Source: Crossaster papposus
Lineage: Eukaryota; Echinodermata; Asteroidea; Velatida; Solasteridae
Assembly (NCBI GenBank): GCA_037893245.1
Contig: JBAIAA010000396.1
Span: 372,001 to 436,000 of the forward strand
Length of the DNA stretch: 64,000 nt
Reading direction: 5' to 3'
Each line of letters opens with the position of its first letter. Positions within the stretch are counted from its first letter, which is position 1. The notes under the pieces were generated by a model. That model was not told the DNA's origin, searched no databases, and saw only the letters and a list, made by a program, of their open reading frames with translations. The translations under genes and the position numbers were made by a program. Positions 1 through 64,000 of the stretch are shown here, piece by piece.

Positions 1-19
1 CGTCCGCGCATAGCAGTGA

Positions 20-46
20 TATATAATACACTGCCTCGCCCATTCA
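20..46 (+). promoter_or_regulatory. H4 core promoter, unit 1
   Basis: TATATAATA at 20-28 and CCATTCA at 40-46. The second matches the PyCATTCPu cap-site consensus known for sea urchin histone genes. The same elements precede every H4 copy. Confidence 0.8.
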
Positions 47-61
47 ATCGATCTAGTCTAG

Positions 62-409
<348 letters not shown>

Positions 410-444
410 ATAGATGCATGATACATGCCATTTTCAAACCAAAC

Positions 445-460
445 GGCTCTTTTCAGAGCC
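445..460 (+). terminator. Histone 3' stem-loop, H4 copy 1
   Basis: GGCTCTTTTCAGAGCC, a 6-bp stem with a 4-nt loop, 35 nt after the stop codon. It is the binding site for stem-loop binding protein, which directs U7-dependent cleavage. A purine-rich downstream element (CAAAAAGAGA) follows at 473-482. Confidence 0.98.
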
Positions 461-782
461 ACCACGATTTCACAAAAAGAGATTGATTCCAGGTTTTAAT
501 TTGTGTGTACTCTGTTATTATTTGGGCATTGTCTCGCGGGATTCAGTGTGGATTTTCCTCCCTGTGTCTATTAGTATTAAGGTTTTTTTCTTTTCGTTTA
601 TTGCCCGTAATTATTCCCGGGATGTCTTTATCGAAGACACGGCCCATTTGTTTATTTTGGTAGCTGGGGAAAATTAATTTGCTTGCAAAGTATCATGTAC
701 TCGTAGGTAATATTGACCGTATTGTTTCGGAGGGTAAATCAGTTGTGATCAGTGAAGCGTCCCGGCATGGTGTCCGAATTAT

Positions 783-810
783 CCAATCGGAAGACTGCCC
801 ATTGTTATAC
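783..810 (+). promoter_or_regulatory. H3 promoter elements, unit 1
   Basis: CCAAT at 783-787 and a TATA-like TTATAC at the end of 804-810, about 105 bp before the ATG. The TATA element is weak by sequence. Confidence 0.6.
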
Positions 811-896
811 TTCAGCCCCAGGATGCTATTCTCTAGTCTTAAGAGACGGCCTGTTCGTTGATTTGGCATTCACTTCTTATCTACTCTCCATTCTGA

Positions 897-1325
<429 letters not shown>

Positions 1326-1356
1326 GTCACAGCTGCGTGCGCAAAACTAACCGAAC

Positions 1357-1372
1357 GGCCCTTTTCAGGGCC
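1357..1372 (+). terminator. Histone 3' stem-loop, H3 copy 1
   Basis: GGCCCTTTTCAGGGCC, fully Watson-Crick, 31 nt after the stop. The downstream element CAAAGAGAGA is at 1384-1393. Confidence 0.98.
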
Positions 1373-1897
1373 AATATTTTTTTCAAAGAGAGATTCATTC
1401 CAATCGCGTTTTCTGTAGAGTTTTGGAAAGTTAAGTTTGGTTACTATAGGTAAATACGAATTTTAACTGGCCAGAGCTCCGGAGAACGGATTAATAAAAT
1501 TAATCGGATTAGTCTCTTTCCATTTTGTTTGTTTGTCTGTCTGTCTCTTATTTTTTGTTGTCCCCCCACCCCCCAAAATAAAAATAAAAAATTATTTTAC
1601 TTTTAATACGGTAAAAAAGGAGAAGAGTAATTGCCTGGCCATGTACACAATTGTTTATGCAGTCATTTTGTGTCATATTTTCGAAAACGGGAACTCTTCG
1701 TTACATTGGATGATACGCAAGTTTACCCGGCGTTTGGGGAAAAATAAATAATGAGTGAAACCACACCGGATTGTTGGCCTCTACCGAATATAATAAAAAA
1801 GTGGATATTCTAAATTATTGTTTGTAATTGTTTGTTTCTTGGAGTTTTCATTCGGATTCGGAAGGATAGCTTTTGCCCTCTGTGCGTGTGGCAAGCG

Positions 1898-2025
1898 CCA
1901 ATGCATGTCACTTTGCACGCGTACATAATTCTTCACGCTTGGGTGATTGTGTGGACAATGCGTGTATGCCCAGAATCCTAGCGGGTACCATAAAAGTCGT
2001 CCCGGCATGCTTGACCTTCCATTCG
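1898..2025 (+). promoter_or_regulatory. H2B promoter elements, unit 1
   Basis: CCAAT at 1898-1902 runs into an octamer-like ATGCATGT. ATAAAAG at 1990-1996 is the TATA element, and CCATTCG at 2019-2025 is a cap-like site at the expected distance. Confidence 0.75.
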
Positions 2026-2059
2026 ATCGCACGATCACATACACTCATCTTCTCCAATC

Positions 2060-2428
2060 ATGGCTCCTAAAGTTAGCGGAAAAGGCCAGAAGAAGGCCGG
2101 CAACACCAAGGCTCCGGTCAGCACGAACAAGAAGAGGCGTCGGCGTCGCAAGGAGAGCTACGGCATCTACATCTACAAAGTCATGAAACAGGTGCACCCC
2201 GACACAGGAATCTCCAGCAAGGCAATGAGCATCATGAACAGCTTTGTCAACGACGTGTTTGAGCGCATCGCCGGCGAATCTTCCCGCCTTGCCCACTACA
2301 ACAAGAAGTCGACCATCTCAAGTCGTGAAGTGCAGACTGCAGTACGCCTAATCCTCCCGGGAGAGCTTGCCAAGCATGCAGTCAGCGAAGGAACCAAGGC
2401 CGTCACCAAGTATACGACTTCAAAATAG
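2060..2428 (+). CDS. H2B: Histone H2B, copy 1
   Basis: 122 codons, intronless. The protein has a basic tail with a run of Arg/Lys around residues 25-31, then the H2B fold ([19 protein letters not shown] and onward) and the canonical end AVTKYTTSK, which includes the conserved ubiquitin-acceptor lysine region. It pairs with H2A. The short tail has no SPKK-type repeats, so this is not a sea-urchin-like sperm H2B. The promoter has an ATAAAAG TATA element at 1990-1996, a CCATTCG cap-like site 29 bp later at 2019-2025, and a CCAAT box at 1898-1902. The 3' stem-loop is at 2473-2488. The H2B-H2A spacer is 1076 bp. Confidence 0.99.
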
Positions 2429-2472
2429 GTTGACCGAGGGAGGAACAAATAACACGAAAAACATAACCAAAC

Positions 2473-2488
2473 GGCTCTTTTCAGAGCC
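2473..2488 (+). terminator. Histone 3' stem-loop, H2B copy 1
   Basis: GGCTCTTTTCAGAGCC, 44 nt after the stop. An A-rich stretch with AAAGAGA follows near 2500-2510. Confidence 0.98.
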
Positions 2489-3388
2489 AACACAATTTAA
2501 AAAAAAGAGATGTGACTGTCTGATCTGTGTTACTAATTTAGTCAATATTCGTAGGTGGTAAAATCGTTCGGGTAGTGTTCCCGTCTTTACATTCTCCCTG
2601 ACCTTAAAAGGAGAAATGAAGATCAACATTAACCTTCTGTTCTCGTCGCCTTTGAAAACAAATATGTGACTTGAAAAGGCATGACGGGGAAAAGTATTTC
2701 TGTAGTATTTGGAGTTCTATTGTTTTACACCGTAGTAAAGACCGATTCGTTAGTTTTGCAATGATACCAACAGTATTTATTTACATCATTTAATTAACAT
2801 GATATATACAACATTGCAGGGCTGACAGTGCGCCGCCCAACCTAAGCGATCGAATTTTTAAAACCAACGAATAGCTTTGACCAAAACAATTATACGCGTG
2901 TCCGCCAACAACGAAATTGACAAATGGGGGTCATTGTTAATTTAGCCTCAGTAAGTCACGTAGGAATTTGCAATGGCGAAACAGCCTTTTGTTATTCAGC
3001 ACCTGTGCACGCAGTGGTTTTTGTTCATTCAGTCTCCATTACGAGAAGTAGTGGTTTCTTGTTTGATGTATGTTTAATATATGTGTTTGTCGTATCTCTG
3101 TGCAGACAAATCCGTGACAGTTTTCAATGTGGTTTATGAGGGACGATCTGCGGCCAGCGTGGAGGCAGGTCAATCGGTAGGCAACAGGGACACACCGTCG
3201 GGATAACAGAAATCGTCTGAGAAAGCAGGTAAGGTTTTTGGGTGCTTTGGGTTTTTGCTGTTATGATTTCATCGCTTAGATTGAAGACAGACAGACAGAC
3301 AGACCTCGTTCAAAAAATGTATCCCTGTCTTCACGAATCCAAAAATGGATGCGGTGCACTCAACCGTACAGTAAGTGTGTCGCGCGTG

Positions 3389-3434
3389 ATTGGCTACTTG
3401 GCGTGCTTCGGCCAATCCACCGGAACGCTATAAC
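3389..3434 (+). promoter_or_regulatory. H2A promoter elements, unit 1
   Basis: An inverted CCAAT (ATTGG) at 3389-3393, a direct CCAAT at 3412-3416 and a TATA-like TATAAC at 3429-3434. Paired CCAAT boxes close to the TATA element are typical of histone promoters. Confidence 0.7.
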
Positions 3435-3504
3435 TAGTGCTGTCACCCCCCTCGTACGGCACTTTCACTGCAGATCGCAATCTACTGTCACCAATTACTT
3501 CAAG

Positions 3505-3882
3505 ATGACTGGACGAGGAAAGAGCGGAAAAGCAAGAAGCAAGGCCAGGAGCAGGTCCTCAAGGGCGGGACTGCAGTTCCCCGTGGGTCGCGTTCATCGA
3601 TTTTTGCGAAGGGGCAACTACGCTGAGCGGGTTGGAGCCGGTGCACCGGTCTACCTGGCAGCCGTGATGGAATACCTGACCGCGGAGATCCTGGAGCTGG
3701 CCGGTAACGCAGCACGAGACAATAAGAAGACGAGAATTAACCCTCGACATCTGCAGCTTGCTATACGCAACGACGAAGAGCTTAACAAGTTGATGAGTGG
3801 GGTTACCATCGCGCAAGGCGGTGTGCTTCCCAACATCCAGCAAGTACTTCTGCCCAAAAAGGCCGCCAAAGTATCAAAGTAA
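3505..3882 (+). CDS. H2A: Histone H2A, copy 1
   Basis: 125 codons, intronless. An in-frame ATG exists at 3349, but the start chosen here gives the canonical N-terminus [29 protein letters not shown]; the upstream frame would run through the promoter, including the TATA element at 3429-3434 and the CCAAT box at 3412-3416. The acidic-patch residues Glu56, Glu61, Glu64 and Asp90-Glu91-Glu92 are all present (numbered with Met). The C-terminus is short and basic ([10 protein letters not shown]) with no SQ motif, so it is a canonical H2A and not H2A.X or H2A.Z. The 3' stem-loop at 3928-3943 has one U-G pair. U2 follows 1496 bp later. Confidence 0.99.
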
Positions 3883-3927
3883 TAGGCCTACAAACAAATT
3901 ACTTTGCCTCCACAAACAAAACCAAAA

Positions 3928-3943
3928 GGCTCTTTTCAGGGCC
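3928..3943 (+). terminator. Histone 3' stem-loop, H2A copy 1
   Basis: GGCTCTTTTCAGGGCC, 45 nt after the stop. The fourth pair is U-G: the 5' arm matches the H4/H2B form and the 3' arm matches the H3 form. The downstream element ACAAGAGAGA is near 3955-3964. All eight H2A copies share this. Confidence 0.96.
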
Positions 3944-4300
3944 ACCACATAGTTACAAGAGAGAAACGCCGCTGTCTGTCTGTTCTTCATTTTTAAATAA
4001 AGTTTTAAAAGAGACAAATTTAGATAATACATGTGTAGATTTTAACTTTCACAGCCAAAGGCCCGCTGAGTTTGTTCAATGGCTTCGTTTATTTTTGAAA
4101 GAATCGCCTTCCCTTTTCCTGCTTATAAAAATATTAAGAAAGTGTTTTTTGTCATCCGGGCGCGCGTGCGTTTTAACTTGTATCCCGGCGACCTTCATAT
4201 AAAAACTAGTTCATTAAATATGCAACGCGCGCACTGTGACTTCAACAAAGCAAAAATAAATACGCGCTGTGTCTGTACTCTATATATACATGTACTACGC

Positions 4301-4314
4301 GTACTGTACAGTAC
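4301..4314. repeat. 14-bp perfect palindrome
   Basis: GTACTGTACAGTAC equals its own reverse complement. It lies in the H2A-U2 spacer within a run of related GTAC words (4288-4322) and recurs in every unit. Confidence 0.8.
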
Positions 4315-4696
4315 ATGCATGTTCAGTTTGTAAAAGTACGTGAATGATATTATACCCGCGACCCAGCACATCAAAATCAAGAATAAGTCGGAAAAAGACT
4401 TTCGGAGATATAAATATAATAAGATTGCAAATTCAATAAGCTTTTTAATGACATCCATCACAAGCCTTTAGCTCGGAAATTATTGGTTACGAGTTACAGA
4501 CTGGGGATGGCTATCAATAGAAAGCCTATGGAATTTCAAATGTTACTATGTACATATCGTGAATTGTCATTTCCCGCTTATTATTGATTTTGATATCCTG
4601 GGTCACATTTTCATAGATTTAACAAAAACATTGGAAATGTGGTGAGTTGACACTTCGCGTGTGGTCTATTAGCTTTGTTTTCGTGTTCTGTCTTAC

Positions 4697-4770
4697 CTGG
4701 GCCCAATTTCATAACAAATGTAAGCACAACAATTTGCTTAGCATGAAACCTTTTCCTTGGCCAAACTGAA
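4697..4770. repeat. Possible interspersed-repeat remnant
   Basis: A segment beginning CCTGGGCCCAATTTCATAAC and running on through AAGCACAACAATTTGCTTAG. It resembles from memory a family of short dispersed repeats in deuterostome genomes. It is shared by all units, so it predates array amplification. This rests on recognition only. Confidence 0.3.
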
Positions 4771-4972
4771 GATTTCCGAACACGTTTTATTGACGGTCGT
4801 GAATTCTCGTTAACGTTCGCGACTACAATTTCGACGTCTGGGTGTACACAATTAAATGGTCAGGCCATAGAACCAGACTATTTTCACCGCCCACAAAGTG
4901 GGACATTTAGGTTCTGCTTAAAAACAAATAAACCGGCCTGAACGGTAAACGATCGAGGCGCGGTTGTGCCGA

Positions 4973-4985
4973 AGGGCGCCATCTA
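4973..4985 (-). promoter_or_regulatory. CTCF-like motif
   Basis: On the minus strand this reads TAGATGGCGCCCT and fits the AGRKGGCRC core of animal CTCF sites. It lies about 400 bp upstream of U2, in a GC-rich island in otherwise AT-rich DNA. Confidence 0.35.
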
Positions 4986-5315
4986 TCGGCACGCTCGTAC
5001 CGGCAGGTCTGTGTGTATTTACAGCGGCGAGGCGCAGTGCAGCATGGCGATAATTTTGATACCAGTCGCATTTTTCCAGATTTTCAAGTGACTTTTGGTT
5101 AAAAAAAATGAATTTGTAAAAGAATATTGTCGATGTGTATGAAAATGTGTTATGAAAACCCCCCAAGCTCATGAATATTGATGTAAATTAACGTGCCAAA
5201 AGTTGGTAATTTCTATAAACGGGTTTGCGTCGGGCTCTGTGAGAAGTCCTTTTCTTGACCCGAAATACACAAATTAGAAAAGTTAAAATAAGAATATTAT
5301 TCGGATGAGAACAAT

Positions 5316-5362
5316 GGGCGGGGGAATCAATTTGCATGCATAATTCCAGAGCGCCCTATTGG
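5316..5362 (+). promoter_or_regulatory. U2 promoter elements, unit 1
   Basis: A GC-box-like GGGCGGGGG at 5316-5324, a perfect octamer ATTTGCAT (inverted ATGCAAAT) at 5330-5337, and an inverted CCAAT at 5358-5362. The octamer is at -49 to -42 from the first U2 base. I cannot assign a proximal sequence element by eye. Confidence 0.65.
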
Positions 5363-5378
5363 TTCAATGTCAATCGTT

Positions 5379-5566
5379 ATCGCTTCTCGGCCTTTTGGCT
5401 AAGATCATGTGTAGTATCTGTTCTTTTCAGCTTAATATCTGAAACGCTGTTCATCGAACAGCCAGTATATTAATCTGATTTTTGGATTTGGGCCGTGGAA
5501 TAGAGGCTTGCCTCGTCCCGGCCATGGGTTGGCCCGGTATAGCAGTACATCCGGGATTCGGCCCAC
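5379..5566 (+). ncRNA. U2: U2 snRNA, unit 1 (intact)
   Basis: About 188 nt, the usual U2 length. It begins ATCGCTTCTCGGCCTTTTGG as in other animals. Stem-loop I is nt 11-22, the branch-point recognition sequence GTAGTA is nt 33-38, the Sm site ATTTTTGG lies at about 5477-5486, and the 3' half ends in the stem-loop around CCCGGTATAGCAGTACATCCGGG. U2 pairs with the intron branch site in the spliceosome. The 3' end is placed by comparison with fly and human U2 and may be off by a few bases. Confidence 0.96.
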
Positions 5567-6648
<1,082 letters not shown>

Positions 6649-6683
6649 ATAGATGCATGATACATGCCATTTTCAAACCAAAC

Positions 6684-6699
6684 GGCTCTTTTCAGAGCC
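6684..6699 (+). terminator. Histone 3' stem-loop, H4 copy 2
   Basis: Same sequence and spacing as the H4 stem-loop of unit 1. Confidence 0.98.
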
Positions 6700-7135
6700 A
6701 CCACGATTTCACAAAAAGAGATTGATTCCAGGTTTTAATTTGTGTGTACTCTGTTATTATTTGGGCATTGTCTCGCGGGATTCAGTGTGGATTTTCCTCC
6801 CTGTGTCTATTAGTATTAAGGTTTTTTTCTTTTCGTTTATTGCCCGTAATTATTCCCGGGATGTCTTTATCGAAGACACGGCCCATTTGTTTATTTTGGT
6901 AGCTGGGGAAAATTAATTTGCTTGCAAAGTATCATGTACTCGTAGGTAATATTGACCGTATTGTTTCGGAGGGTAAATCAGTTGTGATCAGTGAAGCGTC
7001 CCGGCATGGTGTCCGAATTATCCAATCGGAAGACTGCCCATTGTTATACTTCAGCCCCAGGATGCTATTCTCTAGTCTTAAGAGACGGCCTGTTCGTTGA
7101 TTTGGCATTCACTTCTTATCTACTCTCCATTCTGA

Positions 7136-7564
<429 letters not shown>

Positions 7565-7595
7565 GTCACAGCTGCGTGCGCAAAACTAACCGAAC

Positions 7596-7611
7596 GGCCC
7601 TTTTCAGGGCC
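7596..7611 (+). terminator. Histone 3' stem-loop, H3 copy 2
   Basis: Same sequence and spacing as the H3 stem-loop of unit 1. Confidence 0.98.
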
Positions 7612-8298
7612 AATATTTTTTTCAAAGAGAGATTCATTCCAATCGCGTTTTCTGTAGAGTTTTGGAAAGTTAAGTTTGGTTACTATAGGTAAATACGAAT
7701 TTTAACTGGCCAGAGCTCCGGAGAACGGATTAATAAAATTAATCGGATTAGTCTCTTTCCATTTTGTTTGTTTGTCTGTCTGTCTCTTATTTTTTGTTGT
7801 CCCCCCACCCCCCAAAATAAAAATAAAAAATTATTTTACTTTTAATACGGTAAAAAAGGAGAAGAGTAATTGCCTGGCCATGTACACAATTGTTTATGCA
7901 GTCATTTTGTGTCATATTTTCGAAAACGGGAACTCTTCGTTACATTGGATGATACGCAAGTTTACCCGGCGTTTGGGGAAAAATAAATAATGAGTGAAAC
8001 CACACCGGATTGTTGGCCTCTACCGAATATAATAAAAAAGTGGATATTCTAAATTATTGTTTGTAATTGTTTGTTTCTTGGAGTTTTCATTCGGATTCGG
8101 AAGGATAGCTTTTGCCCTCTGTGCGTGTGGCAAGCGCCAATGCATGTCACTTTGCACGCGTACATAATTCTTCACGCTTGGGTGATTGTGTGGACAATGC
8201 GTGTATGCCCAGAATCCTAGCGGGTACCATAAAAGTCGTCCCGGCATGCTTGACCTTCCATTCGATCGCACGATCACATACACTCATCTTCTCCAATC

Positions 8299-8667
8299 AT
8301 GGCTCCTAAAGTTAGCGGAAAAGGCCAGAAGAAGGCCGGCAACACCAAGGCTCCGGTCAGCACGAACAAGAAGAGGCGTCGGCGTCGCAAGGAGAGCTAC
8401 GGCATCTACATCTACAAAGTCATGAAACAGGTGCACCCCGACACAGGAATCTCCAGCAAGGCAATGAGCATCATGAACAGCTTTGTCAACGACGTGTTTG
8501 AGCGCATCGCCGGCGAATCTTCCCGCCTTGCCCACTACAACAAGAAGTCGACCATCTCAAGTCGTGAAGTGCAGACTGCAGTACGCCTAATCCTCCCGGG
8601 AGAGCTTGCCAAGCATGCAGTCAGCGAAGGAACCAAGGCCGTCACCAAGTATACGACTTCAAAATAG
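8299..8667 (+). CDS. H2B: Histone H2B, copy 2
   Basis: Same protein as copy 1. TATA element 8229-8235, stem-loop 8712-8727. Confidence 0.99.
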
Positions 8668-8711
8668 GTTGACCGAGGGAGGAACAAATAACACGAAAAA
8701 CATAACCAAAC

Positions 8712-8727
8712 GGCTCTTTTCAGAGCC
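8712..8727 (+). terminator. Histone 3' stem-loop, H2B copy 2
   Basis: Same sequence and spacing as the H2B stem-loop of unit 1. Confidence 0.98.
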
Positions 8728-9743
8728 AACACAATTTAAAAAAAAGAGATGTGACTGTCTGATCTGTGTTACTAATTTAGTCAATATTCGTAGGTGGTAA
8801 AATCGTTCGGGTAGTGTTCCCGTCTTTACATTCTCCCTGACCTTAAAAGGAGAAATGAAGATCAACATTAACCTTCTGTTCTCGTCGCCTTTGAAAACAA
8901 ATATGTGACTTGAAAAGGCATGACGGGGAAAAGTATTTCTGTAGTATTTGGAGTTCTATTGTTTTACACCGTAGTAAAGACCGATTCGTTAGTTTTGCAA
9001 TGATACCAACAGTATTTATTTACATCATTTAATTAACATGATATATACAACATTGCAGGGCTGACAGTGCGCCGCCCAACCTAAGCGATCGAATTTTTAA
9101 AACCAACGAATAGCTTTGACCAAAACAATTATACGCGTGTCCGCCAACAACGAAATTGACAAATGGGGGTCATTGTTAATTTAGCCTCAGTAAGTCACGT
9201 AGGAATTTGCAATGGCGAAACAGCCTTTTGTTATTCAGCACCTGTGCACGCAGTGGTTTTTGTTCATTCAGTCTCCATTACGAGAAGTAGTGGTTTCTTG
9301 TTTGATGTATGTTTAATATATGTGTTTGTCGTATCTCTGTGCAGACAAATCCGTGACAGTTTTCAATGTGGTTTATGAGGGACGATCTGCGGCCAGCGTG
9401 GAGGCAGGTCAATCGGTAGGCAACAGGGACACACCGTCGGGATAACAGAAATCGTCTGAGAAAGCAGGTAAGGTTTTTGGGTGCTTTGGGTTTTTGCTGT
9501 TATGATTTCATCGCTTAGATTGAAGACAGACAGACAGACAGACCTCGTTCAAAAAATGTATCCCTGTCTTCACGAATCCAAAAATGGATGCGGTGCACTC
9601 AACCGTACAGTAAGTGTGTCGCGCGTGATTGGCTACTTGGCGTGCTTCGGCCAATCCACCGGAACGCTATAACTAGTGCTGTCACCCCCCTCGTACGGCA
9701 CTTTCACTGCAGATCGCAATCTACTGTCACCAATTACTTCAAG

Positions 9744-10121
9744 ATGACTGGACGAGGAAAGAGCGGAAAAGCAAGAAGCAAGGCCAGGAGCAGGTCCTCA
9801 AGGGCGGGACTGCAGTTCCCCGTGGGTCGCGTTCATCGATTTTTGCGAAGGGGCAACTACGCTGAGCGGGTTGGAGCCGGTGCACCGGTCTACCTGGCAG
9901 CCGTGATGGAATACCTGACCGCGGAGATCCTGGAGCTGGCCGGTAACGCAGCACGAGACAATAAGAAGACGAGAATTAACCCTCGACATCTGCAGCTTGC
10001 TATACGCAACGACGAAGAGCTTAACAAGTTGATGAGTGGGGTTACCATCGCGCAAGGCGGTGTGCTTCCCAACATCCAGCAAGTACTTCTGCCCAAAAAG
10101 GCCGCCAAAGTATCAAAGTAA
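9744..10121 (+). CDS. H2A: Histone H2A, copy 2
   Basis: Same 125-residue protein as copy 1. TATA element 9668-9673, stem-loop 10167-10182. Confidence 0.99.
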
Positions 10122-10166
10122 TAGGCCTACAAACAAATTACTTTGCCTCCACAAACAAAACCAAAA

Positions 10167-10182
10167 GGCTCTTTTCAGGGCC
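10167..10182 (+). terminator. Histone 3' stem-loop, H2A copy 2
   Basis: Same sequence as the H2A stem-loop of unit 1, with the U-G pair. Confidence 0.96.
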
Positions 10183-11554
10183 ACCACATAGTTACAAGAG
10201 AGAAACGCCGCTGTCTGTCTGTTCTTCATTTTTAAATAAAGTTTTAAAAGAGACAAATTTAGATAATACATGTGTAGATTTTAACTTTCACAGCCAAAGG
10301 CCCGCTGAGTTTGTTCAATGGCTTCGTTTATTTTTTAAAGAATCGCCTTCCCTTTTCCTGCTTATAAAAATATTAAGAAAGTGTTTTTTGTCATCCGGGC
10401 GCGCGTGCGTTTTAACTTGTATCCCGGCGACCTTCATATAAAAACTAGTTCATTAAATATGCAACGCGCGCACTGTGACTTCAACAAAGCAAAAATAAAT
10501 ACGCGCTGTGTCTGTACTCTATATATACATGTACTACGCGTACTGTACAGTACATGCATGTTCAGTTTGTAAAAGTACGTGAATGATATTATACCCGCGA
10601 CCCAGCACATCAAAATCAAGAATAAGTCGGAAAAAGACTTTCGGAGATATAAATATAATAAGATTGCAAATTCAATAAGCTTTTTAATGACATCCATCAC
10701 AAGCCTTTAGCTCGGAAATTATTGGTTACGAGTTACAGACTGGGGATGGCTATCAATAGAAAGCCTATGGAATTTCAAATGTTACTATGTACATATCGTG
10801 AATTGTCATTTCCCGCTTATTATTGATTTTGATATCCTGGGTCACATTTTCATAGATTTAACAAAAACATTGGAAATGTGGTGAGTTGACACTTCGCGTG
10901 TGGTCTATTAGCTTTGTTTTCGTGTTCTGTCTTACCTGGGCCCAATTTCATAACAAATGTAAGCACAACAATTTGCTTAGCATGAAACCTTTTCCTTGGC
11001 CAAACTGAAGATTTCCGAACACGTTTTATTGACGGTCGTGAATTCTCGTTAACGTTCGCGACTACAATTTCGACGTCTGGGTGTACACAATTAAATGGTC
11101 AGGCCATAGAACCAGACTATTTTCACCGCCCACAAAGTGGGACATTTAGGTTCTGCTTAAAAACAAATAAACCGGCCTGAACGGTAAACGATCGAGGCGC
11201 GGTTGTGCCGAAGGGCGCCATCTATCGGCACGCTCGTACCGGCAGGTCTGTGTGTATTTACAGCGGCGAGGCGCAGTGCAGCATGGCGATAATTTTGATA
11301 CCAGTCGCATTTTTCCAGATTTTCAAGTGACTTTTGGTTAAAAAAAATGAATTTGTAAAAGAATATTGTCGATGTGTATGAAAATGTGTTATGAAAACCC
11401 CCCAAGCTCATGAATATTGATGTAAATTAACGTGCCAAAAGTTGGTAATTTCTATAAACGGGTTTGCGTCGGGCTCTGTGAGAAGTCCTTTTCTTGACCC
11501 GAAATACACAAATTAGAAAAGTTAAAATAAGAATATTATTCGGATGAGAACAAT

Positions 11555-11601
11555 GGGCGGGGGAATCAATTTGCATGCATAATTCCAGAGCGCCCTATTG
11601 G
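11555..11601 (+). promoter_or_regulatory. U2 promoter elements, unit 2
   Basis: Same GC box, octamer and inverted CCAAT as in unit 1, ahead of an intact U2 gene. Confidence 0.65.
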
Positions 11602-11617
11602 TTCAATGTCAATCGTT

Positions 11618-11805
11618 ATCGCTTCTCGGCCTTTTGGCTAAGATCATGTGTAGTATCTGTTCTTTTCAGCTTAATATCTGAAACGCTGTTCATCGAACAG
11701 CCAGTATATTAATCTGATTTTTGGATTTGGGCCGTGGAATAGAGGCTTGCCTCGTCCCGGCCATGGGTTGGCCCGGTATAGCAGTACATCCGGGATTCGG
11801 CCCAC
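11618..11805 (+). ncRNA. U2: U2 snRNA, unit 2 (intact)
   Basis: Same sequence as the unit 1 gene, with intact GTAGTA and Sm site. Confidence 0.96.
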
Positions 11806-12539
11806 TCCCCTCGGGGAACATCAATTAATACAAAAACAGGTCTCGTCTATTATGTGTATTCCTATGTCGCCTCACTTTTACAAGTTCTTTCTTCGCTTTA
11901 CTTCGTGGCTTTCTTATATTTGAACATTTCAATTTGTCTCAATTAAATAATTGTATGAAGACCGATCTCTTTGTTTTAGGTTGATTTCTGAAGAAAGGGA
12001 AAAACAACAACAACAAAAACAAACAAACAAACAAACAAACAAACAGATCCTCTGCGACTGGTTGTATTTTTTTTTGGCGAAGATGTATTAGATTTCTTTA
12101 TCTTTTCCATATTTTTAGAAATTCATATGATTTCATATAAATGTAGACTTTAAATGTTCTTTTTGTTTTTGGTCTTGTTTGTTTGAATTCCATTTTTGTT
12201 CTAAATACTGTATAGGTAATAATGCAGGGCCCTTTTTTATAGCTTTTTTTTTGTAAGTGATAAAACCTCAAATACAATAAATAACAGTGCTTTTAACAGT
12301 TCAGTTTTTATGTTTGTATTTTAATGTTGCGATTATTCGTTTGCTTGCTTTCCTCTCTCTCTCTCTCTCGTTGACTGTTTATTTCTCCTCTCGTGTCGTT
12401 ATTTCGGGAGGGAAACCTCTGCCACGATTTGTTGCTAGAGGGCGCCCTGACTTTCGTTTGCCTGGCGTGCTCCTATCGCGTCCGCGCATAGCAGTGATAT
12501 ATAATACACTGCCTCGCCCATTCAATCGATCTAGTCTAG

Positions 12540-12887
<348 letters not shown>

Positions 12888-12922
12888 ATAGATGCATGAT
12901 ACATGCCATTTTCAAACCAAAC

Positions 12923-12938
12923 GGCTCTTTTCAGAGCC
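12923..12938 (+). terminator. Histone 3' stem-loop, H4 copy 3
   Basis: Same sequence and spacing as the H4 stem-loop of unit 1. Confidence 0.98.
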
Positions 12939-13374
12939 ACCACGATTTCACAAAAAGAGATTGATTCCAGGTTTTAATTTGTGTGTACTCTGTTATTATT
13001 TGGGCATTGTCTCGCGGGATTCAGTGTGGATTTTCCTCCCTGTGTCTATTAGTATTAAGGTTTTTTTCTTTTCGTTTATTGCCCGTAATTATTCCCGGGA
13101 TGTCTTTATCGAAGACACGGCCCATTTGTTTATTTTGGTAGCTGGGGAAAATTAATTTGCTTGCAAAGTATCATGTACTCGTAGGTAATATTGACCGTAT
13201 TGTTTCGGAGGGTAAATCAGTTGTGATCAGTGAAGCGTCCCGGCATGGTGTCCGAATTATCCAATCGGAAGACTGCCCATTGTTATACTTCAGCCCCAGG
13301 ATGCTATTCTCTAGTCTTAAGAGACGGCCTGTTCGTTGATTTGGCATTCACTTCTTATCTACTCTCCATTCTGA

Positions 13375-13803
<429 letters not shown>

Positions 13804-13834
13804 GTCACAGCTGCGTGCGCAAAACTAACCGAAC

Positions 13835-13850
13835 GGCCCTTTTCAGGGCC
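13835..13850 (+). terminator. Histone 3' stem-loop, H3 copy 3
   Basis: Same sequence and spacing as the H3 stem-loop of unit 1. Confidence 0.98.
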
Positions 13851-14537
13851 AATATTTTTTTCAAAGAGAGATTCATTCCAATCGCGTTTTCTGTAGAGTT
13901 TTGGAAAGTTAAGTTTGGTTACTATAGGTAAATACGAATTTTAACTGGCCAGAGCTCCGGAGAACGGATTAATAAAATTAATCGGATTAGTCTCTTTCCA
14001 TTTTGTTTGTTTGTCTGTCTGTCTCTTATTTTTTGTTGTCCCCCCACCCCCCAAAATAAAAATAAAAAATTATTTTACTTTTAATACGGTAAAAAAGGAG
14101 AAGAGTAATTGCCTGGCCATGTACACAATTGTTTATGCAGTCATTTTGTGTCATATTTTCGAAAACGGGAACTCTTCGTTACATTGGATGATACGCAAGT
14201 TTACCCGGCGTTTGGGGAAAAATAAATAATGAGTGAAACCACACCGGATTGTTGGCCTCTACCGAATATAATAAAAAAGTGGATATTCTAAATTATTGTT
14301 TGTAATTGTTTGTTTCTTGGAGTTTTCATTCGGATTCGGAAGGATAGCTTTTGCCCTCTGTGCGTGTGGCAAGCGCCAATGCATGTCACTTTGCACGCGT
14401 ACATAATTCTTCACGCTTGGGTGATTGTGTGGACAATGCGTGTATGCCCAGAATCCTAGCGGGTACCATAAAAGTCGTCCCGGCATGCTTGACCTTCCAT
14501 TCGATCGCACGATCACATACACTCATCTTCTCCAATC

Positions 14538-14906
14538 ATGGCTCCTAAAGTTAGCGGAAAAGGCCAGAAGAAGGCCGGCAACACCAAGGCTCCGGTCAGC
14601 ACGAACAAGAAGAGGCGTCGGCGTCGCAAGGAGAGCTACGGCATCTACATCTACAAAGTCATGAAACAGGTGCACCCCGACACAGGAATCTCCAGCAAGG
14701 CAATGAGCATCATGAACAGCTTTGTCAACGACGTGTTTGAGCGCATCGCCGGCGAATCTTCCCGCCTTGCCCACTACAACAAGAAGTCGACCATCTCAAG
14801 TCGTGAAGTGCAGACTGCAGTACGCCTAATCCTCCCGGGAGAGCTTGCCAAGCATGCAGTCAGCGAAGGAACCAAGGCCGTCACCAAGTATACGACTTCA
14901 AAATAG
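14538..14906 (+). CDS. H2B: Histone H2B, copy 3
   Basis: Same protein as copy 1. TATA element 14468-14474, stem-loop 14951-14966. Confidence 0.99.
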
Positions 14907-14950
14907 GTTGACCGAGGGAGGAACAAATAACACGAAAAACATAACCAAAC

Positions 14951-14966
14951 GGCTCTTTTCAGAGCC
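14951..14966 (+). terminator. Histone 3' stem-loop, H2B copy 3
   Basis: Same sequence and spacing as the H2B stem-loop of unit 1. Confidence 0.98.
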
Positions 14967-15982
14967 AACACAATTTAAAAAAAAGAGATGTGACTGTCTG
15001 ATCTGTGTTACTAATTTAGTCAATATTCGTAGGTGGTAAAATCGTTCGGGTAGTGTTCCCGTCTTTACATTCTCCCTGACCTTAAAAGGAGAAATGAAGA
15101 TCAACATTAACCTTCTGTTCTCGTCGCCTTTGAAAACAAATATGTGACTTGAAAAGGCATGACGGGGAAAAGTATTTCTGTAGTATTTGGAGTTCTATTG
15201 TTTTACACCGTAGTAAAGACCGATTCGTTAGTTTTGCAATGATACCAACAGTATTTATTTACATCATTTAATTAACATGATATATACAACATTGCAGGGC
15301 TGACAGTGCGCCGCCCAACCTAAGCGATCGAATTTTTAAAACCAACGAATAGCTTTGACCAAAACAATTATACGCGTGTCCGCCAACAACGAAATTGACA
15401 AATGGGGGTCATTGTTAATTTAGCCTCAGTAAGTCACGTAGGAATTTGCAATGGCGAAACAGCCTTTTGTTATTCAGCACCTGTGCACGCAGTGGTTTTT
15501 GTTCATTCAGTCTCCATTACGAGAAGTAGTGGTTTCTTGTTTGATGTATGTTTAATATATGTGTTTGTCGTATCTCTGTGCAGACAAATCCGTGACAGTT
15601 TTCAATGTGGTTTATGAGGGACGATCTGCGGCCAGCGTGGAGGCAGGTCAATCGGTAGGCAACAGGGACACACCGTCGGGATAACAGAAATCGTCTGAGA
15701 AAGCAGGTAAGGTTTTTGGGTGCTTTGGGTTTTTGCTGTTATGATTTCATCGCTTAGATTGAAGACAGACAGACAGACAGACCTCGTTCAAAAAATGTAT
15801 CCCTGTCTTCACGAATCCAAAAATGGATGCGGTGCACTCAACCGTACAGTAAGTGTGTCGCGCGTGATTGGCTACTTGGCGTGCTTCGGCCAATCCACCG
15901 GAACGCTATAACTAGTGCTGTCACCCCCCTCGTACGGCACTTTCACTGCAGATCGCAATCTACTGTCACCAATTACTTCAAG

Positions 15983-16360
15983 ATGACTGGACGAGGAAAG
16001 AGCGGAAAAGCAAGAAGCAAGGCCAGGAGCAGGTCCTCAAGGGCGGGACTGCAGTTCCCCGTGGGTCGCGTTCATCGATTTTTGCGAAGGGGCAACTACG
16101 CTGAGCGGGTTGGAGCCGGTGCACCGGTCTACCTGGCAGCCGTGATGGAATACCTGACCGCGGAGATCCTGGAGCTGGCCGGTAACGCAGCACGAGACAA
16201 TAAGAAGACGAGAATTAACCCTCGACATCTGCAGCTTGCTATACGCAACGACGAAGAGCTTAACAAGTTGATGAGTGGGGTTACCATCGCGCAAGGCGGT
16301 GTGCTTCCCAACATCCAGCAAGTACTTCTGCCCAAAAAGGCCGCCAAAGTATCAAAGTAA
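15983..16360 (+). CDS. H2A: Histone H2A, copy 3
   Basis: Same protein as copy 1. TATA element 15907-15912, stem-loop 16406-16421. Confidence 0.99.
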
Positions 16361-16405
16361 TAGGCCTACAAACAAATTACTTTGCCTCCACAAACAAAAC
16401 CAAAA

Positions 16406-16421
16406 GGCTCTTTTCAGGGCC
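16406..16421 (+). terminator. Histone 3' stem-loop, H2A copy 3
   Basis: Same sequence as the H2A stem-loop of unit 1, with the U-G pair. Confidence 0.96.
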
Positions 16422-17793
16422 ACCACATAGTTACAAGAGAGAAACGCCGCTGTCTGTCTGTTCTTCATTTTTAAATAAAGTTTTAAAAGAGACAAATTTA
16501 GATAATACATGTGTAGATTTTAACTTTCACAGCCAAAGGCCCGCTGAGTTTGTTCAATGGCTTCGTTTATTTTTTAAAGAATCGCCTTCCCTTTTCCTGC
16601 TTATAAAAATATTAAGAAAGTGTTTTTTGTCATCCGGGCGCGCGTGCGTTTTAACTTGTATCCCGGCGACCTTCATATAAAAACTAGTTCATTAAATATG
16701 CAACGCGCGCACTGTGACTTCAACAAAGCAAAAATAAATACGCGCTGTGTCTGTACTCTATATATACATGTACTACGCGTACTGTACAGTACATGCATGT
16801 TCAGTTTGTAAAAGTACGTGAATGATATTATACCCGCGACCCAGCACATCAAAATCAAGAATAAGTCGGAAAAAGACTTTCGGAGATATAAATATAATAA
16901 GATTGCAAATTCAATAAGCTTTTTAATGACATCCATCACAAGCCTTTAGCTCGGAAATTATTGGTTACGAGTTACAGACTGGGGATGGCTATCAATAGAA
17001 AGCCTATGGAATTTCAAATGTTACTATGTACATATCGTGAATTGTCATTTCCCGCTTATTATTGATTTTGATATCCTGGGTCACATTTTCATAGATTTAA
17101 CAAAAACATTGGAAATGTGGTGAGTTGACACTTCGCGTGTGGTCTATTAGCTTTGTTTTCGTGTTCTGTCTTACCTGGGCCCAATTTCATAACAAATGTA
17201 AGCACAACAATTTGCTTAGCATGAAACCTTTTCCTTGGCCAAACTGAAGATTTCCGAACACGTTTTATTGACGGTCGTGAATTCTCGTTAACGTTCGCGA
17301 CTACAATTTCGACGTCTGGGTGTACACAATTAAATGGTCAGGCCATAGAACCAGACTATTTTCACCGCCCACAAAGTGGGACATTTAGGTTCTGCTTAAA
17401 AACAAATAAACCGGCCTGAACGGTAAACGATCGAGGCGCGGTTGTGCCGAAGGGCGCCATCTATCGGCACGCTCGTACCGGCAGGTCTGTGTGTATTTAC
17501 AGCGGCGAGGCGCAGTGCAGCATGGCGATAATTTTGATACCAGTCGCATTTTTCCAGATTTTCAAGTGACTTTTGGTTAAAAAAAATGAATTTGTAAAAG
17601 AATATTGTCGATGTGTATGAAAATGTGTTATGAAAACCCCCCAAGCTCATGAATATTGATGTAAATTAACGTGCCAAAAGTTGGTAATTTCTATAAACGG
17701 GTTTGCGTCGGGCTCTGTGAGAAGTCCTTTTCTTGACCCGAAATACACAAATTAGAAAAGTTAAAATAAGAATATTATTCGGATGAGAACAAT

Positions 17794-17840
17794 GGGCGGG
17801 GGAATCAATTTGCATGCATAATTCCAGAGCGCCCTATTGG
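17794..17840 (+). promoter_or_regulatory. U2 promoter elements, unit 3
   Basis: Same elements as unit 1, ahead of an intact U2 gene. Confidence 0.65.
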
Positions 17841-17856
17841 TTCAATGTCAATCGTT

Positions 17857-18044
17857 ATCGCTTCTCGGCCTTTTGGCTAAGATCATGTGTAGTATCTGTT
17901 CTTTTCAGCTTAATATCTGAAACGCTGTTCATCGAACAGCCAGTATATTAATCTGATTTTTGGATTTGGGCCGTGGAATAGAGGCTTGCCTCGTCCCGGC
18001 CATGGGTTGGCCCGGTATAGCAGTACATCCGGGATTCGGCCCAC
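17857..18044 (+). ncRNA. U2: U2 snRNA, unit 3 (intact)
   Basis: Same sequence as the unit 1 gene. It is the last intact U2 copy before five consecutive interrupted ones. Confidence 0.96.
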
Positions 18045-18778
18045 TCCCCTCGGGGAACATCAATTAATACAAAAACAGGTCTCGTCTATTATGTGTATTC
18101 CTATGTCGCCTCACTTTTACAAGTTCTTTCTTCGCTTTACTTCGTGGCTTTCTTATATTTGAACATTTCAATTTGTCTCAATTAAATAATTGTATGAAGA
18201 CCGATCTCTTTGTTTTAGGTTGATTTCTGAAGAAAGGGAAAAACAACAACAACAAAAACAAACAAACAAACAAACAAACAAACAGATCCTCTGCGACTGG
18301 TTGTATTTTTTTTTGGCGAAGATGTATTAGATTTCTTTATCTTTTCCATATTTTTAGAAATTCATATGATTTCATATAAATGTAGACTTTAAATGTTCTT
18401 TTTGTTTTTGGTCTTGTTTGTTTGAATTCCATTTTTGTTCTAAATACTGTATAGGTAATAATGCAGGGCCCTTTTTTATAGCTTTTTTTTTGTAAGTGAT
18501 AAAACCTCAAATACAATAAATAACAGTGCTTTTAACAGTTCAGTTTTTATGTTTGTATTTTAATGTTGCGATTATTCGTTTGCTTGCTTTCCTCTCTCTC
18601 TCTCTCTCGTTGACTGTTTATTTCTCCTCTCGTGTCGTTATTTCGGGAGGGAAACCTCTGCCACGATTTGTTGCTAGAGGGCGCCCTGACTTTCGTTTGC
18701 CTGGCGTGCTCCTATCGCGTCCGCGCATAGCAGTGATATATAATACACTGCCTCGCCCATTCAATCGATCTAGTCTAG

Positions 18779-19126
<348 letters not shown>

Positions 19127-19161
19127 ATAGATGCATGATACATGCCATTTTCAAACCAAAC

Positions 19162-19177
19162 GGCTCTTTTCAGAGCC
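19162..19177 (+). terminator. Histone 3' stem-loop, H4 copy 4
   Basis: Same sequence and spacing as the H4 stem-loop of unit 1. Confidence 0.98.
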
Positions 19178-19613
19178 ACCACGATTTCACAAAAAGAGAT
19201 TGATTCCAGGTTTTAATTTGTGTGTACTCTGTTATTATTTGGGCATTGTCTCGCGGGATTCAGTGTGGATTTTCCTCCCTGTGTCTATTAGTATTAAGGT
19301 TTTTTTCTTTTCGTTTATTGCCCGTAATTATTCCCGGGATGTCTTTATCGAAGACACGGCCCATTTGTTTATTTTGGTAGCTGGGGAAAATTAATTTGCT
19401 TGCAAAGTATCATGTACTCGTAGGTAATATTGACCGTATTGTTTCGGAGGGTAAATCAGTTGTGATCAGTGAAGCGTCCCGGCATGGTGTCCGAATTATC
19501 CAATCGGAAGACTGCCCATTGTTATACTTCAGCCCCAGGATGCTATTCTCTAGTCTTAAGAGACGGCCTGTTCGTTGATTTGGCATTCACTTCTTATCTA
19601 CTCTCCATTCTGA

Positions 19614-20042
<429 letters not shown>

Positions 20043-20073
20043 GTCACAGCTGCGTGCGCAAAACTAACCGAAC

Positions 20074-20089
20074 GGCCCTTTTCAGGGCC
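20074..20089 (+). terminator. Histone 3' stem-loop, H3 copy 4
   Basis: Same sequence and spacing as the H3 stem-loop of unit 1. Confidence 0.98.
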
Positions 20090-20776
20090 AATATTTTTTT
20101 CAAAGAGAGATTCATTCCAATCGCGTTTTCTGTAGAGTTTTGGAAAGTTAAGTTTGGTTACTATAGGTAAATACGAATTTTAACTGGCCAGAGCTCCGGA
20201 GAACGGATTAATAAAATTAATCGGATTAGTCTCTTTCCATTTTGTTTGTTTGTCTGTCTGTCTCTTATTTTTTGTTGTCCCCCCACCCCCCAAAATAAAA
20301 ATAAAAAATTATTTTACTTTTAATACGGTAAAAAAGGAGAAGAGTAATTGCCTGGCCATGTACACAATTGTTTATGCAGTCATTTTGTGTCATATTTTCG
20401 AAAACGGGAACTCTTCGTTACATTGGATGATACGCAAGTTTACCCGGCGTTTGGGGAAAAATAAATAATGAGTGAAACCACACCGGATTGTTGGCCTCTA
20501 CCGAATATAATAAAAAAGTGGATATTCTAAATTATTGTTTGTAATTGTTTGTTTCTTGGAGTTTTCATTCGGATTCGGAAGGATAGCTTTTGCCCTCTGT
20601 GCGTGTGGCAAGCGCCAATGCATGTCACTTTGCACGCGTACATAATTCTTCACGCTTGGGTGATTGTGTGGACAATGCGTGTATGCCCAGAATCCTAGCG
20701 GGTACCATAAAAGTCGTCCCGGCATGCTTGACCTTCCATTCGATCGCACGATCACATACACTCATCTTCTCCAATC

Positions 20777-21145
20777 ATGGCTCCTAAAGTTAGCGGAAAA
20801 GGCCAGAAGAAGGCCGGCAACACCAAGGCTCCGGTCAGCACGAACAAGAAGAGGCGTCGGCGTCGCAAGGAGAGCTACGGCATCTACATCTACAAAGTCA
20901 TGAAACAGGTGCACCCCGACACAGGAATCTCCAGCAAGGCAATGAGCATCATGAACAGCTTTGTCAACGACGTGTTTGAGCGCATCGCCGGCGAATCTTC
21001 CCGCCTTGCCCACTACAACAAGAAGTCGACCATCTCAAGTCGTGAAGTGCAGACTGCAGTACGCCTAATCCTCCCGGGAGAGCTTGCCAAGCATGCAGTC
21101 AGCGAAGGAACCAAGGCCGTCACCAAGTATACGACTTCAAAATAG
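20777..21145 (+). CDS. H2B: Histone H2B, copy 4
   Basis: Same protein as copy 1. TATA element 20707-20713, stem-loop 21190-21205. Confidence 0.99.
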
Positions 21146-21189
21146 GTTGACCGAGGGAGGAACAAATAACACGAAAAACATAACCAAAC

Positions 21190-21205
21190 GGCTCTTTTCA
21201 GAGCC
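21190..21205 (+). terminator. Histone 3' stem-loop, H2B copy 4
   Basis: Same sequence and spacing as the H2B stem-loop of unit 1. Confidence 0.98.
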
Positions 21206-22221
21206 AACACAATTTAAAAAAAAGAGATGTGACTGTCTGATCTGTGTTACTAATTTAGTCAATATTCGTAGGTGGTAAAATCGTTCGGGTAGTGTTCCCG
21301 TCTTTACATTCTCCCTGACCTTAAAAGGAGAAATGAAGATCAACATTAACCTTCTGTTCTCGTCGCCTTTGAAAACAAATATGTGACTTGAAAAGGCATG
21401 ACGGGGAAAAGTATTTCTGTAGTATTTGGAGTTCTATTGTTTTACACCGTAGTAAAGACCGATTCGTTAGTTTTGCAATGATACCAACAGTATTTATTTA
21501 CATCATTTAATTAACATGATATATACAACATTGCAGGGCTGACAGTGCGCCGCCCAACCTAAGCGATCGAATTTTTAAAACCAACGAATAGCTTTGACCA
21601 AAACAATTATACGCGTGTCCGCCAACAACGAAATTGACAAATGGGGGTCATTGTTAATTTAGCCTCAGTAAGTCACGTAGGAATTTGCAATGGCGAAACA
21701 GCCTTTTGTTATTCAGCACCTGTGCACGCAGTGGTTTTTGTTCATTCAGTCTCCATTACGAGAAGTAGTGGTTTCTTGTTTGATGTATGTTTAATATATG
21801 TGTTTGTCGTATCTCTGTGCAGACAAATCCGTGACAGTTTTCAATGTGGTTTATGAGGGACGATCTGCGGCCAGCGTGGAGGCAGGTCAATCGGTAGGCA
21901 ACAGGGACACACCGTCGGGATAACAGAAATCGTCTGAGAAAGCAGGTAAGGTTTTTGGGTGCTTTGGGTTTTTGCTGTTATGATTTCATCGCTTAGATTG
22001 AAGACAGACAGACAGACAGACCTCGTTCAAAAAATGTATCCCTGTCTTCACGAATCCAAAAATGGATGCGGTGCACTCAACCGTACAGTAAGTGTGTCGC
22101 GCGTGATTGGCTACTTGGCGTGCTTCGGCCAATCCACCGGAACGCTATAACTAGTGCTGTCACCCCCCTCGTACGGCACTTTCACTGCAGATCGCAATCT
22201 ACTGTCACCAATTACTTCAAG

Positions 22222-22599
22222 ATGACTGGACGAGGAAAGAGCGGAAAAGCAAGAAGCAAGGCCAGGAGCAGGTCCTCAAGGGCGGGACTGCAGTTCCCCG
22301 TGGGTCGCGTTCATCGATTTTTGCGAAGGGGCAACTACGCTGAGCGGGTTGGAGCCGGTGCACCGGTCTACCTGGCAGCCGTGATGGAATACCTGACCGC
22401 GGAGATCCTGGAGCTGGCCGGTAACGCAGCACGAGACAATAAGAAGACGAGAATTAACCCTCGACATCTGCAGCTTGCTATACGCAACGACGAAGAGCTT
22501 AACAAGTTGATGAGTGGGGTTACCATCGCGCAAGGCGGTGTGCTTCCCAACATCCAGCAAGTACTTCTGCCCAAAAAGGCCGCCAAAGTATCAAAGTAA
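22222..22599 (+). CDS. H2A: Histone H2A, copy 4
   Basis: Same protein as copy 1. TATA element 22146-22151, stem-loop 22645-22660. Confidence 0.99.
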
Positions 22600-22644
22600 T
22601 AGGCCTACAAACAAATTACTTTGCCTCCACAAACAAAACCAAAA

Positions 22645-22660
22645 GGCTCTTTTCAGGGCC
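22645..22660 (+). terminator. Histone 3' stem-loop, H2A copy 4
   Basis: Same sequence as the H2A stem-loop of unit 1, with the U-G pair. Confidence 0.96.
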
Positions 22661-24032
22661 ACCACATAGTTACAAGAGAGAAACGCCGCTGTCTGTCTGT
22701 TCTTCATTTTTAAATAAAGTTTTAAAAGAGACAAATTTAGATAATACATGTGTAGATTTTAACTTTCACAGCCAAAGGCCCGCTGAGTTTGTTCAATGGC
22801 TTCGTTTATTTTTTAAAGAATCGCCTTCCCTTTTCCTGCTTATAAAAATATTAAGAAAGTGTTTTTTGTCATCCGGGCGCGCGTGCGTTTTAACTTGTAT
22901 CCCGGCGACCTTCATATAAAAACTAGTTCATTAAATATGCAACGCGCGCACTGTGACTTCAACAAAGCAAAAATAAATACGCGCTGTGTCTGTACTCTAT
23001 ATATACATGTACTACGCGTACTGTACAGTACATGCATGTTCAGTTTGTAAAAGTACGTGAATGATATTATACCCGCGACCCAGCACATCAAAATCAAGAA
23101 TAAGTCGGAAAAAGACTTTCGGAGATATAAATATAATAAGATTGCAAATTCAATAAGCTTTTTAATGACATCCATCACAAGCCTTTAGCTCGGAAATTAT
23201 TGGTTACGAGTTACAGACTGGGGATGGCTATCAATAGAAAGCCTATGGAATTTCAAATGTTACTATGTACATATCGTGAATTGTCATTTCCCGCTTATTA
23301 TTGATTTTGATATCCTGGGTCACATTTTCATAGATTTAACAAAAACATTGGAAATGTGGTGAGTTGACACTTCGCGTGTGGTCTATTAGCTTTGTTTTCG
23401 TGTTCTGTCTTACCTGGGCCCAATTTCATAACAAATGTAAGCACAACAATTTGCTTAGCATGAAACCTTTTCCTTGGCCAAACTGAAGATTTCCGAACAC
23501 GTTTTATTGACGGTCGTGAATTCTCGTTAACGTTCGCGACTACAATTTCGACGTCTGGGTGTACACAATTAAATGGTCAGGCCATAGAACCAGACTATTT
23601 TCACCGCCCACAAAGTGGGACATTTAGGTTCTGCTTAAAAACAAATAAACCGGCCTGAACGGTAAACGATCGAGGCGCGGTTGTGCCGAAGGGCGCCATC
23701 TATCGGCACGCTCGTACCGGCAGGTCTGTGTGTATTTACAGCGGCGAGGCGCAGTGCAGCATGGCGATAATTTTGATACCAGTCGCATTTTTCCAGATTT
23801 TCAAGTGACTTTTGGTTAAAAAAAATGAATTTGTAAAAGAATATTGTCGATGTGTATGAAAATGTGTTATGAAAACCCCCCAAGCTCATGAATATTGATG
23901 TAAATTAACGTGCCAAAAGTTGGTAATTTCTATAAACGGGTTTGCGTCGGGCTCTGTGAGAAGTCCTTTTCTTGACCCGAAATACACAAATTAGAAAAGT
24001 TAAAATAAGAATATTATTCGGATGAGAACAAT

Positions 24033-24079
24033 GGGCGGGGGAATCAATTTGCATGCATAATTCCAGAGCGCCCTATTGG
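24033..24079 (+). promoter_or_regulatory. U2 promoter, now ahead of insertion A
   Basis: Unchanged U2 promoter elements. Downstream are only 29 nt of U2 and a 12-nt leader before the ORF1 start, so this promoter probably drives insertion A. Confidence 0.6.
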
Positions 24080-24095
24080 TTCAATGTCAATCGTT

Positions 24096-24124
24096 ATCGC
24101 TTCTCGGCCTTTTGGCCAAGATCA
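24096..24124 (+). pseudogene. U2 5' fragment (nt 1-29), left of insertion A
   Basis: U2 nt 1-29 with one change, T22 to C (at 24117), which turns the G11-U22 pair of stem I into G-C. Nt 30-35 (TGTGTA) are missing at the junction. Confidence 0.95.
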
Positions 24125-24136
24125 CCGGGAGCTACG

Positions 24137-25477
24137 ATGGCAACGAATGAACTACAGAGGGAGCTGTCTACATACCTGACGACTGATGCGAAGATCCAAT
24201 ACGACGAGATGTGCCAGCTGATCTCCGAGACCGCCGGGGAGACTGACGTCGCCTGCGTCCAGCAGCTGAGTGAAAACAAATGGTGCGTCACCACAACATC
24301 TGAAGCGGCCAATACAAAGATGCTCCAAGCCGACCTGCTCATCGGGCAACATCGTGTTACGTCCACACCGGTGAGCAGGAAGAAGACCTTCATCACGGTC
24401 CGTGACGCACCATTCGAGCTACGCGACGTCACCATCTCCCTGGCGCTATCTCACTACGGCAAGGTCTTCGGCATCAGACGAGGACATTGGCAGAAACATC
24501 TTGGGTGGGAGAACGGCCACCGACACGCGCGTATGGAACTGAGTCGTCCAATCCCATCTTACGTGCGTGTCGGTGGGTACCAAGTGCGAGTGGAGTACGA
24601 CCACCAAGAGAGGACATGCCGGGTTTGCGGGTTGGTCGGCCACCTGGCTGCGGGGTGCCCGTCAGTTGTGTGCTACAACTGCAACAAGCACGGGCACCGC
24701 AGCCGGGAGTGTCCGGAGCCGGTGAAGTGCCGAGGGTGCGGGGAGACGGGGCACTATGCCGCACGGTGCCCCCGTTCGTACGCCGCTCGCCTGCGTGTTA
24801 CGGCTTTCACCGACCCGGACATCGACGACGACGGCGGCGACCCGCGCCCGGCGAGACCGCCCACACCACCTCGGGCCAGTCCGGACCCTGCGGCTACAAC
24901 CCGTCAGACAGGACCACTCAAGGTACCCCGGACCCCACCACAGGACGCCCCACCACAGCCGGCCAGACCAACCAAGCCTTCACGGCCTAGTAGCCCACCA
25001 CAAAGACCATCTGAGGCCGGCACACCCACTGCAGGCGGCACCAGGCCCGCCCGCACAGCCAACCGTCCACCTCGGCGTGGTGCGGGCGAGGCGGTTGCCC
25101 CGACCACGGAGAGTGCGACGGCAACGGTGTCGATGTCATCGTTGTCGTCGTCAGAAACATCGATCACTACGAACGTGTCGTTCTCCTCCGTGGAAGGCGG
25201 TAAGCCTAGGCGGTACCAGCTGAAACTCCCGTCGATAACGCCGGAAGAGAGAACCAGGGACTGGGCGGAGATGGTCGCGAGTGCGGAGGCGGAGATACAG
25301 CAAGAGATGGAGCGACGGAGCCAGGAAAGCAGTTCCGACGGGTCCGTCGCCTCCATAATATCTACCGCCTCCGCAAAACGCTGTCACCATTCCTCAGATT
25401 CCCCTGAGGAATGGTCGACAATACGAGGGAAGAAACCACGTCCCAAGAAGAGGAAGGCACGAGCCAACAAAAAATGA
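24137..25477 (+). CDS. ORF1 protein of insertion A (RRM-like plus CCHC knuckles)
   Basis: 446 codons. The frame is open upstream into U2 and its promoter, but ATG 24137 is chosen because the homologous ORFs align from here and U2 transcription would begin at 24096. Residues 1-80 are an N-terminal domain shared with D. Residues 84-155 look RRM-like (FITVRDAPFELRDVTI and GKVFGIRRG). Three CCHC knuckles follow: C161-C164-H169-C174, C179-C182-H187-C192 and C198-C201-H206-C211. Then come a Pro-rich linker (about 236-310), a Ser/Thr-rich stretch, an acidic/Gln segment and a Lys/Arg-rich tail. It probably binds element RNA to form the retrotransposition particle. Its last part is identical in sequence to that of insertion E. 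Confidence 0.88.
   Translation: MATNELQRELSTYLTTDAKIQYDEMCQLISETAGETDVACVQQLSENKWCVTTTSEAANTKMLQADLLIGQHRVTSTPVSRKKTFITVRDAPFELRDVTISLALSHYGKVFGIRRGHWQKHLGWENGHRHARMELSRPIPSYVRVGGYQVRVEYDHQERTCRVCGLVGHLAAGCPSVVCYNCNKHGHRSRECPEPVKCRGCGETGHYAARCPRSYAARLRVTAFTDPDIDDDGGDPRPARPPTPPRASPDPAATTRQTGPLKVPRTPPQDAPPQPARPTKPSRPSSPPQRPSEAGTPTAGGTRPARTANRPPRRGAGEAVAPTTESATATVSMSSLSSSETSITTNVSFSSVEGGKPRRYQLKLPSITPEERTRDWAEMVASAEAEIQQEMERRSQESSSDGSVASIISTASAKRCHHSSDSPEEWSTIRGKKPRPKKRKARANKK
25387..25414 (+). repeat. Hairpin near the ORF1 end, insertion A
   Basis: An 11-bp perfect stem (25387-25397 with 25404-25414) and a 6-nt loop, inside coding sequence. The same hairpin is in insertions B (one G-U pair) and E, but not in D. 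Confidence 0.85.
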
Positions 25478-25861
25478 ACTGTTTTCTTTGGTGGTGGGTT
25501 AAGTGAGTTGTTTTGTTTAAATAAGTGGTGGTGGTTTTTTAATAAGAAGATGTAAATTTTATGTAAATATAAGTGGTGGTGGGTTTAAGAAGATGTTAAT
25601 TTTTTATGTAAATATTTTCACAGTTGTGTTTTTGTAAAAATTGAAGATACAAATAATACGTAATATTTATTCAGTTGTTCTTTTCCTGATAGTAATCAAG
25701 CGCGTTTATTTTGGTGGAGGGTTATGTCCCGTTTTATATAATGTTTGCATTGTTTAAAACAAGTTGTATTTAATTTTTATTTTGTACATACTGTGACCGT
25801 TGTGTTGTATCATCATATGTGTGTTTGGTTTCATTTACAAGAATAAACCAATTTAAAAACC

Positions 25862-26014
25862 GTATCTGTTCTTTTCAGCTTAATATCTGAAACGCTGTTC
25901 ATCGAACAGCCAGTATATTAATCTGATTTTTGGATTTGGGCCGTGGAATAGAGGCTTGCCTCGTCCCGGCCATGGGTTGGCCCGGTATAGCAGTACATCC
26001 GGGATTCGGCCCAC
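25862..26014 (+). pseudogene. U2 3' fragment (nt 36-188), right of insertion A
   Basis: Resumes at GTATCTG, the second half of the GTAGTA motif. Otherwise unchanged, with the Sm site kept. It has no promoter of its own. Confidence 0.95.
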
Positions 26015-26748
26015 TCCCCTCGGGGAACATCAATTAATACAAAAACAGGTCTCGTCTATTATGTGTATTCCTATGTCGCCTCACTTTTACAAGTTCTTTC
26101 TTCGCTTTACTTCGTGGCTTTCTTATATTTGAACATTTCAATTTGTCTCAATTAAATAATTGTATGAAGACCGATCTCTTTGTTTTAGGTTGATTTCTGA
26201 AGAAAGGGAAAAACAACAACAACAAAAACAAACAAACAAACAAACAAACAAACAGATCCTCTGCGACTGGTTGTATTTTTTTTTGGCGAAGATGTATTAG
26301 ATTTCTTTATCTTTTCCATATTTTTAGAAATTCATATGATTTCATATAAATGTAGACTTTAAATGTTCTTTTTGTTTTTGGTCTTGTTTGTTTGAATTCC
26401 ATTTTTGTTCTAAATACTGTATAGGTAATAATGCAGGGCCCTTTTTTATAGCTTTTTTTTTGTAAGTGATAAAACCTCAAATACAATAAATAACAGTGCT
26501 TTTAACAGTTCAGTTTTTATGTTTGTATTTTAATGTTGCGATTATTCGTTTGCTTGCTTTCCTCTCTCTCTCTCTCTCGTTGACTGTTTATTTCTCCTCT
26601 CGTGTCGTTATTTCGGGAGGGAAACCTCTGCCACGATTTGTTGCTAGAGGGCGCCCTGACTTTCGTTTGCCTGGCGTGCTCCTATCGCGTCCGCGCATAG
26701 CAGTGATATATAATACACTGCCTCGCCCATTCAATCGATCTAGTCTAG

Positions 26749-27096
<348 letters not shown>

Positions 27097-27131
27097 ATAG
27101 ATGCATGATACATGCCATTTTCAAACCAAAC

Positions 27132-27147
27132 GGCTCTTTTCAGAGCC
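27132..27147 (+). terminator. Histone 3' stem-loop, H4 copy 5
   Basis: Same sequence and spacing as the H4 stem-loop of unit 1. Confidence 0.98.
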
Positions 27148-27583
27148 ACCACGATTTCACAAAAAGAGATTGATTCCAGGTTTTAATTTGTGTGTACTCT
27201 GTTATTATTTGGGCATTGTCTCGCGGGATTCAGTGTGGATTTTCCTCCCTGTGTCTATTAGTATTAAGGTTTTTTTCTTTTCGTTTATTGCCCGTAATTA
27301 TTCCCGGGATGTCTTTATCGAAGACACGGCCCATTTGTTTATTTTGGTAGCTGGGGAAAATTAATTTGCTTGCAAAGTATCATGTACTCGTAGGTAATAT
27401 TGACCGTATTGTTTCGGAGGGTAAATCAGTTGTGATCAGTGAAGCGTCCCGGCATGGTGTCCGAATTATCCAATCGGAAGACTGCCCATTGTTATACTTC
27501 AGCCCCAGGATGCTATTCTCTAGTCTTAAGAGACGGCCTGTTCGTTGATTTGGCATTCACTTCTTATCTACTCTCCATTCTGA

Positions 27584-28012
<429 letters not shown>

Positions 28013-28043
28013 GTCACAGCTGCGTGCGCAAAACTAACCGAAC

Positions 28044-28059
28044 GGCCCTTTTCAGGGCC
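28044..28059 (+). terminator. Histone 3' stem-loop, H3 copy 5
   Basis: Same sequence and spacing as the H3 stem-loop of unit 1. Confidence 0.98.
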
Positions 28060-28746
28060 AATATTTTTTTCAAAGAGAGATTCATTCCAATCGCGTTTTC
28101 TGTAGAGTTTTGGAAAGTTAAGTTTGGTTACTATAGGTAAATACGAATTTTAACTGGCCAGAGCTCCGGAGAACGGATTAATAAAATTAATCGGATTAGT
28201 CTCTTTCCATTTTGTTTGTTTGTCTGTCTGTCTCTTATTTTTTGTTGTCCCCCCACCCCCCAAAATAAAAATAAAAAATTATTTTACTTTTAATACGGTA
28301 AAAAAGGAGAAGAGTAATTGCCTGGCCATGTACACAATTGTTTATGCAGTCATTTTGTGTCATATTTTCGAAAACGGGAACTCTTCGTTACATTGGATGA
28401 TACGCAAGTTTACCCGGCGTTTGGGGAAAAATAAATAATGAGTGAAACCACACCGGATTGTTGGCCTCTACCGAATATAATAAAAAAGTGGATATTCTAA
28501 ATTATTGTTTGTAATTGTTTGTTTCTTGGAGTTTTCATTCGGATTCGGAAGGATAGCTTTTGCCCTCTGTGCGTGTGGCAAGCGCCAATGCATGTCACTT
28601 TGCACGCGTACATAATTCTTCACGCTTGGGTGATTGTGTGGACAATGCGTGTATGCCCAGAATCCTAGCGGGTACCATAAAAGTCGTCCCGGCATGCTTG
28701 ACCTTCCATTCGATCGCACGATCACATACACTCATCTTCTCCAATC

Positions 28747-29115
28747 ATGGCTCCTAAAGTTAGCGGAAAAGGCCAGAAGAAGGCCGGCAACACCAAGGCT
28801 CCGGTCAGCACGAACAAGAAGAGGCGTCGGCGTCGCAAGGAGAGCTACGGCATCTACATCTACAAAGTCATGAAACAGGTGCACCCCGACACAGGAATCT
28901 CCAGCAAGGCAATGAGCATCATGAACAGCTTTGTCAACGACGTGTTTGAGCGCATCGCCGGCGAATCTTCCCGCCTTGCCCACTACAACAAGAAGTCGAC
29001 CATCTCAAGTCGTGAAGTGCAGACTGCAGTACGCCTAATCCTCCCGGGAGAGCTTGCCAAGCATGCAGTCAGCGAAGGAACCAAGGCCGTCACCAAGTAT
29101 ACGACTTCAAAATAG
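28747..29115 (+). CDS. H2B: Histone H2B, copy 5
   Basis: Same protein as copy 1. TATA element 28677-28683, stem-loop 29160-29175. Confidence 0.99.
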
Positions 29116-29159
29116 GTTGACCGAGGGAGGAACAAATAACACGAAAAACATAACCAAAC

Positions 29160-29175
29160 GGCTCTTTTCAGAGCC
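29160..29175 (+). terminator. Histone 3' stem-loop, H2B copy 5
   Basis: Same sequence and spacing as the H2B stem-loop of unit 1. Confidence 0.98.
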
Positions 29176-30191
29176 AACACAATTTAAAAAAAAGAGATGT
29201 GACTGTCTGATCTGTGTTACTAATTTAGTCAATATTCGTAGGTGGTAAAATCGTTCGGGTAGTGTTCCCGTCTTTACATTCTCCCTGACCTTAAAAGGAG
29301 AAATGAAGATCAACATTAACCTTCTGTTCTCGTCGCCTTTGAAAACAAATATGTGACTTGAAAAGGCATGACGGGGAAAAGTATTTCTGTAGTATTTGGA
29401 GTTCTATTGTTTTACACCGTAGTAAAGACCGATTCGTTAGTTTTGCAATGATACCAACAGTATTTATTTACATCATTTAATTAACATGATATATACAACA
29501 TTGCAGGGCTGACAGTGCGCCGCCCAACCTAAGCGATCGAATTTTTAAAACCAACGAATAGCTTTGACCAAAACAATTATACGCGTGTCCGCCAACAACG
29601 AAATTGACAAATGGGGGTCATTGTTAATTTAGCCTCAGTAAGTCACGTAGGAATTTGCAATGGCGAAACAGCCTTTTGTTATTCAGCACCTGTGCACGCA
29701 GTGGTTTTTGTTCATTCAGTCTCCATTACGAGAAGTAGTGGTTTCTTGTTTGATGTATGTTTAATATATGTGTTTGTCGTATCTCTGTGCAGACAAATCC
29801 GTGACAGTTTTCAATGTGGTTTATGAGGGACGATCTGCGGCCAGCGTGGAGGCAGGTCAATCGGTAGGCAACAGGGACACACCGTCGGGATAACAGAAAT
29901 CGTCTGAGAAAGCAGGTAAGGTTTTTGGGTGCTTTGGGTTTTTGCTGTTATGATTTCATCGCTTAGATTGAAGACAGACAGACAGACAGACCTCGTTCAA
30001 AAAATGTATCCCTGTCTTCACGAATCCAAAAATGGATGCGGTGCACTCAACCGTACAGTAAGTGTGTCGCGCGTGATTGGCTACTTGGCGTGCTTCGGCC
30101 AATCCACCGGAACGCTATAACTAGTGCTGTCACCCCCCTCGTACGGCACTTTCACTGCAGATCGCAATCTACTGTCACCAATTACTTCAAG

Positions 30192-30569
30192 ATGACTGGA
30201 CGAGGAAAGAGCGGAAAAGCAAGAAGCAAGGCCAGGAGCAGGTCCTCAAGGGCGGGACTGCAGTTCCCCGTGGGTCGCGTTCATCGATTTTTGCGAAGGG
30301 GCAACTACGCTGAGCGGGTTGGAGCCGGTGCACCGGTCTACCTGGCAGCCGTGATGGAATACCTGACCGCGGAGATCCTGGAGCTGGCCGGTAACGCAGC
30401 ACGAGACAATAAGAAGACGAGAATTAACCCTCGACATCTGCAGCTTGCTATACGCAACGACGAAGAGCTTAACAAGTTGATGAGTGGGGTTACCATCGCG
30501 CAAGGCGGTGTGCTTCCCAACATCCAGCAAGTACTTCTGCCCAAAAAGGCCGCCAAAGTATCAAAGTAA
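30192..30569 (+). CDS. H2A: Histone H2A, copy 5
   Basis: Same protein as copy 1. TATA element 30116-30121, stem-loop 30615-30630. Confidence 0.99.
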
Positions 30570-30614
30570 TAGGCCTACAAACAAATTACTTTGCCTCCAC
30601 AAACAAAACCAAAA

Positions 30615-30630
30615 GGCTCTTTTCAGGGCC
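30615..30630 (+). terminator. Histone 3' stem-loop, H2A copy 5
   Basis: Same sequence as the H2A stem-loop of unit 1, with the U-G pair. Confidence 0.96.
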
Positions 30631-32002
30631 ACCACATAGTTACAAGAGAGAAACGCCGCTGTCTGTCTGTTCTTCATTTTTAAATAAAGTTTTAAAAGAG
30701 ACAAATTTAGATAATACATGTGTAGATTTTAACTTTCACAGCCAAAGGCCCGCTGAGTTTGTTCAATGGCTTCGTTTATTTTTTAAAGAATCGCCTTCCC
30801 TTTTCCTGCTTATAAAAATATTAAGAAAGTGTTTTTTGTCATCCGGGCGCGCGTGCGTTTTAACTTGTATCCCGGCGACCTTCATATAAAAACTAGTTCA
30901 TTAAATATGCAACGCGCGCACTGTGACTTCAACAAAGCAAAAATAAATACGCGCTGTGTCTGTACTCTATATATACATGTACTACGCGTACTGTACAGTA
31001 CATGCATGTTCAGTTTGTAAAAGTACGTGAATGATATTATACCCGCGACCCAGCACATCAAAATCAAGAATAAGTCGGAAAAAGACTTTCGGAGATATAA
31101 ATATAATAAGATTGCAAATTCAATAAGCTTTTTAATGACATCCATCACAAGCCTTTAGCTCGGAAATTATTGGTTACGAGTTACAGACTGGGGATGGCTA
31201 TCAATAGAAAGCCTATGGAATTTCAAATGTTACTATGTACATATCGTGAATTGTCATTTCCCGCTTATTATTGATTTTGATATCCTGGGTCACATTTTCA
31301 TAGATTTAACAAAAACATTGGAAATGTGGTGAGTTGACACTTCGCGTGTGGTCTATTAGCTTTGTTTTCGTGTTCTGTCTTACCTGGGCCCAATTTCATA
31401 ACAAATGTAAGCACAACAATTTGCTTAGCATGAAACCTTTTCCTTGGCCAAACTGAAGATTTCCGAACACGTTTTATTGACGGTCGTGAATTCTCGTTAA
31501 CGTTCGCGACTACAATTTCGACGTCTGGGTGTACACAATTAAATGGTCAGGCCATAGAACCAGACTATTTTCACCGCCCACAAAGTGGGACATTTAGGTT
31601 CTGCTTAAAAACAAATAAACCGGCCTGAACGGTAAACGATCGAGGCGCGGTTGTGCCGAAGGGCGCCATCTATCGGCACGCTCGTACCGGCAGGTCTGTG
31701 TGTATTTACAGCGGCGAGGCGCAGTGCAGCATGGCGATAATTTTGATACCAGTCGCATTTTTCCAGATTTTCAAGTGACTTTTGGTTAAAAAAAATGAAT
31801 TTGTAAAAGAATATTGTCGATGTGTATGAAAATGTGTTATGAAAACCCCCCAAGCTCATGAATATTGATGTAAATTAACGTGCCAAAAGTTGGTAATTTC
31901 TATAAACGGGTTTGCGTCGGGCTCTGTGAGAAGTCCTTTTCTTGACCCGAAATACACAAATTAGAAAAGTTAAAATAAGAATATTATTCGGATGAGAACA
32001 AT

Positions 32003-32049
32003 GGGCGGGGGAATCAATTTGCATGCATAATTCCAGAGCGCCCTATTGG
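32003..32049 (+). promoter_or_regulatory. U2 promoter, now ahead of insertion B
   Basis: Unchanged U2 promoter elements ahead of 29 nt of U2 and a 13-nt element leader. Confidence 0.6.
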
Positions 32050-32065
32050 TTCAATGTCAATCGTT

Positions 32066-32094
32066 ATCGCTTCTCGGCCTTTTGGCCAAGATCA
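32066..32094 (+). pseudogene. U2 5' fragment (nt 1-29), left of insertion B
   Basis: Same 29-nt fragment, T22C change and 6-bp loss as at insertion A. Confidence 0.95.
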
Positions 32095-32107
32095 GGAGGA
32101 ATCTACG

Positions 32108-33469
32108 ATGGCCAGCCGAGAAATCCCGAGAGACCTGTCTGCATACCTGACGACGGAGGTGAAGATACCCTACGATGAGATGTGCCAGCTGATAGCCACC
32201 ACCGCCGGGGAGACTGACGTCGCCTGCGTCCAGCAGCTGAGCGACAACAAATGGTGCGTCACCACAACAACCGAAGCAGCGAAGTCGAAGATCCTGCAAG
32301 CCGGCCTGCTCGTCGGGCAACACCGAGTGACAACTACGCCGGTGAGCAGGAAGCTGACGTTCGTAACCATCCGTGACGCACCATTTGAGCTGCACGATGT
32401 CACCATCTCCTCGGCGCTGTCTGCATACGGCAAGGTGGCCGGCATCAGACGGGGACACTGGCAGAAGCATCTTGGGTGGGAGAACGGCAACCGGCACGCA
32501 CGTATGGACTTGAGTCGTCCGATCCCATCTTACGTGCGTGTCGGTGGATACCAACTACGGGTGAGCTACGACAACCAGGAGAGGACATGCCGGGTTTGCG
32601 GGTTAGTCGGCCACCTGGCTGCGGGGTGCCCGTCAGTTGTGTGCTACAACTGCAACAAGCACGGGCACCGCAGCCGGGAGTGTCCGGAGCCGGTGAAGTG
32701 TCGAGGGTGCGGGGAGACGGGGCACTATGCCGCACGGTGCCCCCGTTCGTACGCCGCTCGCCTGCGTGTTTCGGCGTTCACCGACCCGGACATCGACGAC
32801 GACGACGGCGGCAACCCGCGCCCGGCGAGACCGCCCACACCACCTCGGGCCAGTCCAGACCCTGCCGCTACCACCCGTCAGGCGAGACCACCCAGGGTAC
32901 CCCGGACCACCCGTCAGTCGGCCCCCCCACCACAGGACGCCCCACCTCAGCTGGCCGGACCACCCAAGCCTCCACGGCCAAGCACCCCACCCAAGAAAAC
33001 ATCTGAAGCCGGCACACCCACTGCGGGTGGCACCAAGCCCGCCCGTACAGCCACCCGTCCACCTCGGCATGGTGCGGGCGTGGCGGGTGCCCCGACCGCG
33101 GAGAGTTCGACGGCGACGGTTTCCATGTCATCGGCGTCGTCGACCAACACATCGATGACTACGAACGTGTCGATCTCTTCCGTGGACTGCAGTGCGGATG
33201 TGCCGGGCCTGCCGGATCTCCCATGGATACAGCCGGACGTAAAGACCAGCACCTGGGCGGAGATGATTGTGTGTGCGGAGGCGGAGATACAGCAAGAAAT
33301 GGAGCGACGGAGCCAGGATAGCATTTCCGACGGTTCCGTCGCCTCCATTATATCTACCGCCTCCGTAAAACGCGGTCACCATTCCTCGGATTCCCCTGAG
33401 GAATGGTCGACCATACGGAAACAGAAGCCAGCGACAACCAAGAGGAAGGCACGTGCCAGCAACAAATGA
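32108..33469 (+). CDS. ORF1 protein of insertion B
   Basis: 453 codons from the ATG that matches the starts in A and E. Domain order and knuckle positions are as in insertion A (Cys/His sets starting at 161, 179 and 198). The Pro-rich linker is longer, and the segment after about residue 340 differs (for example CSADVPGLPDLPW), while the C-terminal block around AEIQQEMERRSQ and SSDSPEEWSTIR is shared. The frame is open despite this divergence, which suggests the protein was kept under selection. Confidence 0.88.
   Translation: MASREIPRDLSAYLTTEVKIPYDEMCQLIATTAGETDVACVQQLSDNKWCVTTTTEAAKSKILQAGLLVGQHRVTTTPVSRKLTFVTIRDAPFELHDVTISSALSAYGKVAGIRRGHWQKHLGWENGNRHARMDLSRPIPSYVRVGGYQLRVSYDNQERTCRVCGLVGHLAAGCPSVVCYNCNKHGHRSRECPEPVKCRGCGETGHYAARCPRSYAARLRVSAFTDPDIDDDDGGNPRPARPPTPPRASPDPAATTRQARPPRVPRTTRQSAPPPQDAPPQLAGPPKPPRPSTPPKKTSEAGTPTAGGTKPARTATRPPRHGAGVAGAPTAESSTATVSMSSASSTNTSMTTNVSISSVDCSADVPGLPDLPWIQPDVKTSTWAEMIVCAEAEIQQEMERRSQDSISDGSVASIISTASVKRGHHSSDSPEEWSTIRKQKPATTKRKARASNK
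33384..33411 (+). repeat. Hairpin near the ORF1 end, insertion B
   Basis: Counterpart of the hairpin in insertion A. The closing pair at the loop is G-U instead of A-U, so the base change keeps the stem. Confidence 0.75.
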
Positions 33470-33824
33470 ACTGTTTTCTTTGGTGGTGGGCGTAAATTTG
33501 ATTTGAACTTTTTCTTTTGGTGGTGGGTAAAGTGAGTTGTTTGTTTGTTTAAATATAAGAAGATGTAAATTTTATGTAAATATTTCCACAGTTGTGTTTA
33601 AAAATTGAAGATACAAATGATACGTAATATTTATTAAGTTGTTCTTTTTCTGATAGTAATCAAGCGCGTTTATTTTGGTGGAGGGTTATGTCCCGGCTTA
33701 TATAATGTTTGCATTGTTTAAAACAAGTTGTATTTAATTTTTATTTTGTAAATACTGTGACTGTTGTGTGTATCATCATATGTGTGTTTGGTTTCATTTA
33801 CAAGAATAAACCAATTTAAAAACC

Positions 33825-33977
33825 GTATCTGTTCTTTTCAGCTTAATATCTGAAACGCTGTTCATCGAACAGCCAGTATATTAATCTGATTTTTGGATTT
33901 GGGCCGTGGAATAGAGGCTTGCCTCGTCCCGGCCATGGGTTGGCCCGGTATAGCAGTACATCCGGGATTCGGCCCAC
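33825..33977 (+). pseudogene. U2 3' fragment (nt 36-188), right of insertion B
   Basis: Same 3' fragment as after insertion A. Confidence 0.95.
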
Positions 33978-34711
33978 TCCCCTCGGGGAACATCAATTAA
34001 TACAAAAACAGGTCTCGTCTATTATGTGTATTCCTATGTCGCCTCACTTTTACAAGTTCTTTCTTCGCTTTACTTCGTGGCTTTCTTATATTTGAACATT
34101 TCAATTTGTCTCAATTAAATAATTGTATGAAGACCGATCTCTTTGTTTTAGGTTGATTTCTGAAGAAAGGGAAAAACAACAACAACAAAAACAAACAAAC
34201 AAACAAACAAACAAACAGATCCTCTGCGACTGGTTGTATTTTTTTTTGGCGAAGATGTATTAGATTTCTTTATCTTTTCCATATTTTTAGAAATTCATAT
34301 GATTTCATATAAATGTAGACTTTAAATGTTCTTTTTGTTTTTGGTCTTGTTTGTTTGAATTCCATTTTTGTTCTAAATACTGTATAGGTAATAATGCAGG
34401 GCCCTTTTTTATAGCTTTTTTTTTGTAAGTGATAAAACCTCAAATACAATAAATAACAGTGCTTTTAACAGTTCAGTTTTTATGTTTGTATTTTAATGTT
34501 GCGATTATTCGTTTGCTTGCTTTCCTCTCTCTCTCTCTCTCGTTGACTGTTTATTTCTCCTCTCGTGTCGTTATTTCGGGAGGGAAACCTCTGCCACGAT
34601 TTGTTGCTAGAGGGCGCCCTGACTTTCGTTTGCCTGGCGTGCTCCTATCGCGTCCGCGCATAGCAGTGATATATAATACACTGCCTCGCCCATTCAATCG
34701 ATCTAGTCTAG

Positions 34712-35059
<348 letters not shown>

Positions 35060-35094
35060 ATAGATGCATGATACATGCCATTTTCAAACCAAAC

Positions 35095-35110
35095 GGCTCT
35101 TTTCAGAGCC
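35095..35110 (+). terminator. Histone 3' stem-loop, H4 copy 6
   Basis: Same sequence and spacing as the H4 stem-loop of unit 1. Confidence 0.98.
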
Positions 35111-35546
35111 ACCACGATTTCACAAAAAGAGATTGATTCCAGGTTTTAATTTGTGTGTACTCTGTTATTATTTGGGCATTGTCTCGCGGGATTCAGTGTG
35201 GATTTTCCTCCCTGTGTCTATTAGTATTAAGGTTTTTTTCTTTTCGTTTATTGCCCGTAATTATTCCCGGGATGTCTTTATCGAAGACACGGCCCATTTG
35301 TTTATTTTGGTAGCTGGGGAAAATTAATTTGCTTGCAAAGTATCATGTACTCGTAGGTAATATTGACCGTATTGTTTCGGAGGGTAAATCAGTTGTGATC
35401 AGTGAAGCGTCCCGGCATGGTGTCCGAATTATCCAATCGGAAGACTGCCCATTGTTATACTTCAGCCCCAGGATGCTATTCTCTAGTCTTAAGAGACGGC
35501 CTGTTCGTTGATTTGGCATTCACTTCTTATCTACTCTCCATTCTGA

Positions 35547-35975
<429 letters not shown>

Positions 35976-36006
35976 GTCACAGCTGCGTGCGCAAAACTAA
36001 CCGAAC

Positions 36007-36022
36007 GGCCCTTTTCAGGGCC
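36007..36022 (+). terminator. Histone 3' stem-loop, H3 copy 6
   Basis: Same sequence and spacing as the H3 stem-loop of unit 1. Confidence 0.98.
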
Positions 36023-36709
36023 AATATTTTTTTCAAAGAGAGATTCATTCCAATCGCGTTTTCTGTAGAGTTTTGGAAAGTTAAGTTTGGTTACTATAGG
36101 TAAATACGAATTTTAACTGGCCAGAGCTCCGGAGAACGGATTAATAAAATTAATCGGATTAGTCTCTTTCCATTTTGTTTGTTTGTCTGTCTGTCTCTTA
36201 TTTTTTGTTGTCCCCCCACCCCCCAAAATAAAAATAAAAAATTATTTTACTTTTAATACGGTAAAAAAGGAGAAGAGTAATTGCCTGGCCATGTACACAA
36301 TTGTTTATGCAGTCATTTTGTGTCATATTTTCGAAAACGGGAACTCTTCGTTACATTGGATGATACGCAAGTTTACCCGGCGTTTGGGGAAAAATAAATA
36401 ATGAGTGAAACCACACCGGATTGTTGGCCTCTACCGAATATAATAAAAAAGTGGATATTCTAAATTATTGTTTGTAATTGTTTGTTTCTTGGAGTTTTCA
36501 TTCGGATTCGGAAGGATAGCTTTTGCCCTCTGTGCGTGTGGCAAGCGCCAATGCATGTCACTTTGCACGCGTACATAATTCTTCACGCTTGGGTGATTGT
36601 GTGGACAATGCGTGTATGCCCAGAATCCTAGCGGGTACCATAAAAGTCGTCCCGGCATGCTTGACCTTCCATTCGATCGCACGATCACATACACTCATCT
36701 TCTCCAATC

Positions 36710-37078
36710 ATGGCTCCTAAAGTTAGCGGAAAAGGCCAGAAGAAGGCCGGCAACACCAAGGCTCCGGTCAGCACGAACAAGAAGAGGCGTCGGCGTCGCA
36801 AGGAGAGCTACGGCATCTACATCTACAAAGTCATGAAACAGGTGCACCCCGACACAGGAATCTCCAGCAAGGCAATGAGCATCATGAACAGCTTTGTCAA
36901 CGACGTGTTTGAGCGCATCGCCGGCGAATCTTCCCGCCTTGCCCACTACAACAAGAAGTCGACCATCTCAAGTCGTGAAGTGCAGACTGCAGTACGCCTA
37001 ATCCTCCCGGGAGAGCTTGCCAAGCATGCAGTCAGCGAAGGAACCAAGGCCGTCACCAAGTATACGACTTCAAAATAG
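36710..37078 (+). CDS. H2B: Histone H2B, copy 6
   Basis: Same protein as copy 1. TATA element 36640-36646, stem-loop 37123-37138. Confidence 0.99.
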
Positions 37079-37122
37079 GTTGACCGAGGGAGGAACAAAT
37101 AACACGAAAAACATAACCAAAC

Positions 37123-37138
37123 GGCTCTTTTCAGAGCC
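37123..37138 (+). terminator. Histone 3' stem-loop, H2B copy 6
   Basis: Same sequence and spacing as the H2B stem-loop of unit 1. Confidence 0.98.
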
Positions 37139-38154
37139 AACACAATTTAAAAAAAAGAGATGTGACTGTCTGATCTGTGTTACTAATTTAGTCAATATTC
37201 GTAGGTGGTAAAATCGTTCGGGTAGTGTTCCCGTCTTTACATTCTCCCTGACCTTAAAAGGAGAAATGAAGATCAACATTAACCTTCTGTTCTCGTCGCC
37301 TTTGAAAACAAATATGTGACTTGAAAAGGCATGACGGGGAAAAGTATTTCTGTAGTATTTGGAGTTCTATTGTTTTACACCGTAGTAAAGACCGATTCGT
37401 TAGTTTTGCAATGATACCAACAGTATTTATTTACATCATTTAATTAACATGATATATACAACATTGCAGGGCTGACAGTGCGCCGCCCAACCTAAGCGAT
37501 CGAATTTTTAAAACCAACGAATAGCTTTGACCAAAACAATTATACGCGTGTCCGCCAACAACGAAATTGACAAATGGGGGTCATTGTTAATTTAGCCTCA
37601 GTAAGTCACGTAGGAATTTGCAATGGCGAAACAGCCTTTTGTTATTCAGCACCTGTGCACGCAGTGGTTTTTGTTCATTCAGTCTCCATTACGAGAAGTA
37701 GTGGTTTCTTGTTTGATGTATGTTTAATATATGTGTTTGTCGTATCTCTGTGCAGACAAATCCGTGACAGTTTTCAATGTGGTTTATGAGGGACGATCTG
37801 CGGCCAGCGTGGAGGCAGGTCAATCGGTAGGCAACAGGGACACACCGTCGGGATAACAGAAATCGTCTGAGAAAGCAGGTAAGGTTTTTGGGTGCTTTGG
37901 GTTTTTGCTGTTATGATTTCATCGCTTAGATTGAAGACAGACAGACAGACAGACCTCGTTCAAAAAATGTATCCCTGTCTTCACGAATCCAAAAATGGAT
38001 GCGGTGCACTCAACCGTACAGTAAGTGTGTCGCGCGTGATTGGCTACTTGGCGTGCTTCGGCCAATCCACCGGAACGCTATAACTAGTGCTGTCACCCCC
38101 CTCGTACGGCACTTTCACTGCAGATCGCAATCTACTGTCACCAATTACTTCAAG

Positions 38155-38532
38155 ATGACTGGACGAGGAAAGAGCGGAAAAGCAAGAAGCAAGGCCAGGA
38201 GCAGGTCCTCAAGGGCGGGACTGCAGTTCCCCGTGGGTCGCGTTCATCGATTTTTGCGAAGGGGCAACTACGCTGAGCGGGTTGGAGCCGGTGCACCGGT
38301 CTACCTGGCAGCCGTGATGGAATACCTGACCGCGGAGATCCTGGAGCTGGCCGGTAACGCAGCACGAGACAATAAGAAGACGAGAATTAACCCTCGACAT
38401 CTGCAGCTTGCTATACGCAACGACGAAGAGCTTAACAAGTTGATGAGTGGGGTTACCATCGCGCAAGGCGGTGTGCTTCCCAACATCCAGCAAGTACTTC
38501 TGCCCAAAAAGGCCGCCAAAGTATCAAAGTAA
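38155..38532 (+). CDS. H2A: Histone H2A, copy 6
   Basis: Same protein as copy 1. TATA element 38079-38084, stem-loop 38578-38593. Confidence 0.99.
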
Positions 38533-38577
38533 TAGGCCTACAAACAAATTACTTTGCCTCCACAAACAAAACCAAAA

Positions 38578-38593
38578 GGCTCTTTTCAGGGCC
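38578..38593 (+). terminator. Histone 3' stem-loop, H2A copy 6
   Basis: Same sequence as the H2A stem-loop of unit 1, with the U-G pair. Confidence 0.96.
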
Positions 38594-39965
38594 ACCACAT
38601 AGTTACAAGAGAGAAACGCCGCTGTCTGTCTGTTCTTCATTTTTAAATAAAGTTTTAAAAGAGACAAATTTAGATAATACATGTGTAGATTTTAACTTTC
38701 ACAGCCAAAGGCCCGCTGAGTTTGTTCAATGGCTTCGTTTATTTTTTAAAGAATCGCCTTCCCTTTTCCTGCTTATAAAAATATTAAGAAAGTGTTTTTT
38801 GTCATCCGGGCGCGCGTGCGTTTTAACTTGTATCCCGGCGACCTTCATATAAAAACTAGTTCATTAAATATGCAACGCGCGCACTGTGACTTCAACAAAG
38901 CAAAAATAAATACGCGCTGTGTCTGTACTCTATATATACATGTACTACGCGTACTGTACAGTACATGCATGTTCAGTTTGTAAAAGTACGTGAATGATAT
39001 TATACCCGCGACCCAGCACATCAAAATCAAGAATAAGTCGGAAAAAGACTTTCGGAGATATAAATATAATAAGATTGCAAATTCAATAAGCTTTTTAATG
39101 ACATCCATCACAAGCCTTTAGCTCGGAAATTATTGGTTACGAGTTACAGACTGGGGATGGCTATCAATAGAAAGCCTATGGAATTTCAAATGTTACTATG
39201 TACATATCGTGAATTGTCATTTCCCGCTTATTATTGATTTTGATATCCTGGGTCACATTTTCATAGATTTAACAAAAACATTGGAAATGTGGTGAGTTGA
39301 CACTTCGCGTGTGGTCTATTAGCTTTGTTTTCGTGTTCTGTCTTACCTGGGCCCAATTTCATAACAAATGTAAGCACAACAATTTGCTTAGCATGAAACC
39401 TTTTCCTTGGCCAAACTGAAGATTTCCGAACACGTTTTATTGACGGTCGTGAATTCTCGTTAACGTTCGCGACTACAATTTCGACGTCTGGGTGTACACA
39501 ATTAAATGGTCAGGCCATAGAACCAGACTATTTTCACCGCCCACAAAGTGGGACATTTAGGTTCTGCTTAAAAACAAATAAACCGGCCTGAACGGTAAAC
39601 GATCGAGGCGCGGTTGTGCCGAAGGGCGCCATCTATCGGCACGCTCGTACCGGCAGGTCTGTGTGTATTTACAGCGGCGAGGCGCAGTGCAGCATGGCGA
39701 TAATTTTGATACCAGTCGCATTTTTCCAGATTTTCAAGTGACTTTTGGTTAAAAAAAATGAATTTGTAAAAGAATATTGTCGATGTGTATGAAAATGTGT
39801 TATGAAAACCCCCCAAGCTCATGAATATTGATGTAAATTAACGTGCCAAAAGTTGGTAATTTCTATAAACGGGTTTGCGTCGGGCTCTGTGAGAAGTCCT
39901 TTTCTTGACCCGAAATACACAAATTAGAAAAGTTAAAATAAGAATATTATTCGGATGAGAACAAT

Positions 39966-40012
39966 GGGCGGGGGAATCAATTTGCATGCATAATTCCAGA
40001 GCGCCCTATTGG
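39966..40012 (+). promoter_or_regulatory. U2 promoter, now ahead of insertion C
   Basis: Unchanged U2 promoter elements ahead of 33 nt of U2. Insertion C has a 603-nt leader before its likely start codon, so it may or may not depend on this promoter. Confidence 0.55.
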
Positions 40013-40028
40013 TTCAATGTCAATCGTT

Positions 40029-40061
40029 ATCGCTTCTCGGCCTTTTGGCTAAGATCATGTG
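40029..40061 (+). pseudogene. U2 5' fragment (nt 1-33), left of insertion C
   Basis: U2 nt 1-33 with the normal T22. Only nt 34-35 are lost (or only one base, if the A before the 3' fragment is counted as U2). Confidence 0.93.
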
Positions 40062-40664
40062 CAGCTTTTTTGCTCCCGTGATTTTGAGGCGTTGTCAAGT
40101 TTTGTCGTGCTAAACTGATATTTTTTGTATATCAGTTTATTCCGTTTGTTTTATAGACCAGGTTGGTCTTATTTTCGCCAAATTTCTTTGTATTTTTGGT
40201 CGTTGTTTTGGAGGTTTTTAGTTTTGGTTTTTGGTCGCTGGCTGTATACGCAGTGCTGTAGCAGCCAGCGCCATTCGTTTACGTACAGCCTTTGTTCTCC
40301 CCGTGGAAGTCCACGGGGCCATAGGTTTGTACGTGTTTCTTTGTCCGTCCGTACAGTGTACGGTTTTTCCTTTGTTGTTCATTTACCCGTGGCGCTTACA
40401 TAACACCAGTTGTGTGTGTAGTGCTACGGGTTTTTCCTATTTCTTTGTGTGGGTGAAGGCAATAAGTCTTGCCTTCACGCCATTTTTGTATATACGATAG
40501 TGTTGTGTATGTGCCGCGCTTGTATTTTGTTTTATACATAGCGCGTGTGCTTATACTTTACTTTCTTGTTTTGCTGGACTAGGCAGTTGCTAGTCCAGCC
40601 TTGTTTTAATACCCAGGAGGTTTTTCCTTTCTTGGTATTTTGTATTATTTGGTTTATTTCCTGC

Positions 40665-42320
40665 ATGTCGGGAAATAATTCTTCTAGTGCTAGGCGTCCC
40701 CGCGCTTTCGAACTTAGTTTCGATGGCAAGGAGACGCCTAGCGATGTTTTTAAGGTCCTCCGGGGGATTGGGATTGTCCCGTCCTCCCACCTGGAGGCTT
40801 TACAACCCCTTTCCGGCGGCCGGTTTGACCTTACGTTCAAATCGGCCGTCTTGGCTCGTCGTTTCGAGCTTGATCTGGACCAGCTTCCTGGGTGTCGAGT
40901 TACATCCTTCGACATGAAGCTGGTCTCAGTCAATTATGTGGAGATGGATCTTGACGACAATGTCGTCAGATCCATTCTCTCTAGGTACGGCAGGGTCCAT
41001 AAGGGTAGGTTTTTGACCTACCCCGAGGAGCCTGCCGTATTTACTGGCACCCGGCAATACTTAATGTCGGGTGTCAGGTCCATTCCGTCGGTTCTCCGCA
41101 TCGGGAATCGCAATGCCTGGGTCGGCCACTCTGGTCAGACTCGGACTTGCGCCCGATGCGGAAGCCCTGGCCACTCTGCAAGCAAATGTATCACCGTAAG
41201 GTGTTACAAATGCTTGCAGTTGGGTCATCCCTCCGGGGAGTGCCCCAACAGGGTGGTGTGCACGTTCTGCGGGGACGAGGGGCACGGTTTTAAACTGTGC
41301 CCTAAGTCCTTCGCAGAGAGGGTGCGGCCCGCCAAGCGGTGGGCAGATGTGGTGGTGCAGGGGAAATCTTCCCCTGCACAACATAAGGGGGAGGCTTCTC
41401 CGCCTCTTGAGGCGCCCACACTTGTGAGCGCCGAGAAGGTGGTGAGCCCTTCCTCTTCCTCTAGCTCCGGGCCCGGTCCGTCGGGCTCGGAGACTGTAAC
41501 GGTGTCCGATGCCAATATAGTATCGGACTTCGAATTGCCTCGAGCACCGTGTATTCGGTGCTCGAAGGATGCCGGTCCTCTACGATCCGCGGAAGGGTGG
41601 CTTTGTTTCCACTGCGACCGCTGGATCACGAGGACCGTTAAGTTCAGCTTTGTCGGTTGCGGCGGCTGTATGGGAGACGGCGATGGAATCGTTGTCTCTT
41701 GTGACGCCGTTGGGTGTCAGGCCGCCGCGATCGAGAAAGCTGTTCCTTTTGTCCCTGTATCAAGGAAGGGGAAGGCGAAGAAGAAGAAGAAGAGGTCGCG
41801 AGACCCTTCTTCGGACTCGGATGCCCCCTCTTCCAAAATACAGGGAACTAACCTCTCAGACTCTCAGGAGTCTGAGATGGTATTAGACGAGCCGGTTGGC
41901 TCGTCTAAAACCACCACCGGCCCCCTAAACAACACCGAGGGTGGCACCGGGGTGGAGGTAACCCCGGAGACCTCTAATGAGCCTCTCCGGAGTCGACCTT
42001 TAGATCAGGCCATGGCCAAAATGAATGAACTCAAGGTCCCCGGGATTGGTAACCAGGCACTTGTCTGCTACCCTCCGCGGGGCTGCGAGGCTGAGTTCTT
42101 CGATTGGGGGGAGTTTGTTGCACACCTGCAGAGGGTCCACGGTTGTAAGCCACGGATCCGCTGCGAGGTGTGTGGACTCAAGTTACCGACTCCGTTGTCG
42201 TCTCCGTTGTTTTGGGCTGGCCATCTGGCCCGGGAGCATACTCAGTATGTTCTGGGCACAGATAGTGCCAGCCTTGTTAAGTTGTTTGATATGCGTGTCC
42301 GTTTTCCGAAAGTCGTTTAG
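40665..42320 (+). CDS. ORF1-like zinc-finger protein of insertion C
   Basis: 551 codons from ATG 40665. The frame is open from 40545, but the upstream 40 residues are hydrophobic and lack similarity to ORF1 starts, so the inner ATG (MSGNNSSS) is preferred; this is not certain. Residues about 10-80 and 84-155 correspond in position to the N-terminal and RRM-like domains of the D family. CCHC knuckles are C162-C165-H170-C175, C180-C183-H188-C193 and C199-C202-H207-C212. Next come an eight-cysteine segment (C296, C299, C314, C317, C332, C335, C346, C351), a Lys-rich stretch (about 367-378), and two C2H2-like fingers (C468-C474-H487-H492 and C500-C503-H520-H525). Function is inferred: RNA binding by the knuckles and possibly DNA-target binding by the C-terminal fingers. 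Confidence 0.8.
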   Translation: MSGNNSSSARRPRAFELSFDGKETPSDVFKVLRGIGIVPSSHLEALQPLSGGRFDLTFKSAVLARRFELDLDQLPGCRVTSFDMKLVSVNYVEMDLDDNVVRSILSRYGRVHKGRFLTYPEEPAVFTGTRQYLMSGVRSIPSVLRIGNRNAWVGHSGQTRTCARCGSPGHSASKCITVRCYKCLQLGHPSGECPNRVVCTFCGDEGHGFKLCPKSFAERVRPAKRWADVVVQGKSSPAQHKGEASPPLEAPTLVSAEKVVSPSSSSSSGPGPSGSETVTVSDANIVSDFELPRAPCIRCSKDAGPLRSAEGWLCFHCDRWITRTVKFSFVGCGGCMGDGDGIVVSCDAVGCQAAAIEKAVPFVPVSRKGKAKKKKKRSRDPSSDSDAPSSKIQGTNLSDSQESEMVLDEPVGSSKTTTGPLNNTEGGTGVEVTPETSNEPLRSRPLDQAMAKMNELKVPGIGNQALVCYPPRGCEAEFFDWGEFVAHLQRVHGCKPRIRCEVCGLKLPTPLSSPLFWAGHLAREHTQYVLGTDSASLVKLFDMRVRFPKVV

Positions 42321-42376
42321 TCCCTTTTGTTGTCTTGTAGTTGATAGTATGTATTTTGTTTGTATACGTTCTATGG

Positions 42377-42436
42377 CAGAGAGTTAGGGTCGTACCCTAC
42401 CATGGTAATGCGTGGGTAGCGTGGCTACACTCTCTG
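42377..42436 (+). repeat. Possible three-way junction in the 3' UTR of insertion C
   Basis: An outer 8-bp stem (42377-42384 with 42429-42436) encloses two hairpins: 42385-42390 with 42394-42399, and 42416-42420 with 42424-42428. Such a fold near the 3' end could be the recognition structure for the reverse transcriptase; that role is inference. Confidence 0.7.
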
Positions 42437-42570
42437 TCTGTACCGTCCTGTTTTGGTGTTTTGTTGTTTATTCTGGTTACGGGCAGGGGGGCTCGAGACC
42501 CCACAACACTGTAGTTCGGCGATTTGGTAAGTCGACCTGTCCGGGGCTTTCAGCCCCATATCAAAAAACA

Positions 42571-42723
42571 GTATCTGTTCTTTTCAGCTTAATATCTGAA
42601 ACGCTGTTCATCGAACAGCCAGTATATTAATCTGATTTTTGGATTTGGGCCGTGGAATAGAGGCTTGCCTCGTCCCGGCCATGGGTTGGCCCGGTATAGC
42701 AGTACATCCGGGATTCGGCCCAC
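42571..42723 (+). pseudogene. U2 3' fragment (nt 36-188), right of insertion C
   Basis: Resumes at the same base as after the other insertions, although the end of insertion C is unrelated to theirs. Confidence 0.94.
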
Positions 42724-43457
42724 TCCCCTCGGGGAACATCAATTAATACAAAAACAGGTCTCGTCTATTATGTGTATTCCTATGTCGCCTCACTTTTACA
42801 AGTTCTTTCTTCGCTTTACTTCGTGGCTTTCTTATATTTGAACATTTCAATTTGTCTCAATTAAATAATTGTATGAAGACCGATCTCTTTGTTTTAGGTT
42901 GATTTCTGAAGAAAGGGAAAAACAACAACAACAAAAACAAACAAACAAACAAACAAACAAACAGATCCTCTGCGACTGGTTGTATTTTTTTTTGGCGAAG
43001 ATGTATTAGATTTCTTTATCTTTTCCATATTTTTAGAAATTCATATGATTTCATATAAATGTAGACTTTAAATGTTCTTTTTGTTTTTGGTCTTGTTTGT
43101 TTGAATTCCATTTTTGTTCTAAATACTGTATAGGTAATAATGCAGGGCCCTTTTTTATAGCTTTTTTTTTGTAAGTGATAAAACCTCAAATACAATAAAT
43201 AACAGTGCTTTTAACAGTTCAGTTTTTATGTTTGTATTTTAATGTTGCGATTATTCGTTTGCTTGCTTTCCTCTCTCTCTCTCTCTCGTTGACTGTTTAT
43301 TTCTCCTCTCGTGTCGTTATTTCGGGAGGGAAACCTCTGCCACGATTTGTTGCTAGAGGGCGCCCTGACTTTCGTTTGCCTGGCGTGCTCCTATCGCGTC
43401 CGCGCATAGCAGTGATATATAATACACTGCCTCGCCCATTCAATCGATCTAGTCTAG

Positions 43458-43805
<348 letters not shown>

Positions 43806-43840
43806 ATAGATGCATGATACATGCCATTTTCAAACCAAAC

Positions 43841-43856
43841 GGCTCTTTTCAGAGCC
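43841..43856 (+). terminator. Histone 3' stem-loop, H4 copy 7
   Basis: Same sequence and spacing as the H4 stem-loop of unit 1. Confidence 0.98.
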
Positions 43857-44292
43857 ACCACGATTTCACAAAAAGAGATTGATTCCAGGTTTTAATTTGT
43901 GTGTACTCTGTTATTATTTGGGCATTGTCTCGCGGGATTCAGTGTGGATTTTCCTCCCTGTGTCTATTAGTATTAAGGTTTTTTTCTTTTCGTTTATTGC
44001 CCGTAATTATTCCCGGGATGTCTTTATCGAAGACACGGCCCATTTGTTTATTTTGGTAGCTGGGGAAAATTAATTTGCTTGCAAAGTATCATGTACTCGT
44101 AGGTAATATTGACCGTATTGTTTCGGAGGGTAAATCAGTTGTGATCAGTGAAGCGTCCCGGCATGGTGTCCGAATTATCCAATCGGAAGACTGCCCATTG
44201 TTATACTTCAGCCCCAGGATGCTATTCTCTAGTCTTAAGAGACGGCCTGTTCGTTGATTTGGCATTCACTTCTTATCTACTCTCCATTCTGA

Positions 44293-44721
<429 letters not shown>

Positions 44722-44752
44722 GTCACAGCTGCGTGCGCAAAACTAACCGAAC

Positions 44753-44768
44753 GGCCCTTTTCAGGGCC
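44753..44768 (+). terminator. Histone 3' stem-loop, H3 copy 7
   Basis: Same sequence and spacing as the H3 stem-loop of unit 1. Confidence 0.98.
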
Positions 44769-45455
44769 AATATTTTTTTCAAAGAGAGATTCATTCCAAT
44801 CGCGTTTTCTGTAGAGTTTTGGAAAGTTAAGTTTGGTTACTATAGGTAAATACGAATTTTAACTGGCCAGAGCTCCGGAGAACGGATTAATAAAATTAAT
44901 CGGATTAGTCTCTTTCCATTTTGTTTGTTTGTCTGTCTGTCTCTTATTTTTTGTTGTCCCCCCACCCCCCAAAATAAAAATAAAAAATTATTTTACTTTT
45001 AATACGGTAAAAAAGGAGAAGAGTAATTGCCTGGCCATGTACACAATTGTTTATGCAGTCATTTTGTGTCATATTTTCGAAAACGGGAACTCTTCGTTAC
45101 ATTGGATGATACGCAAGTTTACCCGGCGTTTGGGGAAAAATAAATAATGAGTGAAACCACACCGGATTGTTGGCCTCTACCGAATATAATAAAAAAGTGG
45201 ATATTCTAAATTATTGTTTGTAATTGTTTGTTTCTTGGAGTTTTCATTCGGATTCGGAAGGATAGCTTTTGCCCTCTGTGCGTGTGGCAAGCGCCAATGC
45301 ATGTCACTTTGCACGCGTACATAATTCTTCACGCTTGGGTGATTGTGTGGACAATGCGTGTATGCCCAGAATCCTAGCGGGTACCATAAAAGTCGTCCCG
45401 GCATGCTTGACCTTCCATTCGATCGCACGATCACATACACTCATCTTCTCCAATC

Positions 45456-45824
45456 ATGGCTCCTAAAGTTAGCGGAAAAGGCCAGAAGAAGGCCGGCAAC
45501 ACCAAGGCTCCGGTCAGCACGAACAAGAAGAGGCGTCGGCGTCGCAAGGAGAGCTACGGCATCTACATCTACAAAGTCATGAAACAGGTGCACCCCGACA
45601 CAGGAATCTCCAGCAAGGCAATGAGCATCATGAACAGCTTTGTCAACGACGTGTTTGAGCGCATCGCCGGCGAATCTTCCCGCCTTGCCCACTACAACAA
45701 GAAGTCGACCATCTCAAGTCGTGAAGTGCAGACTGCAGTACGCCTAATCCTCCCGGGAGAGCTTGCCAAGCATGCAGTCAGCGAAGGAACCAAGGCCGTC
45801 ACCAAGTATACGACTTCAAAATAG
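45456..45824 (+). CDS. H2B: Histone H2B, copy 7
   Basis: Same protein as copy 1. TATA element 45386-45392, stem-loop 45869-45884. Confidence 0.99.
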
Positions 45825-45868
45825 GTTGACCGAGGGAGGAACAAATAACACGAAAAACATAACCAAAC

Positions 45869-45884
45869 GGCTCTTTTCAGAGCC
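45869..45884 (+). terminator. Histone 3' stem-loop, H2B copy 7
   Basis: Same sequence and spacing as the H2B stem-loop of unit 1. Confidence 0.98.
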
Positions 45885-46900
45885 AACACAATTTAAAAAA
45901 AAGAGATGTGACTGTCTGATCTGTGTTACTAATTTAGTCAATATTCGTAGGTGGTAAAATCGTTCGGGTAGTGTTCCCGTCTTTACATTCTCCCTGACCT
46001 TAAAAGGAGAAATGAAGATCAACATTAACCTTCTGTTCTCGTCGCCTTTGAAAACAAATATGTGACTTGAAAAGGCATGACGGGGAAAAGTATTTCTGTA
46101 GTATTTGGAGTTCTATTGTTTTACACCGTAGTAAAGACCGATTCGTTAGTTTTGCAATGATACCAACAGTATTTATTTACATCATTTAATTAACATGATA
46201 TATACAACATTGCAGGGCTGACAGTGCGCCGCCCAACCTAAGCGATCGAATTTTTAAAACCAACGAATAGCTTTGACCAAAACAATTATACGCGTGTCCG
46301 CCAACAACGAAATTGACAAATGGGGGTCATTGTTAATTTAGCCTCAGTAAGTCACGTAGGAATTTGCAATGGCGAAACAGCCTTTTGTTATTCAGCACCT
46401 GTGCACGCAGTGGTTTTTGTTCATTCAGTCTCCATTACGAGAAGTAGTGGTTTCTTGTTTGATGTATGTTTAATATATGTGTTTGTCGTATCTCTGTGCA
46501 GACAAATCCGTGACAGTTTTCAATGTGGTTTATGAGGGACGATCTGCGGCCAGCGTGGAGGCAGGTCAATCGGTAGGCAACAGGGACACACCGTCGGGAT
46601 AACAGAAATCGTCTGAGAAAGCAGGTAAGGTTTTTGGGTGCTTTGGGTTTTTGCTGTTATGATTTCATCGCTTAGATTGAAGACAGACAGACAGACAGAC
46701 CTCGTTCAAAAAATGTATCCCTGTCTTCACGAATCCAAAAATGGATGCGGTGCACTCAACCGTACAGTAAGTGTGTCGCGCGTGATTGGCTACTTGGCGT
46801 GCTTCGGCCAATCCACCGGAACGCTATAACTAGTGCTGTCACCCCCCTCGTACGGCACTTTCACTGCAGATCGCAATCTACTGTCACCAATTACTTCAAG

Positions 46901-47278
46901 ATGACTGGACGAGGAAAGAGCGGAAAAGCAAGAAGCAAGGCCAGGAGCAGGTCCTCAAGGGCGGGACTGCAGTTCCCCGTGGGTCGCGTTCATCGATTTT
47001 TGCGAAGGGGCAACTACGCTGAGCGGGTTGGAGCCGGTGCACCGGTCTACCTGGCAGCCGTGATGGAATACCTGACCGCGGAGATCCTGGAGCTGGCCGG
47101 TAACGCAGCACGAGACAATAAGAAGACGAGAATTAACCCTCGACATCTGCAGCTTGCTGTACGCAACGACGAAGAGCTTAACAAGTTGATGAGTGGGGTT
47201 ACCATCGCGCAAGGCGGTGTGCTTCCCAACATCCAGCAAGTACTTCTGCCCAAAAAGGCCGCCAAAGTATCAAAGTAA
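46901..47278 (+). CDS. H2A: Histone H2A, copy 7 (Ile87Val variant)
   Basis: Same as copy 1 except for G at 47159, which changes Ile87 to Val ([11 protein letters not shown] instead of [11 protein letters not shown]). Val is the usual residue here in animal H2A, so this copy may keep the older state. It is the only amino-acid difference I found among the histone genes of the window. TATA element 46825-46830, stem-loop 47324-47339. Confidence 0.99.
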
Positions 47279-47323
47279 TAGGCCTACAAACAAATTACTT
47301 TGCCTCCACAAACAAAACCAAAA

Positions 47324-47339
47324 GGCTCTTTTCAGGGCC
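47324..47339 (+). terminator. Histone 3' stem-loop, H2A copy 7
   Basis: Same sequence as the H2A stem-loop of unit 1, with the U-G pair. Confidence 0.96.
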
Positions 47340-48711
47340 ACCACATAGTTACAAGAGAGAAACGCCGCTGTCTGTCTGTTCTTCATTTTTAAATAAAGTT
47401 TTAAAAGAGACAAATTTAGATAATACATGTGTAGATTTTAACTTTCACAGCCAAAGGCCCGCTGAGTTTGTTCAATGGCTTCGTTTATTTTTTAAAGAAT
47501 CGCCTTCCCTTTTCCTGCTTATAAAAATATTAAGAAAGTGTTTTTTGTCATCCGGGCGCGCGTGCGTTTTAACTTGTATCCCGGCGACCTTCATATAAAA
47601 ACTAGTTCATTAAATATGCAACGCGCGCACTGTGACTTCAACAAAGCAAAAATAAATACGCGCTGTGTCTGTACTCTATATATACATGTACTACGCGTAC
47701 TGTACAGTACATGCATGTTCAGTTTGTAAAAGTACGTGAATGATATTATACCCGCGACCCAGCACATCAAAATCAAGAATAAGTCGGAAAAAGACTTTCG
47801 GAGATATAAATATAATAAGATTGCAAATTCAATAAGCTTTTTAATGACATCCATCACAAGCCTTTAGCTCGGAAATTATTGGTTACGAGTTACAGACTGG
47901 GGATGGCTATCAATAGAAAGCCTATGGAATTTCAAATGTTACTATGTACATATCGTGAATTGTCATTTCCCGCTTATTATTGATTTTGATATCCTGGGTC
48001 ACATTTTCATAGATTTAACAAAAACATTGGAAATGTGGTGAGTTGACACTTCGCGTGTGGTCTATTAGCTTTGTTTTCGTGTTCTGTCTTACCTGGGCCC
48101 AATTTCATAACAAATGTAAGCACAACAATTTGCTTAGCATGAAACCTTTTCCTTGGCCAAACTGAAGATTTCCGAACACGTTTTATTGACGGTCGTGAAT
48201 TCTCGTTAACGTTCGCGACTACAATTTCGACGTCTGGGTGTACACAATTAAATGGTCAGGCCATAGAACCAGACTATTTTCACCGCCCACAAAGTGGGAC
48301 ATTTAGGTTCTGCTTAAAAACAAATAAACCGGCCTGAACGGTAAACGATCGAGGCGCGGTTGTGCCGAAGGGCGCCATCTATCGGCACGCTCGTACCGGC
48401 AGGTCTGTGTGTATTTACAGCGGCGAGGCGCAGTGCAGCATGGCGATAATTTTGATACCAGTCGCATTTTTCCAGATTTTCAAGTGACTTTTGGTTAAAA
48501 AAAATGAATTTGTAAAAGAATATTGTCGATGTGTATGAAAATGTGTTATGAAAACCCCCCAAGCTCATGAATATTGATGTAAATTAACGTGCCAAAAGTT
48601 GGTAATTTCTATAAACGGGTTTGCGTCGGGCTCTGTGAGAAGTCCTTTTCTTGACCCGAAATACACAAATTAGAAAAGTTAAAATAAGAATATTATTCGG
48701 ATGAGAACAAT

Positions 48712-48758
48712 GGGCGGGGGAATCAATTTGCATGCATAATTCCAGAGCGCCCTATTGG
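48712..48758 (+). promoter_or_regulatory. U2 promoter, now ahead of insertion D
   Basis: Unchanged U2 promoter elements ahead of 32 nt of U2 and a 12-nt leader before ORF1 of the autonomous element. Confidence 0.6.
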
Positions 48759-48774
48759 TTCAATGTCAATCGTT

Positions 48775-48806
48775 ATCGCTTCTCGGCCTTTTGGCTAAGA
48801 TCATGT
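48775..48806 (+). pseudogene. U2 5' fragment (nt 1-32), left of insertion D
   Basis: U2 nt 1-32 with the normal T22; nt 33-35 are lost. Confidence 0.94.
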
Positions 48807-48818
48807 ACAACTGCTACC

Positions 48819-50516
48819 ATGGCCAACCGAGAATTACAGAGAACTCTTTCTACTTACCTGACGACCGATGAGAAGATCGACTATGCCAAGATGTGTGACC
48901 TGGTGGCCAAGACCGCCGGGGAGACTGACGTCGTTTGCGTCCAGCAACTAAACGGCAACAAATGGTGCGTCACCACGAAGACTGAAGCGGCCAAGGGAAA
49001 GATGCTCAACGCCAGCTTGTCCATCGGAGCGCAGCGGATTACGGCTACACCTGTGTCGAAGAAGCTGGCGTTCATCACAGTCCGTGACGCACCATTTGAA
49101 CTGAGCGACGTCACCATCTCCTCGGCATTGTCCCCATACGGGAAGGTGTTCGGGGTGCGTCGGGGCCACTGGCAGCGTCACCTTGGGTGGGAGAACGGCC
49201 ATCGACACGCACGGGTGGATCTGAGTCGTCCCATCCCGTCCTACGTGCGTGTCGGTGGTTTTCAACTGCGGGTTACTTACGACAACCAGGAACAGACATG
49301 CCGGGTTTGCGGAGCGGTCGGCCACCTGGCCGCGGGGTGTCCTACAGTTGTATGCTACAACTGTAATAAGCCCGGTCATCGTAGCCGTGAGTGCCCTGAG
49401 CCGGTAAAATGTCGAATGTGCGGGGTGACGGGGCACTACGCAGCACGGTGCCCCCGTTCGTACGCCGGTCACCTGCGCGCTTCGACCCTCGCCGGCTCGG
49501 ACGGCGGCGATGACCGCGGCGACCCGCGGCCGGTGAGGCCGTCTAGACCACCATGGGCCTGTCTCGACCCTACTGCCACCGTGAAGGAGACTCGGCACCC
49601 GCAGACGACAACCACACCACCCCAGGAGACATCCGTCCGGCCCAAGACCCGCCCCACCCCGGCACCCCGGACAACGGCAACCCGGCCCACGGCACCCCAG
49701 ACCACGGCACCCCGGACAACGGCAACCCGGCCCACGGCACCCCAGACCACGGCAACCCGGACCACGGGTAGCCGGCCCACGGCACCTAAGACCACGGCTA
49801 CCGGGACCACGGCAACCCGGACCACGGCAACCCGGCCCACGGCACCACAGACCACAGCACCACAGACCACGGCACCCCAGACCACGGCAACCTACCCCAC
49901 GACGACCCACCTCAAGGAGACGACACCCCACCCCAACGAGAAGATAACCCACTCCAAGGACACGACAACAACACACAAGACCCAACGACCGTGCCCCCCG
50001 CCGAATCGACCATCCCCAGCGGGCACACCCGTCGCAGTCGTCACCAAGCCCGCCCGTACAACTAACATTGAACAACGAGATGCACCTTCCCCGAGACCGT
50101 CGGTCTCGGGGGAAAATCTGCGCGGTACGGGCGCGGCGTGTTCCCCGGCCATGGAGAGTTCCACGTCGGACAGTGAGTCTGCTACATCCACGGCCACCAA
50201 CATTTCCGACTACTCCATGGCCTACCATCTGCGGAACTCGTCGGGTGTGCCCCGCGAGCCCGACGTCCCCGTTTGGTGTGCCGCGGACAACACTAAGTCC
50301 TGGGCCGATCAAGTTACGGAGTCGGAGGAAATTAAACGAGACTTGGAGCGACTGAACCAGGCGTGCGATTCCGACGGTTCAGTCGTTTCCATGTCCTCCG
50401 TCGCCTCCTCCAAACGCGGTCACCTTTCGTCGGACTCGCCTGGGGAATGGGAGGAGATTCGGCATAAAAAACCGAACAAACGGAGGCCAAAAAAGGTGCG
50501 GTCCAACCATAAATAA
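48819..50516 (+). CDS. ORF1 protein of insertion D
   Basis: 565 codons from the ATG in ACCATGG. The frame is open upstream through the U2 fragment, but this start matches the relatives and sits in a good Kozak-like context. N-terminal domain, RRM-like region (about 84-155) and CCHC knuckles (C161-C164-H169-C174, C179-C182-H187-C192, C198-C201-H206-C211) are as in A. A Thr/Pro-rich low-complexity linker (about 240-400) contains a tandem pentapeptide repeat. The tail around WADQVTESEEIKRDLERL and HLSSDSPGEWEEIR aligns with the ends of the A, B and E proteins and is followed by a basic tail. The expected role is a nucleic-acid chaperone coating the element RNA. Confidence 0.9.
   Translation: MANRELQRTLSTYLTTDEKIDYAKMCDLVAKTAGETDVVCVQQLNGNKWCVTTKTEAAKGKMLNASLSIGAQRITATPVSKKLAFITVRDAPFELSDVTISSALSPYGKVFGVRRGHWQRHLGWENGHRHARVDLSRPIPSYVRVGGFQLRVTYDNQEQTCRVCGAVGHLAAGCPTVVCYNCNKPGHRSRECPEPVKCRMCGVTGHYAARCPRSYAGHLRASTLAGSDGGDDRGDPRPVRPSRPPWACLDPTATVKETRHPQTTTTPPQETSVRPKTRPTPAPRTTATRPTAPQTTAPRTTATRPTAPQTTATRTTGSRPTAPKTTATGTTATRTTATRPTAPQTTAPQTTAPQTTATYPTTTHLKETTPHPNEKITHSKDTTTTHKTQRPCPPPNRPSPAGTPVAVVTKPARTTNIEQRDAPSPRPSVSGENLRGTGAACSPAMESSTSDSESATSTATNISDYSMAYHLRNSSGVPREPDVPVWCAADNTKSWADQVTESEEIKRDLERLNQACDSDGSVVSMSSVASSKRGHLSSDSPGEWEEIRHKKPNKRRPKKVRSNHK
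49670..49895 (+). repeat. 15-bp minisatellite within ORF1 of insertion D
   Basis: Imperfect tandem copies of a 15-bp unit close to ACGGCACCCCAGACC, encoding TAPQT/TATRT-type pentapeptides (roughly residues 285-358). The unit is a multiple of three, so copy-number change keeps the frame. It is absent from A, B and E. Confidence 0.85.
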
Positions 50517-50558
50517 GTGTGTTTTTGTTGTTGTTTTTTGTTTTTATCCTTTTGAATT

Positions 50559-53500
50559 ATGGCTCTGTTCCAGTTTTTATGTGCCCTTTTTTGCATTTCG
50601 ATCATGTTTTCTTTAAATATTAGTAGTATTAATGTCAATGGGTTGCGAAATTGTTTTAAACGCCGCCAAATTTTCGACTCCTGCAATGAGCGAGGTGTTG
50701 ACATCTTGCTCTTGCAGGAGGCCCATGTCTCTGGCTTCTCCGAGGCCAGGGCGTGGGCCCGGGAATTTGACGGCGTGGGTTTTTGGTCTTTCGGGACAAC
50801 TTCGAGTTGTGGCGCGGCCATTTTGTTATCTAAGCGCCACACATGGGAAACGGCCGACTATTTGCGGGACAAGGACGGTCGAGCGGTTTCACTCACAGTC
50901 AAATTAAAAAACAAGGGAACAAAAATACGAATTGTCAACGTGTATTGTCCGAATTCTTCGAGCGATAGACGGCGATTCTTCCTTGAACAATTGCCGTCTC
51001 ATTGCCGGGGGATTCGGCATACAATTTTGGGGGGTGATTTCAATTGCATAGAACATTTACAAAAAGATACAAAAGGGGGATCAGACAACTACCACAATAC
51101 ACAGGGGATTAATGAACTTAACAAAACCGTGAAACCGCTCGGCCTAGTAGATGCGTGGAGAGTCCAAAACCCGAATGTAAGCCGCTTTACGTGGCACAAC
51201 AAAAACAACACCCGTGCCACGCGCATTGACCGCATCTACATGTCCCGTGAATTAGCCGCTGTTTCTCACAACGCAATTGCCGCTTTTCCGTTTTCTGATC
51301 ATGACATCATCACTACTGAAATAAAAATTGACAACTGCAAAAGGGGAAGGGGTTTTTGGAAATTTAATACTTTATTACTTCGGGATGGGAATTTTTGTTC
51401 TATGATTAGGAAACTTTGGGTAAATTGGGGGGAACACGTACATTTATTTGACAATCTTAATGACTGGTGGGAGGAAGGGAAAACCGAGATTAAGAGAGCG
51501 GCAATTGCGTTTTCCGCCGATAAGGCTCGGCAACGTAATCTTGAATTTAAGGAGCTCCTGAGAAAGTCCAACGAATTGCAATCCAAAGTAGACAATGGTG
51601 ATAATAATTTGATCCCCGATTTAGTTAATACCCGAGCCCAAATAACCAAGTATTATTCTTTCCAGGCGAACCCCATTTTTTCCTCCAACCACCCCAAAAT
51701 TCAGGGGGAAACCAATTGTACCTACCCCACCCTCCAAAACCCAGACACGAAACGTATGTCCGCCCTGCGTGACCGGGACGGCCGTGTCACCTCTGACCCC
51801 AACGAAATGTCTAATATTTGTGTTGATTTTTATCAGGATTTATACACGGCTGTCCCGGTTGACCAGGGTGAGACGGACTTTCTCATGAGCTCAGTGGACA
51901 GGAGACTCGGCCCCGACGAGCGAGCATCACTCGAGGGGCCGGTGACCATGTCCGATGTAAGGTGTGCATTGTTTGACATGGCGGCGGGTAAGTCCCCCGG
52001 TTCGGACGGACTTCCCGCCGAATTTTATCGTACATTCTTCGATGATGTGGGCCAATCCTTATGTGACGTTTTGAACTTTTCTTTTGGGGAGGGTAAATTG
52101 GGTAAATCTCAGCGGGAGGGTATTATCAGTTTATTGTACAAAAACAAGGGGGACAGAGACAATATTACTAATTACCGGCCCATATCATTGTTGAATGTCG
52201 ATTACAAAGTGTTGTCAAAAATCCTCGCTAACCGAGTAAGAAAGGTGCTGGACAAAATTATCCACCTCGACCAGACTTGCTCGGTGGCGGGGAGAACCAT
52301 CACCGACAATGCACACCTGTTACGTAATGTTCAAGATTATGTTGACCAGAAAAACATCGGCGCGGTGTTCGTTTCTTTGGACCAACAGAAAGCGTTTGAC
52401 AGGGTCGATTGGGGGTATCTGAAGCAAGTCCTTGGACATTTTGGCTTCGGAGAAAATTTTTGTAAGTGGGTGGATATTTTGTACAGTGATATTAATAGTC
52501 GGGTTAATTGTAATGGTTTCATTTCGCAGCCCTTTTCGCTCACCCGGGGGGTGCGGCAGGGATGTCCCCTGTCGCCCCTTCTCTACATTTTAGCGTTGGA
52601 ACCCTTCGGGTGCGCGGTAAGGGCTGATAGTCAAATTCATGGGGTTAAACTTCCGGGGGGGTCCGAAGCCAGAGTGTCCATGTACGCCGACGATACCACC
52701 TTGATCCTGTCGGACGAGAGGTCCATCGTCCGATGTTTTGACCTCGTCCGAAGATTCGAGCTCGCGTCCGGTGCCAAGCTGAATCGGCAGAAAACGTGTG
52801 GCGTCTACCTTGGCAGGTGGAAACACACAATGTCTGGCCCGGTTGACATCAGGTGGGCAACTTCGGCAAAAATTGTTGGTATTTATGTTGGATATGATAA
52901 AATTAAGAACAAAATTTGGGAAGAAAAAATAGTGCAGCTAAATGCTGCTATGGAATTGTGGGGGAATTGTAATGATTTTAGTTTGAGGGGGCGGGTCATT
53001 ATTGCGAATCAATTTTTGTTTTCTAAATTATGGTATGTTGCCGAGGTTGTCCCCCCACCGAAAGAGAAAATTAAAGAAATTAACAGAATTTTATTTCAGT
53101 TTATCTGGAATAGTAAGGTGGAGTATGTTAACCGGGCGACCATGTCCCTCCCCCTTTCTCAAGGGGGGATGGGCGTGGTCGACTTTGATAGCAGAATGGC
53201 CGCAATGCGGGGTGTCCATGTCAGCAGTATTGTCTCGGATAAACCGGCTAAGTGGATTATTTTAGCGCGATATTGGTGCGGTTTTTCTTTACGTAGCGTT
53301 AACCCAAATTTAATTAGACAAAATATGCCCCACTGTGATTTCCCCTCTGAGTTTTACAAATTAGTGTTGATTTCTTTTCGTAGCCACCGAGACATTGCTG
53401 CTGACTGGTCAAACGTAAAACTTAAGACTCACCTCGCCGCCGTACTCGAAGCCCGAGGGACCGAGCCCAAAGTCCAGCGAGATCGCCCGGGCCTGTCCTG

Positions 53501-53921
53501 GGCCACGATTTGGAAACGCACGTTGTGTACCAAATTGTCGAACAAACAAATTTCTTTGAATTTCAGAACGGTACATAACGTGCTGCCCACCGGTGACCGA
53601 TTAAGGAAACAATCGAAAGACACAGGCGCGTGCCCGCACTGCACTCAGCTCGAGACCAGAGACCACCTTTTCATTGAGTGCAGTGTGGCGGAACCGGTGG
53701 GCGCGTGGCTCAGGCAGCGCCTGGGCAGGACAACCCATGTATTAGTTGATCGAAATGCACTTGTGTTTTCTTCATTTTGTGATAATGTTAGTAAAAAAGT
53801 TGAGAAGTTAATTTGTTGTGAATTAAGTAAATTTCGTTATTCATTGTGGTTAGCTAGGAACAGAGCCAAATATGAGAGAATTAAAATGTGCAGTAAAGAT
53901 ATTATTTTCAGCTTACAGTGA
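50559..53921 (+). CDS. ORF2 protein of insertion D: endonuclease and reverse transcriptase
   Basis: 1120 codons from ATG 50559; the in-frame ATG at 50604 (Met16, MFSLNISSINVNGLR) is an equally good start. The APE-type endonuclease spans about 16-255, with Asn at the NISSINVNGLR start, QE at 53-54, GGDFN at 158-162, RIDRIY at 222-227 and SDHD at 246-249. The reverse transcriptase spans about 475-780, with KSPGSDGLPAEFY (478-490), NYRPISLLNVDYK (538-550), motif A VSLDQQKAFDRV with Asp608, RQGCPLSP (666-673) and YADD (709-712). A CCHC motif (C1025, C1028, H1036, C1041) lies near the C-terminus. It should nick U2 and prime reverse transcription on the nicked end. The endonuclease-RT linker (about 360-400) is poorly conserved. 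Codon use is more AT-rich than in ORF1. Confidence 0.94.
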   Translation: MALFQFLCALFCISIMFSLNISSINVNGLRNCFKRRQIFDSCNERGVDILLLQEAHVSGFSEARAWAREFDGVGFWSFGTTSSCGAAILLSKRHTWETADYLRDKDGRAVSLTVKLKNKGTKIRIVNVYCPNSSSDRRRFFLEQLPSHCRGIRHTILGGDFNCIEHLQKDTKGGSDNYHNTQGINELNKTVKPLGLVDAWRVQNPNVSRFTWHNKNNTRATRIDRIYMSRELAAVSHNAIAAFPFSDHDIITTEIKIDNCKRGRGFWKFNTLLLRDGNFCSMIRKLWVNWGEHVHLFDNLNDWWEEGKTEIKRAAIAFSADKARQRNLEFKELLRKSNELQSKVDNGDNNLIPDLVNTRAQITKYYSFQANPIFSSNHPKIQGETNCTYPTLQNPDTKRMSALRDRDGRVTSDPNEMSNICVDFYQDLYTAVPVDQGETDFLMSSVDRRLGPDERASLEGPVTMSDVRCALFDMAAGKSPGSDGLPAEFYRTFFDDVGQSLCDVLNFSFGEGKLGKSQREGIISLLYKNKGDRDNITNYRPISLLNVDYKVLSKILANRVRKVLDKIIHLDQTCSVAGRTITDNAHLLRNVQDYVDQKNIGAVFVSLDQQKAFDRVDWGYLKQVLGHFGFGENFCKWVDILYSDINSRVNCNGFISQPFSLTRGVRQGCPLSPLLYILALEPFGCAVRADSQIHGVKLPGGSEARVSMYADDTTLILSDERSIVRCFDLVRRFELASGAKLNRQKTCGVYLGRWKHTMSGPVDIRWATSAKIVGIYVGYDKIKNKIWEEKIVQLNAAMELWGNCNDFSLRGRVIIANQFLFSKLWYVAEVVPPPKEKIKEINRILFQFIWNSKVEYVNRATMSLPLSQGGMGVVDFDSRMAAMRGVHVSSIVSDKPAKWIILARYWCGFSLRSVNPNLIRQNMPHCDFPSEFYKLVLISFRSHRDIAADWSNVKLKTHLAAVLEARGTEPKVQRDRPGLSWATIWKRTLCTKLSNKQISLNFRTVHNVLPTGDRLRKQSKDTGACPHCTQLETRDHLFIECSVAEPVGAWLRQRLGRTTHVLVDRNALVFSSFCDNVSKKVEKLICCELSKFRYSLWLARNRAKYERIKMCSKDIIFSLQ
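53637..53685 (+). repeat. 11-bp inverted repeat over the ORF2 zinc motif, insertion D
   Basis: CACTGCACTCA at 53637-53647 pairs perfectly with TGAGTGCAGTG at 53675-53685, with a 27-nt loop. It spans the codons for the CCHC motif. Confidence 0.7.
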
Positions 53922-54065
53922 CCGGTTAATGTTTTTTGGTGGTGGGTTAACTGAGCGTTTGCAGACAAGTTGTATGTTTAAAACCTTTTAAATGTAAATA
54001 ATATAACCTGTGTGTACATTTCATTGTTGTTTGGTTGTTTGCAAGAATAAACCAATTTAAAAACC

Positions 54066-54218
54066 GTATCTGTTCTTTTCAGCTTAATATCTGAAACGCT
54101 GTTCATCGAACAGCCAGTATATTAATCTGATTTTTGGATTTGGGCCGTGGAATAGAGGCTTGCCTCGTCCCGGCCATGGGTTGGCCCGGTATAGCAGTAC
54201 ATCCGGGATTCGGCCCAC
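54066..54218 (+). pseudogene. U2 3' fragment (nt 36-188), right of insertion D
   Basis: Same 3' fragment and start base as at the other insertions. Confidence 0.95.
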
Positions 54219-54952
54219 TCCCCTCGGGGAACATCAATTAATACAAAAACAGGTCTCGTCTATTATGTGTATTCCTATGTCGCCTCACTTTTACAAGTTC
54301 TTTCTTCGCTTTACTTCGTGGCTTTCTTATATTTGAACATTTCAATTTGTCTCAATTAAATAATTGTATGAAGACCGATCTCTTTGTTTTAGGTTGATTT
54401 CTGAAGAAAGGGAAAAACAACAACAACAAAAACAAACAAACAAACAAACAAACAAACAGATCCTCTGCGACTGGTTGTATTTTTTTTTGGCGAAGATGTA
54501 TTAGATTTCTTTATCTTTTCCATATTTTTAGAAATTCATATGATTTCATATAAATGTAGACTTTAAATGTTCTTTTTGTTTTTGGTCTTGTTTGTTTGAA
54601 TTCCATTTTTGTTCTAAATACTGTATAGGTAATAATGCAGGGCCCTTTTTTATAGCTTTTTTTTTGTAAGTGATAAAACCTCAAATACAATAAATAACAG
54701 TGCTTTTAACAGTTCAGTTTTTATGTTTGTATTTTAATGTTGCGATTATTCGTTTGCTTGCTTTCCTCTCTCTCTCTCTCTCGTTGACTGTTTATTTCTC
54801 CTCTCGTGTCGTTATTTCGGGAGGGAAACCTCTGCCACGATTTGTTGCTAGAGGGCGCCCTGACTTTCGTTTGCCTGGCGTGCTCCTATCGCGTCCGCGC
54901 ATAGCAGTGATATATAATACACTGCCTCGCCCATTCAATCGATCTAGTCTAG

Positions 54953-55300
<348 letters not shown>

Positions 55301-55335
55301 ATAGATGCATGATACATGCCATTTTCAAACCAAAC

Positions 55336-55351
55336 GGCTCTTTTCAGAGCC
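55336..55351 (+). terminator. Histone 3' stem-loop, H4 copy 8
   Basis: Same sequence and spacing as the H4 stem-loop of unit 1. Confidence 0.98.
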
Positions 55352-55787
55352 ACCACGATTTCACAAAAAGAGATTGATTCCAGGTTTTAATTTGTGTGTA
55401 CTCTGTTATTATTTGGGCATTGTCTCGCGGGATTCAGTGTGGATTTTCCTCCCTGTGTCTATTAGTATTAAGGTTTTTTTCTTTTCGTTTATTGCCCGTA
55501 ATTATTCCCGGGATGTCTTTATCGAAGACACGGCCCATTTGTTTATTTTGGTAGCTGGGGAAAATTAATTTGCTTGCAAAGTATCATGTACTCGTAGGTA
55601 ATATTGACCGTATTGTTTCGGAGGGTAAATCAGTTGTGATCAGTGAAGCGTCCCGGCATGGTGTCCGAATTATCCAATCGGAAGACTGCCCATTGTTATA
55701 CTTCAGCCCCAGGATGCTATTCTCTAGTCTTAAGAGACGGCCTGTTCGTTGATTTGGCATTCACTTCTTATCTACTCTCCATTCTGA

Positions 55788-56216
<429 letters not shown>

Positions 56217-56247
56217 GTCACAGCTGCGTGCGCAAAACTAACCGAAC

Positions 56248-56263
56248 GGCCCTTTTCAGGGCC
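56248..56263 (+). terminator. Histone 3' stem-loop, H3 copy 8
   Basis: Same sequence and spacing as the H3 stem-loop of unit 1. Confidence 0.98.
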
Positions 56264-56950
56264 AATATTTTTTTCAAAGAGAGATTCATTCCAATCGCGT
56301 TTTCTGTAGAGTTTTGGAAAGTTAAGTTTGGTTACTATAGGTAAATACGAATTTTAACTGGCCAGAGCTCCGGAGAACGGATTAATAAAATTAATCGGAT
56401 TAGTCTCTTTCCATTTTGTTTGTTTGTCTGTCTGTCTCTTATTTTTTGTTGTCCCCCCACCCCCCAAAATAAAAATAAAAAATTATTTTACTTTTAATAC
56501 GGTAAAAAAGGAGAAGAGTAATTGCCTGGCCATGTACACAATTGTTTATGCAGTCATTTTGTGTCATATTTTCGAAAACGGGAACTCTTCGTTACATTGG
56601 ATGATACGCAAGTTTACCCGGCGTTTGGGGAAAAATAAATAATGAGTGAAACCACACCGGATTGTTGGCCTCTACCGAATATAATAAAAAAGTGGATATT
56701 CTAAATTATTGTTTGTAATTGTTTGTTTCTTGGAGTTTTCATTCGGATTCGGAAGGATAGCTTTTGCCCTCTGTGCGTGTGGCAAGCGCCAATGCATGTC
56801 ACTTTGCACGCGTACATAATTCTTCACGCTTGGGTGATTGTGTGGACAATGCGTGTATGCCCAGAATCCTAGCGGGTACCATAAAAGTCGTCCCGGCATG
56901 CTTGACCTTCCATTCGATCGCACGATCACATACACTCATCTTCTCCAATC

Positions 56951-57319
56951 ATGGCTCCTAAAGTTAGCGGAAAAGGCCAGAAGAAGGCCGGCAACACCAA
57001 GGCTCCGGTCAGCACGAACAAGAAGAGGCGTCGGCGTCGCAAGGAGAGCTACGGCATCTACATCTACAAAGTCATGAAACAGGTGCACCCCGACACAGGA
57101 ATCTCCAGCAAGGCAATGAGCATCATGAACAGCTTTGTCAACGACGTGTTTGAGCGCATCGCCGGCGAATCTTCCCGCCTTGCCCACTACAACAAGAAGT
57201 CGACCATCTCAAGTCGTGAAGTGCAGACTGCAGTACGCCTAATCCTCCCGGGAGAGCTTGCCAAGCATGCAGTCAGCGAAGGAACCAAGGCCGTCACCAA
57301 GTATACGACTTCAAAATAG
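56951..57319 (+). CDS. H2B: Histone H2B, copy 8
   Basis: Same protein as copy 1. TATA element 56881-56887, stem-loop 57364-57379. The unit-specific base at 57509 lies 190 bp past its stop. Confidence 0.99.
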
Positions 57320-57363
57320 GTTGACCGAGGGAGGAACAAATAACACGAAAAACATAACCAAAC

Positions 57364-57379
57364 GGCTCTTTTCAGAGCC
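57364..57379 (+). terminator. Histone 3' stem-loop, H2B copy 8
   Basis: Same sequence and spacing as the H2B stem-loop of unit 1. Confidence 0.98.
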
Positions 57380-58395
57380 AACACAATTTAAAAAAAAGAG
57401 ATGTGACTGTCTGATCTGTGTTACTAATTTAGTCAATATTCGTAGGTGGTAAAATCGTTCGGGTAGTGTTCCCGTCTTTACATTCTCCCTGACCTTAAAA
57501 GGAGAAATAAAGATCAACATTAACCTTCTGTTCTCGTCGCCTTTGAAAACAAATATGTGACTTGAAAAGGCATGACGGGGAAAAGTATTTCTGTAGTATT
57601 TGGAGTTCTATTGTTTTACACCGTAGTAAAGACCGATTCGTTAGTTTTGCAATGATACCAACAGTATTTATTTACATCATTTAATTAACATGATATATAC
57701 AACATTGCAGGGCTGACAGTGCGCCGCCCAACCTAAGCGATCGAATTTTTAAAACCAACGAATAGCTTTGACCAAAACAATTATACGCGTGTCCGCCAAC
57801 AACGAAATTGACAAATGGGGGTCATTGTTAATTTAGCCTCAGTAAGTCACGTAGGAATTTGCAATGGCGAAACAGCCTTTTGTTATTCAGCACCTGTGCA
57901 CGCAGTGGTTTTTGTTCATTCAGTCTCCATTACGAGAAGTAGTGGTTTCTTGTTTGATGTATGTTTAATATATGTGTTTGTCGTATCTCTGTGCAGACAA
58001 ATCCGTGACAGTTTTCAATGTGGTTTATGAGGGACGATCTGCGGCCAGCGTGGAGGCAGGTCAATCGGTAGGCAACAGGGACACACCGTCGGGATAACAG
58101 AAATCGTCTGAGAAAGCAGGTAAGGTTTTTGGGTGCTTTGGGTTTTTGCTGTTATGATTTCATCGCTTAGATTGAAGACAGACAGACAGACAGACCTCGT
58201 TCAAAAAATGTATCCCTGTCTTCACGAATCCAAAAATGGATGCGGTGCACTCAACCGTACAGTAAGTGTGTCGCGCGTGATTGGCTACTTGGCGTGCTTC
58301 GGCCAATCCACCGGAACGCTATAACTAGTGCTGTCACCCCCCTCGTACGGCACTTTCACTGCAGATCGCAATCTACTGTCACCAATTACTTCAAG

Positions 58396-58773
58396 ATGAC
58401 TGGACGAGGAAAGAGCGGAAAAGCAAGAAGCAAGGCCAGGAGCAGGTCCTCAAGGGCGGGACTGCAGTTCCCCGTGGGTCGCGTTCATCGATTTTTGCGA
58501 AGGGGCAACTACGCTGAGCGGGTTGGAGCCGGTGCACCGGTCTACCTGGCAGCCGTGATGGAATACCTGACCGCGGAGATCCTGGAGCTGGCCGGTAACG
58601 CAGCACGAGACAATAAGAAGACGAGAATTAACCCTCGACATCTGCAGCTTGCTATACGCAACGACGAAGAGCTTAACAAGTTGATGAGTGGGGTTACCAT
58701 CGCGCAAGGCGGTGTGCTTCCCAACATCCAGCAAGTACTTCTGCCCAAAAAGGCCGCCAAAGTATCAAAGTAA
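58396..58773 (+). CDS. H2A: Histone H2A, copy 8
   Basis: Same protein as copy 1. TATA element 58320-58325, stem-loop 58819-58834. Confidence 0.99.
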
Positions 58774-58818
58774 TAGGCCTACAAACAAATTACTTTGCCT
58801 CCACAAACAAAACCAAAA

Positions 58819-58834
58819 GGCTCTTTTCAGGGCC
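58819..58834 (+). terminator. Histone 3' stem-loop, H2A copy 8
   Basis: Same sequence as the H2A stem-loop of unit 1, with the U-G pair. Confidence 0.96.
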
Positions 58835-60206
58835 ACCACATAGTTACAAGAGAGAAACGCCGCTGTCTGTCTGTTCTTCATTTTTAAATAAAGTTTTAAA
58901 AGAGACAAATTTAGATAATACATGTGTAGATTTTAACTTTCACAGCCAAAGGCCCGCTGAGTTTGTTCAATGGCTTCGTTTATTTTTTAAAGAATCGCCT
59001 TCCCTTTTCCTGCTTATAAAAATATTAAGAAAGTGTTTTTTGTCATCCGGGCGCGCGTGCGTTTTAACTTGTATCCCGGCGACCTTCATATAAAAACTAG
59101 TTCATTAAATATGCAACGCGCGCACTGTGACTTCAACAAAGCAAAAATAAATACGCGCTGTGTCTGTACTCTATATATACATGTACTACGCGTACTGTAC
59201 AGTACATGCATGTTCAGTTTGTAAAAGTACGTGAATGATATTATACCCGCGACCCAGCACATCAAAATCAAGAATAAGTCGGAAAAAGACTTTCGGAGAT
59301 ATAAATATAATAAGATTGCAAATTCAATAAGCTTTTTAATGACATCCATCACAAGCCTTTAGCTCGGAAATTATTGGTTACGAGTTACAGACTGGGGATG
59401 GCTATCAATAGAAAGCCTATGGAATTTCAAATGTTACTATGTACATATCGTGAATTGTCATTTCCCGCTTATTATTGATTTTGATATCCTGGGTCACATT
59501 TTCATAGATTTAACAAAAACATTGGAAATGTGGTGAGTTGACACTTCGCGTGTGGTCTATTAGCTTTGTTTTCGTGTTCTGTCTTACCTGGGCCCAATTT
59601 CATAACAAATGTAAGCACAACAATTTGCTTAGCATGAAACCTTTTCCTTGGCCAAACTGAAGATTTCCGAACACGTTTTATTGACGGTCGTGAATTCTCG
59701 TTAACGTTCGCGACTACAATTTCGACGTCTGGGTGTACACAATTAAATGGTCAGGCCATAGAACCAGACTATTTTCACCGCCCACAAAGTGGGACATTTA
59801 GGTTCTGCTTAAAAACAAATAAACCGGCCTGAACGGTAAACGATCGAGGCGCGGTTGTGCCGAAGGGCGCCATCTATCGGCACGCTCGTACCGGCAGGTC
59901 TGTGTGTATTTACAGCGGCGAGGCGCAGTGCAGCATGGCGATAATTTTGATACCAGTCGCATTTTTCCAGATTTTCAAGTGACTTTTGGTTAAAAAAAAT
60001 GAATTTGTAAAAGAATATTGTCGATGTGTATGAAAATGTGTTATGAAAACCCCCCAAGCTCATGAATATTGATGTAAATTAACGTGCCAAAAGTTGGTAA
60101 TTTCTATAAACGGGTTTGCGTCGGGCTCTGTGAGAAGTCCTTTTCTTGACCCGAAATACACAAATTAGAAAAGTTAAAATAAGAATATTATTCGGATGAG
60201 AACAAT

Positions 60207-60253
60207 GGGCGGGGGAATCAATTTGCATGCATAATTCCAGAGCGCCCTATTGG
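60207..60253 (+). promoter_or_regulatory. U2 promoter, now ahead of insertion E
   Basis: Unchanged U2 promoter elements ahead of 29 nt of U2 and a 12-nt element leader. Confidence 0.6.
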
Positions 60254-60269
60254 TTCAATGTCAATCGTT

Positions 60270-60298
60270 ATCGCTTCTCGGCCTTTTGGCCAAGATCA
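60270..60298 (+). pseudogene. U2 5' fragment (nt 1-29), left of insertion E
   Basis: Carries T22C and the 6-bp loss, as at insertions A and B. Confidence 0.95.
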
Positions 60299-60310
60299 CC
60301 GGGAGCTACG

Positions 60311-61651
60311 ATGGCCAAGAATGAACTGCAGAGGGAGCTGTCTACCTACTTGACTACTGAGACGAAGATCGACTACGATGCGATGTGCAAGCTGATCGTC
60401 GACACCGCCGGGGAGACTGACGTCGTCTGCGTCCAGCAGCTGAGCGACAACAAATGGTGCGTCACCACTACAACTGAAGCAGCGAAGACCAAGATCCTGC
60501 AAGCCGGCCTGCTCATCGGGCAACACCGAGTAACATCTACACCGGTGAGCAGGAAGCTGACGTTCGTAACCATCCGTGACGCACCATTTGAGCTGCGCGA
60601 CGTTGCCATCTCCTCGGCGCTGTCTGCATACGGCAAGGTGGCCGGCATCAGACGGGGACACTGGCAGAAACATCTTGGGTGGGAGAACGGCCACCGACAC
60701 GCGCGTATGGAACTGAGTCGTCCAATCCCATCTTACGTGCGTGTCGGTGGGTACCAAGTGCGAGTGGAGTACGACCACCAGGAGAGGACGTGCCGGGTTT
60801 GCGGGTTGGTCGGCCACCTGGCTGCGGGGTGCCCGTCAGTTGTGTGCTACAACTGCAACAAGCACGGGCACCGCAGCCGGGAGTGTCCGGAGCCGGTGAT
60901 ATGTCGGGGGTGCGGGGAGACGGGGCATTTTGCCGCACGTTGCCCCCGTTCATACGCCGGTCGGCTGCGTGCTTCGGCGTTCACCGGCTCGGACAACGAC
61001 GACGACGTCGGCGACCCGCGCCCGGCGAGACCGCCCACACCACCTCGGGCCAGTCCGGACCCTGCGGCTACAACACGTCATGCAAGACCGCCCAGAGTAC
61101 CCCGGACCCTACCACAGGACGCCCCACCGCAGCCGGCCGGACCACCCAAGCCTCCACGGCCAAGCACCCCACCGCAGAGACCATCGGAGGCCGGCGCGCC
61201 CACTGCAGGCGGCACCAGGCCCGCCCGCACAGCCAACCGTCCACCTCGGCGTGGTGCGGGCGAGGCGGTTGCCCCGACCACGGAGAGTGCGACGGCAACG
61301 GTGTCGATGTCATCGTTGTCGTCGTCAGAAACATCGATCACTACGAACGTGTCGTTCTCCTCCGTGGAAGGCGGTAAGCCTAGGCGGTACCAGTTGAAAC
61401 TCCCGTCGATAACGCCGGAAGAGAGAACCAGGGACTGGGCGGAGATGGTCGCGAGTGCGGAGGCGGAGATACAGCAAGAGATGGAGCGACGGAGCCAGGA
61501 AAGCAGTTCCGACGGGTCCGTCGCCTCCATAATATCTACCGCCTCCGCAAAACGCTGTCACCATTCCTCAGATTCCCCTGAGGAATGGTCGACAATACGA
61601 GGGAAGAAACCACGTCCCAAGAAGAGGAAGGCACGAGCCAACAAAAAATGA
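60311..61651 (+). CDS. ORF1 protein of insertion E (A/B mosaic)
   Basis: 446 codons, with the same domain order and knuckle positions as A. Residues about 83-116 (LTFVTIRDAPFEL and SSALSAYGKVAGIRRG) match B rather than A. Residues about 126-158 (ENGHRHARMELSRPIPSYVR through YDHQERTC) match A rather than B. From about residue 310 to the end it is identical to A. The third knuckle differs from both (ICRGCGETGHFAARC). This patchwork suggests recombination or template switching. Confidence 0.88.
   Translation: MAKNELQRELSTYLTTETKIDYDAMCKLIVDTAGETDVVCVQQLSDNKWCVTTTTEAAKTKILQAGLLIGQHRVTSTPVSRKLTFVTIRDAPFELRDVAISSALSAYGKVAGIRRGHWQKHLGWENGHRHARMELSRPIPSYVRVGGYQVRVEYDHQERTCRVCGLVGHLAAGCPSVVCYNCNKHGHRSRECPEPVICRGCGETGHFAARCPRSYAGRLRASAFTGSDNDDDVGDPRPARPPTPPRASPDPAATTRHARPPRVPRTLPQDAPPQPAGPPKPPRPSTPPQRPSEAGAPTAGGTRPARTANRPPRRGAGEAVAPTTESATATVSMSSLSSSETSITTNVSFSSVEGGKPRRYQLKLPSITPEERTRDWAEMVASAEAEIQQEMERRSQESSSDGSVASIISTASAKRCHHSSDSPEEWSTIRGKKPRPKKRKARANKK
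61561..61588 (+). repeat. Hairpin near the ORF1 end, insertion E
   Basis: Same 11-bp stem and 6-nt loop as in insertion A. Confidence 0.85.
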
Positions 61652-62034
61652 ACTGTTTTCTTTGGTGGTGGGTTAAGTGAGTTGTTTTGTTTAAATAAGT
61701 GGTGGTGGTTTTTTAATAAGAAGATGTAAATTTTATGTAAATATAAGTGGTGGTGGGTTTAAGAAGATGTTAATTTTTTATGTAAATATTTTCACAGTTG
61801 TGTTTTTGTAAAATTGAAGATACAAATAATACGTAATATTTATTCAGTTGTTCTTTTCCTGATAGTAATCAAGCGCGTTTATTTTGGTGGAGGGTTATGT
61901 CCCGGTTTATATAATGTTTGCATTGTTTAAAACAAGTTGTATTTAATTTTTATTTTGTACATACTGTGACCGTTGTGTTGTATCATCATATGTGTGTTTG
62001 GTTTCATTTACAAGAATAAACCAATTTAAAAACC

Positions 62035-62187
62035 GTATCTGTTCTTTTCAGCTTAATATCTGAAACGCTGTTCATCGAACAGCCAGTATATTAATCTGAT
62101 TTTTGGATTTGGGCCGTGGAATAGAGGCTTGCCTCGTCCCGGCCATGGGTTGGCCCGGTATAGCAGTACATCCGGGATTCGGCCCAC
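62035..62187 (+). pseudogene. U2 3' fragment (nt 36-188), right of insertion E
   Basis: Same 3' fragment and start base as at the other insertions. Confidence 0.95.
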
Positions 62188-62921
62188 TCCCCTCGGGGAA
62201 CATCAATTAATACAAAAACAGGTCTCGTCTATTATGTGTATTCCTATGTCGCCTCACTTTTACAAGTTCTTTCTTCGCTTTACTTCGTGGCTTTCTTATA
62301 TTTGAACATTTCAATTTGTCTCAATTAAATAATTGTATGAAGACCGATCTCTTTGTTTTAGGTTGATTTCTGAAGAAAGGGAAAAACAACAACAACAAAA
62401 ACAAACAAACAAACAAACAAACAAACAGATCCTCTGCGACTGGTTGTATTTTTTTTTGGCGAAGATGTATTAGATTTCTTTATCTTTTCCATATTTTTAG
62501 AAATTCATATGATTTCATATAAATGTAGACTTTAAATGTTCTTTTTGTTTTTGGTCTTGTTTGTTTGAATTCCATTTTTGTTCTAAATACTGTATAGGTA
62601 ATAATGCAGGGCCCTTTTTTATAGCTTTTTTTTTGTAAGTGATAAAACCTCAAATACAATAAATAACAGTGCTTTTAACAGTTCAGTTTTTATGTTTGTA
62701 TTTTAATGTTGCGATTATTCGTTTGCTTGCTTTCCTCTCTCTCTCTCTCTCGTTGACTGTTTATTTCTCCTCTCGTGTCGTTATTTCGGGAGGGAAACCT
62801 CTGCCACGATTTGTTGCTAGAGGGCGCCCTGACTTTCGTTTGCCTGGCGTGCTCCTATCGCGTCCGCGCATAGCAGTGATATATAATACACTGCCTCGCC
62901 CATTCAATCGATCTAGTCTAG

Positions 62922-63269
<348 letters not shown>

Positions 63270-63304
63270 ATAGATGCATGATACATGCCATTTTCAAACC
63301 AAAC

Positions 63305-63320
63305 GGCTCTTTTCAGAGCC
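63305..63320 (+). terminator. Histone 3' stem-loop, H4 copy 9
   Basis: Same sequence and spacing as the H4 stem-loop of unit 1. Confidence 0.98.
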
Positions 63321-63756
63321 ACCACGATTTCACAAAAAGAGATTGATTCCAGGTTTTAATTTGTGTGTACTCTGTTATTATTTGGGCATTGTCTCGCGGG
63401 ATTCAGTGTGGATTTTCCTCCCTGTGTCTATTAGTATTAAGGTTTTTTTCTTTTCGTTTATTGCCCGTAATTATTCCCGGGATGTCTTTATCGAAGACAC
63501 GGCCCATTTGTTTATTTTGGTAGCTGGGGAAAATTAATTTGCTTGCAAAGTATCATGTACTCGTAGGTAATATTGACCGTATTGTTTCGGAGGGTAAATC
63601 AGTTGTGATCAGTGAAGCGTCCCGGCATGGTGTCCGAATTATCCAATCGGAAGACTGCCCATTGTTATACTTCAGCCCCAGGATGCTATTCTCTAGTCTT
63701 AAGAGACGGCCTGTTCGTTGATTTGGCATTCACTTCTTATCTACTCTCCATTCTGA

Positions 63757-64000
<244 letters not shown>

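What the first reader, a model, noticed from the sequence alone, without database searches (positions are those of the whole stretch)
40062..42570. Insertion C is filled end to end with short near-perfect hairpins, including its coding region
I paired more than 20 stems by eye across 2.5 kb. Many have 9-11 bp perfect arms and loops of 2-10 nt (for example 40453-40478, 41355-41379, 41540-41565, 41883-41908), and one has 14 bp with a single bulge (40944-40975). In random sequence the expected number of 10-bp perfect stems with loops up to about 10 nt in this length is roughly 2500 x 10 x 4^-10, about 0.02. Several stems include a G-U pair, which points to structure at the RNA level. Most lie in the ORF, so codon choice seems shaped by folding. 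Such a uniformly structured retrotransposon RNA is unusual; it could aid packaging, block silencing or antisense pairing, or result from fold-back copying by the polymerase. The neighbouring element D shows only scattered hairpins.
Basis: partly seen in the sequence, partly recalled or inferred. Interest (0 to 1): 0.9.

Follow-up and report, generated by a model that had tools for sequence, protein, structure and literature searches.

The report
Retrotransposon RNA folded into hairpin chain
A selfish genetic element that sits inside a splicing-RNA gene of an unnamed, probably animal, genome carries a message predicted to fold over most of its length into short hairpins, more strongly than two RNA phages compared with it, and evolution appears to be preserving the folds; what the folding is for is not yet known.

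Summary
The hairpins are real and far beyond chance: 7 perfect stems of 10 bp or more with loops of 2-12 nt against 0.00 in shuffles. In the ORF, folding beats codon-preserving shuffles by about 15 SD (0 of 60 reach it). Element C is an ORF1-only relative of Keno-type retrotransposons in U2 snRNA genes. Its genome holds dozens of copies; 77 of 79 scored by protein have no stop, and 28 of 28 distinct copies aligned keep 37-47.5% excess folding. In 150-nt windows it is more structured (38%; core 48.5%) than MS2 (27%) and Qbeta (31%). Selection looks current: derived changes cost less folding than every random placement (14 of 14 and 8 of 8 overlapping comparisons). Changes at paired sites go to G.U about three times as often as to A.C, a bias absent at unpaired sites, which points to sense RNA. 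Compensatory changes are few (10 of 74 helices), and many changes break pairs. Loops vary freely, so the fold itself seems selected. Keno D and another related ORF2 are also structured, at longer range. The function (compaction or shielding) is inferred.

The parts
40029..40061 (+). U2 snRNA nt 1-33, 5' part of the interrupted gene
   Evidence: Identical to the intact U2 at 5379, 11618, 17857; Rfam U2
40062..42569 (+). Element C: ORF1-only U2-specific non-LTR retrotransposon copy
   Evidence: Interrupts U2 between nt 33 and 35; 26 of 26 loci L003-L028 have U2 at the same 5' junction, and 24 of 25 (L004-L028) also the U2 3' junction
40062..40664 (+). 5' UTR: hairpins separated by U-rich linkers, depleted of ATG (1 vs 6.8 expected)
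   Evidence: MFED 52.7% over 7 windows; ATG 1-2 vs 5.0-7.7 expected in 28 of 28 copies; fold
40665..42320 (+). ORF, 551 aa, ORF1-like protein
   Evidence: pN/pS 0.04-0.34 in aa 1-225 over 8 pairs of copies
41148..41300 (+). Three CCHC zinc knuckles shared with the ORF1 of A, B, D, E
   Evidence: tblastx 45% over 84-94 aa; invariant Cys/His in alignment A2; Pfam zf-CCHC E=0.0011, just under its cut-off
42063..42240 (+). Cys/His-rich C-terminal region, C2H2-like by eye, replaced by other types in other copies
   Evidence: Motif read from sequence; Pfam gave no hit there in C (E<=0.1) and only sub-threshold hits in L020/L048; C-terminal types
40212..41961 (+). Core of the hairpin chain
   Evidence: 22 of 22 windows z<-2, mean z -5.92, MFED 48.5%
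40453..40478 (+). Hairpin, 10 bp in C; 8-10 bp paired in 28 copies, one A-U to G-C double change
40944..40975 (+). Hairpin, 8+7 bp with one bulge
   Evidence: outer 8 bp kept in 28 of 28 copies
41176..41219 (+). Hairpin over the zinc-knuckle region; outer 9 bp kept in 28 of 28 copies with 4 different arm pairs
41355..41379 (+). Hairpin, 11 bp; 10 or 11 bp kept in 28 of 28 copies
41540..41565 (+). Hairpin, 10 bp; all 10 kept in 27 of 28 copies
41854..41877 (+). Hairpin, 10 bp; all 10 kept in 27 of 28 copies
41883..41908 (+). Hairpin, 11 bp; 9-11 bp kept in 28 copies
42543..42569 (+). 3'-terminal hairpin and A-rich end
   Evidence: 86 places in the genome with up to 2 mismatches, 0 for the reversed pattern
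42570..42728 (+). U2 snRNA from nt 35, 3' part of the interrupted gene
24124..25861 (+). Element A: ORF1-only Keno-type insert in U2
32094..33824 (+). Element B: ORF1-only Keno-type insert in U2
48806..54065 (+). Element D: Keno-type element with ORF1 and an endonuclease/RT ORF2; candidate helper
   Evidence: Pfam Exo_endo_phos, RVT_1, zf-RVT
60298..62034 (+). Element E: ORF1-only Keno-type insert in U2

Best explanation
Element C belongs to a large family of ORF1-only, U2-snRNA-specific non-LTR retrotransposons whose sense RNA is under continuing natural selection to fold into a nearly unbroken chain of short local hairpins, in the 5' UTR and through most of the coding region. SHOWN (by sequence analysis): the hairpins; that codon choice favours them; that distinct copies keep the excess folding; that changes follow sense-RNA pairing rules. 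INFERRED: (1) the RNA is made by read-through of the host U2 gene and starts with U2 nt 1-33; (2) it is copied back into U2 genes by a reverse transcriptase supplied in trans, most simply that of Keno-type D, which uses the same site; (3) the folding works as general compaction: it keeps a long RNA that probably has no poly(A) tail from being degraded or from pairing with antisense or small RNAs, and lets it pack into a particle with its own zinc-knuckle ORF1 protein. [quoted passage not shown] Confidence: selected sense-RNA structure about 0.9; helper in trans about 0.6; the specific benefit about 0.35. The score below is for the core claim with its anatomy.
For: Hairpin counts against shuffles. 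Codon-preserving shuffles Z -14.6/-15.0, 0 of 60 reach. 28 of 28 representative copies have open ORFs of 540-553 aa and 37-47.5% excess folding (8 shuffles each). Polarised test (changes derived in one copy placed on a sister with the ancestral state): folding loss smaller than all 24 random placements in 14 of 14 comparisons; third codon positions and UTR only, 12 of 14 with 0/24, the others 1/24 and 2/24. A second set: 8 of 8 with 0/20, summed loss 71.5 vs 429.5 kcal/mol on the sense strand, 144.4 vs 488.2 on the antisense (sums). At Watson-Crick pairs called without G.U: one-sided changes to G.U 68, to A.C 23; the corresponding changes in unpaired columns 86 and 91 (odds ratio 3.1, p=4.7e-5; five other reference copies 2.5-3.0, p 2e-4 to 8e-4). 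Double changes restoring a Watson-Crick pair: 10, against 1-5 with slid partners. Stems vary less than apical loops: UTR 0.209 vs 0.361, third codon positions 0.209 vs 0.417 (structure taken from C, so not free of ascertainment). In the linker (aa 226-440) pN/pS is 0.52-1.06, so the protein constrains little there, yet hairpins are kept. Yardsticks. All five window inserts sit at nearly the same U2 site.
Confidence: 0.8

Rival explanations
1. The hairpins are many specific binding sites (packaging signals) for the element's own ORF1 protein, as in RNA phages whose coat protein reads several stem-loops.
For: The element encodes its own protein with three CCHC knuckles; there are about 20 apical hairpins per kb; MS2 and Qbeta show similar hairpin density by one caller. 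The phage coat-binding comparison is recalled.
Against: Apical loops are as variable as other unpaired bases (UTR 0.361 vs 0.326; third positions 0.417 vs 0.359), and I saw no common loop motif in the list of 51 loops (by eye, no motif search was run).
Confidence: 0.2
2. Fold-back or template-switch copying by the polymerase keeps making perfect inverted repeats; the hairpins are a mutational by-product.
For: Very perfect arms and short spans; sense and antisense about equally structured.
Against: Strand-specific G.U over A.C bias; single changes are filtered by folding; amino-acid identity to Keno-type ORF1 shows no clear drop in paired codons (32 of 77 fully paired; 4 of 8, 3 of 12 and 12 of 31 with 0, 1 and 2 paired bases).
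Confidence: 0.07
3. Selection acts on DNA (cruciforms or folded single-stranded cDNA), not RNA.
For: Watson-Crick stems are symmetric; antisense folding is also kept, in 4 of 8 comparisons with a more negative Z than the sense strand.
Against: G.U is favoured over A.C about threefold, and the summed sense loss is 17% of the random loss against 30% for antisense.
Confidence: 0.08
4. Composition, codon usage or amino-acid content gives the folding by chance.
For: The first part of the element is T-rich and the coding part G+C-rich.
Against: Dinucleotide, codon-usage and context-preserving shuffles all fail to reach the observed folding; histone genes of the same array show none.
Confidence: 0.01

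Closest known systems
Keno (U2-specific non-LTR retrotransposon with APE-type endonuclease; Tx1 clade is recalled)
   Same: U2 insertion site the same to within a base at the 3' junction and a few bases at the 5' junction as Keno-type D in this window; homologous ORF1 with three CCHC knuckles
   Different: C has no endonuclease or reverse transcriptase, has a 600-nt 5' UTR, its own 3' end, a different C-terminus, and short-range hairpins over most of its length
Utopia (U2-specific non-LTR retrotransposon with restriction-like endonuclease; PMC4640811, parts 1 and 2 of 5 read)
   Same: Same U2 target; several families kept together in one U2 array; tandem insertions also reported there
   Different: Utopia encodes one protein with RT and RLE; C has neither
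HAL1 'half-LINE' elements (recalled; a search listing was seen but no paper on them was read)
   Same: ORF1-only relatives of a full LINE
   Different: HAL1 is not target-specific, and no such RNA structure is known to me for it
[quoted passage not shown]
   Same: Excess folding spread over coding sequence, made of consecutive stem-loops
   Different: C is a retrotransposon; its excess (40.8% in 400-nt windows) is above the 23.4% given there as the highest for vertebrate RNA viruses (350-nt windows, another shuffler); many of its pairings are kept between copies of 86-98% identity, whereas that paper reports poor conservation between sarbecoviruses
RNA phages MS2 and Qbeta
   Same: Coding RNA folded into dense local hairpins; similar hairpin density
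   Different: C has more long perfect arms (7 vs 1 and 1 with arms >=10, loops 2-12), and as a retroelement would have a DNA, not an RNA, replication intermediate

Membership tests
Keno (Tx1 clade) | Insertion at the Keno U2 site | tested here: met
   Junctions as in D, A, B, E to within a few bases; 26 of 26 loci L003-L028 have the U2 5' junction
Keno (Tx1 clade) | APE endonuclease and RT in ORF2 | tested here: not met
   No RT ORF in C nor in the stretches L029, L030, L031, L033, ORFs >=250 aa listed
Keno (Tx1 clade) | ORF1 with three CCHC knuckles | tested here: met
   Pfam score slightly under cut-off
Keno (Tx1 clade) | RT phylogeny within Tx1 | not tested
   C encodes no RT; no tree was built for D, so 'Keno-type' and 'Tx1' rest on site, domains and recall
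Half-LINE (ORF1-only) derivative of a LINE | ORF1 kept, ORF2 absent | tested here: met
   77 of 79 scored copies have an uninterrupted ORF1; absence of ORF2 checked only for C and four fetched stretches
Half-LINE (ORF1-only) derivative of a LINE | 3' end shared with an RT-bearing helper | tested here: inconclusive
   Not found for C: in about 1.1 kb downstream of 8 other related ORF2s neither U2 nor C's 3' motif was matched; only a sample. A, B, E share about 100 nt with D
Utopia | Single protein with RT and restriction-like endonuclease | tested here: not met
   ORF of 551 aa without RT hit
GORS | Folding energy well beyond sequence-order shuffles across the coding RNA | tested here: met
GORS | RNA genome of a virus | tested here: not met
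   Chromosomal U2-inserted retroelement
GORS | Structure present in the RNA in cells | not testable with these tools
   No probing data

The most novel reading that the evidence does not exclude
Global RNA folding is a general, selected property of Tx1-type retrotransposons, not only of RNA viruses: long-range in Keno and in another related ORF2, and extreme and short-range in the C family, which may live like an RNA phage inside the genome: a compact, self-coated RNA that encodes only its coat-like ORF1 protein and borrows a reverse transcriptase.
Probability: 0.35. Interest if true: 0.9.

Novelty: new variant of a known kind. Interest (0 to 1): 0.8.

Why it matters
Ordered RNA structure across whole coding genomes has been discussed for RNA viruses, with its purpose unexplained. 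A stronger case in a eukaryotic retrotransposon with dozens of intact, slightly different copies gives a natural experiment: the same structure question can be asked without virus replication, host immunity or a double-stranded RNA stage. It also suggests that synonymous sites of some transposons are under strong hidden constraint, which would bias age and selection estimates made from them. In the papers held (open-licence PMC only), four searches combining retrotransposon or LINE terms with hairpins, ordered RNA structure or folding energy listed no title or abstract start that reports this; I read none of those listed papers.

Tried and rejected
Energy test on C with random placement of all differences: discarded as proof because sister copies are not descendants of C; replaced by the polarised test. 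Static G.U:A.C counts inside C: too little power; the RNA phages also give mild ratios. Codon-register test: in C the excess of paired bases in helices >=6 bp lies in registers 3:1 and 3:2, not 3:3 (80 vs 82.6 expected), but at >=8 bp 3:3 is also raised (61 vs 33.6), and Qbeta replicase has a 3:3 excess, so it does not separate selection from copying. Keno A/B/D/E: third-position identity is higher at paired sites in 12 of 12 ordered pairs, but circular shifts reached it in 0 to 68 of about 245; the polarised test was significant in one direction only (0/24 and 7/24); on a Watson-Crick-only structure G.U did not clearly exceed A.C (for example D to A 11 vs 14). Left inconclusive. RNA families other than U2 and histone stem-loops: nothing above cut-off; no ribozyme family matched. 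Relatives outside the genome: none in IMG/VR or plasmids. A host-gene control (HSP70 family) could not be run, so the only host controls are the four histone ORFs and the histone spacer DNA. G on the 5' arm with U on the 3' arm exceeds the reverse in C (65 vs 29, p=0.0003); A leans the same way (39 vs 19), MS2 the opposite; unexplained, not used. Rows dropped: identical copies and those above 98.5% identity; L030 (recombinant); L059 (one stop; its start motif was not found); L034-L047, L049, L055, L058 (repeat or near-repeat the copies already held by their scores).

Full report
SETTING. The window lies in an unnamed 1.02-Gb assembly (G000:C396:372001-436000). It is a tandem array of about 6.24-kb units, each with H4, H3, H2B, H2A and one U2 snRNA gene. 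Of 8 U2 genes in the window, 3 are intact and 5 are interrupted at nearly the same place, around U2 nt 29-35. Insert D is a Keno-type element with ORF1 and an ORF2 carrying endonuclease and reverse transcriptase domains. Inserts A, B and E are ORF1-only and share about 100 nt of 3' end with D at 77-78% identity. Insert C, the finding, is also ORF1-only but is a different family: it has its own UTRs, and by tblastx only its zinc-knuckle region resembles D (45% over 84-94 aa, E 1e-21 to 1e-24 in either direction). 'Keno-type' rests on site and domains (PMC4640811 for Keno's site and endonuclease); 'Tx1' is recalled and no tree was built.

THE OBSERVATION. All named hairpins are there. Perfect stems with arms of at least 10 bp and loops of 2-12 nt number 7 in C against a mean of 0.00 in 100 dinucleotide shuffles; with arms of at least 8 bp, 10 against 0.27. 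In 32 windows of 150 nt the mean z is -4.24 on the sense and -4.37 on the antisense strand; histone DNA gives -0.35 to 0.23, D -0.66, A -1.10. The core 40212-41961 reaches mean z -5.92 and 48.5% excess folding energy; 5' UTR 52.7% (7 windows), ORF 40.1% (21 windows), 3' UTR 9% (only 2 windows). The predicted fold is 36 exterior domains of median 54 nt with a median gap of 4 nt, and 93% mean pairing probability at paired bases. Folding limited to spans of 50 nt already gives -990.6 of the -1178.0 kcal/mol found at span 400.

YARDSTICKS. By the same method MS2 has 27% and Qbeta 31% excess in 150-nt windows, C 38%. In 400-nt windows: C 40.8%, MS2 29.3%, Qbeta 27.6%, D 14.0%, another related ORF2 (L073) 12.4%, histone DNA 2.2%. 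Published values with 350-nt windows are 15% for SARS-CoV-2, 7.5-10.7% for HCV and 23.4% for the most structured vertebrate RNA virus then recorded (PMC7642675, passages); the shuffling methods differ.

OTHER COPIES. A DNA search gave 44 matches; a protein search 79 scored of 1043 first-look candidates, 77 of the 79 without a stop (both lists are capped). In 26 of 26 loci L003-L028 the 5' flank is U2 at the same site, and in 24 of 25 (L004-L028) the 3' flank is too; L005 is followed by a second copy. I aligned C with these 25 loci, 23 sequences after removing identical ones, then added 16 more chosen from L029-L063 and found by the same U2 junctions; 28 of the 39 are below 98.5% identity to each other, 86-98% pairwise. 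All 28 have an open ORF of 540-553 aa and excess folding of 37-47.5% against codon shuffles, 8 shuffles each. L059, which has one stop, was not among them. In aa 1-225 pN/pS is 0.04-0.34 over 8 pairs of copies; in the linker 0.52-1.06.

STRAND. With stems called from Watson-Crick pairs only, one-sided changes went to G.U 68 times and to A.C 23 times, while the matching changes in unpaired columns were 86 and 91 (odds ratio 3.1, p=4.7e-5); five other reference copies gave odds ratios of 2.5-3.0. A G.U in the sense RNA is an A.C on the other strand, so this points to a constraint on sense RNA. Changes restoring a Watson-Crick pair on both sides were 10, in 10 of 74 helices, against 1-5 for eight slid controls. 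Against this, 52 single mismatches, the 23 A.C and 10 double mismatches break pairs. So the structure is kept mainly by avoiding or softening damage, less by compensation, which is not surprising at 86-98% identity.

WHAT IS KEPT. Apical loops vary as much as other unpaired bases (UTR 0.361 and 0.326; third positions 0.417 and 0.359) and more than stems (0.209 in both); second codon positions do not follow this (stem 0.160, apical 0.200, other 0.128). This argues for a benefit of being folded rather than of particular loops. The 5' UTR of about 600 nt has only 1-2 ATG against 5.0-7.7 expected in all 28 copies, which suggests that ribosomes do scan or enter this leader.

HOW WIDE. A, B, D, E ORF1 and the D ORF2 also exceed codon shuffles, but clearly only when longer stems are allowed (span 40: Z between -0.9 and 0.3; span 150: -4.9 to -8.4; span 400: -6.3 to -12.6). 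An ORF2 with 58% protein identity from another contig behaves like D (6.5%, 12.4% and 25.8% excess at the three spans). So global folding may be general in such elements of this genome, with C the extreme case in another architecture. This rests on one outside element and lacks long host-gene controls. Whether the long-range folds are selected is not settled.

MECHANISM. The likely course: the host U2 promoter makes an RNA with U2 nt 1-33 at its head (inferred); it is translated into the zinc-knuckle protein (inferred); it folds as it is made (inferred); folding and protein coat keep it compact and stable (inferred); a reverse transcriptase acting in trans, most simply that of Keno-type D at the same site, writes it into other U2 genes (inferred: D and C share the target to within a few bases, but not the 3' end). 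Near-intact D-type ORF2 copies are few: 8 of 41 scored matches are full length at 95% or more, 5 of those 8 without stops.

LIMITS. Structures are predictions. The host is not identified and no expression data were available. Copies recombine (C-terminal and 3' UTR swaps), so polarisation by outgroup is imperfect. 

Noticed in passing
window 1-64000; U2 at 5379, 11618, 17857, 24096, 32066, 40029, 48775, 60270: Histone quartet and U2 snRNA share one tandem unit; 5 of 8 U2 genes in the window are interrupted at nearly the same site by three kinds of insert.
   Followed up: partly
24124-25861, 32094-33824, 60298-62034: A, B and E look like ORF1-only parasites of Keno-type D (shared 3' end), so ORF1-only U2 inserts exist in two families. 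The U2 fragment upstream of A, B and E differs from intact U2 by one base.
   Followed up: partly
L004, L018, L020, L048 and others: C-family copies carry at least four different C-termini and at least two 3' UTR types on a common body: modular swapping of a Cys/His-rich region.
   Followed up: partly
40062-40664 and equivalents in 28 copies: Leader of about 600 nt strongly depleted of ATG (1-2 vs 5.0-7.7 expected), with hairpins separated by U-rich linkers in C.
   Followed up: partly
L030:8076-9404: A histone H4 ORF runs in frame into a C-family fragment, apparently by recombination in the array.
   Followed up: no
G000 contigs C726, C1306, C1486, C1531, C1743, C1777, C1788, C1807, C136: The C-family 3' end recurs there with a period near 5.96 kb, as if whole occupied units were amplified; the piece read (L033) lists no histone ORF, but the cut-off of 250 aa is too long to exclude histones.
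   Followed up: no
L005:1501-5468: Two C-family copies head to tail in one U2 gene, the second partial.
   Followed up: no
window 40062-42569: G on the 5' arm with U on the 3' arm is twice as common as the reverse (65 vs 29, p=0.0003); unexplained.
   Followed up: partly
window 24124-24905, 32094-32876, 48806-49590, 60298-61079: Keno-type ORF1s contain long complementary runs about 110 nt apart, e.g. 15-nt arms in D and 13-nt arms in A, in sequences that are otherwise about 78% identical (A, B, E against D).
   Followed up: partly
window 42533-42569: The 3' end of C (short stem-loop followed by ATCAAAAAACAGTATCTG) looks somewhat like the U2 5' end it displaces; Rfam U2 scores it 125.6 bits against 115.7 for A, B, E and 118.2 for D.
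   Followed up: no
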